A DNA stretch of 61,585 bases from Arthrobacter sp. APC 3897 (GTDB lineage: Bacteria; Actinomycetota; Actinomycetes; Actinomycetales; Micrococcaceae), in assembly GCF_030407495.1 (NCBI RefSeq), contig NZ_JASDDG010000031.1, forward strand, positions 1 to 61,585. Reading direction: 5' to 3'. This document shows positions 1-61,585 of the stretch, in pieces. The notes under the pieces are model-generated. The model made no database searches. It saw nothing but the letters and a program-made list of their open reading frames with translations, and was not told the DNA's origin. The translations under genes and the position numbers were made by a program. The first letter of the stretch is position 1; each line of letters begins with the position of its first letter.

Positions 1-868
1 GGTGGCCATGGGCCGGCAGGGCGGGCGGGAAATCGGCTACGGATCCGATGCGGATGTGCTCTACGTCCACCGGGCGCTGCCGGGCGCCGAGCCGGGTGCT
101 GCACAGTCCCAGGCCGAGCGGATTGTCGGCCAGCTCTCAGCCCTGCTGCAGCAGCCGTGCACCCCTGCCATCCTGGCTGAAAAAGTACTGGTCCTGGATG
201 CAGGCCTGCGCCCTGAGGGGCGCAACGGGCCGCTGGTCCGCAGCCTGGGTTCCTACCGCGAGTACTACAGCCGCTGGTCGCTGATCTGGGAAGCGCAGGC
301 ACTGCTGCGGGCCCGGCCCATGGCCGGCAGCGATAACCTCGCCGCCGACTTCATCGCCCTGATCGATCCGATCCGCTATTCGGCGGGTGTCAGTGAGCAG
401 GACATCGTTGAGGTCCGGCGGATCAAAGCACGCGTCGAAAATGAACGCCTGCCCCGCGGCGCCGATCCCTCGCGGCAGCTCAAACTTGGCCGGGGAGCGC
501 TGAGCGACGTCGAGTGGCTGGTGCAGCTGCTGCAGCTGGAACACGCCGGAGCCCATCCTGAACTGCGCACCACATCCACGCTGCCGGCCCTGGACGCTCT
601 GGCGGCGGCAGGCCTGCTGCCCGAGGCGGATGCGGGAATCCTGCGCGAGGCGTGGCTGCTGGCAAGCAGGATCCGCAGTGCCAATGTCATCCGCGGCGGA
701 AGGTACCCGGACGTGTTGCCTTCGTCACGCCAGGAGCTGGAAGCGGTAGCCCGCTGGTGCGGTTACGGTTCCGGCCAGGGCGGCGACCTGGAGGAGGACT
801 ACCTGCGGATTACCCGCCGATCCAGGGCTGTTTTCGAACGTTGGTTCTACGGCTACAACACCCACTGA
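1..868 (+). CDS. glnE: Bifunctional glutamine-synthetase adenylyltransferase/deadenylyltransferase, C-terminal part
   Basis: This is the 3' end of a gene that begins before the window; the first complete codon is at base 2. GlnE attaches AMP to, and removes it from, a tyrosine of glutamine synthetase, tuning its activity to nitrogen supply. The 288 visible residues are the C-terminal adenylyltransferase half of a protein that is usually about 1000 residues. The nucleotidyltransferase motif GSDADVLYV (residues 14-22 of the fragment) carries the metal-binding aspartates, and the helical tail ends in ERWFYGYNTH. Its substrate GlnA is encoded at 6333-7757. I see no clear terminator after the stop codon. 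Confidence 0.93.
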   Translation, partial: VAMGRQGGREIGYGSDADVLYVHRALPGAEPGAAQSQAERIVGQLSALLQQPCTPAILAEKVLVLDAGLRPEGRNGPLVRSLGSYREYYSRWSLIWEAQALLRARPMAGSDNLAADFIALIDPIRYSAGVSEQDIVEVRRIKARVENERLPRGADPSRQLKLGRGALSDVEWLVQLLQLEHAGAHPELRTTSTLPALDALAAAGLLPEADAGILREAWLLASRIRSANVIRGGRYPDVLPSSRQELEAVARWCGYGSGQGGDLEEDYLRITRRSRAVFERWFYGYNTH

Positions 869-948
869 CTCTGTTTCCGGCGCGGTTCCGACAGCAGGCT
901 GTCAGATTCCCGGCGGTCTCCCGGTTAGTTCCTGAGCCTGACGCTGGG

Positions 949-986
949 TAGGCTCTATGAGGCATTATCGGCATTTCTTTGCCGAT
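949..986 (+). promoter_or_regulatory. Probable promoter -10 and leader hairpin of the amino acid ABC transporter
   Basis: TAGGCT at 949-954 fits the actinobacterial -10 pattern TANNNT. A weak TTAGTT lies 18 bp upstream, at 925-930. Transcription would start near 961. Just inside the transcript, ATCGGCA (967-973) pairs with TGCCGAT (980-986) around a 6-nt loop. The hairpin ends 11 bases before the AGGAG at 998-1002. The promoter is inferred from sequence only. Confidence 0.45.
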
Positions 987-1013
987 TCGGAACTTCTAGG
1001 AGACGTTTTCACC

Positions 1014-2483
1014 TTGCACACTGGCAAACGGGCCCCCAGGGGCCGGGCTAGGTTCGCCGCGCCCTTCATCGCGGTGACCGCGGCCCTCGCACTGCTCCTT
1101 GGCGTCCCCGCAACCGGGGCATTTGCAGCAGAAGCCCCCAAGACCGCGGAGGGCGAGAGCTACTCCGTCGGCACCGATACCACCTTTGCCCCCTTTGAAT
1201 TCCGCCAGGACGGCGAACTGGTGGGCATCGACATGGACCTGATCAACGCCATCGCCGAGGAGGAGGGTTTCAGCGTAGACATCCGCTCCCTCGGCTTTGA
1301 CGCGGCACTGCAGGCACTGCAGTCCAACCAGGTGGACGGCGTCATCGCCGGCATGTCCATCACTGAGGAACGCCGGAAGGTGTTCGACTTCTCCGACCCG
1401 TACTTCGAGTCCGGCATCCAGATGGCTGTCGCCGAGAGCAACAATGACGTGTCCGGCTACGAGGACCTGGCCGGCCAGCGTGTGGCGGTCAAGACCGGCA
1501 CCGAGGGCCAGACCTTCGCGGAGTCGATCAAGGATCAGTACGGCTTCACCGTTGTGGCCTTCGCCCAGTCGGCGCAGATGTACGACGACGTGAAGTCCGG
1601 CGGTTCGGTGGCAGTCTTCGACGACTACCCGGTTCTGGCGTACGGCGTGGCATCCGGCAACGGGCTCAAGACCGTTACGGAGAAGGAGGCCGGTTCCTCC
1701 TACGGCTTCGCCGTCAACAAGGGCACCAGCCCCGAGCTCCTGGAAGCCTTCAACTCCGGCCTCGCCGAGCTGAAGGCCAGCGGCGAATACGATGAGATCC
1801 TGGACCGCTACCTCGAAGCCGGTGCCAAGGATTCCAGTTTCTGGTCCCTGCTCACGGAGAACATCCCTGCCTTTGCCAAGGGCATGGGCCTGACGCTGCT
1901 GGCCACTGCGCTGTCGCTGGTCTTCGCCCTGATACTGGGTGTTCTCTTCGGCTTCTTCAAGGTGAGCTCCAATGTGATCCTGCGCGGCATTGCCACCACC
2001 TATGTGAGCATTTTCCGCGGCACCCCGGTGCTGGTGCAGGCGTTCTTCTTTTACTTCGGACTGCCGCAGCTGATCGGCCAGCCGGTTGACGTACTCACCG
2101 CCGGCGTCCTGACCCTGTCGCTGAACGCCGGTGCCTACATGACGGAGATTGTCCGCGGCGGTATCCAGTCCGTGGACCCGGGACAAATGGAGGCTGCCCG
2201 GAGCCTGGGCCTGGGTTACGGCAAGACCATGCAGAAGGTCATCATTCCGCAGGCCGTGAAGATCATGACCCCCTCCTTCATCAACCAGTTCGTCATTACG
2301 CTGAAGGATACGTCGCTGCTGGCAGTCATTGGCTTCGCCGAACTGACCTACCAGGCCCAGCAGATCTACGCCGTGAACTTCCGCACCGCTGAGGTGCTGC
2401 TGATCGTCGGTGCCCTGTACTTCATCGTCATTACGCTGCTGACCAAGCTGGCGGACGTCTTGGATAAGAGGTTCAACAAGTGA
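1014..2483 (+). CDS. Amino acid ABC transporter, substrate-binding domain fused to permease
   Basis: This is an importer subunit for a polar amino acid, possibly glutamine or glutamate, with binding and membrane domains in one chain, as in the GlnP type. I chose the TTG at 1014 because AGGAG lies 11 bases upstream and a likely -10 box (949-954) overlaps the alternative ATG at 957. From this start the protein has 489 residues: a basic N terminus and signal-anchor helix (about 15-38), a type-3 periplasmic binding domain (about 45-275), and a permease domain with an EAA loop ([20 protein letters not shown]) near residue 393. Its GTGA overlap with the ATPase gene at 2480 shows translational coupling. 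The substrate cannot be read from the sequence. Confidence 0.9.
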
Positions 2484-3208
2484 GCAAGATCCAAACCCGC
2501 GGACTGCGCAAGTCCTACGGCTCCAATGAGGTCCTCAAGGGCCTGGACGTCACTGTCGCCGAGGGCGAGGTGGTGTGCGTGATCGGCCCGTCAGGCTCCG
2601 GCAAGTCCACCTTCCTGCGCTGCCTGAACAAGCTCGAAGACATCACCGCCGGCGAGGTGGAGGTCAACGGTTTCAACCTGACCGATCCCAAGGTGGACCT
2701 GAACAAGGTGCGCCAGAATATCGGCATGGTCTTCCAGCACTTCAACCTGTTCCCGCACATGAGCGTGCTGCAGAACGTCATGCTGGCACCGCTGGAACTG
2801 AAGAAGGGTTCCAAGGCCGAGGTCCGCGCCAACGCCCTGCGCCTCCTGGACCAGGTGGGCCTGGCGGACAAAGCCGACGCCCGTCCGGCGCAGCTCTCCG
2901 GCGGCCAGAAGCAGCGTGTGGCGATTGCCCGTGCGCTGGCGATGGCTCCTGACATCATGCTGTTCGACGAAGCCACATCGGCCCTGGACCCGGAGATGGT
3001 GGGCGAGGTGCTGCAGGTGATCCGCGACTTGGCCAAGGCCGGCATGACCATGGTGGTGGTGACCCATGAGATGGGCTTTGCCCGTGAAGTAGCCGACCGT
3101 GTGATCTTCATGGCCGACGGCTACATTGTCGAGGAGGGTGTGCCGGAGAAGCTGTTCTCCCAGCCCGAGCAGCCGCGCCTGCAGGACTTCCTCGCGAAGG
3201 TGCTTTAA
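2480..3208 (+). CDS. Amino acid ABC transporter ATP-binding protein (GlnQ type)
   Basis: This is the cytoplasmic ATPase that powers the fused transporter encoded just upstream. Its 242 residues are a typical polar-amino-acid ABC ATPase: Walker [10 protein letters not shown] at residues 36-44, Q-loop [12 protein letters not shown], signature [15 protein letters not shown] near 139, Walker [14 protein letters not shown] and switch histidine in [10 protein letters not shown]. The GTG start overlaps the upstream stop codon by four bases (GTGA), so the two genes form a translationally coupled pair. A strong hairpin terminator follows 42 bases after the stop codon. Confidence 0.95.
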
Positions 3209-3250
3209 CCCGCATACCCGGTGCCCGCGGATTCTCCGCGGCACCCGAGC

Positions 3251-3286
3251 GACGGCGGCCGTCCCCGGTAGGGGACGGCCGCCGTC
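3251..3286 (+). terminator. Perfect 16-bp stem-loop terminator after the ABC operon
   Basis: GACGGCGGCCGTCCCC (3251-3266) pairs perfectly with 3271-3286 around the loop GGTA. It sits 42 bases past the ATPase stop codon and closes the amino acid transporter operon. The T-tract that follows is weak (GTCGTTTCTG). Confidence 0.85.
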
Positions 3287-3331
3287 GTCGTTTCTGCCGG
3301 ACCGGCGGAGGGTGCAGTGACCAGACCCACG

Positions 3332-3360
3332 TTGTGGAAGTTCCGAAAGGCTCCTAGGCT
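3332..3360 (+). promoter_or_regulatory. Probable promoter of the small secreted-peptide gene
   Basis: TTGTGG at 3332-3337 and TAGGCT at 3355-3360 are separated by 17 bp. Initiation near 3367 would give a leader of about 225 nt before the AUG at 3594. The promoter is inferred from sequence only. Confidence 0.4.
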
Positions 3361-3377
3361 TTTAACAGACAGGGATT

Positions 3378-3516
3378 GCGGCGCATCGGCCTTCGCCGAA
3401 AGACGCCGCCCTGCACTGCAGCGGCCGCGCTGTACGTCAAAGACTGCACTGCAGCAGCCGCACTGCCTTCCCGGCAGGAGCAGTATCCGCATTCCCCATT
3501 CGGCGCAGAGACGCCG
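3378..3516 (+). other. Multi-hairpin 5' leader in a 385-bp stretch without a gene
   Basis: Bases 3209-3593 hold a terminator, a promoter candidate and this leader, and no other credible gene. Four hairpins follow one another: 3378-3409 (outer GCGGCG/CGCCGC and inner CGGC/GCCG stems), 3419-3432 (CAGCG/CGCTG), 3463-3477 (CTGCC/GGCAG) and 3501-3516 (CGGCG/CGCCG). An imperfect direct repeat of CTGCACTGCAGC occurs at 3411 and again at 3444. It could be a regulatory leader of the downstream peptide gene or an independent small RNA. It matches no riboswitch class that I recognise. Confidence 0.35.
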
Positions 3517-3593
3517 CATCCGTGCGCTTGCATGCCAGCCGGAAGGCATCCGTTCACGAAGGAATGCACCACCAATCGATTGGAGATTCACCC

Positions 3594-3767
3594 ATGCTGA
3601 AGCATGTCGCCAAGACCCGCCGCAGGACGAATTCATCAGTAAAGGCACAAATGGCAGCCATTGTCCTTGGCTGCACCCTTGTAGCCGGAGGGGTTTCGGC
3701 CGCTGAAATCAGTATGCTGAACAGCGCTACCGCAGATCCCTCGGTAAGCACCGGGATGTTGTCCTGA
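3594..3767 (+). CDS. Small secreted peptide, 57 residues, unknown function
   Basis: I do not recognise a family. The ATG at 3594 is preceded by GGAG eight bases upstream. The product has a basic N terminus (several Lys and Arg within residues 3-17), a hydrophobic stretch at about 19-36 and a signal-peptidase-like VSA-A junction at about residue 36. That would leave a mature tail of about 21 residues, low in charge and rich in Ser, Thr and Ala. Because the gene lies behind a long structured leader, it may be regulated at the RNA level. It could be an exported signal or structural peptide, or a single-pass membrane microprotein. It may also not be a true gene; codon-level conservation would decide. 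Confidence 0.45.
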   Translation: MLKHVAKTRRRTNSSVKAQMAAIVLGCTLVAGGVSAAEISMLNSATADPSVSTGMLS

Positions 3768-3815
3768 CGAAGTGCCGGGAATCCCGCCCGGATACCAACC
3801 GCAGCTTTTAACGCC

Positions 3816-3866
3816 AACCCGCTGGCCCTGACCGGATTCATCCCCGGGGGGCTTGCGGGTTTTTGT
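3816..3866 (+). terminator. Possible terminator after the small peptide gene
   Basis: AACCCGC (3816-3822) can pair with GCGGGTT (3855-3861), and TTTTGTG follows. The loop is long (32 nt), so this is only a modest candidate. Confidence 0.35.
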
Positions 3867-3880
3867 GTGCCCCGGACCCC

Positions 3881-3926
3881 TTGACCCTCAACTACATAGC
3901 GTTACTATTTAGTGGTAGTTAGTAAC
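3881..3926 (+). promoter_or_regulatory. padR promoter overlapping an inverted-repeat operator
   Basis: A -35 TTGACC (3881-3886) and -10 TACTAT (3903-3908, spacing 16) precede padR. The inverted repeat GTTACTA (3901-3907) / TAGTAAC (3920-3926) lies on the -10 box and start site, where a PadR-type repressor would block transcription. This placement suggests autoregulation of the whole four-gene operon. Confidence 0.6.
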
Positions 3927-3948
3927 ACCAAGTACAGGGCGGGACCGC

Positions 3949-4305
3949 ATGGGTAAGCAAATGACCGAGATGCTCAAAGGCACCTTGGAGGGCATCGTCC
4001 TTGCCCTGCTGGCTGTGCGGCCGGCGTACGGCTACGAAATTACCGCCAGGCTGCGCGAACAGGGGTTTTCGGACATTGTGGAAGGCACCGTGTATGCGCT
4101 GCTGGTCCGAATTGAGAAGCGCGGACTTGTGGACGTTGAAAGGATCGCGTCGGAAAAGGGGCCGCCCCGCAAGGTCTACTCGCTAAATGCCGCAGGCCGG
4201 GAGTACCTCGAAGACTTCTGGGGATCCTGGGACTTCCTGGCCGGGCGGATCAGAGAGCTTCACCGCATGGCGGAGCACACGCAGGAGGAAGGGCTGTCAC
4301 CATGA
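3949..4305 (+). CDS. PadR family transcriptional regulator
   Basis: This is a winged-helix repressor of 118 residues. The N-terminal PadR domain is recognisable: a KGTLEGIVLALL helix, YGYEITARL, then the wing region GTVYALLVRIEKRGLV (about residues 46-61). PadR proteins usually respond to a small toxic ligand and repress an adjacent efflux or detoxification operon. Here the neighbours are a DUF1048 gene, whose ATG overlaps this stop codon by four bases, and DrrA/DrrB-like exporter genes. A palindrome on its own promoter (3901-3926) fits autorepression. The ligand is unknown. Confidence 0.9.
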   Translation: MGKQMTEMLKGTLEGIVLALLAVRPAYGYEITARLREQGFSDIVEGTVYALLVRIEKRGLVDVERIASEKGPPRKVYSLNAAGREYLEDFWGSWDFLAGRIRELHRMAEHTQEEGLSP

Positions 4306-4664
4306 CCGCAAAATGGATCGGGCAGGTCATCGGCGTGAGTGAGGACAAGAAGCGCTGGCGGAAGTACAAAGCCCGCAAAGCCCAGCTGCCTCCGGGGTAC
4401 CGCACGGCTATTGAGGGGCTGGAGCGCTACATCACGTACGCCGGAACGATTGCAAAGAGTGATGTCTTCCTGCAGATGGTCGAGGATCTTGCCGACCTGT
4501 TTGAGGGAGCAGCTGCTGACGGAACTCCGATCCGCGGCATCGTCGGAGAGGACCCGGTGGAGTTCGCCGAGGACTTTCTCCGGAACTATACGGACGGTCA
4601 GTGGATCAACAAGGAGCGCAGGCGCCTCAACGAGGCCATTGACCAGGCCGCAGAGGAAGCGTAA
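4302..4664 (+). CDS. DUF1048 family protein
   Basis: This 120-residue, highly charged, mainly helical protein resembles the DUF1048 family, whose members are often encoded next to PadR regulators. No catalytic motif is evident. Its ATG overlaps the padR stop codon (ATGA), so the two are translationally coupled and may act together, for example with the DUF1048 protein modulating the regulator. That partnership is inferred from gene order. No signal peptide or membrane segment is visible. Confidence 0.75.
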   Translation: MTAKWIGQVIGVSEDKKRWRKYKARKAQLPPGYRTAIEGLERYITYAGTIAKSDVFLQMVEDLADLFEGAAADGTPIRGIVGEDPVEFAEDFLRNYTDGQWINKERRRLNEAIDQAAEEA

Positions 4665-4685
4665 CCACGGCGGAAGGCCGGGACC

Positions 4686-5471
4686 ATGACGCAAAACCAA
4701 GCCACTGCACCAGCGGTACGGGTTCGGGGCATCGAAAAATCGTTTCACAATGTTCGCGTGCTGCGTGGCGTGGACTTTGAGGTGGCGGCCGGGAGCATCT
4801 TTGCGCTGCTGGGGTCCAACGGCGCCGGCAAAACCACGCTGGTGCGCATCCTGGCAACCACCCTGAGGGCCGACGCCGGCACCGCCGCTGTCTGCGGCTT
4901 CGACGTCGGCAGTGAACCCGGGCGGGTGCGCGAATGCATCAGCCTGACCGGACAGTTTGCCGCTGTCGACGAGGTGCTTACCGGCAGGGAGAACCTCGTC
5001 CTCATGGCCAAACTTCGCCGGCTCGACGGCCCCGGCGGAATCGCCGACGGCCTCCTGACCCGTTTTTCGCTCTCGGATGCAGGCGGTCGGAGGGCAGGCA
5101 CCTACTCGGGCGGAATGCGCCGGCGGCTCGACATTGCCATGAGCCTGACGGGTAATCCACCGGTCATCTTCCTGGATGAGCCAACCACCGGGCTTGACCC
5201 CCAGGCGCGCAACGAGGTGTGGCGGATGGTCCGCGAACTCGCGGGCAGCGGCACCACAGTGCTGCTCACCACCCAGAACCTCGAGGAGGCCGAGCACCTG
5301 GCCGACCGGATTGCGGTCCTCCACCGGGGCGCCGTGATCCAAAGCGGCACCCTTACTGAGCTGAAGCAGCTCCTTCCCGCGGCCAAGGTCGAGTACATCG
5401 AGAAGCAGCCCTCGCTCGAGGATGTTTTTCTTGCCCTCGTGGGTGACGACGGCGGAAAGGACCAGCCATGA
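4686..5471 (+). CDS. Multidrug ABC exporter ATP-binding protein, DrrA-like
   Basis: This is the ATPase of a two-gene exporter of the daunorubicin-resistance type. Its 261 residues contain Walker A GSNGAGKTT (about residues 43-51), a signature YSGGMRRRLDIAMSL, Walker B VIFLDEPTTGLDP, and the short C-terminal LEDVFLALVG segment typical of DrrA proteins. GGAAGG lies eight bases before the ATG. It is third in the PadR operon, and its stop codon overlaps the permease start by four bases. The substrate is presumably a hydrophobic drug or metabolite and is not predictable. Confidence 0.9.
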   Translation: MTQNQATAPAVRVRGIEKSFHNVRVLRGVDFEVAAGSIFALLGSNGAGKTTLVRILATTLRADAGTAAVCGFDVGSEPGRVRECISLTGQFAAVDEVLTGRENLVLMAKLRRLDGPGGIADGLLTRFSLSDAGGRRAGTYSGGMRRRLDIAMSLTGNPPVIFLDEPTTGLDPQARNEVWRMVRELAGSGTTVLLTTQNLEEAEHLADRIAVLHRGAVIQSGTLTELKQLLPAAKVEYIEKQPSLEDVFLALVGDDGGKDQP

Positions 5472-6232
5472 GCTCCCTTATGCTCAACAACACGCGGGTG
5501 CTGACCGGGCGGTCGCTGCGCCACATTCTGCGCAGCCCGGACACGGTCATCACCACCGCCGTCACTCCGGTGGCTCTGATGCTGCTCTTTGTGTATGTCC
5601 TGGGCGGCGCAATTACCACCGGATCCGGTGAGCCGTACCTGGACTACATGCTTCCCGGCATCCTGCTGATCACCATTGCCTCCGGTGTCGCCTACACATC
5701 CTTCCGGCTGTTCATGGATTTGCAGGGCGGCATCTTCGAACGCTTTTCCTCCATGCCGATAGCCAGATCCAGTCTGCTGTGGGCTCATGTGTTCACGTCA
5801 CTGGCAGCAAACCTGGCCGCCGTCGCCGTCGTTCTGGCAGTGGCGCTGATCATGGGTTTCCGGACCGGCGCGTCCGTTGCCCCCTGGCTCGCGGTTACCG
5901 GAATCCTGGTGCTGTTTATCCTGTCGTTGACCTGGATTGCTGTCCTGGCCGGGCTCTCGGCAAAAACCGTGGACGGGGCGAGTGCGTTCAGCTACCCGTT
6001 GATCTTTCTCCCGTTCATCAGCTCGGCGTTTGTGCCCACCGATTCGATGCCGGGCCCGGTGGGGTGGTTTGCACAGCACCAGCCCGTCACGTCCATCGTG
6101 GACACGCTCCGGGCCCTGTTCGAACAGCAGCCGGTGGGCAGCGGAATCTGGGCAGCCCTCGCCTGGCTCGTGGGGATCCTGCTGCTGGGATACGTCCTCG
6201 CGGCTGCCAAGTACCGCCGCAAGGTTGCCTGA
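5468..6232 (+). CDS. ABC-2 type exporter permease, DrrB-like
   Basis: The 254-residue integral membrane partner of the preceding ATPase has about six hydrophobic segments and the ABC-2 layout: an N-terminal cytoplasmic coupling region, then membrane helices with the conserved FPFISSAFVPTDSMPGPVGW stretch between helices 5 and 6. The ATG overlaps the ATPase stop codon (ATGA). It ends the PadR-controlled operon and is followed 19 bases later by a bidirectional terminator shared with glnA. Confidence 0.9.
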   Translation: MSSLMLNNTRVLTGRSLRHILRSPDTVITTAVTPVALMLLFVYVLGGAITTGSGEPYLDYMLPGILLITIASGVAYTSFRLFMDLQGGIFERFSSMPIARSSLLWAHVFTSLAANLAAVAVVLAVALIMGFRTGASVAPWLAVTGILVLFILSLTWIAVLAGLSAKTVDGASAFSYPLIFLPFISSAFVPTDSMPGPVGWFAQHQPVTSIVDTLRALFEQQPVGSGIWAALAWLVGILLLGYVLAAAKYRRKVA

Positions 6233-6251
6233 CTTTCGCGGGCGGAAAGGA

Positions 6252-6298
6252 AAGAGCCCGCACCGTCGGCCGGAGTTTGGCAGACGGTACGGGCTCTT
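6252..6298. terminator. Bidirectional terminator between exporter operon and glnA
   Basis: AAGAGCCCG-C-ACCGTC (6252-6267) pairs with GACGGT-A-CGGGCTCTT (6283-6298), with one internal mismatch and a 15-nt loop. It lies between two convergent genes and can serve both. Confidence 0.85.
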
Positions 6299-6332
6299 CA
6301 GCGGGCGGACCCGCTGCCTTGCGCGCTAGGGC

Positions 6333-7757
6333 TTAGCAGCCGTAGTACAGCTCGAACTCGTACGGGTTCGGGCGCAGCATGAGCGGCTTGATCTCGTATT
6401 CACGCTTGTATTCGATCCAGGTATCGATCAGGTCCTGGGTGAAGACGCCGCCGGCCTGGAGGAACTCGTTGTCGTTCTCCAGGGCGTCGAGGGCCTCTTC
6501 GAGGGATCCGGGGGCCAGCTGGATGCCGCGGGCCTCTTCCGGGGGAAGCTCGTAGAGGTCCTTATCGATCGGGTCGGCGGGCTCGATGCGGTTCTTGATT
6601 CCGTCGAGGCCGGCCATCAGCTGTGCTGCGAACGCCAGGTACGGGTTCGAGGAAGCATCCGGAGCGCGGAACTCAATGCGCTTGGCCTTGGGGTTGGAAC
6701 CCGTGATCGGGATGCGGATACCGGCGGAGCGGTTGCCCTGCGAGTACACCATGTTGACCGGAGCCTCGAAGCCCTTGACCAGCCGGCGGTAAGAGTTAAC
6801 CGTCGGGTTGGTGAAGGCCATGACGGCGGAAGCGTGCTTGAGGAGGCCGCCAATGTACCACCGCGCGACGTCGGACAGGCCGGCGTAGCCCTTCTCGTCG
6901 TAGAACAGGGGAGTGGAGCCGTTCCACAGCGACTGGTGGCAGTGCATGCCCGAGCCGTTGTCACCGAAGACGGGCTTCGGCATGAACGTAGCGGACTTGC
7001 CCCAGGCGTCGGAGACGTTCTTGACGATGTACTTGAACTTCAGCAGGTCATCGGCAGCATGGGTCATGGTGGTGAACTTGTAGTTGATCTCGGCCTGGCC
7101 GGCGCCGCCAACCTCATGGTGGGCGCGCTCAACCTCAAGGCCGGCGTTGTCCAGCTCCACGCAGATCGCGTCGCGAAGGTCCGCCTGCTTGTCCACGGGA
7201 GCCACCGGGAAGTAGCCGCCCTTGAACGGAGTCTTGTTGCCGAGGTTTCCGCCCTCTTCCTCGCGGCCGCTGTTCCACGGTGCCTCAATGGAGTCCACCT
7301 TGTAGAAGCTGCCTTGCGGAGAGGACTCGTACTGCACGTTGTCGAAGACAAAGAACTCGGCCTCGGGCGCGAAGAATGCGGTGTCGGCGATGCCGGTGGA
7401 AGCCAGGTACGCTTCGGCGCGCTCGGCGACGCCGCGCGGGTCGCGGTGGTAGGGCTCGCCGGTGCGGGGATTGACGATGGAGAAGTTCAGCGCCAGGGTC
7501 TTTTCCATGCGGAACGGATCCAGGAACGCCGTGGTGACGTCCGGAATCAGCTGCATGTCGGATTCGGCGATGCCCTGGAACCCGCGGATGGAAGACCCGT
7601 CGAAGAGCTGGCCGTTGATGAAGAAGTCGGCATCTACGGACTTCGCCGGTACGTTGAAGTGCTGCTGCACTCCGGGGAGGTCGGTGAATCGGATGTCGAC
7701 GAACTTCACATCTTCGTCAGCGATGAACTTGAGGACTTCGTCCGCAGTTTTGAACAT
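6333..7757 (-). CDS. glnA: Type I glutamine synthetase
   Basis: The enzyme makes glutamine from glutamate, ammonia and ATP as a cytoplasmic dodecamer. From the ATG at 7757 it has 474 residues, the usual length; AAAGGAG just upstream fixes this start, so the frame open further upstream is not coding. The type I-beta adenylylation site is present as a tyrosine near residue 402 in [11 protein letters not shown], so it should be a substrate of GlnE (1-868). Active-site blocks such as [10 protein letters not shown] and the C-terminal [14 protein letters not shown] are intact. A tandem GlnR box lies about 115 bp upstream. Confidence 0.97.
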
Positions 7758-7871
7758 CGGTACTTTGCTCCTTTTACACAATTGGGTGGATGACTCCGGA
7801 CTGCACATCCTGACCTGCAGCGGGCTGGAAACGGGATCCCTGTCAACTGCTAAGAACTCTAGGGCCAACTA

Positions 7872-7909
7872 ATTTCTCATCCGTGACGGCTGTGTTTCAG
7901 CCAAGTTAC
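7872..7909 (-). promoter_or_regulatory. Tandem GlnR box upstream of glnA
   Basis: Read on the minus strand, GTAAC-N6-GAAAC (7909-7894) is followed after exactly six bases by GTCAC-N6-GAAAT (7887-7872). This is the a-site/b-site architecture gTnAC-N6-GaAAC repeated with N6, known for GlnR in actinobacteria. A -10-like TAGAGT on the minus strand (7861-7856) lies 10 bases downstream, so the second box would occupy the -35 region, as expected for an activator. It lies in the 249-bp intergenic region shared with the RDD gene. Confidence 0.85.
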
Positions 7910-7994
7910 GCAACCGAAGTCTCCCCTCCACCCTAGCGTGAACGGGACAGAGGCGGGCATTTACATCTCGGGCCGCCGCAACACACGGGCCGGG

Positions 7995-8006
7995 TAGTCT
8001 TAAACG
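7995..8006 (+). promoter_or_regulatory. -10 box placing the RDD transcript start at its GTG
   Basis: TAGTCT (7995-8000) is followed by six bases and then the GTG at 8007. No ribosome-binding site is seen, so the mRNA is predicted to be leaderless. Confidence 0.5.
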
Positions 8007-8447
8007 GTGGTTGACAGAAGAAGTTTAGGTTCGTGGCTTGAAGGCCCTCCCTCCGACGAGAATTCCTGGCCGGGCAAGCGCCTGGGCCGGCCCAGGACCG
8101 GTCCCGGCAGCATTGGGCGCGTGGGCCCGAGGCTGGGCGCGATCATCATTGACTGGGCCATCGCGTCCGTGATTGGTTACGCGTTTTTTGACGGCTCCTC
8201 CACCGCCATCCTGGCCATTTTTGCGGTGGAACAGATCGTGCTGGTGTCGCTGCTGGGATACAGCATTGGCCACCGCGCGTTCAGCCTGCAGGTTCAGAAG
8301 CTTGACGGCCGGCCCGCCGGGCCGCTGGCCGCCGTCGTCCGCACCCTGCTGCTGTGCCTGGTGATTCCCGCCGTCGTGTTTGACGAGGACCAGCGCGGAC
8401 TGCACGACCGCGCCATGGGAACCGTCCTGGTGAAGGTCAAGCACTAG
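8007..8447 (+). CDS. RDD family membrane protein
   Basis: This 146-residue membrane protein belongs to the RDD family. After a polar N terminus of about 40 residues come helices around IIIDWAIASVIGYAFF, AIFAVEQIVLVSLLGY and VVRTLLLCLVIPAVVF. The family residues are visible in VGPRLGAIIIDW and QRGLHDRAMGTVLV. Its biochemical role is not established. It is divergent from glnA and convergent with the DUF4191 gene, with a strong bidirectional terminator between them. The GTG start has no ribosome-binding site. Confidence 0.85.
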   Translation: MVDRRSLGSWLEGPPSDENSWPGKRLGRPRTGPGSIGRVGPRLGAIIIDWAIASVIGYAFFDGSSTAILAIFAVEQIVLVSLLGYSIGHRAFSLQVQKLDGRPAGPLAAVVRTLLLCLVIPAVVFDEDQRGLHDRAMGTVLVKVKH

Positions 8448-8490
8448 GGTTGTCCGCGCCGCCCCGAGGCGGGAAGGCACCGGCATAAAC

Positions 8491-8525
8491 AATGAAGGAC
8501 CCCTCCGCCGGAGGGGTCCTTCATT
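8491..8525. terminator. Bidirectional 16-bp stem-loop between RDD and DUF4191 genes
   Basis: AATGAAGGACCCCTCC (8491-8506) pairs perfectly with 8510-8525 around a 3-nt loop. The convergent genes end at 8447 and 8547, so it can terminate both. Confidence 0.9.
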
Positions 8526-8546
8526 CGTTGAGCGTTTGTGGAGGCT

Positions 8547-9299
8547 CTACCGTCCGCGTGAAGCTTTGCGGTCCGGGCGGGCCTTGTACGGGTCAATGCC
8601 CTTGGGGATCGGCAGGCGCGTGCCCAAGGCGGCAAGGCGCTTGTTGACGGCCTGGACTTCCTGCTTGGTCAGTGACTTCGGCAGTTTCTTGGCCTTCTTG
8701 GCGACCTGCGAGAGCGGGGTCAGGTTTTCGCCCTGCCCGGTCTGGATGACATGTACGGGTACGTTGGGTGCAATGCGGTTCATGCGGCGGCGTTCGCCGT
8801 CGGCCAGTGCCTTGGCACGGCCCGGGGAACCTTCAGTGACCAGGACGATGCCCGGGCGGCCGATGGCACGGAAAACGGCTTCCTGGCTGCGCGGGTTCAC
8901 GGCTACGGGCTGCTCTTCCAGGATCCAGCCGCGGCGCAGGATGCTCAGCGCTGCACCGGAAGCACCGGGCTGGCCCTCAATCTGGGTGAACGCGGCTCGT
9001 TCGGCGCGGCGGGACAGGATGAACACAGCGGCCAGGAGGCCCAGCGGGACCGCGATGATGAGCATCGTGATCCAGTTGTTGATCAACAGGCCGATCAGCA
9101 GCCCGACGGCGACGATGCCCAGGAACGCGCCTGCCATCACCCACACGAGGTTGGGGTCGTTGCGCCGCGTCATCTTGAAGACGTCGGCGATCTGCTTCAT
9201 GCGCCCCGGGCCTTTTTTCTTCTTCTCTGCTTTGGGTTTGCGGGAGAAGAGGCCGCGGCGGGCGCTCTTGGGTGCGTCGGAATCTGTGCTGTTGGCCAT
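8547..9299 (-). CDS. DUF4191 domain-containing membrane protein
   Basis: This 250-residue protein of the actinobacterial DUF4191 family has unknown biochemical function. Layout: a lysine/arginine-rich cytoplasmic N terminus (about 1-45), two adjacent transmembrane helices (about 52-72 and 76-96), then a soluble, basic C-terminal domain ending in KARPDRKASRGR. It lies downstream of lipA on the same strand with a 110-bp gap, and the set lipB-lipA-DUF4191 beside glnA looks conserved in this lineage. A link to lipoylation is suggested only by position. Confidence 0.85.
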   Translation of the reverse strand: MANSTDSDAPKSARRGLFSRKPKAEKKKKGPGRMKQIADVFKMTRRNDPNLVWVMAGAFLGIVAVGLLIGLLINNWITMLIIAVPLGLLAAVFILSRRAERAAFTQIEGQPGASGAALSILRRGWILEEQPVAVNPRSQEAVFRAIGRPGIVLVTEGSPGRAKALADGERRRMNRIAPNVPVHVIQTGQGENLTPLSQVAKKAKKLPKSLTKQEVQAVNKRLAALGTRLPIPKGIDPYKARPDRKASRGR

Positions 9300-9409
9300 A
9301 GTGGTTCAATTCTACGTGATCGCCGTGTCCGGTCCGTGCCGTGAACCGGCGCGGGATGAAGAACTCCGGCGGTTTGGGGGTACCGGTTCGCGCCCGGCGT
9401 ACAGAGCGG

Positions 9410-10414
9410 TCAGCGCCGGGCGAGAATGGAGGAGGCCTCCTGCAGGGTTGAGCCCGAATCCTCGATGTGCGCCAGCTCCGGGGGGAGGTCAAGGCCTTTA
9501 CGGCGCATGGCACCCGCCCACAGCCGTCCCGCCCGGTAGGAAGAGCGGACCAGCGGGCCGCTCATCACGCCAAGGAAACCCAGCTCGGTGGCTTCGTCGC
9601 TGAGCTCCACAAACTCCTGCGGCTTCACCCACCGGTCCACCGGCAGATGGCGCTCGCTGGGGCGCAGGTACTGGGTGATCGTGATCAGGTCGCAGCCGGC
9701 GTCGCGCAAGTCCCGGAGCGCACCGGAAATCTCCTCGCGCGTTTCCCCCATCCCCAGGATCAGGTTTGACTTGGTGACCATGCCCAGATTCTGCCCCTGG
9801 GTGATGACGTCAAGTGAACGCTCGTAGCGGAACGCGGGCCGGATGCGCTTGAAGAGCCGCGGCACGGTTTCCACGTTGTGGGCAAAAACCTCGGGTCGTG
9901 CGTCGCAGATGGCCTCGATGTGCTCGGGCTTGCCGGAAAAGTCCGGAATCAGGATTTCGACGCCGGTGCCCGGGTTGAGTTCGTGAATCTTCCGGATGGT
10001 TTCGGCATAGAGCCAGACGCCCTCATCTGCGAGGTCGTCACGGGCCACGCCGGTGACCGTTGCGTAGCGCAGGTTCATCTTCTGCACCGAACGGGCAACT
10101 TTGGTGGGCTCGAAAAGGTCTATGGCTGAAGGTTTTCCGGTATCGATTTGGCAGAAGTCACAGCGTCGTGTGCATTCGGAGCCGCCAATCAGGAAGGTAG
10201 CTTCCTTGTCCTCCCAGCATTCGAAAATATTGGGGCAGCCGGCTTCTTCGCAGACAGTGTGCAGGCCTTCCTTCTTGACCTGTTCCTTCAGGTGAACGTA
10301 CTCGGGGCCAATGGTTACCTTGGCCTTGATCCACTCCGGTTTGCGTTCCACGGGTACGGCCACGTTGCGCTGTTCAATGCGCAGCAGACGGCGTCCTTCG
10401 GGGGCGAGAGTCAT
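9410..10414 (-). CDS. lipA: Lipoyl synthase
   Basis: This radical-SAM enzyme inserts two sulfurs into protein-bound octanoyl groups to make lipoate. The 334-residue protein has both iron-sulfur motifs: the auxiliary cluster Cys55-X4-Cys60-X5-Cys66 and the SAM cluster Cys81-X3-Cys85-X2-Cys88 (CTRRCDFC). The C-terminal SSYRAG carries the conserved serine that ligates the auxiliary cluster. Its ATG overlaps the lipB stop codon by four bases, so the two steps of lipoate assembly are coupled. Clients in this window include the two lipoyl domains of SucB (26656-28428). Confidence 0.97.
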
Positions 10415-11133
10415 AGAAGGGATCCTTTCGACCGGCCCGGCGCCGCGGCAGCCGGTTCCGGGGAGATGGTGTCCGTGGCCCGAACTGGATGTTCGCGGAC
10501 AAGGCGGTCGCTGCGGCGTCGGAGTTCGTCCTCTACCCGGGCCACCAGATCGGCAGGCGTGACAAGCCGGCCGGTTTCGGCCGAGAGGGAGGTGGTTCCC
10601 GCGTCGGTAATTCCGCAGGCCACAATCTGGGCATAGGGAGCCAGGTCATTGCTGCAGTTCAGCGAGAACCCGTGCATCGTCACCCCGTGGTCAACACGGA
10701 TGCCGATGGCGGCAATCTTCCGGTCAGGGCCGCCTCCGCGCACCCACACTCCGGACCGCCCGGCAACCCGTTCACCGGTGACGCCGTAATCGGCGAGCAC
10801 CGCAATGATCGCGTCCTCAAGCGTGGCCACATAGTCTGCGACCCTGCTGGGGTCGGGCAGTCGAAGGATGGGGTATCCCACCAGCTGGCCCGGGCCGTGC
10901 CAGGTGAGCTTGCCGCCGCGGTCCACGGGGATTACGGGTGTTCCGTCAAAAGGCCGTTCATGATCCTCGGTCCGCTTGCCGGCTGTGTATACCGGGGAAT
11001 GCTCCAGCAGCAGGACCGTGTCCGGGGCAGAACCGGCCCGTACACGTTCATGCAGCGAACGTTGCCGGTCCCAGCCCTCCAGATAATCCACGTAATCCGG
11101 GGCAAGACCGATGCGCAGGAACTCCAATGCCAT
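10411..11133 (-). CDS. lipB: Octanoyl-ACP:protein octanoyltransferase
   Basis: LipB transfers octanoate from acyl carrier protein to lipoyl-domain lysines, the step before LipA. In the 240-residue protein the catalytic pair is visible as Lys139 (DRKIAAIGI) and Cys173 (VACGI), with the conserved [17 protein letters not shown] and HGFSLN blocks. lipA follows with a four-base overlap. Upstream, TAGGCT (minus strand, 11145-11140) lies exactly six bases before the ATG, so the transcript is predicted to be leaderless. Confidence 0.96.
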
Positions 11134-11145
11134 GGGGACAGCCTA
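11134..11145 (-). promoter_or_regulatory. -10 box of a leaderless lipB-lipA transcript
   Basis: On the minus strand TAGGCT (11145-11140) is followed by six bases and the lipB ATG. No ribosome-binding site fits in that space. Confidence 0.5.
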
Positions 11146-11264
11146 GACTGCCTCAGCGGAAGTTCCGACTATGGTCTTCATCACATCCTGATTCAGGGGC
11201 GGTTCCGGGCGGGCGTTGTGGATAACTTCTGCACGATGCCGCGGTTCGGACTACAACAGAGTGC

Positions 11265-12890
11265 ATGGAGCTCAACGAACCGGCGGTTCCGGCCCGCCCC
11301 CCGGAAGTGGATGAGGGATACCGGGCCGAGCATCTGCTGGGCTCGGGTGCGGCGGCCCGGGTCTGGGCGGCAGTGCGGGAGAGCGACGGCGCCCGCTTTG
11401 CGCTGAAAGTCCCCGCTGCCTCGCCGGGCGGTTCCTGGACCACCTTCGAAACCCGGCGGGAGCTGAACATCCTGTCCCGTTTCGAGCATGAAAACCTGCT
11501 GCGCGTGCACACCGTCCTTGATACCGATCATGGGCCGGCGCTGCTGATGGAGCTGGCCCGGGGAGGTTCCCTTGGCCGGGTGCTGCAGGCCCGCGGTGCC
11601 CTCCACCCGGGCGAAGCGGTGACGGTGCTGGTGGGGGCGGCGTCAGTGCTCGCTTATCTGCATTCCCTGAACGTCTGCCACGGCGGGGTGTCGCCGGGCA
11701 ACATCCTGTTCACTTCCAGCGGCAAACCACTCCTGGCTGATCTCGGCACAGCGGGTCTGCTGGGAACGGAACGGACATCAGCCGCTTCGAAGGAGGGTGA
11801 CATCCTGGCCCTGGCCATGGTGGGATGGCTCATCCTGACGGGACGTGCGCTGCCGCCGGCCGAACGGCGCCTGCCGCTGTCTGTTCTGGTTCCGGACCTC
11901 CCGGCAGCGCTCGCCGAGGTGATTGATGCGGGACTGCAGGAGGACGCTGAACTTCGGCCTGATGCTGCGGAGTTTGCCCGCCGGGTGTTTGAATCGATCC
12001 CTGCTGAGCCGCTGGACCTGGCCCTGGCGAAGGAGCCGGGTCCCGCTGGTGGATTGAACACGCCCCGGTCACGGCTGGAGCGGGGACGCGGCGCCGGGGG
12101 TTTGCGGCGCCGCGTCCGGAGTGCACCCCGGGGGCAGAGACGCAGGGAATCCTCTCCGGAACACCGGGAAGAGAAGCACCAGCCGAACCGGGTACTGCTG
12201 GGCGCGGCTGCCGCGCTCGTGGCGGCCACCGTGGGGTTGGGGGCTGTAGCGGTAGCCGCACCGCAGATGCTGCAGGGCGCAGCGCCGGGGGAAGCCGTGA
12301 TCCCTCCGACTGCGTCCGGCGCAGCCACCGTTACTGAGGCGGACACAGACCCGGGCCTGCGCGCGGACGCGGACCCCGATTCGGAAGCCGGCACCCCCGC
12401 TTCTCCGGGTGCAGGCGGACCGGCAACGGAGCCGGGCGAAACCGCCGAACAGTTTTCGCTGGCCCGGACTGAGGTTTCGGAGCTGCGGCTCATGGTCAGC
12501 GGCAGCGATCCGGTGGCGGCCGTGCGTGCCCTCGCCGAATTGCGGGCACGTGCCTTCGCCGAGGCTGACGCGGCTCTGCTCAAGGACATCAACGCGCCGC
12601 GCTCGCCGGCCATGCAGGCTGATCAGGCGGAAATCGCCAAACTCCAGGCAGCAGGCACGGAGCTCTCCGGACTGGCCGTCGAGATTGTGTCTGCGGGGGA
12701 GGCCGTCCCGGAGCCGGAAGGCAGAGTCAGCATAGGGGCCGTCGTCTCCACCTCCGCCTACGCAGAACGTGACGCGCGCGGTGCAGCGGTGCGGAACGTG
12801 GCGGCGGTTTCCCGCCAGGACGTGGTCCTGGTACTGGTACAGGCCGCTGACGGCTGGCGCATTGAGGACATTCTGGCACCGCCTGCATGA
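11265..12890 (+). CDS. Membrane-anchored protein kinase-like protein, probable pseudokinase
   Basis: This 541-residue protein has an N-terminal Hanks-type kinase fold (about 19-250), a cytoplasmic basic linker, one transmembrane helix (about 309-330) and an extracellular region with a Pro/Ala/Glu-rich stalk (about 340-400) and a C-terminal domain. The glycine loop GSGAAARV, Lys48 (ALKV) and Asp159 (DLG) remain. The catalytic loop, however, reads HGGVSPGN at 139-146, where active kinases have HRDxKPxN, so the catalytic Asp and the Lys are both missing. The activation segment is short and lacks APE. I infer a pseudokinase that may sense or scaffold. TACAAC at 11252-11257 suggests a leaderless mRNA. 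Confidence 0.8.
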   Translation: MELNEPAVPARPPEVDEGYRAEHLLGSGAAARVWAAVRESDGARFALKVPAASPGGSWTTFETRRELNILSRFEHENLLRVHTVLDTDHGPALLMELARGGSLGRVLQARGALHPGEAVTVLVGAASVLAYLHSLNVCHGGVSPGNILFTSSGKPLLADLGTAGLLGTERTSAASKEGDILALAMVGWLILTGRALPPAERRLPLSVLVPDLPAALAEVIDAGLQEDAELRPDAAEFARRVFESIPAEPLDLALAKEPGPAGGLNTPRSRLERGRGAGGLRRRVRSAPRGQRRRESSPEHREEKHQPNRVLLGAAAALVAATVGLGAVAVAAPQMLQGAAPGEAVIPPTASGAATVTEADTDPGLRADADPDSEAGTPASPGAGGPATEPGETAEQFSLARTEVSELRLMVSGSDPVAAVRALAELRARAFAEADAALLKDINAPRSPAMQADQAEIAKLQAAGTELSGLAVEIVSAGEAVPEPEGRVSIGAVVSTSAYAERDARGAAVRNVAAVSRQDVVLVLVQAADGWRIEDILAPPA

Positions 12891-12927
12891 ACCGGGCCGG
12901 CGGTCCCCGAAAGATAGGATCGTTTCC

Positions 12928-15900
12928 ATGAGTCCAACTGCTTACCTCCGTTACCCCGATCTGCATGGCGACCTCGTCACTTTCGTGGCTGAAGACGACG
13001 TCTGGATGGCTCCGGTCGCCGGCGGACGTGCCTGGCGGATCTCCTCCATGCAGCTGCCGGCCCGCAGCCCCAAGTTCTCACCCGACGGAAAGCATCTGGC
13101 CTGGCAGGTGGTCCAGGGAGGTGCCCCGGAGATCGTCACGGCGGACGTTGACGGCGGCAACTTCCGGCAGCTGACTTTCTGGGGCAGTCAGAGCACCCGG
13201 CTGAAGGGATTCAACGCTGCGGGGCAGGTCATGGCCACCACGTCCGTGGAACAGGAGGACAACCGCCTGCGCTGGGCCTTCACGGTTCCGCTGGACGGGG
13301 CGGCGCCGGCAAAGCTTCCGTACGGCCCGGTGGAAACCATCGCTGAAGGACCGGCCGTGGGCGACGAACGCCCGCTGGTTATCGGCAGCATGCTCACCCG
13401 TGAGCAGGCCTGGTGGAAGCGCTACCGCGGAGGAACAGCAGGGAAGCTGTGGATTGATGCGGACGGCAACGGTGAATTCGAACGCCTCGTTCCTGAACTG
13501 GACGGCAATCTTTCGGACCCCATGTGGATTGACGGCCGGGTGGTTTTCCTGTCCGACCACGAGGGATACGGAAACCTGTACTCGGTGACGCCCGCGGGCA
13601 GTGACCTCCGCCGGCACACGGACTTTGACACCTTCTACGTCCGCCATGCCTCCACGGACGGCAGCCGCATTGTGTTCGAATCGGCGGGACGTCTGTGGCT
13701 CCTGCCTTCACTGGACACTGAAGCCCAGCCGCTGGACATAGCCCTCGGATCCGCGGGCACCGCCCGGCGCCCGCGCCCGCTGGACGTTGCCCGGCATCTC
13801 GCCGACGTTGTTCCCGATGCCGCAGGAAACGCCAGCGTGGTGGAAACCCACGGCACACTGCATTGGCTCACCCACCGCGACGGACCTGCGCGGGTCATTG
13901 AGGCTGACTCCGCTGTCCGTGCCCGCCTCGGCCGCCCGCTGGGGAATTCGCGGGCCGTTTACGTGGCCGACCGCCACGGAGAAGAGGCCATCTATATCAA
14001 GGACGTCTTCGCCCAGATATCGCTTGGCCCCGCTGCCGGCTCCGGGCCTGCGCAGGCAATGCCCGCCCCGGAACCTGCCGCCGGCGACGCCGACGCGGGC
14101 CTGGTTCTGCCCAGCCCGGTATCCGCGGCCGGGTCAGCTTCATTGCCGCGCACACCCGGGCACACAACACCTGCGGCTCCGGAGTCCCGCACGGGCGTTC
14201 CGGCGTCCGTGGCTCCGCCGTCTGAAGCCGCCGTCAAACCGGCGGAGAACACTGTCCGCGTGGAGTTCGAGCGGCCCACCAGGGTCAGCCAGCTGGTGCC
14301 GAGCCCGGACGGAAAGCGCGTGGGTGTGGCCACCGAGTACGGAGAAGTCTTTGTGCTTGACGTCGCCTCGGCCCGGTTGTCCCCGGTGGCCGCCACCGGC
14401 TTCGGTGCCGTTGACCAGCTCGCCTTCTCGCCGGATTCGCAGTGGCTTGCCTGGGCGGAACCGTCCAGTGCGGACGGCCGCACCCGGATCCGGATCCGGT
14501 CCGTGCTGGATACGGAGGCACCGGCCATTGATGTGACGGACGGCCGGTTCTCCGACCACGATCCTTCGTTCACCCCGGACGGCCGTTACCTGGCTTTTCT
14601 CTCCGAGCGCAGCTTCGATCCCGTCTATGACACTCACCGCTTTGATTTGAGTTTCCCGTCCTCCACCAAGCCGTTCCTGGTAGCGCTGGCGGCGGGCACG
14701 CCGTCGCCGTTTGGTCCTTCCGTCTCGGGTAATGCGGCAGTTGGCGCAGCGGATGAGGTCAAAGCTGAAAGCGGAAACATTGCCGCTGCGGTTCCACCTG
14801 TGGTGGTGGACGCTGAACGGATAGGGGACCGGATTATTGCTGTCCCCGTCCCGCAGGGACGCTATGAGAAGCTTCGGGCGGCTGATTCCGCCCTGCTCTG
14901 GCTGGCGGCGGACATCTACGGGGTAACCGGCGACGGCCGGGCCACCGCCGCGGACCGGGACCCCGCCCCGCGGCTGGAACGCTTCGACTTGGCGAAGAAG
15001 GAGCTGTCCGTCCTGGTTCCGGCCCTGGACGGCTTCGAGGTCAGCGGCGACGGCGCCAAGGTGGTGCTGCGCCACGACGGCGGCGTCCGGGTGGTTCCTG
15101 CCGCAGACAAGATAGCCGAGGACTCCGGTGACAACGTGCGGGTGGACCTGGACCGCATAAGGGTGCGGATTGATCCGGTCCGGGTGTGGGGGCAGGCTTT
15201 TGACGAAGCCTGGCGGCTGCAGCGGGATTTCTTCTGGGCGCCGGACATGGGTGGGCTGGACTGGGAAGGCATCCACGCCCGCTACCGCCCGCTGGTGCAG
15301 AACCTTGGCGGCCATGATGATCTGGTGGACCTGCTCTGGGAAATGCACGGAGAGCTGGGCACCTCGCACGCCTATGTCACTCCGGTTCCGGTCACGGAAC
15401 CGGGCTGGGGAAGCCAGGGTTTCCTCGGAGCCGACCTGCGTCCCGGTGCCGGCGGCTGGGAAGTGGTGCGTATCCTCGGTGCCGAGTCCTCGGACCCGCA
15501 GGCCGCGTCACCGCTGAGCGCTCCTGGAGCGGACGTTCACCCCGGCGACGTCATTGCCGCTGTTGACGGACAGCCGGTCCCGGCCAGCGACGGCCCGGCT
15601 CCGCTGCTGGCGGGGGCAGCCGGCCGCACCGTGGAGCTGACCATTGTCCGTGCAGACGACGACGGCGCACCCTCCCAGCGCCGCATCGCCGTCGTGCCGC
15701 TGCGCAGTGAGGAACGCCTCCGCTACCAGAACTGGGTCCACGCCAACCGGCGCATTGTCCGTGCAGCCTCCGACGGTGCTTTTGGTTACCTGCACATCCC
15801 GGACATGGTGGCCAACGGCTGGTCGCAGCTGCACCGGGACCTTGACCAGGAAGCCTCGAAGGCAGCCCTGGTGGTGGACGTCCGGCGCAACCGCGGGGGA

Positions 15901-16500
15901 CACACGTCCCAGCTGGTGGCCGAACTGATCGGCCGAAAGGTGACAGCCTGGGCGAACCCCCGCGGCGGAAAACCGACTCCCTATCCGGACCATGCTCCGC
16001 GGGGGCCGGTGGTGATCCTGACTGACGAATTCGCCGGTTCCGACGGCGACATCATCACCCAGGCGACCAAGCTGCGCAGCATCGGACCCGTGATCGGCAC
16101 CCGGACCTGGGGCGGCGTCGTTGGCATTGACGGCCGGTTCCGCCTCGTGGACGGTACCGCCGTCAACCAGCCGCGGTACGCCTTCTGGTTTACCGGAGGC
16201 GTTGGCTGGGATGTGGAGAACCGGGGGGTGGAGCCGGACATCGAGGTGGCCTTCCCGCCGCACGCCTACGTGGCCGGCGATGACCCGCAGCTGGAGCACG
16301 GGGTTGGCATCCTGCGTGAAATGCTGTCCGAGATACCCACCGATCAACCTCCGGCCATGACCGGCTACCGCTCGCTTCAACCGGCTCCGCTTCCCCCGCG
16401 TCCGCAGGCGGCCGCAGGGTCAGCGGCAGGGACAGCAGCATCGGAAGGAGCGGTTCCGGGTCCGGTTGCGGCCTCGGCTGCGGTTCCGGGCCGGCACTAG
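12928..16500 (+). CDS. Tricorn protease homologue (S41 family peptidase)
   Basis: This large cytoplasmic peptidase is thought to degrade oligopeptides released by the proteasome or Clp proteases. From the ATG at 12928 it has 1190 residues: two beta-propeller regions (about 1-360 and 440-660), a C1 domain, a PDZ-like domain (about 860-915) and the S41 catalytic core. Catalytic residues are visible: Ser813-His814 (GTSHAY), nucleophile Ser1038-Asp1039 (AGSDGD) and a glutamate in VENRGVEPD. A Pro/Ala-rich insertion (about 365-440) separates the propellers, and the C-terminal tail is low complexity. TAGGAT at 12915-12920 is seven bases before the ATG, so the transcript may be leaderless. The frame upstream of this ATG overlaps the kinase gene and is rejected. 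Confidence 0.92.
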   Translation: MSPTAYLRYPDLHGDLVTFVAEDDVWMAPVAGGRAWRISSMQLPARSPKFSPDGKHLAWQVVQGGAPEIVTADVDGGNFRQLTFWGSQSTRLKGFNAAGQVMATTSVEQEDNRLRWAFTVPLDGAAPAKLPYGPVETIAEGPAVGDERPLVIGSMLTREQAWWKRYRGGTAGKLWIDADGNGEFERLVPELDGNLSDPMWIDGRVVFLSDHEGYGNLYSVTPAGSDLRRHTDFDTFYVRHASTDGSRIVFESAGRLWLLPSLDTEAQPLDIALGSAGTARRPRPLDVARHLADVVPDAAGNASVVETHGTLHWLTHRDGPARVIEADSAVRARLGRPLGNSRAVYVADRHGEEAIYIKDVFAQISLGPAAGSGPAQAMPAPEPAAGDADAGLVLPSPVSAAGSASLPRTPGHTTPAAPESRTGVPASVAPPSEAAVKPAENTVRVEFERPTRVSQLVPSPDGKRVGVATEYGEVFVLDVASARLSPVAATGFGAVDQLAFSPDSQWLAWAEPSSADGRTRIRIRSVLDTEAPAIDVTDGRFSDHDPSFTPDGRYLAFLSERSFDPVYDTHRFDLSFPSSTKPFLVALAAGTPSPFGPSVSGNAAVGAADEVKAESGNIAAAVPPVVVDAERIGDRIIAVPVPQGRYEKLRAADSALLWLAADIYGVTGDGRATAADRDPAPRLERFDLAKKELSVLVPALDGFEVSGDGAKVVLRHDGGVRVVPAADKIAEDSGDNVRVDLDRIRVRIDPVRVWGQAFDEAWRLQRDFFWAPDMGGLDWEGIHARYRPLVQNLGGHDDLVDLLWEMHGELGTSHAYVTPVPVTEPGWGSQGFLGADLRPGAGGWEVVRILGAESSDPQAASPLSAPGADVHPGDVIAAVDGQPVPASDGPAPLLAGAAGRTVELTIVRADDDGAPSQRRIAVVPLRSEERLRYQNWVHANRRIVRAASDGAFGYLHIPDMVANGWSQLHRDLDQEASKAALVVDVRRNRGGHTSQLVAELIGRKVTAWANPRGGKPTPYPDHAPRGPVVILTDEFAGSDGDIITQATKLRSIGPVIGTRTWGGVVGIDGRFRLVDGTAVNQPRYAFWFTGGVGWDVENRGVEPDIEVAFPPHAYVAGDDPQLEHGVGILREMLSEIPTDQPPAMTGYRSLQPAPLPPRPQAAAGSAAGTAASEGAVPGPVAASAAVPGRH

Positions 16501-16539
16501 GCCCAGCCCGGTCCCCGCCCAGGCCTGCCGGAAGCGGAC

Positions 16540-16623
16540 TGGCCGGCCTCCGGCCGGCCACCCGAGACCGGAGGCGGGGAATGCAGGAGCGGCGTCCGGG
16601 AGAGGTACAGTTGCCCCGGACGC
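16540..16623 (+). other. Two hairpins between the tricorn gene and crcB
   Basis: TGGCCGGCC (16540-16548) pairs with GGCCGGCCA (16552-16560), and GCGTCCGGG (16592-16600) pairs with CCCGGACGC (16615-16623). Neither is followed by a T-tract. The first may terminate the tricorn transcript. The second lies in the likely crcB leader but does not show the fluoride riboswitch consensus. Confidence 0.4.
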
Positions 16624-16697
16624 CCGCAGAATTTCACCGCTGCAGCCGTCCCGGACCGTAAAAACCCGGCTGCCGAGCAAGGAGCGAGAACCCCGCT

Positions 16698-17147
16698 ATG
16701 CGCCCACCACATCTGCGCCGGGGATCGATCGGGCTGGTCTTCTTCGGAGGTGCCGCAGGTGCCGCCGGGCGCGGAGGGTTGTCCCTGGCCATCCCCAACC
16801 TCGGCGAGGTGCCGGCGGCCATCCTGATCATCAACCTGGCCGGCGCTTTCCTCCTCGGCTGGCTCTATGAGGCCGTCACCCGTCCGGACAGCGGGCGCCC
16901 CGCCGCCGGGAACCTGAAGCTGCTTCTGGGCACCGGGTTCTGCGGCGGTTTCACCACGTACAGCTCGCTGGCCACCGATACCGCGCTGTTCTTTCTGGGC
17001 GGACGGCCTGGGGCTGCAGTCATCTATCCTCTTGCCACCGTGATCATCGGAGCCTGCGCCACCTGGGCGGGTATTGCCGCTGCAGCAGCGGTCACCGGAC
17101 GCGGCCCGGGACACCCGGGTGGCAATCGGCAGCAGGACGCAGCATGA
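16698..17147 (+). CDS. crcB: Fluoride efflux channel CrcB/Fluc, first subunit
   Basis: CrcB proteins are four-helix, dual-topology or paired channels that expel fluoride. This 149-residue subunit has four hydrophobic segments and the family motif GFCGGFTTYSS (near residue 80), which lines the pore. A second crcB gene overlaps its stop codon by four bases, which suggests a heterodimeric channel whose subunits are made in fixed ratio. AAGGAG is 13 bases before the ATG, a long spacing, so the true start could differ slightly. The C-terminal tail is polar. Confidence 0.92.
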   Translation: MRPPHLRRGSIGLVFFGGAAGAAGRGGLSLAIPNLGEVPAAILIINLAGAFLLGWLYEAVTRPDSGRPAAGNLKLLLGTGFCGGFTTYSSLATDTALFFLGGRPGAAVIYPLATVIIGACATWAGIAAAAAVTGRGPGHPGGNRQQDAA

Positions 17148-17521
17148 CCCCCGGGATCTTTCTTCTGCTCACTGCGGCCGGCGGAGCCGGAGCTGCGGTG
17201 CGCTTCATGGCGGACGGCTTCATCCGTTCCCGGCAAAAGTCCTCTTTCGCCTGGGCGACGACGATTATCAATGTCTCGGGCTCCCTCGGGCTTGGCTTCC
17301 TGACCGGCCTGACTCTTGAACATCTGGCGTTTGCTGCCTTCAGCATCGTGCTCGGCACCGGGTTTCTGGGCGGTTACACGACCTTCAGTACGGCGAGCTA
17401 CGAAACGGTGCAGCTGATCAAAAAGGGCCGCTACGGTGCTTCATTCGTGAGCGGCATTGGCATGCTCGTGCTTTCCGTTGCCGCCGCAGTGATTGGCCTC
17501 TGGGCCGGTACGGAACTGTAG
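17144..17521 (+). CDS. crcB: Fluoride efflux channel CrcB/Fluc, second subunit
   Basis: The 125-residue partner subunit has the same four-helix plan, with the motif GFLGGYTTFSTAS and the TIINVSGSLGLGF helix that carries the pore asparagine. Its ATG overlaps the first subunit's stop codon (ATGA). The two subunits are clearly paralogous but differ in charge, as expected for partners inserted with opposite topology. It converges on the LacI regulator gene. Confidence 0.93.
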   Translation: MTPGIFLLLTAAGGAGAAVRFMADGFIRSRQKSSFAWATTIINVSGSLGLGFLTGLTLEHLAFAAFSIVLGTGFLGGYTTFSTASYETVQLIKKGRYGASFVSGIGMLVLSVAAAVIGLWAGTEL

Positions 17522-17527
17522 GGCTGC

Positions 17528-17555
17528 GCCGGGGGATGAGCCTGACTTCCCCGGC
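17528..17555. terminator. Possible stem-loop between convergent crcB and lacI-type genes
   Basis: GCCGGGG (17528-17534) pairs with CCCCGGC (17549-17555) around a 14-nt loop in the 36-bp gap between convergent genes. There is no T-tract. Confidence 0.4.
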
Positions 17556-17557
17556 CG

Positions 17558-18574
17558 TCAGTCCGCAGCCGGTGCGGCCGTGCTGTCGCGGATGACGAGC
17601 CGGGTTGCGAGGTCCATCCGGGGGATGGTTTCGAGGGCGCCCTCACTCATGCGGATCACGAGCCGCGCCGCCTCCTCGGCCATCTCCGTCAGTGGTTGAT
17701 GCACGGTTGTGAGGGCGGGACTGGACCACTGGGCGAGCTGCAGATCGTCGTAACCGACGATGGACACGTCAAGGGGCACCCTGAGCCCGAGGGTTCTGGC
17801 AGCCTCGATGACGCCAAGCGCCTGGAGGTCGCTTCCCGCGAAGATCGCTGTGGGGCGGTCCGGCAGCGTCAGGAGTTCGAGTGCGATGCGGCGGCCGCCG
17901 TCGACCCGGAAGTTGCCGAATCGGACGAAGCGTTCATCGATCTCAAGTCCGGCCGAGTTCATGGCGGATCGGTATCCGTCGACGCGGGCGAAGGAGCACA
18001 TCATGTCGTCGCGGCCGGTGATCGCGGCAATCCGGGTGTGTCCCAGTTCGATGAGATGGCGGGTGGCAACGAGGCCGCCTGACCAGTTCGCCGACCCGAC
18101 CGCAGGGACATCTGGGGCCGGATCGCCGGCCGGGTCGATGATTACGAAGGGAATGGCACGTGACTTGAGGGCCGCTTTCGCTTCCGCCGCGAGATCGGCG
18201 AAGAGCAGCACCACACCGGCCGGGCGCCGGCGGAGAACCCCGGTGATCCAGGCCGGGGACGGGGAATGGCGGTCACCGGACTCGGTAAGTACGACGCTCA
18301 AATCGTTGGCCCGGGCGACATTTTCGACTCCTCGGATGATCTCCATGGCCCAGGCAGTCTCGAGTTCGGGGAAAACGAGCTCGATCAAGCTGTCTCTGTT
18401 CGGCAGGCCCGGGCGCCGCTGATATCCGTGCTTGCCGAGGAGCTCCTCGATTTTTGCCCGCGTCTGTGCGGACACGTCTGATCGTCCATTGAGGACTTTC
18501 GAAACCGTGGAGAGTGATACTCCCGCCTCGACGGCCAATTCGTTGAGTTTGACCTTGCCGCCTGAGTCGGCCAT
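17558..18574 (-). CDS. LacI family transcriptional regulator of the xylo-oligosaccharide cassette
   Basis: The 338-residue repressor has an N-terminal LacI helix-turn-helix (VKLNELAVEAGVSLSTVSKV, residues 8-27), a hinge helix region, and a periplasmic-binding-like sugar-sensing domain. It is divergent from the sugar ABC transporter/glycosidase operon, 118 bp away. In that gap TCGAAACTTTCGA (18667-18679) matches the CGAA-N-TTCG operator type of actinobacterial xylan repressors such as BxlR. By context it should be released by xylose or xylo-oligosaccharides. Confidence 0.9.
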   Translation of the reverse strand: MADSGGKVKLNELAVEAGVSLSTVSKVLNGRSDVSAQTRAKIEELLGKHGYQRRPGLPNRDSLIELVFPELETAWAMEIIRGVENVARANDLSVVLTESGDRHSPSPAWITGVLRRRPAGVVLLFADLAAEAKAALKSRAIPFVIIDPAGDPAPDVPAVGSANWSGGLVATRHLIELGHTRIAAITGRDDMMCSFARVDGYRSAMNSAGLEIDERFVRFGNFRVDGGRRIALELLTLPDRPTAIFAGSDLQALGVIEAARTLGLRVPLDVSIVGYDDLQLAQWSSPALTTVHQPLTEMAEEAARLVIRMSEGALETIPRMDLATRLVIRDSTAAPAAD

Positions 18575-18666
18575 GGGGGTCCAATCTGTATTAGTTACGA
18601 AAAACCCTTGTGTTTAAATGTGCCACTGCTAGGCTCACACCACATTAGATGCTTTCGGCGTAAATG

Positions 18667-18679
18667 TCGAAACTTTCGA
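18667..18679 (+). promoter_or_regulatory. Palindromic LacI-family (BxlR-like) operator
   Basis: TCGAAACTTTCGA is a perfect 13-bp palindrome centred on one base. It sits 13 bases before the binding-protein ATG and touches the ribosome-binding site GAGAGG, so a bound repressor would act as a roadblock just downstream of the promoter. Confidence 0.75.
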
Positions 18680-18692
18680 GAGGCGTTCAAAG

Positions 18693-19991
18693 ATGAACAA
18701 GTACGGTATCAGGAAGCTGATGACAGTCGGGGCGGCGGCCGCAATCGCCCTCGGAGGTCTGTCAGCGTGTGGCTCCGACAGCGGAGCAACAGAAGACGGT
18801 GACGTCACCATGACGTTCTGGCACAACTCAACGACGGGCGCCGGCAAGGCGCACTGGGAGAAGACGGTCGCGGCGTTCCAGGAGGCGAACCCCGGTGTAA
18901 AGATCGAGATCCAGTCCGTCCAGAACGAGGAAATGGACGGGAAGCTCCAGACGGCGCTGAACTCCGGCGATGCGCCCGACATCTTTATGGCGCGGGGCGG
19001 CGGCAAGCTTGCGGATGTGGTGGCGGCCGGACAGGCCATGGATATTACCGATTCCATCGACGACGCCACCAGGGCCGCTGTGCCCGAAGGCGTACTGAAA
19101 GCCTTCGAGGTCGACGGCAAGATTTATGGCATGCCGACCGCCGTGCTGCCCGGCGGCATCTTTTACAGCCAGGACCTCCTGACCGAAGCCGGCGTCGACG
19201 CGGCTCCGACGACAATGGACGAGCTCGGTTCCGCCGTAGACAAACTCAAGACTGCCGGAATCGCCCCCGTCGCCGTCGGCGCCAAAGACGCCTGGCCTGC
19301 TGCCCACTGGTACTACTTCTTCGCGTTGCGCTCATGCTCGCAGGACACGATGAACGAAGCGGCCGAGTCGAAGAAGTTTGACGACGAGTGCTGGGTCGAG
19401 GCCGGAAAAGAGATGGAAGCGTTCGTGGAAACGGAACCGTTCAACGACGGATTCCTCACCACCTCGGCCCAGCAGGGAGCAGGAAGCTCTGCTGGTCTGC
19501 TGGCGAATCACAAAGCAGCCATGGAACTCATGGGTGCCTGGAACCCGGGCGTCATCGCATCGCTGACCCCGGACCAGGAGCCGCTGGCAGACCTGGACTG
19601 GTTCCCGTTCCCCGCCGTTGACGGAGGCGACGGTGCTGAGGGTGCCATGATGGGCGGAGTCGACGGATTCACCTGCTCGGCGCAGGCGCCGCAGGAAGAA
19701 TGCACGGCATTCCTGAACTTCTTCATGCAGCAGGAATACCAGGAGGACTACGCGGATGCGTTCCAGACCCTCCCCGCTAACCAGGACGCCCAGGAAGCTG
19801 TCACCGACCCGGCGCTCCAGTCGATCCTCCAGGCCTACAACGACGCGCCGTACGTGACGGTGTGGCTGGACACCCTGTTCGGCCAGAACGTCGGTAACGC
19901 GCTGAACAAGGGCGTGGTGGACATGCTCGCCGGCCAGGGCTCTGCCGAAGATATCGTCTCCGCTGTGAACGACGCAGCGGCCAAGGGATAG
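18693..19991 (+). CDS. Sugar ABC transporter substrate-binding lipoprotein
   Basis: This 432-residue extracytoplasmic binding protein (family 1) is the receptor of a carbohydrate importer. The N terminus is a lipoprotein signal peptide with the lipobox LSAC and the lipidated cysteine at residue 26. GAGAGG lies nine bases before the ATG. It heads an operon with two permeases, GH3 and GH10 genes. No ATPase is encoded here, so the importer probably borrows a shared MsiK-type ATPase encoded elsewhere. Xylo-oligosaccharide specificity is inferred from the glycosidases. Confidence 0.92.
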   Translation: MNKYGIRKLMTVGAAAAIALGGLSACGSDSGATEDGDVTMTFWHNSTTGAGKAHWEKTVAAFQEANPGVKIEIQSVQNEEMDGKLQTALNSGDAPDIFMARGGGKLADVVAAGQAMDITDSIDDATRAAVPEGVLKAFEVDGKIYGMPTAVLPGGIFYSQDLLTEAGVDAAPTTMDELGSAVDKLKTAGIAPVAVGAKDAWPAAHWYYFFALRSCSQDTMNEAAESKKFDDECWVEAGKEMEAFVETEPFNDGFLTTSAQQGAGSSAGLLANHKAAMELMGAWNPGVIASLTPDQEPLADLDWFPFPAVDGGDGAEGAMMGGVDGFTCSAQAPQEECTAFLNFFMQQEYQEDYADAFQTLPANQDAQEAVTDPALQSILQAYNDAPYVTVWLDTLFGQNVGNALNKGVVDMLAGQGSAEDIVSAVNDAAAKG

Positions 19992-20000
19992 CAGTAGACA

Positions 20001-21026
20001 ATGACTGAACCTGCAGGCGGCGCTCCGTTGATGACGGACGCTCAGCCGCCGCGGGGCACGGTTACGGCAGGGGACGGCGCCCGCGCGGCGTCCCCTGCCG
20101 CACCGCGGCCCAGGCGGCGTGCAACGGACTGGCGCAAACGTCTCGAGATCACGCTATTGGCCGGGCCGGCCATCTTCGTTTTTGTCGGCTTCGTCATCTT
20201 CCCGGTCGTCCTCGCCGGCTACTACGGCTTCTTCCGCTGGAAGGGCTTTGGTCCGGCCACAGACTTCGTCGGCTTCGACAACTACAAGATCATTTTCCAG
20301 GACAGCGCGTTCCACGACGTGCTGCTCCACAACGGGTTCATCCTGGTGCTCTCCCTGGTTATCCAGGGCCCCATCGCCGTTGTCCTCGCCCTCCTGCTCA
20401 ACCGGAGCATCCGGGGCCGGTCACTCATCCGGGTCCTCATCTTCGTCCCGTACATCATCTCCGAGGTCATTGTCGGGATCGGCTGGGGTCTCATGCTACA
20501 GACCTCCGGAGCCGTCAACGGGCTGCTCGACAGCATCGGGCTGGGAGCGCTCAAGGCAGACTGGCTCTCTGATCCGAGCATCGCCATCTGGTCCCTGATG
20601 GTGATTATCTCGTGGAAGTACATCGGATTTGCAGTCATTCTTTTCCTCGCCGGACTGCAGAGCATTCCCAGCGAATTGTTCGAGGCAGCCGCCATTGACG
20701 GCGCCAGCTACTGGCAAACCCAGCGCGCCATTACGCTGCCCCTCCTCGGGCCGACCGTGCGGATCTGGGCGTTCCTGTCCATCATCGGGTCGCTGCAGTT
20801 GTTCGACCTGGTCTTCATCATCTGGGGCCAGTACGTCGCCTCCACTGCCGGGACCTCGACCATGGCCACCTACATGGTCGCCAACGGACGCACATCGGGC
20901 AACTTTGGCTACGGCAGCGCTGTCGCCGTCGTCATGTTCCTGATCTCCCTCGTCATCGCATTGATCTACCAGCGGTTCGTTCTTCGGCGCGACACCGACG
21001 GTGCCCTCACGTCAGGAAAGAAGTGA
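20001..21026 (+). CDS. Sugar ABC transporter permease (MalF type)
   Basis: The first of two membrane subunits has 341 residues: a polar, Ala/Pro-rich N-terminal extension of about 40 residues, then six membrane segments. The EAA loop ELFEAAAIDGASYWQTQRAI sits before the penultimate helices and docks the ATPase. An in-frame ATG at 20031 is an alternative start, since neither has a strong ribosome-binding site. It starts nine bases after the binding-protein stop codon and overlaps the next permease, consistent with one operon. Confidence 0.92.
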   Translation: MTEPAGGAPLMTDAQPPRGTVTAGDGARAASPAAPRPRRRATDWRKRLEITLLAGPAIFVFVGFVIFPVVLAGYYGFFRWKGFGPATDFVGFDNYKIIFQDSAFHDVLLHNGFILVLSLVIQGPIAVVLALLLNRSIRGRSLIRVLIFVPYIISEVIVGIGWGLMLQTSGAVNGLLDSIGLGALKADWLSDPSIAIWSLMVIISWKYIGFAVILFLAGLQSIPSELFEAAAIDGASYWQTQRAITLPLLGPTVRIWAFLSIIGSLQLFDLVFIIWGQYVASTAGTSTMATYMVANGRTSGNFGYGSAVAVVMFLISLVIALIYQRFVLRRDTDGALTSGKK

Positions 21027-21898
21027 TGACCGCTATCGAAACCCGCACGCCCCTGCGCAGAAAGCGTCAGCCTAAGGAGCGTCAGCCGTGGGGCAGCCCA
21101 GCGACCTACTTCGTCGCCTTTGTCTTCATCTCACTGTGCCTCGGGCCCGTCATCTACATTATTCTCGGCGGCTTCCGAGACAATTCGCAGATCACCAATT
21201 CGCCCGAGGGACTCCCTAACCCGTGGAATTTCGACAACTACGCGGAGGTGCTTGCCAGTCCGACCTTCTGGCAGCAGGTTGGCAACTCGGCAATTGCCGC
21301 GATTGCCACGACCGTCGGCGTGGTGGTGCTCGGGCTGATGGCCAGCTTCATCCTGGCGCGGTACAACTTTGCCGGCCGCGGTGCGATGTATTCACTCTTC
21401 GCCGCCGGACTCATGTTCCCTATGACGGTGGCAATCACGCCGCTCTATATCCTCGTCAGGGACCTGGGTCTGATGAACAGCCTGGGCGGCGTGATTCTCC
21501 CGCAAATCGCCTTCGGTCTGCCGGTGACGATCATCATCCTGGTTCCGTTCCTCAAGGCTATCCCCGATGAAATCGAAGAGGCTGCGGCAATTGACGGGAC
21601 CAGCCGGCTGGGCTTCTTCTTCCGGATGGTGGTTCCCCTGTCCCTGCCGGGCGTGGTGACGACGGGCATTCTTGCTTTCGTGGCGAGCTGGAACAGCTAT
21701 CTCCTGCCGCTGTTCATCCTCAGCGACCAGGCGTCGTACACGCTGCCGCTCGGTGTTCAGGCGTTCGCTTCGCAGTATTCGGTGGACACGGCAAAGGTAC
21801 TCGCCTTCACCTCCCTGTCCATGATTCCAGCACTGATATTTTTCACGCTGTTTGAGCGCCGCATTGTCGGCGGACTCACCGGCGCGGTCAAAGGTTAG
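21023..21898 (+). CDS. Sugar ABC transporter permease (MalG type)
   Basis: The second membrane subunit has 291 residues, six helices and the EAA loop EIEEAAAIDGTSRLGFFFRM. The GTG at 21023 overlaps the preceding stop codon; the adjacent ATG at 21026 is equally possible, and AGGAAAG lies just upstream. Together with the preceding permease it forms the channel of the presumed xylo-oligosaccharide importer. The GH3 gene begins nine bases after its stop codon. Confidence 0.92.
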   Translation: MMTAIETRTPLRRKRQPKERQPWGSPATYFVAFVFISLCLGPVIYIILGGFRDNSQITNSPEGLPNPWNFDNYAEVLASPTFWQQVGNSAIAAIATTVGVVVLGLMASFILARYNFAGRGAMYSLFAAGLMFPMTVAITPLYILVRDLGLMNSLGGVILPQIAFGLPVTIIILVPFLKAIPDEIEEAAAIDGTSRLGFFFRMVVPLSLPGVVTTGILAFVASWNSYLLPLFILSDQASYTLPLGVQAFASQYSVDTAKVLAFTSLSMIPALIFFTLFERRIVGGLTGAVKG

Positions 21899-21906
21899 GA
21901 CCTTCC

Positions 21907-24279
21907 TTGAGCAACACAACATCCACGACGACGGCGCCGGCATGGCGCGACGTCAGCGCATCCGCTTCGGACCGCGCCGAAGCACTCCTCGCCGAGCTCA
22001 CGCTCGAGGAGAAGACCGCCCAGCTGTTCGGCGTCTGGGTTGGCGCGTCCAATGAGGGCGGGGACGTTGCCCCGCACCAGAACGACATGGACGACCTCGT
22101 TGACCTCGACGCGCTCCTGCCGAACGGGCTCGGCCAGCTGACCCGGCCGTTCGGCTCGGCTCCGGTCGACCCGGCACTCGGAGCGCTGTCCCTCCTGCGC
22201 AGCCAGCGCCGGATTGCGGCATCCAACCGGTTCGGAATCCCGGCCGTTGCGCATGAAGAATGCCTGGCCGGCTTCGCCACCTGGGGAGCGACAGCCTATC
22301 CGGTGCCCCTGGCCTGGGGCGCTTCCTTCAATCCCGGACTCATTGAGCGGATGTCCCGCCGCATCGGGTCAGACATGCGCTCGGTCGGTATCCACCAGGG
22401 CCTCGCCCCGGTACTCGACGTGGTGCGGGATGCCCGCTGGGGACGCGTCGAGGAAACCATCGGTGAGGACCCGTATCTCATCGGCAGCATCGGAACGGCA
22501 TACGTCCGCGGCCTCGAGTCCGCAGGGATAGTCGCAACCCTCAAGCACTTTGTCGGTTACTCGGCGTCGAAGGCCGGCCGTAATCTCGCTCCGGTCTCGG
22601 TTGGGCCGCGTGAACTCGCTGACGTTCTCCTCGTTCCGTTTGAAATGGTCATGCGTGAAGGCAAGCCGCGTTCGGTCATGCACTCCTATACTGACCTCGA
22701 CGGCGTGCCCTCGGCGGCTGACGAGTCGCTGCTCACCGGTCTCCTGCGCGACATCTGGGGTTTCGACGGCACCGTCGTTGCCGACTACTTCGGGATCGCC
22801 TTCCTGAAACTGCTTCACGGCGTCGCAGGTTCATGGGGTGAGGCGGCCGCTCTGGCACTCACTGCCGGCGTGGATGTGGAACTGCCGACGGTGAAGACCT
22901 TCGGTGTGCCGCTGATCGAAGCGGTCCGGTCAGGTTCCCTGCCCGAGACTGTCATCGATCGTGCCCTCCGGCGCGTACTGCGCCAGAAGGTCGAACTGGG
23001 ACTGCTTGATCCTGACTGGGATGCGGTGCCCGAAGCGCTGCGGAACGTCGACGTGGACAATGCCGAAGGCATCCGCGGCACCGTCGATCTGGACAACGCC
23101 GGTAACCGGGCGGTCGCCCGTGAGATCGCCGAACAATCCATCGTACTTTTGAGCAACGACGGGATCCTTCCGCTCGCTGCCCCGCGCCGGATTGCCGTCG
23201 TCGGACCGACGACGGATGACCCCTTCGCCGTTCTCGGCTGCTATTCGTTCCCTGCGCATGTTGGCGTGCAGCACCCCGACACACCCCTCGGTATCGAACT
23301 GCCCACCCTGCTGGAGAGCCTCCGCACCGAGTTTCCCGAAGCCGCCATTGAATACGTTCCCGGCACGACGATTGACGGAGGAGAAACCGCCGGCATCTCT
23401 GCTGCGGTGGATGCCGCAGCGCGGGCGGACGTTGTCATTGTCGCCCTCGGTGACCGGGCCGGGCTCTTTGGCCGCGGCACGAGCGGTGAGGGCTGCGACG
23501 TCGAGTCGCTCCGTCTGCCCGGTGCCCAGCAGAACCTCCTCGACGCCGTCCTGGCAACCTCAACTCCCGCCGTCGTCACCCTGCTCGCCGGACGGCCGTA
23601 CGCTCTGGGATCCGCCGTTACGGAAGCCGGTGCGATTGTGCAGGTGTTCTTTGCAGGCGAAGAGGGAACATCCGCGCTTGCCGGCATTCTCTCCGGCCGG
23701 GTCAATCCGAGCGGACGCCTGCCTGTCAGCATTCCGGCCTCAGAGGGGACGCAGCCGTCCACCTACCTGGCCGCACCCCTGGGCCGCTCCAACGGAGTGT
23801 CGAGCATTGACCCGACGGCCGCCTTCGCGTTTGGGCACGGGATCGGATACACGGCCTTCGAGTGGAGTGCCGGCCAGCACGGGCCGGACAAGATCGGCGT
23901 CGACGGCACAGCCACCCTCGGCCTCCGTCTGCGCAACACCGGGGACCGTCCAGGGACGGAAATCGTCCAGGTTTACGTCCACGATCCGGTCGCCTCAGTG
24001 GTGCGCCCGGTACAGCGTCTGGTCGGTTTCCAGCGCGTTGACCTGCTGCCGGGCGAGTCCGTTGAGCTCTCGATCCACGTTCCCGCAGACGTCACCAGCT
24101 TCACCGGCCGAAACGGCGAGCGGGTCGTGGAACCGGGGGAGATCGTCCTTGGTCTCGGAGCATCCAGCACCGACATGCGCGTCACACAGTCGGTGCAGCT
24201 CTCCGGTGAAGCACGTGCCGTCGGCTTTGACCGGACCTTTCACCCGAGCTTTAGGGAGATTTCGCGGAGCACACCATGA
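21907..24279 (+). CDS. Glycoside hydrolase family 3, beta-xylosidase/beta-glucosidase
   Basis: This 790-residue exo-glycosidase would release monosaccharides from imported oligosaccharides. The GH3 N-terminal barrel contains the substrate-binding KHF (LKHFVGYSASKAGRN) and the nucleophile Asp293 in VVADYFGI. The alpha/beta sandwich and a C-terminal fibronectin-III-like domain follow. No signal peptide is present, so it is cytoplasmic. The TTG start has AGGA six bases upstream. Its stop codon overlaps the GH10 start, and the xylanase partner makes beta-xylosidase the more likely activity. Confidence 0.88.
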   Translation: MSNTTSTTTAPAWRDVSASASDRAEALLAELTLEEKTAQLFGVWVGASNEGGDVAPHQNDMDDLVDLDALLPNGLGQLTRPFGSAPVDPALGALSLLRSQRRIAASNRFGIPAVAHEECLAGFATWGATAYPVPLAWGASFNPGLIERMSRRIGSDMRSVGIHQGLAPVLDVVRDARWGRVEETIGEDPYLIGSIGTAYVRGLESAGIVATLKHFVGYSASKAGRNLAPVSVGPRELADVLLVPFEMVMREGKPRSVMHSYTDLDGVPSAADESLLTGLLRDIWGFDGTVVADYFGIAFLKLLHGVAGSWGEAAALALTAGVDVELPTVKTFGVPLIEAVRSGSLPETVIDRALRRVLRQKVELGLLDPDWDAVPEALRNVDVDNAEGIRGTVDLDNAGNRAVAREIAEQSIVLLSNDGILPLAAPRRIAVVGPTTDDPFAVLGCYSFPAHVGVQHPDTPLGIELPTLLESLRTEFPEAAIEYVPGTTIDGGETAGISAAVDAAARADVVIVALGDRAGLFGRGTSGEGCDVESLRLPGAQQNLLDAVLATSTPAVVTLLAGRPYALGSAVTEAGAIVQVFFAGEEGTSALAGILSGRVNPSGRLPVSIPASEGTQPSTYLAAPLGRSNGVSSIDPTAAFAFGHGIGYTAFEWSAGQHGPDKIGVDGTATLGLRLRNTGDRPGTEIVQVYVHDPVASVVRPVQRLVGFQRVDLLPGESVELSIHVPADVTSFTGRNGERVVEPGEIVLGLGASSTDMRVTQSVQLSGEARAVGFDRTFHPSFREISRSTP

Positions 24280-25529
24280 GTGTCGATCACCGTCGGGCGA
24301 CCGCGCTGGTCACCGTGCTGGACCCGGCCGGCAACCCGGTGCCCAACGCGGAGGTCATTGTCGAGCAGCAGCGTCATGACTTCGCGTTCGGCAACATCGG
24401 TTTCGACTTCATCCCGCTTGCGAACGGGGAGACCGGGCAGGATGCGGCCGCGAAGCCCGTTTTTGGCGGGGCAGGGGCCGGTCTGCCGGATCTCAAGACG
24501 ATGTGGCTGGACCTCTTCAACACTGCGACCCTTCCGTTCTACTGGCGGGGTTTTGAGCCGACACCCGGCAAACCTGACACCCGAAGGCTTCTTCGGACCG
24601 CCTCGTGGTTCGCTGAGCACGGAGTGGCGGCCAAGGGCCATCCGCTGACTTGGCACACGCTTGCGCCCGAGTGGCTCACGGGTTTGTCCGCGGCGGAGAT
24701 AGAGCAGCTGCTGCGAGAGAGGATCCGACGCGAGGTGACGGACTTTTCCGGGGTCATCGACGCCTGGGACGCCATCAATGAAGCGGTCATCATGCCGGTG
24801 TTTACGGCGGAGGAAAACGGTATCACCCGGCTGGCCCGGAGCATCGGCCGCGTGCCCATGATTGAGCTCGCGTTCGGAGAAGCCCGGGCAGCGAACCCTT
24901 CGGCGACGCTTGTCCTGAACGACTTCGACCTCTCCAGCGACTACGAAGCCCTGATCGGGTCCGTGCTGGAAGCGGGGATCGCCGTGGACGCGATCGGCCT
25001 GCAGACGCACATGCATCAGGGGTACTGGGGAGAGGAAGCCATGCTTGCGATGGTCGACCGGTTCGCCCGCTTCGGGCTGCCCCTCCATTTGACCGAGACA
25101 ACCCTGCTTTCGGGGGACCTCATGCCGTCTGAGGTCATCGACCTCAATGACTATCAGATCCCCTTCTGGCCGTCGACGCCGGAGGGAGAAGCCAGGCAGG
25201 CGGAGGAGATCGTGCGCCACTACCGCTCGCTCGTCGGACACCCGGCAGTGCAGGCCATTACCTATTGGGGGCTCACCGACGACGGAGCCTGGCTCGGTGC
25301 GCCCGGCGGATTGGTTCGCGCCGACGGCACGCCGAAACCCTCGTATGACGCGCTGCGGTCGCTGATCAAGGGCGAATGGTGGCTGCCGCCAACGACGATG
25401 CGCACTGATCACGACGGACGCCTGTCGATCACCGGTTTCTTCGGTGACTACGTGATGACGCACGGCGGGCAGAGCTGGCCGGTCCCGCTCAAGCGGGGAC
25501 GCGAGACGGCCACCGTACGGTTGCGCTGA
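24276..25529 (+). CDS. Glycoside hydrolase family 10 endo-beta-1,4-xylanase, cytoplasmic
   Basis: This 417-residue GH10 enzyme has acid/base Glu169 (WDAINEA) and nucleophile Glu274 (LTETTLLSG), plus the WHTLAPEW block. A short N-terminal beta domain (about 1-50) resembles those preceding GH10 barrels in actinobacteria. No signal sequence is present, so it should act inside the cell on imported xylo-oligosaccharides, not on polymer. The ATG overlaps the GH3 stop codon (ATGA). A strong terminator follows 33 bases after the stop codon. Confidence 0.88.
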   Translation: MSVDHRRATALVTVLDPAGNPVPNAEVIVEQQRHDFAFGNIGFDFIPLANGETGQDAAAKPVFGGAGAGLPDLKTMWLDLFNTATLPFYWRGFEPTPGKPDTRRLLRTASWFAEHGVAAKGHPLTWHTLAPEWLTGLSAAEIEQLLRERIRREVTDFSGVIDAWDAINEAVIMPVFTAEENGITRLARSIGRVPMIELAFGEARAANPSATLVLNDFDLSSDYEALIGSVLEAGIAVDAIGLQTHMHQGYWGEEAMLAMVDRFARFGLPLHLTETTLLSGDLMPSEVIDLNDYQIPFWPSTPEGEARQAEEIVRHYRSLVGHPAVQAITYWGLTDDGAWLGAPGGLVRADGTPKPSYDALRSLIKGEWWLPPTTMRTDHDGRLSITGFFGDYVMTHGGQSWPVPLKRGRETATVRLR

Positions 25530-25562
25530 CGCCGGCGCGCGGGCTGCGCGCGCACCGTTGAC

Positions 25563-25612
25563 GAAAAGGCCCGTGTTGTCCCTGGCTGGCCAAGGAGAAC
25601 ACGGGCCTTTTC
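25563..25612. terminator. Bidirectional terminator between GH10 and osmC genes
   Basis: GAAAAGGCCCGTGTT (25563-25577) pairs perfectly with AACACGGGCCTTTTC (25598-25612). The A/T flanks give T-tracts on both strands, for the convergent genes. Confidence 0.92.
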
Positions 25613-25652
25613 AGTTGGCGCTGAAGGCGCCTGAGCTTGCTGCTCCCGGGTC

Positions 25653-26081
25653 TTAGGACTCCAGCGTGGCGTCCAGCGAGATCTTAATGCCGGCGAGGGC
25701 CTGGGAAACGGGGCAGCCGCTCTTGGCGGCCTCGGCAATGTCCGTAAACTCCTCGGCGGTCAGGCCGGGAACCACGGCAGTGACCTTCAGACGGCTCTCG
25801 GTGATGCCGGTGCCGGGTACAAAAGTGACGTCTGCGGAGGTCTCAATGCGTTCGGCGGTCTTGCCGGCCTCCGCCAGTCCGTTGCTGAAGGCCATGGAGA
25901 AGCAGGCCGAATGCGCGGCGGCAATCAGCTCCTCGGGGCTGGTCTTGCCGTTGGCCTCTTCAGCGCGGGCCTTCCAGGTGACGTCGTAGGTGCCAAGGCC
26001 GGAGCTGTCGAGGGTCACATCGCCCTTGCCGTTGAAGAGGTCGCCGTTCCAGACGGTATGGGCTGAGCGGACTGTAGCCAT
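25653..26081 (-). CDS. OsmC/Ohr family peroxiredoxin-like protein
   Basis: The 142-residue protein belongs to the OsmC/Ohr family, thiol-dependent enzymes that reduce organic hydroperoxides. The two catalytic cysteines are Cys60 (AAHSACFSMAF) and Cys123 (KSGCPVSQAL). The start at 26081 is fixed by AAGGAG just upstream. Sequence details fit the OsmC branch better than Ohr. Its promoter appears to lie inside the terminator of the gene upstream (26101-26144). Confidence 0.92.
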   Translation of the reverse strand: MATVRSAHTVWNGDLFNGKGDVTLDSSGLGTYDVTWKARAEEANGKTSPEELIAAAHSACFSMAFSNGLAEAGKTAERIETSADVTFVPGTGITESRLKVTAVVPGLTAEEFTDIAEAAKSGCPVSQALAGIKISLDATLES

Positions 26082-26100
26082 GGGAAGCTCCTTAAAAGCT

Positions 26101-26144
26101 GATGGGATGAAGGCCGGCAGGCGCCGGCACTTCATCCCATCCTA
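26101..26144 (-). terminator. Strong hairpin with an embedded promoter -10, upstream of osmC
   Basis: GATGGGATGAAG (26101-26112) pairs with 26130-26141, and GCCGGC pairs with GCCGGC inside (26113-26118 with 26123-26128), with a 4-nt loop. On the minus strand the hairpin is followed by AGCTTTTA, a terminator for the membrane-protein gene at 26175-26522. TAGGAT on the minus strand (26144-26139) overlaps the outer arm and is the best -10 candidate for osmC. Confidence 0.65.
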
Positions 26145-26174
26145 TTCAGTGACCTGCAACGGTTCTACCGTCTG

Positions 26175-26522
26175 TTACCACATGGTGGCGACGGCGATGT
26201 TGACCACCGTCAGGATGCCCACGCCGTTGGCCAGGCCCTTGCTGACGGTCTCGCCCTTCTTGTACTTGCGCTGGCCGATGAAGGCCATGACGGCAATGAC
26301 CAGGGCCAGGCTGAGCTTGACGGCAATCTTGATGTGGTTGACATCAGCCCCATCCATTTCAGCCAGGCCGACCAGCATGATGCCGGTGACCAGCTGCAGG
26401 AGTGCACCATGGAACTGTCCGGGCATCACCGTGGGGTTCTTGATCTTGGCGAACCAGATACCAACGATGATTGCGGCGCCAAGAATGTGCAGGAAGACGA
26501 GAAAGCTCTGTAGGAAGTCCAT
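26175..26522 (-). CDS. Hypothetical four-helix membrane protein
   Basis: I do not recognise this 115-residue family. It is almost entirely hydrophobic, with four predicted membrane segments (about 3-22, 37-52, 64-83 and 95-114) and a lysine-rich loop (QRKYKKGE) between helices 3 and 4. A histidine in helix 1 (FLHILGAAI) and one in the first loop (FHGALLQ) could bind a ligand, but nothing proves this. It is flanked by terminators on both sides and appears monocistronic. Confidence 0.7.
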   Translation of the reverse strand: MDFLQSFLVFLHILGAAIIVGIWFAKIKNPTVMPGQFHGALLQLVTGIMLVGLAEMDGADVNHIKIAVKLSLALVIAVMAFIGQRKYKKGETVSKGLANGVGILTVVNIAVATMW

Positions 26523-26602
26523 ATATCCAGCTTACCGACACCATGTCAGCATTCCCGAACTGAGGGGTCTGAACCGCGGTAACTATTCGACAACATGTAG
26601 AA

Positions 26603-26632
26603 AAGGGCGCCTCCCCTGCGGGAGGCGCCCTT
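26603..26632 (-). terminator. Terminator of the lpdA-sucB unit
   Basis: AAGGGCGCCTCCC (26603-26615) pairs with GGGAGGCGCCCTT (26620-26632). On the minus strand it is followed by TTTTC, 24 bases after the sucB stop codon. Confidence 0.9.
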
Positions 26633-26655
26633 GGCCGGCTTTCACCGGGCGGGAA

Positions 26656-28428
26656 CTAGAGGCCCAGATCAGCCTCGAAGTTGCCTTCTTCAAGCCGTGC
26701 CTTCAGCGTCTGCAGGAAGCGTCCTGCATCGGCGCCGTCCACCAGGCGGTGGTCGTAGGACAGGGACAGGTACATCATGGAGCGGATGGCGATGGTGTCA
26801 TTACCCTCGGCGTCGGTGAGGACGACGGGACGCTTGACGATCGCGCCGGTACCCAGGATGCCTACCTGCGGCTGGTTGATGATCGGGGTGTCGAACAGCG
26901 CGCCCACGGAACCGATGTTGGTGATGGTGAAGGTTCCGCCGGACAGCTCATCCGGGCCAATCTTTCCGGCCTTGGTGCGTGCACCGACGTCGCCGATGCG
27001 CTTGGCCAGGCCGGCAATGTTCAGGTCGCCGGCATCCGCGATGACGGGAACCAGCAGGCCCTTTTCAGTGTCCACTGCAATCGCAAGGTGCTCAGCGTCG
27101 TAATACGTGATCTGCTGGGCGTCCGAGTCGTAGGAGGCGTTCAGCTTCGGGTGCTGCTTCAGTGCCTCGGTGACGGCCTTGGCGATGAAGGGCAGGAAGG
27201 TGAGCTTGGCGCCGTTCTGCTCCTGGAAGGAGTTCTTGGCCGAGGCGCGCAGCTTGGCGATGCGCGTCATGTCCACTTCCTGGACCTGGGTCAGCTGCGC
27301 CGAGACCTGCAGGGATTCGACCATGCGGCGGGCGATGGTCTGGCGGATCCGCGGTGCCTTGACCGTGGTGCCGCGCAGCTTCGCGCTCTCGTCGCTGATC
27401 TTGGCCGGGGCTGCCTTGTCCGAAGACGAAGCAGCTGCAGGAGCAGCGGCAGCAGGCTTGGAATCAGCAGCCTTCTTGGCCTCGGCAGCTTCCAGGACGT
27501 CCTGCTTGCGGATACGGCCGGCAACGCCGGAGCCCTTGACGGTGGAGAGGTCCACGCCGTGCTGGTTGGCGAGCTTGCGTACCAGCGGGGTGACGTAGGT
27601 GCCTTCGGACTCGGAGGCAGCGGGAGCTTCCTGCTTCGGGGCTTCCTGCTTGGGAGCTTCAGCCTTGGGCTCAGGCTTCTTCTCCTCCTGCTTCGGGGCC
27701 GGCGCCTCTTCCTTCTTGGGCTCGGCTGCCGGAGCTTCACGCTCATCCTTGGAAGCTGCTGCCACCGGCTCGGCTTCCTTGGGTTCGGCCTTGGCCGGAG
27801 CAGCGGAGCCGGAACCGATGACGGCGAGGACAGCGCCAACCTCGGCGGTGTCATCCTCGTTCACCCGGATTTCCAGCAGCTTGCCGGCAACGGGGGAGGG
27901 GATCTCGGTGTCAACCTTGTCGGTGGAGACTTCCAGGAGCGGCTCGTCCATCTCGACGTCGTCGCCCACGGCCTTCAGCCAACGGGTGACGGTGCCCTCG
28001 GTAACGGACTCGCCCAGCGCCGGGAGGGTGACCTCGGTGCCTTCGCCGCTGCCGGAATCCGCGGATCCGGAGTCGTTGGACTCGGCCGGGGCTTCCTGCG
28101 CCGGAGCTTCCTCCCGGGCGGGAGCCTCTTCGGCTGCGGGTGCTTCTTCAGCGGCGCTGCCGCCGTCATCCTTGGCACCGGCGGAACCGGAACCGTCGCC
28201 GATGCGCACCAGCGCCTCGCCAACTTCAGCGGTCTCGTCTTCGGCTACGAGGATTTCCTCGATGACGCCGGCCACGGGGGACGGGATTTCGGTGTCAACC
28301 TTGTCGGTGGACACTTCCAGCAGCGGCTCGTCTACCTCGACGCTGTCGCCAACGGCCTTGAGCCAGCGGGTGACGGTGCCTTCGGTGACGCTTTCACCAA
28401 GGGCGGGTAAGTTCACGGTTTCAGACAT
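26656..28428 (-). CDS. sucB: Dihydrolipoamide acyltransferase (E2; 2-oxoglutarate/pyruvate dehydrogenase)
   Basis: This is the E2 core of a 2-oxoacid dehydrogenase complex in central carbon metabolism. Its 590 residues show two lipoyl domains (about 3-77 and 132-205) with lipoyl lysines at 43 and 171 in [12 protein letters not shown], acidic Ala/Pro/Glu-rich linkers, a peripheral-subunit-binding domain (about 278-316), and the acyltransferase domain with the active-site motif [13 protein letters not shown] (His560). Actinobacterial annotations usually call this SucB, though it may serve pyruvate dehydrogenase too. lpdA (E3) lies 120 bp upstream. LipB and LipA (9.4-11.1 kb) would lipoylate it. 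Confidence 0.93.
27889..28419 (-). repeat. Direct repeat encoding the duplicated lipoyl domains of sucB
   Basis: 28273-28419 and 27889-28035 (384 bp apart) are near-identical at protein level and strongly similar in DNA. They encode [20 protein letters not shown] through TEIPSPVAG twice. Such repeats can recombine and change lipoyl-domain number. Confidence 0.85.
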
Positions 28429-28548
28429 ATTGTCCCCGTTTCTCCTTGTTAGATCTTCTGAACCAGCCGTACCGCTGGTGCTGGTGGTGGAAAGCCTAGT
28501 GCACCCGGGGTTTACGGGTCCGGGTGCACCGGGCGGTAATTCTTTGGC

Positions 28549-29931
28549 TTAGCCGTGCAGCGGCTTGCCGGCGAGGGCCATGGCGGCCTCACCGAGGGCT
28601 TCGTTCTGCGTGGGGTGGGCGTGCAGCAGGCTCGCCAGGTCTTCCGGGTAGGCCTCCCAGTTCACGATCAGCTGCGCTTCACCGATCTGCTCGCCGATGC
28701 GGCCGCCGATCATGTGGACACCCACGATGGGGCCGTCCTTCTCGCGAACCATCTTGATCAGGCCGGAGGAGCCCAGGATGGAGGTCTTGCCGTTGCCGGC
28801 AAGGTTGTATTCCTGGACCTGGACGTTGTCGTCACCCAGTTTGGCCTTGGCGGCCTTTTCGGTCAGGCCGACGGACGCGATTTCAGGTTCGCAGTACGTC
28901 ACCTTCGGAATGTTGACGTCTTCGACGATGACCGGCTTGAGGCCGGCGATTTCCTCGGCGACGAAAATGCCCTGCTGGAAGCCGCGGTGGGCCAGCTGCA
29001 GGCCAGGAACGATGTCGCCCACGGCGTAGACGTTGCCCACGCCGGTGTGCAGGCGCTCGTTGGTGATGACGAAGCCGCGGTCCATGGTCAGGCCGGCTTC
29101 TTCGTAACCCAGGTTGGCGGTGACCGGGCCGCGGCCCACGGCCACGAGCATCAGGTCCGCTTCGTAGGTCTTGCCGTCCGCCAGCGTGACGACGACGCCG
29201 TCGTCGTTCTGCTGGACGTTGTCAAAGAAGATGCCGGTGCTGAACTTGATGCCGCGCTTCTTGTACGCGCGCTCGAGCTGCTTGATGATTGCCGCGTCTT
29301 CGTTGGGGACCAGCGACGGCAGGCCTTCGATGATGGTGACGTCCACGCCGAAGGAGTTCCAGACCGAGGCGAACTCGACGCCAATGACGCCGCCGCCCAG
29401 GATGATGGCGCTCTTGGGCACGGTGTCCATCTTCAGGGCCTGGTCGGAGGTAATGACCTTGCCGCCGATTTCCAGGCCCGGCAGCGAGCGGGAGTAGGAG
29501 CCGGTGGCCAGGATGATGTTGGCGCCCGTGTAGGTTTCGCCGTTGACCTCAATGGTCTTCTCGCTGGTGAGCTTGCCTTCACCCTCGATGACGGTGATGC
29601 CCTTGGACTTGATCAGGCCCTGCAGGCCGCGGAACTTGCCCGCAATGATGTTGTCCTTGTAGGAGTTCACAGCCGTCATGTCGATCGAATCGAAGGTGGC
29701 GTTGATGCCGTACTTCGATGCGGTCTTGGCGTTCTCGGCAATCTCGGCCGAGTGCAGCAGTGCCTTGGTGGGGATGCAGCCGTTGTGCAGGCAGGTGCCG
29801 CCCAGCTTTCCCTTTTCGATAAGTCCTACAGAGAAACCCAGCTCCACGGAGCGAAGGGCGGCGGCGTAGCCGCCGCTTCCTCCTCCGAGGATCAGGATGT
29901 CGAATTCTTGCGCAGTTGCCTTTTCGGCCAC
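28549..29931 (-). CDS. lpdA: Dihydrolipoyl dehydrogenase (E3)
   Basis: This FAD enzyme reoxidises dihydrolipoamide and passes electrons to NAD+. In the 460-residue protein the FAD-binding GGGSGGYAAA is at 16-25, the redox disulfide Cys47/Cys52 in GGTCLHNGCIPTK, the NAD-binding GGGVIGVEFA near 180, and the C-terminal active-site histidine in HAHPTQNEAL. The GTG start has AGGGAG seven bases upstream. sucB follows on the same strand 120 bp downstream, so the two E2/E3 components are probably co-expressed. Confidence 0.96.
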   Translation of the reverse strand: MAEKATAQEFDILILGGGSGGYAAALRSVELGFSVGLIEKGKLGGTCLHNGCIPTKALLHSAEIAENAKTASKYGINATFDSIDMTAVNSYKDNIIAGKFRGLQGLIKSKGITVIEGEGKLTSEKTIEVNGETYTGANIILATGSYSRSLPGLEIGGKVITSDQALKMDTVPKSAIILGGGVIGVEFASVWNSFGVDVTIIEGLPSLVPNEDAAIIKQLERAYKKRGIKFSTGIFFDNVQQNDDGVVVTLADGKTYEADLMLVAVGRGPVTANLGYEEAGLTMDRGFVITNERLHTGVGNVYAVGDIVPGLQLAHRGFQQGIFVAEEIAGLKPVIVEDVNIPKVTYCEPEIASVGLTEKAAKAKLGDDNVQVQEYNLAGNGKTSILGSSGLIKMVREKDGPIVGVHMIGGRIGEQIGEAQLIVNWEAYPEDLASLLHAHPTQNEALGEAAMALAGKPLHG

Positions 29932-30009
29932 TTGGACGCTCCCTCGCGTAATCGGTGACGCACATGGGCGCGTCGTTTTAGTGATTTGGGCGGTTGTGAT
30001 CGTCTCTCA

Positions 30010-30065
30010 CACTATCCCGCCGGCAGGGCTGCATCCACTCAGTGAAGTCCTGCCGACGGGAAGTG
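30010..30065 (-). terminator. Large imperfect hairpin between pepA and lpdA
   Basis: TCCCGCCGGCAGG (30015-30027) pairs with 30049-30061 with one mismatch, extended by CACT/AGTG outside. It lies 71 bases beyond the pepA stop codon and 79 bases before the lpdA start. It may terminate pepA or sit in the lpdA leader. There is no clear T-tract. Confidence 0.45.
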
Positions 30066-30135
30066 TAAGGAGAAACACCACCCTGATTGTTTATTCCCGG
30101 TGGTCCGCTGTGAACTCCGGTGCTATATGCGCGTC

Positions 30136-31665
30136 TTAGGCGGAGCGGGCGACGACGTCTTCGGCGTAGGCCACCAGCGTGCGGACCGCGACGCCGGTAC
30201 CCTCCTTGGGCGTGTAGCCGTAGGGCGAGCCCTCATTGAACGCCGGTCCGGCGATGTCCAGATGGGCCCACGGAATCTTCACGCCGTCAACTTCGCCCAC
30301 GAACTCGCGCAGGAACGATGCGGCGGTCATCATGCCGCCGAAACGCTCGCCGTGGTTGGCGATGTCCGCAACCTGGGAATCCAGGGAAGCACGCAGCTCT
30401 TCGGGAATGGGCATCGGCCAGAACAGCTCTCCGGCACGGTCAGCGGCGGCCTTGACGGCGTCGCGCACCCCTTCCTCTCCCATGACGGCCGAGACGCGGT
30501 TGCCCAGGGCGATCATCTGCGCACCGGTGAGGGTGGCGACGTCGATCAGCACGTCGGGAGCCTCTTCCGAGGCGGCCACCAGGCCGTCGGCCATGACCAA
30601 ACGCCCCTCGGCGTCGGTGTTCAGGACCTCCACGGTGCGTCCGCCGTAAGTGGTCATAACGTCGCCGGGACGCTGGGCGGTGCCGGAGGGCATGTTCTCG
30701 GCGAGGCACAGCCACGCCGTGACCTTGACGGGCAGGCCCAGTTCAGCGATGGCCAGCAGCGCGTTGAGGACAACGGCGGCTCCGCCCATGTCGCACTTCA
30801 TGGTCTGCATTCCGGCGGCAGGCTTCAGCGAGAGTCCGCCCGAGTCAAACGTGATGCCCTTGCCCACCAGGGCAAGCTTCGCCTTGGCCCGCAGGGGTGC
30901 GTATTCAACCTTGACCATCCGCGGCGGGCGGGAGGAACCCTTGCCCACACCCATGAGGCCGCCGAATCCGTCACGCTCCAGCTTCTTTTCATCCATTACG
31001 GTGATCTTGACCTTGGCGGAGAGCGGCTTTGCCAGGTCCTTGGCCGCAGCGGCGAACGTCTCGGGGTACAGATGGCTGGGGGGCTGGTTGACCAGAGTAC
31101 GGGTGGCGTTGACGGCACGGGCGAGAATGCGGGCACGTTCCACGGCCGGCTTCAGCGCCTTATCGTCAGCGGCGGGAGTGACAACAATGATGTTGCTGAC
31201 CGGCGCCTTGACCTGTGTCTTGTCAGTGCGGTGTTCGCTGTAGCCGTAGGCACCGAAGAGGGCGCCTTCGGCGACGGCTGCCGCGTCGGCAACCGTGGCG
31301 GCCGGCAGGGCCAGCGCAACGGATTCGGTGCCGGCCAGCTGGCGTACGGCGGATCCGGCCGCACGGCGCAGGGCTTCGGCGCTCAGGGGATCTCCGGCGC
31401 TGACCTTGCCCACGCCGGCAAGAACGAGCATCTGGGCTTCGAGCTCGGGCAGTCCGGGAAGGCGGTGGATCTCGTCGGCCGCTCCGGTGACTCCCAGCAG
31501 GGGCAGCGATGCCGCAAGGGCGGAGGCAGCCTTGGAACTCAGCGGGCTGTCGATCAGGACAGGGCCGCCCGGCGTCTGGCCGATACCCACGACAAGGGCC
31601 TGGGCAGGCACCTTCTGCACGTCCTTGGAAATCACCGTTAGATTCGGCTCGTTCGTTTTCACCAC
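30136..31665 (-). CDS. pepA: Leucyl aminopeptidase (M17 family)
   Basis: This cytosolic two-metal aminopeptidase trims N-terminal residues from peptides. Its 509 residues include the metal and catalytic blocks VGKGITFDSGGLSLKP and the family signature NTDAEGRLVMADGL. The GTG start at 31665 is preceded by AAGGATG. It could act downstream of the tricorn-type peptidase encoded at 12928-16500. It is divergent from the PAC2 gene across a 341-bp region. Confidence 0.95.
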   Translation of the reverse strand: MVKTNEPNLTVISKDVQKVPAQALVVGIGQTPGGPVLIDSPLSSKAASALAASLPLLGVTGAADEIHRLPGLPELEAQMLVLAGVGKVSAGDPLSAEALRRAAGSAVRQLAGTESVALALPAATVADAAAVAEGALFGAYGYSEHRTDKTQVKAPVSNIIVVTPAADDKALKPAVERARILARAVNATRTLVNQPPSHLYPETFAAAAKDLAKPLSAKVKITVMDEKKLERDGFGGLMGVGKGSSRPPRMVKVEYAPLRAKAKLALVGKGITFDSGGLSLKPAAGMQTMKCDMGGAAVVLNALLAIAELGLPVKVTAWLCLAENMPSGTAQRPGDVMTTYGGRTVEVLNTDAEGRLVMADGLVAASEEAPDVLIDVATLTGAQMIALGNRVSAVMGEEGVRDAVKAAADRAGELFWPMPIPEELRASLDSQVADIANHGERFGGMMTAASFLREFVGEVDGVKIPWAHLDIAGPAFNEGSPYGYTPKEGTGVAVRTLVAYAEDVVARSA

Positions 31666-31884
31666 GAAGTTACATCCTTACGTTCAAAATGTTGGCTGGT
31701 GCCGCTTTTTCGGTGCGGCCCGCGTCTGCCGGCGCGGTTCCTTGTTACCGATCGTAGTCTCTTGGCCGGAGCGGATGTTTGTCTGCCGGCTTTGTCCGGC
31801 GCAATCCGCAGGGATCTGCCGCTATCCGCACATGCGCGTGTCCTGCGCCTGCGGCGGACGGGAATGAAACCCGGGGGCGGGGAC

Positions 31885-31917
31885 GTTTACCCTTGAGTAA
31901 ACAGCGCGGCCCGCGCT
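31885..31917 (+). promoter_or_regulatory. Inverted repeats in the 341-bp pepA/PAC2 intergenic region
   Basis: Bases 31666-32006 contain no convincing gene. GTTTAC-N6-GTAAAC (31885-31902) is a dyad of operator size, and AGCGCGG-C-CCGCGCT (31903-31917) follows at once. They lie about 100 bp before the PAC2 start and may bind a regulator. No known factor is assigned. Confidence 0.35.
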
Positions 31918-32006
31918 CTTATGCCGTTTCGGGGGAGTGCCCCGCGGTGAAAAGAATCCACATTTGTCGAAAGTCCAACGCGCATGGAAGCACAGAAGGG
32001 GAAGAC

Positions 32007-33068
32007 ATGCTTGATCCGCTGACCCTGTTCAATCTGAATCCTGAGGTGGCTGACGACGCCGCCCTGCATGGATTGCAGCTTCTCGTGGGCTTTACCGGTT
32101 TTGCCGAGGCAGGCCACGTGGTCTCGCAGATCCGCGACGAGCTGCTGGAGAACCTGGAGCATGACGTGGTCGCATCCTTCGATTCCGACCAGTTGATCGA
32201 TTACCGCGCCCGCCGTCCCCAGATCTCCTTCGTCGAGGATCACCTGACCGATTATGAACCGCCGGAACTGAACCTCTACCGGATGTATGACGGCCTTGGT
32301 GAACCGTTCCTCTTCCTGTCCGGTTTCGAACCGGACGTGCAGTGGGAACGCTTTGCCGCCGCAGTGGTGCATCTGGCCAAGACCTTCGACGTGGAAATGA
32401 TGAGCTGGATCCACTCGATTCCCATGCCGGTGCCCCACACCCGTCCCGTCGGCGTCACCGTCCACGGCAACCGCCCCGACCTCATGTCCGGCATCAGCGC
32501 CTGGCGTCCCCACGCCCAGATCCAGGCGGCCGTTGGCCATGTCCTGGAGCTGCGCCTTATCCAGGCGGGCATCGACGTCGTTGGCCATGCCATGCATGTG
32601 CCGCACTACCTGGCGGAGGCGGAATTCCCGTCCGCCGCTGTAGCCGGCCTTGAGTATCTCGGCGCTTCTGCTTCCCTGGTGCTGCCGACCGACAGGCTCC
32701 GTGAAGCCGGCCGTGAGGTGGAGCGCCAGATCGCCGAACAGGTGGAGGCATCCGCAGAGGTCAAGGGCGTGGTGGCCACTTTGGAGAAGCGGTATGACGA
32801 GTACACGGACAGCACCGTGCGCCGTTCGCTGCTGGTGAAGGATAATGATGAGTTGGCGGACGCCGAGGAACTTGGCGCCGCCGTCGAAGCCTATTTGGCG
32901 AGCCCGCAGGCGGAGGAGGAATCCGTTGCCCTGCGGCCCGAGACAACAGCCGATACAACGGAGGATGCAGAAACTGGTGGGAATGCTGAAGCTTCCGGAC
33001 AAGCTGGGACTTCCGAACAGTCAGACACCTCCGGCCCCTTCGACCAGGGGATGGGCCCCAAGAGCTGA
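32007..33068 (+). CDS. PAC2 (proteasome assembly chaperone-like) family protein
   Basis: This 353-residue protein has a PAC2 domain (about 1-290) resembling archaeal and eukaryotic proteasome-assembly chaperones, followed by an acidic, disordered tail rich in Thr, Ser and Glu. The role in actinobacteria is not established. GAAGGGGAAG lies before the ATG at 32007. Starts further upstream in the same frame lack support and overlap the regulatory dyads. The MFS gene begins 15 bases after its stop codon. Confidence 0.85.
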   Translation: MLDPLTLFNLNPEVADDAALHGLQLLVGFTGFAEAGHVVSQIRDELLENLEHDVVASFDSDQLIDYRARRPQISFVEDHLTDYEPPELNLYRMYDGLGEPFLFLSGFEPDVQWERFAAAVVHLAKTFDVEMMSWIHSIPMPVPHTRPVGVTVHGNRPDLMSGISAWRPHAQIQAAVGHVLELRLIQAGIDVVGHAMHVPHYLAEAEFPSAAVAGLEYLGASASLVLPTDRLREAGREVERQIAEQVEASAEVKGVVATLEKRYDEYTDSTVRRSLLVKDNDELADAEELGAAVEAYLASPQAEEESVALRPETTADTTEDAETGGNAEASGQAGTSEQSDTSGPFDQGMGPKS

Positions 33069-33083
33069 CACGGCGGTGCGCAG

Positions 33084-34469
33084 GTGAGTTCAACGCGCGC
33101 CTGGTTTGTCTGGGGGGTCAGCGTCCTGGCCTATCTGGTTGCCGTTACCCAGCGCACCACGTTCGGTGTTGCCGGACTGGAGGCCACCGAACGCTTCGAT
33201 GCCACGGCATCCATCCTGTCCGTCTTTACCGTGGTGCAGCTGCTGGTCTACGCCGGACTGCAGATTCCGGTGGGTGTCCTGGTGGACCGGTTCGGCCCCC
33301 GGTTCCTGATCGCGGCAGGTGCCGCCCTCATGGTGGGCGGGCAGCTGCAGCTCGCCGCCGCTGAGTCCGTCGGTGCGGGTATTCTCGGCCGTTCCCTGGT
33401 GGGCGCCGGAGACGCACTGACTTTCATCAGTGTGCTGCGCCTGCTGCCGGCCTGGTTCAGCGGCCGCTCCATTCCGGTCCTGACCCAGTGGACCGGCATT
33501 ACCGGGCAGCTGGGGCAGATTGCCAGTGCCGTTCCCTTCGCCTTTGTGCTGCACCGGTTCGGGTGGAGCACGGCGTTTGTCTCTGCCGCTTCCCTGTCCG
33601 TGCTGATCCTGGTCCTTACCCTGGTCTGTGTCCGCAACCGGCCTGCAGGTGTACCACGCCCGGCCCTTCTTCCGCTGCGCCAGAGCGCAACGTCACTGGC
33701 GGAGGCATGGCGGCAGCCCGGCACGCGGCTGGGAATGTGGACACACTTCACCATTCAGTTCCCGGGCACGGTCTTCATCCTGATGTGGGGATTCCCCTAT
33801 CTGGTCAGCGCAGAGGGCCTGGACTCGGCCTGGGCTTCCGCGCTGATGACGCTTTTCGTCGTGGTGGCGATCATCTGCGGACCCTGGCTGGGCTCCTGGG
33901 TGGGCCGTCATCCGCTCCGCCGTTCCACCATGGTCCTCATCATTGCCGCAGCCATGGCCTGTGCCTGGCTGGCCGTACTGCTCTATCCGGGGCCGGCGCC
34001 GCTGTGGCTGCTGGCGCTGCTGGTGGCGGTCCTGGCCGTCGGCGGACCTGGATCGATGATCGGCTTCGATTTTGCCCGCACCTACAACCCCGGCCACCGG
34101 CTGGGAACTGCCACCGGCATCGTCAACGTGGGTGGGTTCATTGCCTCCCTCGTCTCCATGTATCTCATTGGGGTGGTCCTGGACATCCTGAATACCCGCG
34201 GCTTCTCCGGGGGAAACCTGTATGCCCTGGAGTCCTTCCGCATTGCGCTGGCAGTCCAGCTGCTGGTAATGGCACTGGGAGTGGCGGGCATCCTCCGGAC
34301 CCGGGCGCGCGTGCGTGCACGGATGGCCGACGACGGCTTCAAGCTGCCGCCGCTGCGGCAGGCCATTGCCCGCGAACGCCAGCGGAGGCAGTCCGAGCGC
34401 GGGGTGCGGCAGGCTGCCCGGCAGGACCGGGAGGCGTCCGGGTCCGGAGCGGGCACGGACGCCGGTTAG
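33084..34469 (+). CDS. MFS transporter
   Basis: The 461-residue major facilitator has 12 predicted helices in two halves. The N-terminal half shows a typical loop 2-3 motif (GVLVDRFGPRFLI). A basic cytoplasmic C-terminal tail of about 50 residues ends the protein. The GTG start is 15 bases after the PAC2 stop codon, which suggests co-transcription, although no functional link is obvious. The substrate is unknown. Confidence 0.85.
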   Translation: MSSTRAWFVWGVSVLAYLVAVTQRTTFGVAGLEATERFDATASILSVFTVVQLLVYAGLQIPVGVLVDRFGPRFLIAAGAALMVGGQLQLAAAESVGAGILGRSLVGAGDALTFISVLRLLPAWFSGRSIPVLTQWTGITGQLGQIASAVPFAFVLHRFGWSTAFVSAASLSVLILVLTLVCVRNRPAGVPRPALLPLRQSATSLAEAWRQPGTRLGMWTHFTIQFPGTVFILMWGFPYLVSAEGLDSAWASALMTLFVVVAIICGPWLGSWVGRHPLRRSTMVLIIAAAMACAWLAVLLYPGPAPLWLLALLVAVLAVGGPGSMIGFDFARTYNPGHRLGTATGIVNVGGFIASLVSMYLIGVVLDILNTRGFSGGNLYALESFRIALAVQLLVMALGVAGILRTRARVRARMADDGFKLPPLRQAIARERQRRQSERGVRQAARQDREASGSGAGTDAG

Positions 34470-34586
34470 GCCGGAGCCCCAGGCTGTTCCTCCACCGCAG
34501 GGATAATGCCCTCCGGCACGTCCCTCTGTCCACAACGTCAGGCCGCCTCGTTCCCGGTCCGGCATGCAAACCGGCAGCCTCGGACC

Positions 34587-35900
34587 ATGACGAACTCACC
34601 CAGCCAGCGGTCCCGGGATCCGTTTCCCGTCAGTGGACCGGCGGACATCCTGGCCTACATTCCGCACAGCCTCGGCTTCACTCCGAAGGAGTCGCTGGTT
34701 CTTATGACCATGGACTCTTCCAGGCTGGGTGCGACGCTGCGCCTGGACCTGCCCCCTTCAGCGCTGGATTACTCGGAGTTTGCGGCCAAGGTCAGTGACA
34801 TTCTTCGCTCCGATGTTTCCGCAGACGGCGTCTTGATGGCCTTGTATACGGACCGGGCCTGGAAGCGGCCGGATGCTCCTCCTTACCGGAGGCTCATCCA
34901 TCAGCTCAGCCGGCGTCTTACTGCCGGCGGGCTGCCCATTCGGGACGGATGGGTCATTTCCTCCGCTGCCTGGCGGGAGTATTTCTGTTCGGACAGCCGT
35001 TGCTGTCCCTGGCCGGGCCGTTCCCTGGAGGACATCACCAGCAGCACGCTAAGCGCGGAAATGGTGTACCGGGGGAGCGCCTACGCGCCAACACTGGTGC
35101 AGGCTGTGGCTTTGGATATTCCCGAACCATGGGGCAGCTCCGGTGCAGCTGCTGCCGTACACGGTGCCGCTTACGTGCGCCGCTTGACGGGGCATTGGTG
35201 CGGATCTTCGCAGTTCTTAGCAACCCTGGATGTCTGGGCGGCGGTCTTTGGCAGCGCGGCTGCGGCAGCGGCGGGGGTGCGGCCGGCTGAACCCGAACCG
35301 GGGTTTGCGCGGCTGCGGACGGATCCTGAGACAGCAGGTTTCCTGTTGGCCAGTTTGCGTTCCCGGCCGGTGCGGGACACCCTTCTGGTAATGGCAGCTT
35401 TGGGGAAAGATCAGGCCTTTGCCGGGGCGGATGCCTGCAACCTCCTGTCGGTGGACGGCCGCGGCCCCTTATTGCCTCCGTGGCCGAAAGAGGCGGTGAA
35501 GACGGACGCCCGGGATCCGGAAGGTGAGCACTTCCCGGAGGCGGGGCGGGACTACCGTGACGTGCTGGTAGGCCAATATCCACGGTCGCCGCACTGGGAC
35601 GCCGTGGATGCAGCGTTCGCTGTCTTCGCTGAACTCCTTGCGGCCGATGCCGCGGACGGTACGGCGGATCGGGAAGCTTCTTCGGCACTGCTGAGTCTGA
35701 TGGGGTGGATCGAATGGGCTCGGGGGAGGGGCTCAAGGGCGCAGGTGCTCCTGACCCGTTGCCTGGAAGCGCATCCCGGTTACCGGCTCGCGGAGCTGCT
35801 CGAAGAGCTTTTGGCGACCGGCGTATTCCCGGTATGGGCCACAAACCCGGGGACGGCCTGGAACGGCTCCGAGCGCAACCCGGGTGCTGCCCGGCGATGA
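34587..35900 (+). CDS. DUF4192 domain-containing protein
   Basis: This 437-residue protein belongs to the actinobacterial DUF4192 family, recognisable from the N-terminal DILAYIPHSLGFTPKESLVL block and a C-terminal region rich in Ala/Leu helices (LLSLMGWIEWARG, then RCLEAHPGYRLAELLEELL). The function is unknown. I chose the ATG at 34587 because the family homology begins just after it; the region upstream is low in homology and lacks a ribosome-binding site. It precedes the primary sigma factor gene. Confidence 0.85.
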   Translation: MTNSPSQRSRDPFPVSGPADILAYIPHSLGFTPKESLVLMTMDSSRLGATLRLDLPPSALDYSEFAAKVSDILRSDVSADGVLMALYTDRAWKRPDAPPYRRLIHQLSRRLTAGGLPIRDGWVISSAAWREYFCSDSRCCPWPGRSLEDITSSTLSAEMVYRGSAYAPTLVQAVALDIPEPWGSSGAAAAVHGAAYVRRLTGHWCGSSQFLATLDVWAAVFGSAAAAAAGVRPAEPEPGFARLRTDPETAGFLLASLRSRPVRDTLLVMAALGKDQAFAGADACNLLSVDGRGPLLPPWPKEAVKTDARDPEGEHFPEAGRDYRDVLVGQYPRSPHWDAVDAAFAVFAELLAADAADGTADREASSALLSLMGWIEWARGRGSRAQVLLTRCLEAHPGYRLAELLEELLATGVFPVWATNPGTAWNGSERNPGAARR

Positions 35901-36244
35901 GGCCGGATGTTCCGTTGTCGACGGTGCTGCGGCGGCCGGAGTCCCGGGGCAGCCGGGGGAGCGGCCGCGCCGTGCAGCCGTCCGGCCATGCAAAGGGGCC
36001 TGCCATGCTGGCGGCAGCGGGAAATCATGAGACAATGGGAACCGAGACCCGGTCGGGTTCGTGTATCAAGTGTCGCTTCTTGTTCCTTTGATTGTTTTAC
36101 AGGGAACAGAAACCACGGCAGATGTGTTCTTCATGAGAGCACCGCTGCTGGTGGGATCTCTTGAAAACAAGCACGGACTTGACAGGGTCATAGTGGTGTT
36201 GCCCCCAATGGCGATTCCACAGCCCGCCGTATGAAAGGTTTTCT
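35901..36244 (+). promoter_or_regulatory. 344-bp leader/promoter region of the primary sigma factor gene
   Basis: No gene is seen here. GGAAC (36103-36107), 18 bases, then GTT (36126-36128) fits the GGAAT-N18-GTT pattern of SigR/SigH-type oxidative-stress promoters. A TTGACA at 36179-36184 lacks a good -10 at normal spacing. Any start at the first site would give a leader of about 110 nt. Confidence 0.4.
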
Positions 36245-37534
36245 GTGTCGCCGAGAAAGACAACTGCAGTTGAAGAGACTGACACTGCAAGCAAGCGCAC
36301 TGCCGTAGACGAAGCCCAGGCTCCGATTGATGCCGCCGCCGGCGAAAAGACCGCGGTAAAGACCGTCCGCAAGGCTGCAGCGCGCAAGCCTGCAGCTGCC
36401 AAGTCAGCTACCGCTGCAGCCGGCCGCAAGACACCCGCCAAGTCGGCCAAGGCTGCAAAGGCCGCCGCCGCAGCGGAAGAGGAAGAGTCGCACAGCGACA
36501 CGGATGCGGTTGAGCCGGACGCTGATGCCGCAGACGCGCCCGAAGCAGCACCCACAGGCTCGGGCTTTGTCTACTCAGATGCCGACGATGATGACGCCCC
36601 TGCCCAGCAGGTTGTCTCCGCCGGTGCAACGGCAGATCCGGTCAAGGACTACCTGAAGCAGATCGGCAAGGTTGCACTGCTGAACGCTGAGCAGGAAGTT
36701 GATCTCGCCCTCCGCATCGAGGCCGGGCTCTTCGCCGAGGAGAAGCTCGCAGCTGATCCCAACATGGACCCCAAGCTCAAGCGGGAGCTCGAGTTTATTG
36801 TCCACGACGGTAAGCGTGCCAAGAACCACCTGCTGGAGGCCAACCTCCGCCTCGTCGTGTCCCTGGCCAAGCGCTACACCGGCCGCGGCATGCTGTTCCT
36901 GGACCTCATCCAGGAAGGCAATCTGGGCCTGATCCGTGCAGTCGAGAAGTTCGACTACACCAAGGGCTTCAAGTTCTCCACCTATGCAACATGGTGGATC
37001 CGCCAGGCCATCACCCGTGCCATGGCTGACCAGGCCCGCACCATCCGTATTCCCGTGCACATGGTCGAGGTCATCAACAAGCTTGCCCGCGTGCAGCGTC
37101 AGATGCTCCAGGACCTGGGCCGTGAACCCGCGCCCGAAGAGCTGGCGCTGGAACTGGACATGACCCCTGAAAAGGTTGTTGAAGTCCAGAAGTACGGCCG
37201 CGAGCCGATCTCCCTGCACACCCCGCTGGGTGAGGACGGCGACTCCGAGTTCGGCGACCTCATTGAGGACTCCGAAGCCGTTGTTCCGGCCGACGCCGTC
37301 AGCTTCACGCTGCTGCAGGAGCAGCTGCACTCCGTGCTGGACACGCTGTCCGAGCGTGAGGCCGGTGTCGTGGCTATGCGCTTCGGACTGACGGACGGCC
37401 AGCCGAAGACCCTGGATGAGATCGGCAAGGTTTACGGGGTTACCCGTGAACGCATCCGCCAGATCGAATCCAAGACCATGTCGAAGCTGCGCCACCCCTC
37501 CCGTTCCCAGGTGCTGCGCGACTACCTGGATTAA
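36245..37534 (+). CDS. sigA: Primary RNA polymerase sigma factor (sigma-70, RpoD/HrdB/SigA)
   Basis: This is the housekeeping sigma factor of 429 residues. Layout: a lysine/alanine-rich then acidic N-terminal extension (about 1-125), region 1.2 ([16 protein letters not shown]), regions 2.1-2.4 ([16 protein letters not shown] to [16 protein letters not shown]), region 3, and region 4.2 with the -35-reading helix ([20 protein letters not shown]). The GTG start has GAAAGG six bases upstream. parE lies close by, an arrangement common in this lineage. The Ala/Lys-rich segment resembles histone-like tails seen in actinobacterial SigA proteins. Confidence 0.96.
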
Positions 37535-37544
37535 TCAAAGCCGC

Positions 37545-37596
37545 AAGCGCAGAACGCCCCCGGTCCGTTGCCACGGACCGGGGGCGTTCTGCGCTT
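37545..37596 (+). terminator. Perfect 24-bp stem-loop terminator after sigA
   Basis: AAGCGC plus 18 more bases (37545-37568) pairs perfectly with 37573-37596 around the loop TGCC, ten bases after the sigA stop codon. This is unusually long for an intrinsic terminator. Confidence 0.92.
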
Positions 37597-37633
37597 AAAG
37601 GGAATCCGCGGCGGCTGGGGGCACGGACGTGAA

Positions 37634-37665
37634 AAGGCTCCTCCCGCGTGGGCGGGAGGAGCCTT
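37634..37665 (-). terminator. Terminator of the DUF7455 gene
   Basis: AAGGCTCCTCCCGC (37634-37647) pairs with 37652-37665. On the minus strand TTTTC follows, 51 bases after the gene's stop codon. Confidence 0.88.
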
Positions 37666-37715
37666 CCAAGCTGTACGCGCTGCCGGGTCTGCCGGCTGCG
37701 TCCGTGAAGTGCGCT

Positions 37716-37940
37716 TTAGTCTGCGGGGACTGCTTCTGCCTTCTTCATCAGGCGGGACGTTTCATCCTGCCACTCGGAGGTCAGGGGGCGAAGGTTGGCC
37801 TCCACCGCCCGTGCATGGTGTCCGCAGAAGAGGAGCTCCCCACCCGAGGATTCAAGTACCGCACGTACGTACGCCTGCGCACCGCAGCGGTCGCAGCGGT
37901 CCAGCGTATTCAGTTCACGAGTAGCTACTGCTGCTGTCAT
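37716..37940 (-). CDS. DUF7455 family small zinc-ribbon-like protein
   Basis: This 74-residue protein has a CDRC-X20-CGHH arrangement (Cys15, Cys18 and Cys39 followed by histidines) that looks like a single zinc site, with a beta-rich core and a polar C terminus. It resembles the actinobacterial DUF7455 family, often encoded beside sigA. The ATG at 37940 has AAGGAGG five bases upstream, so longer in-frame starts are rejected. The role is unknown; its position suggests a transcription accessory protein, but this is only inference. Confidence 0.85.
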   Translation of the reverse strand: MTAAVATRELNTLDRCDRCGAQAYVRAVLESSGGELLFCGHHARAVEANLRPLTSEWQDETSRLMKKAEAVPAD

Positions 37941-38192
37941 GAAAGCCTCCTTGGGGTGTTGATACTTCATATAACCATCTTTATGCGCCGGTCCTTCGCG
38001 CATTGGCAGGTCTTTCGCTCAGCGCGTACCAATCACCTGTCCTCTTGTGAGGTAATTCACCGATGCTGAGTCGCTGGCAGACAGTGTCACCGTCGGGCCT
38101 TAACCTTGGTAGTAGCCCGGTGACATCCGGGTACGCAGCTGGATCGGCGATCTGCCGGCCAACGGTTTCAAGGCCTGAGGAGTTTCAAGCAC

Positions 38193-40304
38193 GTGGCGCC
38201 CCCGAACACTGAGTACAACGCCCGCCATCTTTCCGTTTTGGAAGGGCTCGAAGCTGTGCGGAAGCGTCCCGGCATGTACATCGGGTCCACCGATTCCCGC
38301 GGGCTCATGCACTGTCTCTGGGAGATCATCGACAACTCCGTGGATGAAGCCCTGGCCGGCTACGGGCAGAGCATCAAGATCATCCTGCATCCGGACGGCT
38401 CCGTGGAGATCCATGATGACGGCCGCGGAATCCCGGTGGACATCGAGCCCAAGACCGGCCTGTCCGGGGTGGAGGTGGTCTTCACGAAGCTCCATGCCGG
38501 AGGAAAGTTCGGCGGCGGTTCCTACGCCGCCTCCGGGGGCCTGCACGGTGTCGGCGCTTCCGTGGTCAACGCCCTGTCCTCCCGCCTGGATGTGCAGGTG
38601 GACCGCGCGGGCAAGATCTACCAGATGAACTTTAGGCGCGGCGAGCCCGGCCATTTTGCAGACACCGGCAAATCACCGAGCCCCGACGCCAAGTTCACTC
38701 CTTTCCTGGAGAGCTCCAAACTGGAGGTGGTGGGCAAGGCCAAGCGCGGCGTCACCGGAACCCGGATCCGTTATTGGGCGGACCGCCAGATCTTCACCCC
38801 GGATGCCAAGTTCTCCTACACGGAGCTGCAGGCCCGTGCCCGCCAGACGTCTTTCCTGGTTCCCGGACTCAGGATTACCCTGCGCGACGAGCGCCGGCTG
38901 CCCGGCACGCCCGGCGAGGCAGGCCCGGTGGAAGAAGTCTTCCAGCACGACGGCGGCATCACGGAGTTTGTGGAATACCTGGCAGCGGACGCTCCGGTCA
39001 CCGACATCTGGCGCCTGCAGGGCAGCGGCAAGTTCAAGGAATCAGTTCCCGTCCTGGACGAGTCCGGGCACAGCAAGATCGCCGAGGTGGAGCGCGAGTG
39101 TGAGGTTGATATCGCGCTGCGCTGGGGCATCGGCTATGAAACGAACATCCGCAGCTTCGTGAACATCATTGCCACGCCCAAGGGCGGCACGCACCAGGCC
39201 GGGTTTGAGCAGGCGCTGCTGAAGACCTTCCGCAAGGTCATCGAGGCCAACGCCCGCAAACTCAAGGCAGGCAACGACAAGATCGAGAAGGATGATGTCT
39301 TCGCCGGGCTGACGGCCGTCCTCACCGTCCGGCTGGCCGAGCCCCAGTTCGAGGGGCAGACCAAGGAAATCCTCGGCACGTCAGCGGTCCGCGCCATCGT
39401 CGCCAAGGTGGTGGACAAGGAGATTACCGCGCGGCTCAACTCCAGTGCCCGGCAGGACAAGGCGCAATCGGCCCTGCTGCTGGAAAAGGTCGTTTCGGAG
39501 ATGAAATCCCGCATCTCCGCCCGCGTGCACAAGGAAACCCAGCGGCGGAAGAACGCCCTGGAGACCTCCTCCATGCCCGCGAAGCTGGCGGATTGCCGGA
39601 TTGATGACAGCGAGCGCTCCGAACTGTTCATTGTCGAGGGCGACAGCGCGCTGGGTACTGCCAAACTTGCCCGCTCCTCCGACTACCAGGCGCTGCTGCC
39701 TATCCGCGGCAAGATCCTGAACGTGCAGAAGGCCTCGGTTGCGGACATGCTCTCCAACGCCGAGTGTGCGGCTCTGATCCAGGTGGTCGGTGCAGGGTCC
39801 GGGCGGAGTTTCCAGCTGGACGCCGCACGCTACGGCAAGGTCATTTTCATGACCGACGCCGACGTCGACGGCGCGCACATCCGTACCCTGCTGCTGACCC
39901 TGTTCTTCCGCTACATGCGGCCGCTGGTTGAGGCGGGCCGTGTATACGCAGCCGTGCCGCCGCTGCACCGGGTGGAGGTCATCAATCACGGCTCCAAGGC
40001 AAACGAGATGATCTACACCTACTCGGAAAAGGAGCTGCACCAGCTGCTGGCCAAGCTGGAGAAGGAAGGCCGGAACTACAAGGAACCCATCCAGCGGTAC
40101 AAGGGCCTGGGTGAGATGGATGCGGACCAGCTGGCCGAAACCACCATGGACCCGAGGCACCGGACCCTTCGCCGCGTACGCATTGACCAGGCCGCTGACG
40201 CCGAACGCGCCTTTGAGCTTTTGATGGGCAGCGAGGTGGCCCCGCGCAAGGACTTCATTATTGCCGGAGCGGCCATGCTGGACCGCGACCGCATCGACGC
40301 GTAG
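38193..40304 (+). CDS. parE: DNA topoisomerase IV subunit B (GyrB/ParE family)
   Basis: This is the ATPase subunit of a type IIA topoisomerase that decatenates chromosomes. The 703-residue protein has a GHKL ATPase domain (EIIDNSVDEAL, DDGRGIPV, GGLHGVGASVVNALS), a transducer domain and a TOPRIM domain with EGDSALG near 480 and DADVDGAH near 555. The GTG start has GAGGAG ten bases upstream. The A subunit is encoded at 55467-58013, 15 kb away. I call it ParE and not GyrB because of this locus beside sigA and the absence of a GyrA box in the partner. Confidence 0.92.
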   Translation: MAPPNTEYNARHLSVLEGLEAVRKRPGMYIGSTDSRGLMHCLWEIIDNSVDEALAGYGQSIKIILHPDGSVEIHDDGRGIPVDIEPKTGLSGVEVVFTKLHAGGKFGGGSYAASGGLHGVGASVVNALSSRLDVQVDRAGKIYQMNFRRGEPGHFADTGKSPSPDAKFTPFLESSKLEVVGKAKRGVTGTRIRYWADRQIFTPDAKFSYTELQARARQTSFLVPGLRITLRDERRLPGTPGEAGPVEEVFQHDGGITEFVEYLAADAPVTDIWRLQGSGKFKESVPVLDESGHSKIAEVERECEVDIALRWGIGYETNIRSFVNIIATPKGGTHQAGFEQALLKTFRKVIEANARKLKAGNDKIEKDDVFAGLTAVLTVRLAEPQFEGQTKEILGTSAVRAIVAKVVDKEITARLNSSARQDKAQSALLLEKVVSEMKSRISARVHKETQRRKNALETSSMPAKLADCRIDDSERSELFIVEGDSALGTAKLARSSDYQALLPIRGKILNVQKASVADMLSNAECAALIQVVGAGSGRSFQLDAARYGKVIFMTDADVDGAHIRTLLLTLFFRYMRPLVEAGRVYAAVPPLHRVEVINHGSKANEMIYTYSEKELHQLLAKLEKEGRNYKEPIQRYKGLGEMDADQLAETTMDPRHRTLRRVRIDQAADAERAFELLMGSEVAPRKDFIIAGAAMLDRDRIDA

Positions 40305-40316
40305 GCGCCGGCGGTT

Positions 40317-40347
40317 CCCCGGGGCGGGCTGTGAGCTGTCCCCGGGG
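40317..40347. terminator. Possible stem-loop between parE and the M56 gene
   Basis: CCCCGGGG at 40317-40324 can pair with the same self-complementary sequence at 40340-40347. It lies in the 63-bp gap between convergent genes and has no T-tract. Confidence 0.35.
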
Positions 40348-40367
40348 GCCGCGGCCGGGACTACCCC

Positions 40368-41336
40368 CTAGACAACACCCGGAGCGATCAGCAGTGTGGT
40401 GGGAACGGCGAGCAGCAGGCCGGACAGGATGAGCACTGCTGCCCGCTGCCAGGCAGGAAGCGGCGGACGGGGTGTCAGCAACCGGCTCAGGCGGTGAACC
40501 GTGCCGATTTTTTCCTGCTCCTCGGGGCTGCCCAGCAGCGGGGTGCCCCGGCCCTCGGCCGCGGCCGGATTCTCCGGGGGCGCCGCACCGCCGGTTCCGA
40601 CGATCGCCACCGCCCGGATAAGTGTCTCCGGCGGCACCGTGTGCAGGGCCTCGTCATCGGCGAGCATCTCGATGAGTTCGTTAACGGACTGCTGGGCCAG
40701 TTGGGAGGTGGGCAGCCACGGCAGTGCGGCGCGCCAGGCGGCAAAGGCCCACAGCAGCAGGTGGTGGTGCTGGCCCAGATGGGCTTTCTCGTGGATGAGG
40801 ACAGCGGAGAGCTCTTCGTCCGAGAGCATCTCAAGCAGCCCGTCCGAGAGCACGGTGACCGAGCGTGCGCCGCCCGGAAGGCAGTATGCCACCGGAACAG
40901 GGTGGTTGATGACCAGGGTGGCCGGCCGGGTGTCTGACGGGGAGCTCAGCAGCGCCAGCATGTCCCGGTGCCTGCGCCGGCCGCGGCGGATCCGGTAATA
41001 GGTCAGCAGGAGAGTGAAGATGAGGTGGGCGCTGAGCAGGAGGGCCGCACTAAGTGCGAACACATGCACCAGGCCCAGGGTGGTGGCCGGTTCGCCGCGC
41101 ACCAGGATGCCCCAAAGGCTCCCCAGGGCTTCAAGCAGGTTGTCGCCCAGAGGCTCCAAGCCCCAGGTCAGCATGGCGCCGATCATCGAGAGCCCGCCGG
41201 CCAGGGCAATGGCCTGCCACAGCACCATGGCGGTGAAGGGGGACCGGGCCGGCCATTTGGCGCGCGAAAGGATCATGGGAACAGGCCACGCCAGCAGGAG
41301 AGCCAGTGCGGCCAGTAAGTACGAGGCCCAAAACAT
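40368..41336 (-). CDS. M56 family (BlaR1/MecR1-like) membrane metallopeptidase
   Basis: The 322-residue membrane protein has several N-terminal helices and a cytoplasmic zinc-protease motif HEKAH (182-186) in the region between helices 3 and 4, like BlaR1. It lacks the extracytoplasmic penicillin-binding sensor domain of true BlaR1, so it must sense something else or respond through a partner. It lies 29 bases downstream of the BlaI-type repressor gene on the same strand, the classical repressor/protease pair in which the protease inactivates the repressor. Here the pair is divergent from the cytochrome bd operon. Confidence 0.88.
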   Translation of the reverse strand: MFWASYLLAALALLLAWPVPMILSRAKWPARSPFTAMVLWQAIALAGGLSMIGAMLTWGLEPLGDNLLEALGSLWGILVRGEPATTLGLVHVFALSAALLLSAHLIFTLLLTYYRIRRGRRRHRDMLALLSSPSDTRPATLVINHPVPVAYCLPGGARSVTVLSDGLLEMLSDEELSAVLIHEKAHLGQHHHLLLWAFAAWRAALPWLPTSQLAQQSVNELIEMLADDEALHTVPPETLIRAVAIVGTGGAAPPENPAAAEGRGTPLLGSPEEQEKIGTVHRLSRLLTPRPPLPAWQRAAVLILSGLLLAVPTTLLIAPGVV

Positions 41337-41365
41337 CGCGGCGGAGAGGGTTGGCCGCTATCCGG

Positions 41366-41743
41366 TCAGGCGCCGCCGAGCAGCCGGCGGAGGGTCTCCG
41401 CCTCGGTTGCCGACACTGAGCCGACAAAGCGTGCCAGCACGGCTTCACGGTCATTCACTGAGCCAAGGACTTCGTGCATTAGCTCGGCCGTGTGTTCAGC
41501 CTTGGAAGTGATGGCGCGGTAGCGGTGCGGCCGGATGTTGCGTTCGCGTTCCACCAGCCCCTTTTTCTCCAGCCGGGAGAGCACCGTGAGGATGGTGGTG
41601 ACAGCAAGTCCCCTGCCGTCCCCTGTGCCGGCGGCAGGGTTGGCCTGAGCCAGCCGTTCACGCAGTTCGTTTGCCGTGGCCGCCTCGGGTGACTCCCAGA
41701 GGAGGTCCATTGTTGCCCGTTCCAACTCACCGAGGGTAGCCAT
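41366..41743 (-). CDS. BlaI/MecI/CopY family transcriptional repressor
   Basis: This winged-helix repressor has 125 residues from the ATG at 41743; the ATG at 41755 is also in frame, but its AAGG lies directly against the codon. The family core is visible: LGELERATMDLLWE, then AVTTILTVLSRLEKKGLVERERNIRPHRYRA (helix-turn-helix and wing), and a C-terminal dimerisation helix region. It is co-oriented with the M56 protease gene. Two TTCTAC-N5-GTAGAA dyads (41862-41878, 41920-41936) in the divergent region are its likely operators. Confidence 0.9.
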   Translation of the reverse strand: MATLGELERATMDLLWESPEAATANELRERLAQANPAAGTGDGRGLAVTTILTVLSRLEKKGLVERERNIRPHRYRAITSKAEHTAELMHEVLGSVNDREAVLARFVGSVSATEAETLRRLLGGA

Positions 41744-41861
41744 TTGTGTTTCCATCCTTCAGCATCAATAGTCTACGAACCTTCGCCGGGGCCCGTGCGC
41801 TTCGGCCGGTGCCCGCAGAGAAGAGGTCCGGCTGTCCAATCTACAGGTTTTTTGTGATTGG

Positions 41862-41949
41862 TTCTACATCACGTAGAAATCTGTTTCGAATCTGATCTAC
41901 GATCAGAAGCAGAATGATCTTCTACGCTCTGTAGAAATCTGGTTCGAAT
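41862..41949 (+). promoter_or_regulatory. Duplicated 30-bp operator between blaI and cydA
   Basis: TTCTAC-N5-GTAGAA occurs at 41862-41878 and 41920-41936. In both copies AATCTGKTTCGAAT-type sequence continues, so 30 bp are repeated (41862-41891 and 41920-41949) with differences only in the N5 spacer and at one other base. A -10-like TACGAT (41898-41903) for cydA lies between the copies. On the minus strand TAGATT (41843-41838) would serve blaI, with the first dyad overlapping its -35 region. CTAC half-sites also occur at 41841 and 41897. Confidence 0.8.
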
Positions 41950-41963
41950 GAAGGAAACCTCCC

Positions 41964-43604
41964 GTGGAAGCACTCGATATTGCCCGCTGGCAGTTCGGTA
42001 TCACCACCGTCTACCACTTCCTCATGGTGCCGCTGACCATTGGCCTGGGGCTGGTCGTGGCAACCCTGCAGACCATGTGGGTCCGGACGGGCAAAGATGA
42101 ATACCTGCGCATGACCAAGTTCTGGGGAAAGCTCTTCCTCATCAACTTCATCATGGGCATCGCTACCGGCCTGGTGCAGGAATTTCAGTTCGGCATGGCC
42201 TGGAGCGAGTACAGCCGCTTCGTAGGCGACGTGTTCGGTGCGCCGCTGGCGCTGGAATCACTGCTGGCCTTCTTCACGGAGTCCGTGTTCCTTGGCCTGT
42301 GGATCTTCGGCTGGGGAAGGCTCTCCAAGAAGCTGCATCTTGCCTGCCTGTGGCTGGCAGTGCTGGCCTCGGTTCTGTCCGCCTACTTCATCCTGGCCGC
42401 GAACTCCTGGATGCAGCACCCCGTTGGCGTGGAAATGGTGGACGGCCGCCCCGTGCTCAATGACATCTGGGCTGTCCTGACCAACAACACCCTGCTGGTG
42501 GCGTTCCCGCACCAGATCACCGCTGCACTCTCGGTGGCCGGCGGATTCCTGCTCGGGATTGCCTGGTACCACCTGTGGAAGCGGCGCCGTGACGGGATCG
42601 ACACCGTCAACGAAGACGGCACCGTGAATGTCGGTGAACGCCCGGAGACCGGCCGCGACAAGACCGATTACAGCGTGTGGATCAAGTCCCTGCGCATCGG
42701 GGCGGTGGTCGCCATGGTGTCCTTCGCCGGCACAGCGATTACCGGTGACCTGCAGGGCAAGCTGATGTTCGAGCAGCAGCCCATGAAGATGGCGGCAGCG
42801 GAGGCTGCCTGCCATGACGGAACGTCCTTCTCGATCCTCTCTGTCGGCGACGTTGGCGCCAAGAACTGCGACGATGTCAAGGCTGTAATCGAAGTTCCCG
42901 GCCTGCTGTCCTTCCTGGCGAACAACAACTTCGACACCGAGGTGAAGGGCGTCAATACGTTGATCCCGGAGTACCAGGAGGCCTACGGAACCCACATTCC
43001 GGATGATCCCAAGTACGGTGCACAGGCCGGCACTGAAATCGATTATCTGCCGGTCATGTCCGTTACCTACTGGGGTTTCCGCATCATGATCGGCTTCGGC
43101 GGCATTGCTGCAGCCGCAGCCGCCTTCGCTCTGTGGATCACCCGCAAGGGGACCGTGCCCCAGTCCAAGTGGCTGATGCGACTGGCAGTGTTCGGCATCC
43201 TGGCTCCCTTCGGCGCCAACAGCGCGGGCTGGATCTTCACCGAGATGGGACGCCAGCCGTTTGTGGTCGCGCCCAACCCGAGTTTCACCGGCATCGACCA
43301 GGTCTTCATGTTTACGGCCGCGGCAGTTTCGCCCGGTGTTTCAAGGGCGGAGATGATCTTCTCGCTCGCCTGCTTCGCCCTGGTCTATCTGGCGCTGCTG
43401 GTGGTGGAAGTCCGGCTGCTGTTCAAGTTCACCCGCGGCGGTGTTCCGTCCGCCATGCCTGAGCTGCTCAACAGCGGCGGGCACGACGGCGGCTCCTCCG
43501 GCGGCATGGATTCTGCCGGCGGCGACGACGGCACGGGCAGTGACGGCAGCGGCGGCGGAACAAGAGCCAAGCAGCCCGACGATGTCCTCGGCTTTGCCTA
43601 CTAA
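41964..43604 (+). CDS. cydA: Cytochrome bd quinol oxidase subunit I
   Basis: CydA is the catalytic subunit of a high-affinity, proton-motive quinol oxidase used at low oxygen or under respiratory stress. In the 546-residue protein the heme ligands appear as His18 (TTVYHFL), His183 (FPHQIT) and Met428 in the conserved EMGRQPF. The Q-loop region contains QQPMKMAAAE. The C terminus is a Gly/Ser/Asp-rich tail (about 505-540), probably disordered. The GTG start has AAGGAA upstream. It heads the cydA-cydB-cydDC operon behind a duplicated dyad. Confidence 0.95.
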   Translation: MEALDIARWQFGITTVYHFLMVPLTIGLGLVVATLQTMWVRTGKDEYLRMTKFWGKLFLINFIMGIATGLVQEFQFGMAWSEYSRFVGDVFGAPLALESLLAFFTESVFLGLWIFGWGRLSKKLHLACLWLAVLASVLSAYFILAANSWMQHPVGVEMVDGRPVLNDIWAVLTNNTLLVAFPHQITAALSVAGGFLLGIAWYHLWKRRRDGIDTVNEDGTVNVGERPETGRDKTDYSVWIKSLRIGAVVAMVSFAGTAITGDLQGKLMFEQQPMKMAAAEAACHDGTSFSILSVGDVGAKNCDDVKAVIEVPGLLSFLANNNFDTEVKGVNTLIPEYQEAYGTHIPDDPKYGAQAGTEIDYLPVMSVTYWGFRIMIGFGGIAAAAAAFALWITRKGTVPQSKWLMRLAVFGILAPFGANSAGWIFTEMGRQPFVVAPNPSFTGIDQVFMFTAAAVSPGVSRAEMIFSLACFALVYLALLVVEVRLLFKFTRGGVPSAMPELLNSGGHDGGSSGGMDSAGGDDGTGSDGSGGGTRAKQPDDVLGFAY

Positions 43605-43622
43605 GCGATCTGGAGCACAGAA

Positions 43623-44642
43623 GTGATTTCGCTACCTACCCTTTGGTTCATCGTCCTGGCCTTCCTTTGGACCGGTTATTTGTTCCTGGAGGGCTTCGAC
43701 CTCGGCGTCGGCATGCTCATGAAGCTGATGGGCCGCAGCGAGAAGGACCGCCGTGTCATGCTGAACACCATCGGACCCGTCTGGGACGGCAACGAGGTGT
43801 GGCTGATTACCGCCGGTGCCATGACCTTTGCGACCTTCCCGCTCTGGTACGCGGCGCTCTTCTCGGCGCTGTACGTTCCGCTGGTGCTGGTCCTGCTGGG
43901 ACTAATCTTCCGGGCGGTGTCCATCGAATACCGCGGCAAGCACAACGACGACCGCTGGCGCAGCCGGTGGGACTGGGCCATGGCCCTGGGTTCCTTCGTC
44001 TCCGCCTTCGGCGTGGGAGCCGCCCTGGCACTGACCACCACCGGGCTGCCGCTGAATGAGAACGGCGACCGGGTGGGCGGAGCCTTTGCCTGGCTCAACG
44101 GTTACGCCGTCCTCGGCGGATTCGCCGTCGTTGCGTTCTGTCTGGTTCATGCCTGTGCCTTCCTGGCGCTGAAGTCCCGCGGCGACATTGAAATGCGCGC
44201 CCGGCGCGCCGTCGTCCGCTGGCTGCCCCTGGGTGTTGTCCCGATGGCCGCCTGGGCCATTGTGGTGCAGCAGCAGAACGGAAAAGCGCTGACCCTGATC
44301 CCGCTGGTCATCGCCGTGGTGGCAGTGGTGCTCGCCTGGGTCTCGGCGCGCCGCGGACGGGAAGGCTGGAGCTTCATCTGGATCGGCGCCTTCCTGGTGG
44401 CGGGTGTGTTCACGATCTTCGCCTCGCTCTACCCGAACGTGCTGCCCTCCACCCTGGACCCGGCATGGAACCTCACCGTCAACAACGCGTCCTCCTCCGA
44501 CTACACGCTGACCGTCATCTCCTGGGTCTCCCTCTTCGGCCTGCCCCTGGTGGTCCTTTACCAGGGGTGGACCTACTGGGTCTTCCGCAAGCGCATTTCC
44601 GCTGAATCCATCCCTGCGGCCCACTCGGTGACCGCTCAGTGA
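43623..44642 (+). CDS. cydB: Cytochrome bd quinol oxidase subunit II
   Basis: This membrane subunit pairs with CydA. Its 339 residues contain about eight to nine helices and the family N terminus LWFIVLAFLWTGYLFLEGFDLGVG and the conserved GPVWDGNEVWLI loop. The GTG start is preceded by GGAG. The stop codon overlaps the cydDC start (GTGA), so assembly factors are coupled to the oxidase subunits. Confidence 0.95.
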   Translation: MISLPTLWFIVLAFLWTGYLFLEGFDLGVGMLMKLMGRSEKDRRVMLNTIGPVWDGNEVWLITAGAMTFATFPLWYAALFSALYVPLVLVLLGLIFRAVSIEYRGKHNDDRWRSRWDWAMALGSFVSAFGVGAALALTTTGLPLNENGDRVGGAFAWLNGYAVLGGFAVVAFCLVHACAFLALKSRGDIEMRARRAVVRWLPLGVVPMAAWAIVVQQQNGKALTLIPLVIAVVAVVLAWVSARRGREGWSFIWIGAFLVAGVFTIFASLYPNVLPSTLDPAWNLTVNNASSSDYTLTVISWVSLFGLPLVVLYQGWTYWVFRKRISAESIPAAHSVTAQ

Positions 44643-47600
44643 AACCGGTCCTTCCGGTCAGCGCCGCCAGCCGGCGGGCGCTGTATCTCCTGGGTCTGCT
44701 GGCCGCCGTCAAGGCGGCGGGCCTGGTGCTCCTGGCCACGGGTGTGGCGGCCGGAGTGGCCGGGCTTGCCGCCGGGGACCCCGATTGGCGCTGGGTGTTT
44801 GCCAACGGCATCGCCGGAGCGGTGCTGCGCTCACTCGCCGTCTGGGGCACCGAGACGGTATCCCAGCGCGCCGCAGCAGGAGTGAAGGAGGAGTTGCGTG
44901 CCTCCCTGACCAAACGGGCGCTCGACGACGGCGGCAACGTTCCAGGCATGGGCAGCGGTGCGCTGAGCGTGCTGATCACCCGGGGGCTGGACGGACTGGA
45001 CAACTACTACGCCAAGTACCTGCCCGCCCTGGTGACGTGCGCCGTCGTCCCCCTGCTCGTGGGCCTGCGCATCCTCTCCGCGGACTGGCTCAGCGCGGTG
45101 GTGGTGGTCTTGACCGTGCCCCTGGTACCGGTCTTCATGATCCTGATCGGGCTGCACACCGGAGACAAGACCGCCGCCGCCGTGGATGCGCTCAACCGCC
45201 TCTCCGACAACATGCTGGAGCTGGCCAAGGGACTGCCGGTCCTCGTTGGACTGGGGCGCGCGAAGGCCCAGACCAGAGCGCTGCGCGATGTAGCCGAGAA
45301 CTACCGCGTCCGCACGCTGGAAACCCTTCGCATCGCGTTCCTGTCCGCGCTGGCCCTGGAACTTATTGCCACCATCTCCGTGGCACTGGTGGCCGTCGTG
45401 ATCGGCGTACGCCTGGTCAACGGCTCCATGTCCCTGGAGCTTGGACTGCTCGCCCTGATCCTGGCGCCGGAGTGCTATCAGCCGCTGCGTGACCTGGGCA
45501 CGGCCCACCACGCCAGTGAAGACGGGCTGGAGGCGCTCAAACGCACCAACGCGGTGCTCGACGCTCCGCCTGCCGAGCCGCTGGTGCCGGAGGCTGCCGA
45601 CAACGCGGTTGCCGGCCTGCCCGGTGCGCTGGCCTTATCCGGACCCCCGCTCTCCGTCGGCGGGCTGACCATCAGGTATGCCGGCAGGCCCCGGCCGGCC
45701 GTGTCCAATCTCAGCTTCGAGGTTCCCGCCGGCAGCATTGCAGCCCTCACCGGATCCAGCGGCAGCGGCAAGACCTCCGTGCTGGAAACCCTCGCCGGAC
45801 TGCGCCGCAGCGGCGGCGACACCGTGCTGGAAGGCTCCGTAACCGGCGTCGACCGCACCGGCATTGCCTGGATCCCGCAGCACCCGGTGCTGGTGGAAGA
45901 CACCGCCGCCGAAGAGATTGCCCTCTACTCCGGCTTGGGCCCGGGGGAGGAAGGGCGGCAGGCTGCGGCAAATGCGCTCGCGGCTATCGGGGCACTGCAC
46001 CTGCTGGAGAGCCGCACCGCGGACCTAAGCCCCGGCGAGCAGCGGCGCGTGGCTGTGGCCCGTGCCCTGGCCAGGATTGCCTGCCAGCCCCGGGTTCGTG
46101 TGCTGCTGGCGGACGAACCCACGGCGCATCTGGATGCTGCCAGCGCCGCTGCTGTCATCCGTGCCCTGAAAGACCTGCGCGGAACCGTCACCGTCCTGCT
46201 GGTGGCGCACGACGCGGCTGCCGCTGCCATTGCCGACACCCTGATTCCCGTGGACGCCGGCATGTCCAACCTGGCGGCAGCATCGGGAACGGCGCCGGTG
46301 GCGGCCCCGCCGGGGAACGCACCCGCCGCGGCAACCCCCGCGGCATCGTCCGTCACCGGCGACGCCGCAGAGCCTGCCCCCGTGCGCTGGCAGGACGAGC
46401 TCGCGGAAACCGAGTCCCATCCGGTGCACCAGCCGCTGTGGAAGAACCTCCTGGTGCTGCGGCCCTGGAGCCCCCAGTTCCTGCTGGCCCTGCTCCTGGG
46501 CACCGGAGCGACGCTTTTTGCCGTGGCCCTTACTTCGCTGTCCGGCTGGCTGATTGTCCGGGCCAATGAACAGCCGCCCATCATGCTGCTGCTCACCGCC
46601 ATTGTCGGGGTGCGGTTCTTCGGGATCGGCCGTGCCGTGCTCCGCTACCTCGAACGGCTCCGCCTGCACGACGCCGTCTTCCGCGCCACCAACACCATCC
46701 GCATCCGCCTGTGGAACGGCCTGCTGCAGCGGCCCGAGGGATGGCGCCGGCTCGCCCGCGGCGGAGGAGCGCTGGAACGGCTGGTGGGGGATGTTGACGA
46801 ACTGCGGGACATCGCCCCTCGCGTTGTCTTTGCGCCGATCACCGGATTCTTCACCGCCGTCGCTGCGTGTATTGCCACAGGCCTGCTGCTGCCCGAAGCA
46901 CTCGGCGTGCAGATCCTGGTCTGCGTGGTGGGCCTGGTCATTGCACCGCTGGTGGCCGTGGGGGCCGACGCGGCCGCCCGTGCTGCCACTGTGCGGCTGC
47001 AGTCACGGTCCATGGCGGCCATGGCGCGGCTGCTGGACGCGGCAGCGGATCTGGAAGCCAACAGCAGCGCCGCACCTGTGTTTGCACGCCAGCAGGAACT
47101 CGATGCGCGGGCCAGCGCTGCCGTGCGCCGCAGCGCGTGGGCCCAGGGCCTGGCCAATGCGCTTACCGCCCTGGCCTGCTCCCTGGGGTCCCTCTACGTG
47201 CTGACCGTGGCGGGGAACATTCCGGCGACGGTAGCCGCCGTCGTAGTGCTGATGCAGCTGGCGCTGATCGAAGCCTTCGTAGCCGTCAACGGTTCCATCC
47301 AGCAGTTCACCGCCTGGCGGACCCTGGGCGACAAGGTGCTCCCTGACCTTGGTACAGACACAGTGGAAGCGGACGCGGACATGGACGCCGGGGGCCGGAC
47401 GCCGGTCCCTGCCGTGGATACCGTTGAACTGCGTGGTATCAGCTATACCTATCCGGGTGAGAAGACCCCGGTGTTCGAGGATCTGGACCTGGACCTTCGC
47501 CGTGGAAGCTGGCTGGCCGTGACCGGGCCTTCCGGCAGCGGAAAGTCCACCTTGCTCGGCGTCCTGCTGGGCTTCCTCACCCCGCAGGAGGGAACCTTCC

Positions 47601-48085
47601 GTATCAACGGCCGTGCAGCGGCAACACTGCCGCCTGCTGCACGGCGGATGGCCTGGTGCCCGCAGGAGGCCCACCTGTTCGATTCGACCCTGCGCGGTAA
47701 CCTGCTGCTGGCCCGCGACCGCAGCCAGGCGCCCACCGAGGAGGAAATGGCAGCGGCCCTTCGCGCCGTCGGCCTCGGCCCGTTCCTCGCCGGTCTGCCG
47801 GAAGGGCTGGACACCCGTGTAGGCGGCGGCGGACACTTCCTGTCCGGCGGGCAGCGCCAGCGCCTGGCGGTGGCACGCGCACTCCTGACGGAAGCCGACG
47901 TCGTGCTCCTGGACGAACCCACGGCCCACCTGGACGCGGAAGCGGGGGAGCAGCTGATGGCAGACCTGTCCGCCGGACTGCGCGGCAAATCCGTGGTGGT
48001 CGTGACCCACAACCCTGCCGATGCCGCCTGGTGTTCGCGCAGAATCGTGCTGGGACAGCAGATATGCACCCAATCACACTGCTAG
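44639..48085 (+). CDS. cydDC: Fused CydDC thiol-reductant ABC exporter
   Basis: CydDC exports glutathione/cysteine-type reductants in enterobacteria and is needed for cytochrome bd assembly. Here both half-transporters are joined in one chain of 1148 residues: CydD (six helices, then Walker A GSSGSGKTS and Walker B VRVLLADEPTAHLD) and, after an Ala/Pro linker (about 540-580), CydC (six helices, Walker [10 protein letters not shown], signature LSGGQRQRLAVARAL, Walker B VVLLDEPTAHLD). The CydD signature reads LSPGEQ and not LSGGQ, so one nucleotide site is probably degenerate. Actinobacteria lack glutathione, so the cargo is open. Confidence 0.93.
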   Translation: MKPVLPVSAASRRALYLLGLLAAVKAAGLVLLATGVAAGVAGLAAGDPDWRWVFANGIAGAVLRSLAVWGTETVSQRAAAGVKEELRASLTKRALDDGGNVPGMGSGALSVLITRGLDGLDNYYAKYLPALVTCAVVPLLVGLRILSADWLSAVVVVLTVPLVPVFMILIGLHTGDKTAAAVDALNRLSDNMLELAKGLPVLVGLGRAKAQTRALRDVAENYRVRTLETLRIAFLSALALELIATISVALVAVVIGVRLVNGSMSLELGLLALILAPECYQPLRDLGTAHHASEDGLEALKRTNAVLDAPPAEPLVPEAADNAVAGLPGALALSGPPLSVGGLTIRYAGRPRPAVSNLSFEVPAGSIAALTGSSGSGKTSVLETLAGLRRSGGDTVLEGSVTGVDRTGIAWIPQHPVLVEDTAAEEIALYSGLGPGEEGRQAAANALAAIGALHLLESRTADLSPGEQRRVAVARALARIACQPRVRVLLADEPTAHLDAASAAAVIRALKDLRGTVTVLLVAHDAAAAAIADTLIPVDAGMSNLAAASGTAPVAAPPGNAPAAATPAASSVTGDAAEPAPVRWQDELAETESHPVHQPLWKNLLVLRPWSPQFLLALLLGTGATLFAVALTSLSGWLIVRANEQPPIMLLLTAIVGVRFFGIGRAVLRYLERLRLHDAVFRATNTIRIRLWNGLLQRPEGWRRLARGGGALERLVGDVDELRDIAPRVVFAPITGFFTAVAACIATGLLLPEALGVQILVCVVGLVIAPLVAVGADAAARAATVRLQSRSMAAMARLLDAAADLEANSSAAPVFARQQELDARASAAVRRSAWAQGLANALTALACSLGSLYVLTVAGNIPATVAAVVVLMQLALIEAFVAVNGSIQQFTAWRTLGDKVLPDLGTDTVEADADMDAGGRTPVPAVDTVELRGISYTYPGEKTPVFEDLDLDLRRGSWLAVTGPSGSGKSTLLGVLLGFLTPQEGTFRINGRAAATLPPAARRMAWCPQEAHLFDSTLRGNLLLARDRSQAPTEEEMAAALRAVGLGPFLAGLPEGLDTRVGGGGHFLSGGQRQRLAVARALLTEADVVLLDEPTAHLDAEAGEQLMADLSAGLRGKSVVVVTHNPADAAWCSRRIVLGQQICTQSHC

Positions 48086-48119
48086 GAAGTCCCCGGCGCA
48101 CTTGTCATAGGGTGGAAAG

Positions 48120-49115
48120 ATGAGCATTTCAATACCTCCGGAAATTCCCGGTCCCGTTACGGGCCTGCGCTGGCGGGCCATCACGGCCGAAGACGTTGAC
48201 GCCTGGCTGGAGCTGGTCCGGCGCATCGCCGCAGTGGACAAGCCGGGATATGTCCAACAGCGTGCGGACCTCGAACACGTTTTGGCTGCCAGCGCGGACA
48301 ACCCGGCCAGGGACACCCTGCTGGGGCTTGACCGCAACGGCGTCCCGCGGGCCTACGGATATCTGGTCCGGACCGAAGGCTCGGACAAAATCCACGGCGC
48401 CGGGGGAGTGGATCCCGAATGGCGCAGGCGCGGCATCGGCACTGCACTGCTGCGCTGGCAGCAGCAGCGTGCGCGGGAGAGACTCCTGGAAACCGGACAT
48501 GAAAAGGGTCTGCTGCGCTTTATGGCAGAGGAGGACAATGCCTCCCATATAGCGCTGTTCCATGCTGCCAACGCGTCGGTGGTGCGGTACTTTACGGAAA
48601 TGAGCCGGCCGCTCGATGCGGATATCCCGGACACAAAGCTGCCGGACGGCATGGAGTATGTGACCTTCAACGAGGACATATCCGAAGCGCTGCGCGTTGC
48701 CCACAACGAGGTGTTCCGGGATCACTGGGGCAGTGAGGAACGCGACCCCGAACGCTGGAAGCACAACGTGGAACACCCGCACTTCCGTGCGGACTGGACC
48801 TTCGTGGTCATGGACACTGCTGCCGGGGAAATTGCCGGCTACAACGTTGCCTCCTTTGACCCCGAGGGCGAAAAGCTCAACGGCTACACCGAGGGCTACA
48901 CGGAACTGCTCGGAGTACGGCGCAGCTACCGTGGCCTGGGGCTGGCGCCGGCCATGCTGGGAGAAGCGATGCGCCGGTATAAGGCGGCGGGCATGGAGCG
49001 TGCCGGCCTGGGCGTGGACACCGAAAACCCCTCCGGAGCCCTGGGTCTCTATGAAAGCCTGGGGTATACGCCCACTTTCCGTGAGGTGTTCTTCGACCTG
49101 CACGTTCTTCCCTAG
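48120..49115 (+). CDS. Tandem GNAT-domain N-acetyltransferase
   Basis: The 331-residue protein contains two GNAT folds (about 15-155 and 170-330), the same plan as mycothiol synthase, though it lacks obvious MshD specificity motifs. Acetyl-CoA binding motifs are visible as VDPEWRRRGIGTALL in the first and RRSYRGLGLAPAML in the second. TAGGGT (48108-48113) lies six bases before the ATG, which points to a leaderless transcript. The substrate is unknown. It follows cydDC by 34 bases but seems to have its own promoter. Confidence 0.85.
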   Translation: MSISIPPEIPGPVTGLRWRAITAEDVDAWLELVRRIAAVDKPGYVQQRADLEHVLAASADNPARDTLLGLDRNGVPRAYGYLVRTEGSDKIHGAGGVDPEWRRRGIGTALLRWQQQRARERLLETGHEKGLLRFMAEEDNASHIALFHAANASVVRYFTEMSRPLDADIPDTKLPDGMEYVTFNEDISEALRVAHNEVFRDHWGSEERDPERWKHNVEHPHFRADWTFVVMDTAAGEIAGYNVASFDPEGEKLNGYTEGYTELLGVRRSYRGLGLAPAMLGEAMRRYKAAGMERAGLGVDTENPSGALGLYESLGYTPTFREVFFDLHVLP

Positions 49116-49154
49116 GGATCAGTCTTTCCCCGGGGCAGGTCCGGGGCCAAACGC

Positions 49155-49850
49155 TCAGTCCTGCGGGGTTTGCTCCGCGCCGGGAGCCCTCAGGACCCAG
49201 ATGGCCTGGGCAGCGGGAAGACCGAGTTCCAGCTGTTCGCCGCCCGCTGTGACGGTCAGGGTTCCGGCGTAGGACTGGCGGGAGAGGACGCGGACCTGCA
49301 CATCCAAATGCAGCCCCAGTCCGGCCAGATACCGCAGCAGCTCCGGGTCCGTGTCCGAAACCCGCGCAATGCTCACCACGCTGCCGGGCTCGCAGCCGCT
49401 GAGCCGAACCGCGGCCAGCGGCGGGAAGCTTCCGGTGCGCGTGGGAATGGGATCTCCGTGCGGATCACGGACGGGGTAGCCCAGCCGCCGGTCCAGGGCA
49501 TTTACCATCTTGTCGGAGACGGCGTGTTCGAGGTGCTCGGCTTCGTCATGGACCTCGTCCCAGCCATAGCCCAGGTACTCCACCAGGAAGGTCTCGATCA
49601 GCCGGTGCCGGCGCACCATGGCCACCGCCTCGCGGGTTCCTTCCTCCGTGAGGGTGATGGAACCGTAGCGTGCATGGGTCAGCAGTCCCTGGGCCGTCAG
49701 CTTCTTCACCGCTTCGGAGACCGACGACGGCGAATTGCCCACGTGCGCGGAGAGCGCAGAAACCGTGACCGGCGCGTCAGTCCATTCCTGGGCGGTCCAG
49801 ATGACCTTGAGATAGTCCTCGGAAGCAGTTGAAAGCGAATTGGTACCCAC
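49155..49850 (-). CDS. DtxR/MntR family metal-dependent regulator, manganese-type ligand set
   Basis: The 231-residue repressor has a winged helix (about 1-70), a dimerisation/metal domain (about 71-140) and a C-terminal SH3-like FeoA domain (about 150-220). Ligands align with Bacillus MntR and not with DtxR: Asp12 (SEDYLK), His82, Glu86, His101, Glu105, Glu108 and His109 (HDEAEHLEH); Glu105 replaces the DtxR cysteine. This favours manganese sensing. TAAGGT on the minus strand (49862-49857) is six bases before the GTG, suggesting a leaderless mRNA. The targets are not in the window. Confidence 0.88.
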   Translation of the reverse strand: MGTNSLSTASEDYLKVIWTAQEWTDAPVTVSALSAHVGNSPSSVSEAVKKLTAQGLLTHARYGSITLTEEGTREAVAMVRRHRLIETFLVEYLGYGWDEVHDEAEHLEHAVSDKMVNALDRRLGYPVRDPHGDPIPTRTGSFPPLAAVRLSGCEPGSVVSIARVSDTDPELLRYLAGLGLHLDVQVRVLSRQSYAGTLTVTAGGEQLELGLPAAQAIWVLRAPGAEQTPQD

Positions 49851-49901
49851 GCCTCTACCTTACGCGGTGCGGGTCAGCCGACCGGAAAGGCCGGGGCGGG
49901 C

Positions 49902-50384
49902 CTATCCCTGCACCGTCTGCGCATCATCGAGCTCCCCGTACACCGCCCAGAAGCCGGCCATGGAGCGCGGATGTCCCTGCAGCAGATCTTCGAGGTACAG
50001 CAGATGCGCCTGCCAGCCGGGCGGGTAGCCGGCACTGTCATCGCCGAGTCCCTCGTGCGTCAGCGTCAGACGGGTGCTCCTGTCCTCCTGTGTGAGCACG
50101 ATGCGCAGGCGTGAGAGCGGTTCGTCCGGGAACTTCCAGGTCATGGCCAGCAGCGCCGGAGGTTCACAGCGCAGGATCTCGCTGATGCAGGAATACCCTT
50201 CGGCATGCTGCACGCTCACCACGCTGCCCGGGGTGAACGCCCCGGAGCTGAGGGATCCCAGCCAGAGAGGCAGGGCCTCCGGATCCGTCAATCCCCGCCA
50301 GACGCGGTCTGCAGGAGCAGGCATTGACCACTGCAGGGTGACACGTCCGGCCCCGGGTTCGATCGCGCGGCTGATAAGAGGCAT
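49902..50384 (-). CDS. SRPBCC/START-like (AHSA1) domain protein
   Basis: This 160-residue protein resembles the activator-of-Hsp90 homologue (AHSA1) or polyketide-cyclase branch of the SRPBCC fold: N-terminal WSMPAPADRVWRGLTDPEAL, a glycine-rich strand, TWKFPDEPLSRLRIVL and a long C-terminal helix. Such proteins bind hydrophobic ligands. The start at 50384 is chosen because homology begins there; the upstream reading overlaps the next gene. It lies 10 bases after the hypothetical gene at 50395-51483 and is probably co-transcribed with it. Confidence 0.8.
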   Translation of the reverse strand: MPLISRAIEPGAGRVTLQWSMPAPADRVWRGLTDPEALPLWLGSLSSGAFTPGSVVSVQHAEGYSCISEILRCEPPALLAMTWKFPDEPLSRLRIVLTQEDRSTRLTLTHEGLGDDSAGYPPGWQAHLLYLEDLLQGHPRSMAGFWAVYGELDDAQTVQG

Positions 50385-50394
50385 GGCCGGGAGA

Positions 50395-51483
50395 CTAGTA
50401 CACCTCTCCGGTGTGCACCAGCGTCCACGCGTCGCCGCCCGTTTGGCGGTGCCAGTGCTGCCGCGGGCTGTCGGTTTCCCGGAGGGCATCGGTGAGCCAG
50501 ATGGTCCGGTCCGGATCCCAGCCTGCGATGACGGAAGCCCGGTCATCATCGAGGTGAAGTGCCCGCCCCGCGCTGCTGAGGTATCCCGCCGGCGTCAGAT
50601 GGACGGCGTCCCATTCCCCGGCTACCCGCTCCCAGTCCGGGATCACCCAACGGCCGTCCCGTCCCGTGACCTGGAACCAGTCATTGCGCCGGGATGCCGT
50701 GACCTCCAGCGGGAAGGTGCGGCACAGTGCCGTCCAGTCATCTCCGGTGCGGACTTCGTACGTGCTGCCGGTGCCGCGGACCGGAATGGTGGTGGCATCT
50801 TCCCATCCCAGAGGATCTTCGATGAGATTCAGTGCTGCCGGTATCCGGCTCACGGTACCCGGAAGCCCCGGTGGAACGGACCACCAGTCACCCGACACCT
50901 TCGAATCCAGGGCGTAGCCATGTGCTCTCCACCGGATCTCGTCGGCACGGACGGCCCGCCCCCACTGTTCCAGTCTCTGCTGCGGATTCCGGTCCAGCGG
51001 TGCCGGATCATCCGGGCCGCGCCAGTCGATGGCCCACTGCTCCACCCGGCGGGGTTCTTCGCTCCGCTGCATGGCGGGCATGGCCGTCACCCGGGCGGCA
51101 AGAGGGATGAGTCCTTCGCGGATGACAGGCAGCGCGGCGAGCACGTCCTCGCCGTCCGGCGGCTGCCAATACCTGGCTGTGCCCACCGCACGCTCGAGTG
51201 CCGGCTGGATCATCTCATCCTCGACTCCGGACAGATCAAGGGTGCGGAGTGCGGCGGCCAGATGCTCCGGTGAGCCGGCGGCGGCCGAGTGTGTGCCGCC
51301 GTCGTTGTCTGTCCCGGGGGTCTCCAGGCCAAACAGCACCGTGGAGGTTCCTTTGCCGGGATCGAGCTCGTAGCCCAGCCGGAAGACAGCCCTGCTGACC
51401 TCCTGATTCAGTTCCATTGCAACCTCGAGGCACAGGCGGCGGCCCCGCGGCCCGGCGAGGAGCAATTCAGTCCCGGCGTTCAT
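50395..51483 (-). CDS. Hypothetical protein, 362 residues
   Basis: I do not recognise a family. The protein is soluble, acidic and rich in tryptophan. It has no signal peptide or membrane segment, and it contains short WxxxD and aromatic blocks (DWWSVPPGLPG, GRDGRWVIPDWERVAGEWDAVHL). The ATG has AAGGA seven bases upstream, although AAGGAT could also act as a -10 box. It is divergent from the VOC gene by 35 bp and followed closely by the SRPBCC gene. Confidence 0.75.
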   Translation of the reverse strand: MNAGTELLLAGPRGRRLCLEVAMELNQEVSRAVFRLGYELDPGKGTSTVLFGLETPGTDNDGGTHSAAAGSPEHLAAALRTLDLSGVEDEMIQPALERAVGTARYWQPPDGEDVLAALPVIREGLIPLAARVTAMPAMQRSEEPRRVEQWAIDWRGPDDPAPLDRNPQQRLEQWGRAVRADEIRWRAHGYALDSKVSGDWWSVPPGLPGTVSRIPAALNLIEDPLGWEDATTIPVRGTGSTYEVRTGDDWTALCRTFPLEVTASRRNDWFQVTGRDGRWVIPDWERVAGEWDAVHLTPAGYLSSAGRALHLDDDRASVIAGWDPDRTIWLTDALRETDSPRQHWHRQTGGDAWTLVHTGEVY

Positions 51484-51518
51484 TGGCCCATCCTTGCACG
51501 GAGGCTACGCTGACCTCC

Positions 51519-51905
51519 ATGACGGCCCTGATCTCGCATACGTCCTTTGACAGCCTCGACGCGTTTGCCCAGTCCGTGTTCTGGGGTGAAGTGCTCGGTT
51601 TCCGGGAAGATTCCAGCGATCCGAACCGTCCCGGTGACGAGGAGTGCATGATCGCCTCCGACGACGGTTCGCAGCGGCTGCTGTTCATTGAGGTCCCGGA
51701 CGCCAAGCAAATCAAAAACCGGGTCCATTTGGACCTCAAACCCGCCGAAGGCACCCGGGACCGGGAACTGCAGCGCCTCCTGGCTCTGGGGGCCCGGGAA
51801 GTGGCGGATCGGCGGCTGGCTGACGGGACCGGGTGGGTGGTGCTCGCAGATCCGGAGGGCAATGAGTTCTGCATCCTGCGCAGTGACGCCGAGCGGGAGC
51901 GTTAG
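51519..51905 (+). CDS. VOC (glyoxalase-like) family protein
   Basis: The 128-residue protein is a small vicinal-oxygen-chelate fold of the glyoxalase-like type: N-terminal DSLDAFAQSVFWGEVLGFRE, central RLLFIEVPDAKQIKNRVHLDL, and C-terminal WVVLADPEGNEFCIL. His in VHLDL and Glu in NEFCIL are the usual metal or substrate contacts. TACGCT (51506-51511) lies seven bases before the ATG, so the transcript may be leaderless. The substrate is unknown. Confidence 0.85.
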   Translation: MTALISHTSFDSLDAFAQSVFWGEVLGFREDSSDPNRPGDEECMIASDDGSQRLLFIEVPDAKQIKNRVHLDLKPAEGTRDRELQRLLALGAREVADRRLADGTGWVVLADPEGNEFCILRSDAERER

Positions 51906-51936
51906 CTGCCGGGCCGTCGGCCTATCTGCCCCGAGA

Positions 51937-51980
51937 TACCCCCTAGGGGTACTTGACGTATACCCCAAGGGGGTATACGT
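51937..51980 (+). promoter_or_regulatory. Two CsoR-type palindromes on the csoR-copZ-copA promoter
   Basis: TACCCC-N3-GGGGTA (51937-51951) and an 11-bp-arm palindrome ACGTATACCCC-N3-GGGGTATACGT (51956-51980) are the known CsoR operator type. TTGACG (51953-51958) lies between and within them, and TATACG (51974-51979) is in the right arm of the second, so the repressor would cover the core promoter. Confidence 0.88.
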
Positions 51981-52009
51981 TCGTTTCAGATCGAATCTTA
52001 GGAGCGGAC

Positions 52010-52414
52010 ATGAGCATGATCCAGGAGCACGGTGCCAACGTCACCGCAGGCGCTGAAAGACCCGTCATTCAGCACGGAACCGGTGAGGACCTGAACAGCG
52101 CCGGGCAGGACCATTCCGGCGCCCACGGGTATGCCACGGACAAAGAGGCCTACCTCAAGCGGCTCCGGCGCATCGAGGGACAGGTCCGCGGGATTGCCCG
52201 CATGGTCGAGGAAGACAAGTACTGTATCGACATCCTGACCCAGGTTGCTGCCATCAACAAAGCACTGCACGCCGTGAGCCTTGGCCTCGTCCAGGACCAT
52301 ATGTCCCACTGTGTGGTGGATGCTGCCCGCGAGGCAGATGCCACCGGCAATCCTGAACTGGTACAGGCCAAGGTGCAGGAAGCCACCGACGCCATCGGCC
52401 GCCTCCTGCGCTGA
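52010..52414 (+). CDS. csoR: Copper-sensing repressor CsoR
   Basis: CsoR is a helical tetramer that releases DNA when it binds Cu(I). From the ATG at 52010 (AGGAG five bases upstream) it has 134 residues. The first 45 are a polar, His-containing extension; the DUF156 core follows. The copper ligands of the family align as Cys72 (YCIDIL), His97 and Cys101 (QDHMSHC), a set characteristic of copper, not nickel, sensors. It represses its own operon with copZ and copA through the palindromes at 51937-51980. Confidence 0.93.
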   Translation: MSMIQEHGANVTAGAERPVIQHGTGEDLNSAGQDHSGAHGYATDKEAYLKRLRRIEGQVRGIARMVEEDKYCIDILTQVAAINKALHAVSLGLVQDHMSHCVVDAAREADATGNPELVQAKVQEATDAIGRLLR

Positions 52415-52474
52415 ACCAGCCTGCCGCCTTCTTGGACCCATACGAGATGCAAAACCTTACGGAAGAGAAACCCC

Positions 52475-52696
52475 ATGGAAACCACACTGAACATTTCCGG
52501 CATGACCTGCGGACACTGCGTCGCATCCGTTACCGAAGAAATCGAAGCGATCGACGGCGTCGACGCTGTCAATGTCGATCTCAACGCGGGCGGGATCTCC
52601 ACCGCCGTGGTCACCTCCAGCCGCGAACTTTCAGCCGTTGAACTCGGCGAAGCGGTGGCAGAAGCCGGCTACCTCGTAGTGGAAGGCTCCGCCTAG
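52475..52696 (+). CDS. copZ: Copper chaperone CopZ
   Basis: This 73-residue heavy-metal-associated domain has the Cu(I) site GMTCGHC (Cys12 and Cys15) and a complete beta-alpha-beta-beta-alpha-beta fold. It ferries copper to CopA or CsoR in the cytoplasm. It lies 60 bases after csoR and 65 bases before copA; a short tandem repeat fills the second gap. Confidence 0.95.
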
Positions 52697-52740
52697 CGGG
52701 GAAAACGCCCAGAGCGGAAAACGCCCAGACCGGAAAACCC
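52696..52740 (+). repeat. Short tandem repeat between copZ and copA
   Basis: The unit GCGGAAAACGCCCAGA occurs at 52714-52729, with a near copy (two extra G) at 52696-52713 and a partial one at 52730-52740. It probably arose by slippage. It alters the spacing just upstream of the copA ribosome-binding site. Confidence 0.7.
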
Positions 52741-52761
52741 TTTGGAAGGACAGAAACGCCC

Positions 52762-55152
52762 ATGAGTACCCACAAACTGCTCCAGCAGTCGCAGCCGCGC
52801 ATCATCGACCTCTCGGTCGAGGGCATGACGTGTGCTTCGTGCGTGGGCCGGGTGGAGCGGAAATTGGGAAAGATCGAAGGCGTTCACGCCACGGTCAACC
52901 TTCCGCTGGAATCCGCCCGGGTCAGCGTCCCGGACGGCGTAACCGACGAACAGATCCTGCACGCCGTGGATGCGGCCGGATACAAGGCCCGGCTGGTGCG
53001 GTCCGCAGTATCATCTCCCGCCGGCGGCGGCAAGCATGCCGGAGCGGACAACAGCTCAGCGCACGGCGGCCGCGAAGACTCCGGCCGCGACGATCCTGAA
53101 CGCCACGGTTCAGGCACCAAAAACTCCGAGCACTCCGGTGAGGAGCACATGAGCCACGGCGGAACGGCCGCCGTGCTGCGTCCGCGGCTGATCCTGGCTG
53201 CCGTCCTCACGGTTCCGGTGTTTCTTGTGTCGATGATTCCGGCCCTGCAGTTCAGTAACTGGGGCTGGTTTGCCGCGCTCCTGACCCTGCCGGTGGTCAC
53301 CTGGTCCGCCTGGCCCTTCCACCGGGCGGCGGCCGTCAACGCCCGGCATTTCGCCTCCACCATGGACACTCTGGTTTCGCTGGGCGTAACAGCGTCCTAT
53401 CTGTTCTCCCTGGGTACCCTGCTGGCAGATCCGTCACTGACCGCCCACACCGGCATGTCGGATATGCCGGGCATGGCCGAGGGCGGACACGCCAACCTCT
53501 ACTTCGAGGTTGCCGCCGTCGTCGTCACCTTCCTGCTGCTCGGACGGTATCTTGAAGCGAACGCCAAAGCCCGCGCGGGTGACGCCCTGAAGGCGCTGCT
53601 CAGCCTGGGGGCAAAGGACGCCGCCGTTCTGCGCAACGGCGCCGAGGTCCGGGTGCCGGCGCAGGATTTGGCCGTCGGCGATGTCATAGTGGTCCGGCCG
53701 GGTGAAAAGATTGCCGCCGACGGCGTGGTGCTGGACGGTCATTCGGCAGTGGACACTTCCCTGATTACGGGTGAATCCGTTCCGGTGGAGGTGGGCCCGG
53801 GCGACACGGTCACCGGTGCCACAGTCAACACGTCAGGACGGCTGATGGTCACCGCCTCCCGCGTGGGCAGTGAAACCACGCTGGCCCAAATGGGGCGCCT
53901 GGTGAGCGATGCTCAGTCCGGCAAAGCGCCGATCGCCCGGTTGGCGGACAGGATCAGTGCCGTCTTCGTTCCCATTGTGCTGGGTATCGCCGTCCTGACT
54001 TTCGTTTTATGGCTGGTCTTCAGCGGTGATCTCCAGGCTGCGTTTACCGCCGCCGTCGCGGTGCTTGTCATCGCGTGCCCGTGTGCCTTGGGTCTGGCCA
54101 CGCCCGTGGGCCTGCTCACCGGCACCGGGCGCGGGGCCCAGCTGGGCATCCTGATCAAGGGTCCGCAGGTGCTTGAAGACACCCGCACTGTGGACACCAT
54201 TGTGCTGGACAAGACCGGAACGGTGACCGACGGCCGGCTTTCCGTTGTACGGACGCTGACCCTGGAACCGGCCATTGACGAGGAGGAGCTGCTGCAGCTG
54301 GCAGGCTCCGTGGAGGCTGCGGGGGAGCACCCGATCGCCGTTGCCATTGCTGCGGCTGCCCAGAATGCAGCGCCCGACGGCGCACTCGCCCCGGTGAGCG
54401 GGTTCGACTCGGCGCCCGGCGGAGGTGTCCGCGGAACAGTGAACGGACGCGCCGTCGTCGCCGGCCGTTCCGGCTGGCTGGAGGAAAACGGCGTTGTCCT
54501 GCCCGGGACAGCGTCGGCGATGCTGCGAACGGAACAGGAGGCCGGATCCACCGCCGTCCTGGTGGCTGTGGACGGACGGGCCGCCGGGATTATTAGCCTG
54601 CAGGACAACCTCAAGCCCGGATCCGTAGCGGCCATCGCACGGCTGCGGGCCCTGGGACTGCGGCCCGTGCTGCTCACCGGGGACAATGCCGTGGTGGCTG
54701 CACGGGTAGCCGAAGCCGTCGGGATCGCCCCGGGGGACGTGCTGGCCGATGTCCGGCCGGAGGGCAAGGTTGAAGCCGTCAAGAGGTTCCAAGCCGACGG
54801 GGCAACTGTGGCCATGGCAGGCGACGGCGTGAACGATGCCCCGGCGCTGGCACAGGCGGATCTTGGCATCGCGATGGGCTCCGGCACCGACGTCGCCATT
54901 GAAGCGGCGGACCTGACCGTGATGGGCAACGACCTGGGTCAGGTGGCCACGGCCATCGAGCTGTCCCGGCGGACCCTGGGCACCATCAAGACCAACCTGT
55001 TCTGGGCTTTCTTCTACAACGCCGTTGGCATCCCGGTGGCAGCCCTGGGTCTGCTGAATCCCATGATCGCCGGTGCAGCCATGGCGGCCAGCTCCGTGCT
55101 GGTGGTGGGCAACTCGCTGCGGCTGCGCAACTTCGGCAAGCACGGTGCGTGA
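52762..55152 (+). CDS. copA: Copper-exporting P1B-type ATPase
   Basis: This 796-residue copper efflux pump has one N-terminal metal-binding domain (GMTCASC, Cys24 and Cys27), then a His/Ser/Glu-rich linker (about 90-135). Membrane helices follow, with a Met/His-rich luminal loop ([15 protein letters not shown], about 232-246), the copper site CPC (near 438), phosphorylated Asp in DKTGT (near 483), the HP motif GEHPIAVAI and the hinge GDGVNDAP (near 687). It is the last gene of the csoR operon. Confidence 0.95.
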
Positions 55153-55193
55153 ATCCGGCGCCGTAAGCGGGAGAGCGAAGACGGCCTAAAACA

Positions 55194-55229
55194 CTGCACC
55201 TGCCGATTCCTTGGGAACGGCAGGTGCAG
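55194..55229 (+). terminator. Hairpin after copA
   Basis: CTGCACCTGCCG (55194-55205) pairs with 55218-55229, extended inside by TTCC/GGAA, with one bulge. It lies 41 bases after the copA stop codon. The T-tract is poor. Confidence 0.7.
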
Positions 55230-55257
55230 CTTGTTAATGCGCTTGTTAACCGGCGGC

Positions 55258-55400
55258 ATCCTTCGTGCAGATTACGGGCCTTGGCGAAATCCCTCGTGCA
55301 GATCAAGGGCTCATACGGGCTGATACGGCGCAAATGGTCCCATCAGCTGCACGAAGGATTCAGCGGAGACCTGATGGGGCCCGAGAGCTGCACGAAGGAT
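55258..55400. repeat. Cluster of four 13-bp repeats in two orientations, in a 314-bp gap
   Basis: Bases 55153-55466 hold no gene. ATCCTTCGTGCAG occurs at 55258-55270 and, with one change, at 55289-55301. Its exact reverse complement occurs at 55347-55359 and 55388-55400. Similar GGGCC/GGGCT sequence follows three of the copies, so the unit may be longer than 13 bp. CCCATCAG (55339-55346) and CTGATGGG (55371-55378) form an inverted repeat around the third copy. The two halves could fold on each other. The family is not one I recognise. Confidence 0.75.
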
Positions 55401-55466
55401 CCCCGCGGCACGTGCGGCAACGGCGGCCGCCCAGAAAGCCCGGGACAGCCGCCGGAAAAGCAAGCG

Positions 55467-58013
<2,547 letters not shown>

Positions 58014-58021
58014 TGGTAGGG

Positions 58022-58105
58022 CTTATACGGGAGTGCAGGGGGATGCGGCACGGCGGCCGAAGCGTCCTGCAGACAGCGGAGAAAAATTCCCACTACTCTG
58101 AGTCT
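58022..58105. promoter_or_regulatory. Divergent promoters of parC and the GNAT/acyl-CoA synthetase gene
   Basis: On the plus strand TACTCT (58094-58099) is followed by six bases and the ATG at 58106. On the minus strand TATAAG (58027-58022) is followed by eight bases and the parC ATG. Both transcripts look leaderless or nearly so. Confidence 0.5.
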
Positions 58106-60802
58106 ATGGCGGAGCAGGGACATTACCCCGAATATTGGGAAGCTGACGTGGTGTTGCGGGACGGCGGCACCGGGCATTTGAGACCCGTGACACCCGGGGA
58201 CGCGCAGGCCCTCCAGGAGTTCCACATGCGCCAGTCCCAAAGCTCCATTTACCTGCGCTTCTTCACCTACAAGGCCAAGCTCAGCAACAAGGAGCTGGCC
58301 CGGTTCACCAACGTGGATTACAAGGACCGGGTGGCTTTTGTCATCACCATCGGCTCGGAGATCATCGGCATTGGCCGTTATGACCGCCTCGATGACCCCA
58401 CCGAAGCCGAAGTGGCCTTCAACATCGCGGACGGCCACCAGGGACGCGGACTGGGTTCCATCCTGCTCGAGCACCTCGCCGCTGCGGCCCGGGAGAACGG
58501 CATCCGCCGTTTCTCCGCCGAGGTGCTTCCCGAAAACCGGAAAATGATCGGAGTTTTCGCGGATGCCGGCTATGAGGTGCGGCGCCACTTTGACGACGGC
58601 GTGATCGCCCTCGACTTCAACATCGACCCCACGGAGAAATCCCGGGCCGTCATGGAATCCCGCGAACACCGCGCCGAGGCCCGCAGCGTCGCGGACCTGC
58701 TCTCGCCGTCGTCCGTTGCCGTCATCGGAGCCAGCCGCGAGTGGGGCACCGTGGGATATCAGCTGCTGGAACACATCATCGAGGGCGGCTTCACCGGTTC
58801 CGTGTACGCCGTGAACCCGGAGGCCTTCGAGCTGGCCGGCATGGTGTCCTACGCCCGGATCGGGGAGGTGCCCGAACCCGTCCAGCTGGCCATCATTGCC
58901 GTTCCCTACGATCAGGTGCAGCCGGTGGTGGAGGAGTGCGCCCGCGCCGGCGTGAAGGGGCTGCTGGTGGCCACCGCGGGATACGCGAACGACGGCGAAC
59001 GCGGCCTCGCCCGGCAGCGGCGCCTGGTGCGCCACGCCCGGGCCAACGGCATGCGCGTGGTGGGTCCGGCGTCGCTGGGCCTGATCAACACCCGCCCCGG
59101 GGTCCGGCTGAATGCCTCCATGGCGCCGTCCCTGCCCGAAGCCGGGGGGCTGGGCCTGTTCAGCCAGTCCGCCGCCATCGGGGTCCTCCTCTACGCGGCG
59201 GCCCAGCGGCGCAGCCTGGGACTGTCCTCCACCATTTCCGCCGGCAACCGGGCCGATGTCTCAGGCAATGACGCCATGCAGTACTGGGAAGACGACACCG
59301 ACACCCGGGTGGTGGGCATGTACCTGGAATCGGTCGGCAATCCCCGAAAGTTCTCCCGGATTGCCCGCCGTCTGGCTACCTCCAAGCCGGTGATCGTAGC
59401 CAAGTCCGACGTCACGGGGCTGCAGCTGCCGCCGGGCCACGCGGTGCGGACCACCCAGGCGCCGGCCGGAGCGCTGGATGCCATGCTGCGCCAGTCCGGC
59501 GTCATCCGGGTGAACACCAACGAACAGCTGATGGACGTTGCCCAGATTGCCGTCAGCCAGCCGCTGCCGGCAGGCCGGGCGCTGGCGGTCTTCAGCAACT
59601 CGGCGGCCCTGGGCCGGGTGGTGGCCGATGCCGCCGTCGGCCTGGACCTGGAAGTGCGCAGCCTGCAGGCGGACCTCGCCCTGGACACGGGGATGAGCGT
59701 CGCCCTTCCGCTGCTGCGTGCCACCGTGACCAAGGCGCTCGCGGATGACAACGTGCACGCCGGGGTTGTCACCCTGCTGCCGTCCCCCGGGTTGACGACG
59801 GAAAAAATAGCGCAGTGCCTGCAGGAGTGCGTGGCCGAGACCGGCAAACCCGTGGTGGCTGCCTTTACCGGAATCATGGACCCCACCGCGCATGTGGAGG
59901 GACTGCTGACCGAGGGGGGACGGGAAGAGGACGGGCGGCAGTCCGGGCTGCCGTGCTTCTCCAGCCCAGGCGCTGCCGTCTCTGCGCTCGCCTCTCTGGT
60001 CCGGTACACCGAATGGGCCGCCCGCGATCACGGGCACTTTGTCGAGCCCGCCGGAGTGGATCCTGAAGGTGCCCGCGCGCTGGTCGAAAAGCTTCTGTCC
60101 CGGGTTTCCGGTGACGGGCTGATGCGGCTTTCGGCTGAGGAAACCACGCAGCTGCTGGCCTTCTACGGTGTCCGGCTGCTGCCCTCGGTTCCGTTCAGCA
60201 CGGGGGAGGAAGCCGTGGCGGCAGCGGATTCCCTCGGCTGGCCCGTGGTCATCAAGACCATGGATGAACACCTGCGCCACCGCCTCGACCTGGGCGGCGT
60301 ACGGATGAACATCTCCACGCGGGAGGAGCTCCTCACCAACATCGCCCAGATGAAGCAGTCCCTGGAGCCGTACGGCAGCTTTGAACTCGAGGTGCAGGCC
60401 ATGGCTCCATCGGGACAGGGCTGCACCGTCCGCGCCATTGAAGATCCGCTGCTCGGGCCGGTGCTTTCCTTCGGCCTGGCCGGAGACGCCGTGAATCTGC
60501 TGGATGACTGGGCCCACGGCATTCCGCCGCTGACGGACACGGACGTTGCGGACCTGGTGCGTGCACCGCGTGCCTCCGGCAAGCTCTTCGGTTACCAGGG
60601 CCTGCCCAAGGCCAACGTTGCCGCCTTGGAGGACCTGATTTCTCGGCTGGCCCTGCTGAAGGACGAGCATCCCGAAATTGCGCTGCTGGAAATCAACCCC
60701 GTGCTGGTCTCCACCACCGGAGTGACTGTCCTCAGCGCAGATGTCCGGCTGGGCAACCCGCAGCGGCGCACTGACAGCGCCCGGCGGGCGATGCGGGACT
60801 AG
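58106..60802 (+). CDS. GNAT acetyltransferase fused to NDP-forming acyl-CoA synthetase (Pat-like)
   Basis: In this 898-residue fusion an N-terminal GNAT domain (about 15-170; IADGHQGRGLGSILLEHL binds acetyl-CoA) precedes the subunits of an ADP-forming acyl-CoA synthetase: CoA-binding Rossmann domain (about 190-310; VAVIGASREWGTVGY), ligase-CoA domains (about 315-650; GLFSQSAAIG) and ATP-grasp domain (about 680-885). Such proteins are protein lysine acetyltransferases (Pat type) that can inactivate acetyl-CoA synthetase. Near the usual catalytic histidine the sequence reads GHAVRTTQ (His445) and not SHTG, so ligase activity is doubtful. The frame upstream of this ATG overlaps parC and is rejected. 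Confidence 0.9.
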   Translation: MAEQGHYPEYWEADVVLRDGGTGHLRPVTPGDAQALQEFHMRQSQSSIYLRFFTYKAKLSNKELARFTNVDYKDRVAFVITIGSEIIGIGRYDRLDDPTEAEVAFNIADGHQGRGLGSILLEHLAAAARENGIRRFSAEVLPENRKMIGVFADAGYEVRRHFDDGVIALDFNIDPTEKSRAVMESREHRAEARSVADLLSPSSVAVIGASREWGTVGYQLLEHIIEGGFTGSVYAVNPEAFELAGMVSYARIGEVPEPVQLAIIAVPYDQVQPVVEECARAGVKGLLVATAGYANDGERGLARQRRLVRHARANGMRVVGPASLGLINTRPGVRLNASMAPSLPEAGGLGLFSQSAAIGVLLYAAAQRRSLGLSSTISAGNRADVSGNDAMQYWEDDTDTRVVGMYLESVGNPRKFSRIARRLATSKPVIVAKSDVTGLQLPPGHAVRTTQAPAGALDAMLRQSGVIRVNTNEQLMDVAQIAVSQPLPAGRALAVFSNSAALGRVVADAAVGLDLEVRSLQADLALDTGMSVALPLLRATVTKALADDNVHAGVVTLLPSPGLTTEKIAQCLQECVAETGKPVVAAFTGIMDPTAHVEGLLTEGGREEDGRQSGLPCFSSPGAAVSALASLVRYTEWAARDHGHFVEPAGVDPEGARALVEKLLSRVSGDGLMRLSAEETTQLLAFYGVRLLPSVPFSTGEEAVAAADSLGWPVVIKTMDEHLRHRLDLGGVRMNISTREELLTNIAQMKQSLEPYGSFELEVQAMAPSGQGCTVRAIEDPLLGPVLSFGLAGDAVNLLDDWAHGIPPLTDTDVADLVRAPRASGKLFGYQGLPKANVAALEDLISRLALLKDEHPEIALLEINPVLVSTTGVTVLSADVRLGNPQRRTDSARRAMRD

Positions 60803-60914
60803 GGAGGCGGAACCGGAGGATAGGGGGGGCAGGGGGCCGGACCTGAAGAATGAACTCGCAACTCTTCCGCGCGCCATTTAGGTACTGGACCGCTCTCTGA
60901 GGGAAACTGGAGTC

Positions 60915-61585
60915 ATGTCGCCGTTACTTTCCTCTGAACGCCGCAGCCTGGATGCCTCCATGGAGCGGGCCGGCTTTTATCCCACGCTTCTGGCCGACGT
61001 CGTCCACGATGCCCTGGACGGCCGGGAACCGCTGTCCCACCTGATTCACCTGGAGACCCACTTCGAGCGCACCGAGGTGCACCGCCACATCACCGTGCTG
61101 GTGCTGACCGAGGACATGCTGGTGATCACCCACGTGGATGACCAGCAGCTGGATGAAGCCGGGGAGCAGATGATGGCTCAGGTTTCCACCGAATCGGTGC
61201 CCGTGACGCAGATCCGGTCCGTGGTCCTGGGCTACATGTATGCCCAGCCCCAGGACTACAAGCCCTCCGACCAGGCCCGTGAACTGACCTTGGCCATCGC
61301 CTGGTCGGGCGGCCAGCGCCTGGACATGGGCCCCGCAGGGTGTGCGGACCCGCAGTGCGACGCCGACCACGGCTACACCGGCACCATTGCCCAGGAGGAC
61401 ATTGTCCTGCGCGTCAGTGCCGAGGCCGACGGTGCCCAGGCCGTGCAGAACGCCAAGGACTTCGCCCGGGCACTGCGCAAGGTCAACACGGACACCGTGA
61501 ACGTGCGGGCGATGGAAGCCGGAGAAGTACGCCAGCGAGTCGCGGGCATCGGCAGCCGGTTCAACCGCAGCCACCACCAGCGGTA
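60915..61585 (+). CDS. DUF5998 family protein (runs to the window edge)
   Basis: An open frame from the ATG at 60915 encodes 223 residues without a stop codon up to the last two bases, TA, which are probably the start of a TAA or TAG codon. The gene is therefore nearly or fully complete. The product resembles the actinobacterial DUF5998 family of unknown function: soluble, mixed alpha/beta, with a CADPQCDADHGYTG segment (two Cys and a His, near 143-156) that could bind metal. GGAG lies just before the ATG. No operon partner is visible. Confidence 0.8.
   Translation, partial: MSPLLSSERRSLDASMERAGFYPTLLADVVHDALDGREPLSHLIHLETHFERTEVHRHITVLVLTEDMLVITHVDDQQLDEAGEQMMAQVSTESVPVTQIRSVVLGYMYAQPQDYKPSDQARELTLAIAWSGGQRLDMGPAGCADPQCDADHGYTGTIAQEDIVLRVSAEADGAQAVQNAKDFARALRKVNTDTVNVRAMEAGEVRQRVAGIGSRFNRSHHQR

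Follow-up and report, generated by a model that had tools for sequence, protein, structure and literature searches.

The window, by which we mean the whole analysed stretch of 61,585 nucleotides from Arthrobacter sp. APC 3897 (genome G000), encoded on its minus strand a BlaR1-like membrane metalloprotease of the M56/M48 type (322 aa; 40368..41336) and the Penicillinase_R repressor BlaI (41366..41755; Pfam 8e-20). Divergent from these, on the plus strand, were cydA (cytochrome bd subunit I; 41964..43604; Pfam 2e-150), cydB (subunit II; 43623..44642; Pfam 3e-104) and a CydD-CydC fusion exporter (44639..48085; NCBIfam CydD 708 bits, CydC 594 bits). BlaI matched Penicillinase_R (PF03965) over positions 1-113 of 115 with 71.7 bits (cut-off 22.6), which places it in the family, and it was the sole match to that family in G000. 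Its nearest solved structure was PDB 2g9w (E 2.8e-16), which we take to be that of Mycobacterium tuberculosis BlaI (Rv1846c). The protease scored above the cut-off for Peptidase_M48 (5e-9) and just under it for Peptidase_M56 (8e-7; 29.0 against 31), with HEKAH at residues 182-186; HExxH was present in 114 of 116 protease sequences, as in the zinc proteases BlaR1 and MecR1, with membrane topology taken from sequence alone. Cys152 was likewise kept in 114/116 (80/80 near relatives, 33/35 others, and the window). No C-terminal penicillin-binding sensor domain was found in the 322-aa protein (Pfam, E 0.001). Pfam and NCBIfam thus confirmed two proposals of the initial annotation, namely a BlaI/M56 pair beside an operon for a terminal oxidase and its exporter, and an M56 protein devoid of a penicillin-binding sensor.

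The same annotation had described two copies of a 30-bp element, 58 bp apart, between blaI and cydA. Both exact dyads were found as described, dyad 1 (TTCTAC-ATCAC-GTAGAA) at 41862..41878 and dyad 3 (TTCTAC-GCTCT-GTAGAA) at 41920..41936. The 30-bp repeat did not hold as the unit: its ATCTGNTTCGAAT flank, sought at up to 3/12 mismatches after any dyad, was absent in 78 of 80 blaI loci and present in two (L008 with 3 mismatches, L016 with 2), leaving the 17-bp TTCTAC-N5-GTAGAA as the unit. A further copy with a degraded right arm, dyad 2 (ATCTACGATCAGAAGCA, three mismatches; 41895..41911), lay 33 bp after dyad 1, in register with the middle dyad seen in relatives, its distance of 25 bp to dyad 3 falling within the 23-26 bp seen in 68 loci. 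Loss of the right arm of the middle dyad also occurred in L008 and L014, where CTACGAT was kept in register as in the window. Across the window there were four matches with no more than two mismatches against 0.32 expected, and a one-mismatch dyad (TTCGACAACATGTAGAA; 26586..26602) was centred about 70 bp upstream of the gene for a 115-aa membrane protein, here called U115. With a shorter 15-mer, G000 as a whole gave seven matches against four for the reversed control.

Conservation was evaluated in the best 80 of 145 blaI loci, mostly from Arthrobacter and near relatives (1.28 Mb). cydA was divergent from blaI in 78 of these, and all 80 held at least one exact dyad. Every one of the 222 exact dyads lay in the blaI-cydA gap or, in two cyd-less loci, at most 260 bp upstream of blaI. 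Spacers of 0-4 or 6-11 nucleotides between the arms gave no match in these 80 loci, nor did 59 permuted arms. As the loci come from close relatives, part of this agreement reflects descent; the arms are fixed while spacers and surroundings vary, which argues for selection. Both exact dyads are real and under constraint. When the window was added and sites with 0-1 mismatch were counted (those with 2-3 left out), three dyads were present in 68 of 81 sequences, two in 11 and one in 2.

The dyads also stood in a fixed relation to candidate promoters. In all 81 sequences an A---TA word lay at a distance of 18 bp from dyad 1, and in none did it lie at shifts of 1-3 bp; read leftwards it becomes TAnnnT, the likely blaI -10 (TAGATT on the minus strand of the window, 41838..41843), with dyad 1 at the corresponding -35. 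The likely blaI promoter thus carries a palindromic putative operator at a constant offset, as is characteristic of the BlaI/MecI family. From its spacing, dyad 1 likely covers the cydA -35 position as well. The middle dyad had T at spacer position 3, creating TACnnT, in 68/68 loci, against 13/68 and 11/68 for outer dyads 1 and 3, and we regard this word as the likely cydA -10 (TACGAT, plus strand, 41898..41903, inside dyad 2 in the window). Dyad 3 would then fall between this -10 and the cydA start. Two earlier suggestions, that one exact dyad overlaps the likely blaI -35 and that the exact pair flanks a cydA -10 candidate, agree with this geometry.

Exact dyads were not confined to this gap. 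The 29 genomes analysed in the window's genus, G000 among them, each held 3-7, compared with 0-2 matches to the reversed control. We read 20 regions out of the sites listed for the genus, five of them from G000, of which three held one-mismatch dyads, one (L142) without an assigned role. The exact dyads of G000 lay at cydA/blaI (two), hemQ (L138) and the gene for a small protein, U140 (L141), and its one-mismatch dyads at ctaE-qcrC (L139), CopD-CtaG (L140), U115 (26586) and L142. The initial annotation had called for a search in front of respiration genes across the Micrococcaceae, and in 12 further genomes of the family, placed outside the genus from their named loci (reached via L018, L021, L022, L024, L028, L029, L050, L051, L057, L066, L079 and L080), we found 71 exact dyads against seven reversed matches. 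Sorted by homology and position, with family checks of the regulon genes made on one representative each, these fell at blaI/cydA (31), hemQ (10), hmp (9), U140 (6), qcrC (4), phosphatase-ccsX-ccdA (3), a pyridoxamine-oxidase-like gene (PNPOx; 2), a group III truncated haemoglobin (2), U115 (1) and ABC-ABC-ctaA (1), with two sites (L179, L190) left unassigned. In all, 69/71 sites lay at cyd/blaI, haem, globin or cytochrome genes or at three genes of unknown role, and none of these 69 was assigned to an atp or beta-lactamase gene.

An exact dyad preceded hemQ by 54-56 bp in 29/29 congeners; at L187, a site from the genomes outside the genus, it lies 4 bp within the aligned start of hemQ. hmp was found in five of the 29 congeners, with an exact dyad in three and without one in two (one hmp match being partial), and no hmp was found in G000. 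At some sites between divergent genes the target is ambiguous: cytochrome-c maturation or a YceI-like gene (L164, L169), ctaE or a trpD-like gene (L139), and ABC-ctaA or a sufR-like gene (L184). In genus and family, including six of the 12 genomes outside the genus, an exact dyad stood 37-95 bp ahead of U140 (L141:3003-3422, minus strand). U115 (26175..26522, minus strand), with four predicted helices (AlphaFold pLDDT 93.8) and no Pfam family match, is a probable member of the regulon, exact dyads preceding its homologues in L145, L146, L192, L203, L217 and L237, and is a candidate haem- or oxidase-related factor. In 11 U115 sequences His12 was invariant and His63 nearly so, and dyads preceded homologues in families f1, f4 and f19. 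Three genomes of the genus (L147, L153, L157) also had exact dyads near a MarR-like gene and an SNF2 helicase, which the regulon does not explain.

Beyond the family, BlaI was matched in 23 of 30 class members checked, and an exact dyad was present in 21 of 148 genomes across the class, with no enrichment outside families f1, f4 and f19 (4 against 20 reversed). Among 31 loci read outside the family, 24 were assigned, to cydA/blaI (11), hemE-hemY (6), CopC/CopD-CtaG (4), U115 (2) and ccsX (1), the hemE and CopC readings being backed by Pfam in a single locus each (L204, L200) and by neighbouring genes in the rest. The other seven (L202, L208, L211, L212, L213, L227, L229), and a second dyad in L215, had no assigned gene; in L199 the blaI-cydA gap held three dyads at 19-bp intervals. 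In family f19, dyads recurred by a gene that, from its sequence, is FAD-dependent monooxygenase-like (L202, L211, L227). TTCTAC-N5-GTAGAA was absent, even at three mismatches, from 16 of 30 BlaI loci of other families, including L239 (55% identity). A related site, TACTAC-N5-GTAGTA-like (at most two mismatches, within 100 bp before blaI), occurred in 14 of these 30 loci; 89 permuted arms gave 0.03 on average and 1 at most. The sites listed fall in families f7, f18, f21 and f26, with TACTAC/TACGAC-like arms. blaI was divergent from cydA in four of the 30 (L241, L243, L245, L247). Relatives of blaI in family f16 (L256, L267) were near ccsX-like genes, and in L256 also near CopD-CtaG-like genes, which makes this a further setting among respiratory genes.

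From the motif, its conservation and geometry, the set of genes behind it and its co-occurrence with BlaI, we infer that the dyads are operators of the adjacent repressor. A BlaI dimer on dyad 1 would cover the blaI -35, giving autorepression, together with the likely cydA -35, and dimers on dyads 2 and 3 would cover and flank the cydA -10, so that both divergent promoters may be repressed by occlusion, as geometry and family suggest. The same protein would repress the hemQ-hemH promoter of haem synthesis and, depending on species, hmp, the group III truncated haemoglobin, qcrC, cytochrome-c maturation, ABC-ctaA, CtaG-type genes and the three genes of unknown role. That BlaI governs a respiration and haem regulon is, in our judgement, very probable. 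Repression need not be its action everywhere, and BlaI might repress blaI and cydA yet activate, or be inert at, hemQ, qcrC and the globins, since at hemQ and hmp sites, except L187, 53-111 bp lie between the dyad and the start, whereas at cydA the dyad is over the promoter. We consider this unlikely, because the family precedent is repression, 16-20 bp separate the dyad from the start at truncated haemoglobin, ABC-ctaA and PNPOx-like genes, and the hemQ and hmp distances count from gene starts, not from transcription starts.

Three tests favour BlaI as the protein that reads the dyad: the separation of blaI from cyd, genomes with cydA but no BlaI, and the related sites before blaI in other families described above. 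In L079 and L080 the cyd genes were not adjacent to blaI, which kept one dyad, and in the genome of L080 cydA was found elsewhere with two dyads 24 bp apart (L172). Eight of nine genomes checked had cydA, six of these without BlaI at E 0.001 (G170, G109, G151, G179, G079, G129), and in the six no dyad preceded the cydA copies read, the best site having 4-5 mismatches (the copies read did not include the third cydA-like match of G129 or part of a match in G179). G131 and G161 had both BlaI and exact dyads at cydA, and G044 had neither BlaI nor cydA. G170, G131 and G161 belong to one genus, the cydA of G170 standing at 44-59% identity against 68-71% in its congeners, and the other five BlaI-less genomes are from other families; since their cydA genes are more distant, the missing dyads are weaker evidence there, and we take them as suggestive of BlaI as the reader. 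Rex and CRP regulate cyd genes in other organisms. Excerpts of PMC5874750 name SenX3-RegX3 as another such regulator, and many dyad-bearing promoters lie far from blaI, so that the dyads could instead bind a respiration regulator encoded elsewhere, with BlaI a mere neighbour. This is improbable given that dyad 1 stays tied to the blaI promoter where no cyd gene adjoins it, that the six BlaI-less genomes lack dyads before the cydA copies read, and that related sites precede blaI in other families. Conservation, promoter geometry and the separate location of blaI and cydA in the genome of L080 all support the originally proposed link, through the dyads, between BlaI and cytochrome bd, which appears to be part of a wider regulon. 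Least probable is a classical system induced by beta-lactams in which cyd is included by chance. This would suit the BlaI and BlaR1-like protein families and the statements in parts of PMC5473688 that blaC is a target of M. tuberculosis BlaI and that cydAB rises under a beta-lactam given with clavulanate, but not a 322-aa M56 protein lacking the sensor domain or the assignment of 69/71 sites, by homology and position, to other genes.

How BlaI repression would be relieved is suggested by the protease. The Asn-Phe pair of MecI, presumably equivalent to the Asn101-Phe102 cut of Staphylococcus aureus BlaI, aligned with Arg109-Phe110 of the window protein; Phe110 was kept in 120 of 121 sequences, with Arg before it in 98. 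PMC9834060 places the cut in S. aureus BlaI at Asn101-Phe102. We think it somewhat probable that the M56 protease relieves repression, and it would do so by cutting BlaI near Phe110. The trigger may be a respiratory block, sensed through nitric oxide, a low oxygen level, damaged haem or the redox state of quinol. That Cys152 has a redox or NO role is speculation. On a broader reading, which we rate as less probable than not, BlaI and a sensorless M56 protein would have served actinobacteria as an ancestral sensor of damage to the respiratory chain, switching cytochrome bd, haem synthesis and NO-detoxifying globins together, and beta-lactam control would be a later addition; the near-invariant Cys152, 30 residues before HExxH, would act as a redox, NO or haem switch.

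Compared with known systems, the locus shares with S. aureus BlaI-BlaR1 and MecI-MecR1 the fold of the repressor, a Phe where the cleavage site aligns and an HExxH membrane protease, but has no beta-lactam sensor and has other targets; the S. aureus BlaI/MecI operator also differs from the Arthrobacter dyad. SrrAB/ResDE-type regulons target cytochrome bd, haem synthesis and Hmp, a similar set, but here a repressor and putative protease take the place of a two-component system, making the locus an analogue and not a member. The nearest precedent is M. tuberculosis BlaI/BlaR (Rv1846c/Rv1845c), with which it shares a sensorless BlaR and a probable action of BlaI on respiratory genes. The L184 dyad stands before ABC-ABC-ctaA, which we take to be the Rv1458c-1456c arrangement, and Rv1458c-1456c is reportedly a BlaI target according to the abstract of a 2009 M. 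tuberculosis study. Unlike in M. tuberculosis, blaI here is divergent from cydABCD, sites occur at hemQ, hmp, the truncated haemoglobin, qcrC and cytochrome-c maturation, and none of the exact sites was assigned to an atp or beta-lactamase gene. We found no description, in the literature searched, of the divergent cyd arrangement or of a haem, globin and cytochrome BlaI regulon outside mycobacteria. A repressor family best known for penicillin resistance appears to control respiration in Arthrobacter and some other actinobacterial families, and one of its members gains a coherent respiratory regulon whose operator is sharply defined. This predicts how some non-mycobacterial actinobacteria switch on cytochrome bd, makes testable what sensorless BlaR-like proteases sense, and offers a possible reason for the action of M. 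tuberculosis BlaI on ATP synthase. The link between BlaI and respiration has precedent there, as parts of PMC5874750 and PMC5473688 describe BlaI regulation of the atp operon and a mycobacterial BlaR without sensor, and state, by citing a 2009 paper, that BlaI binds at the cytochrome bd promoter. As a separate observation, a gene for a DtxR/IdeR-type iron repressor (49155-49850, minus strand) lies just beyond the cyd operon of the window; excerpts of PMC7924339 place M. tuberculosis blaI in the IdeR regulon.
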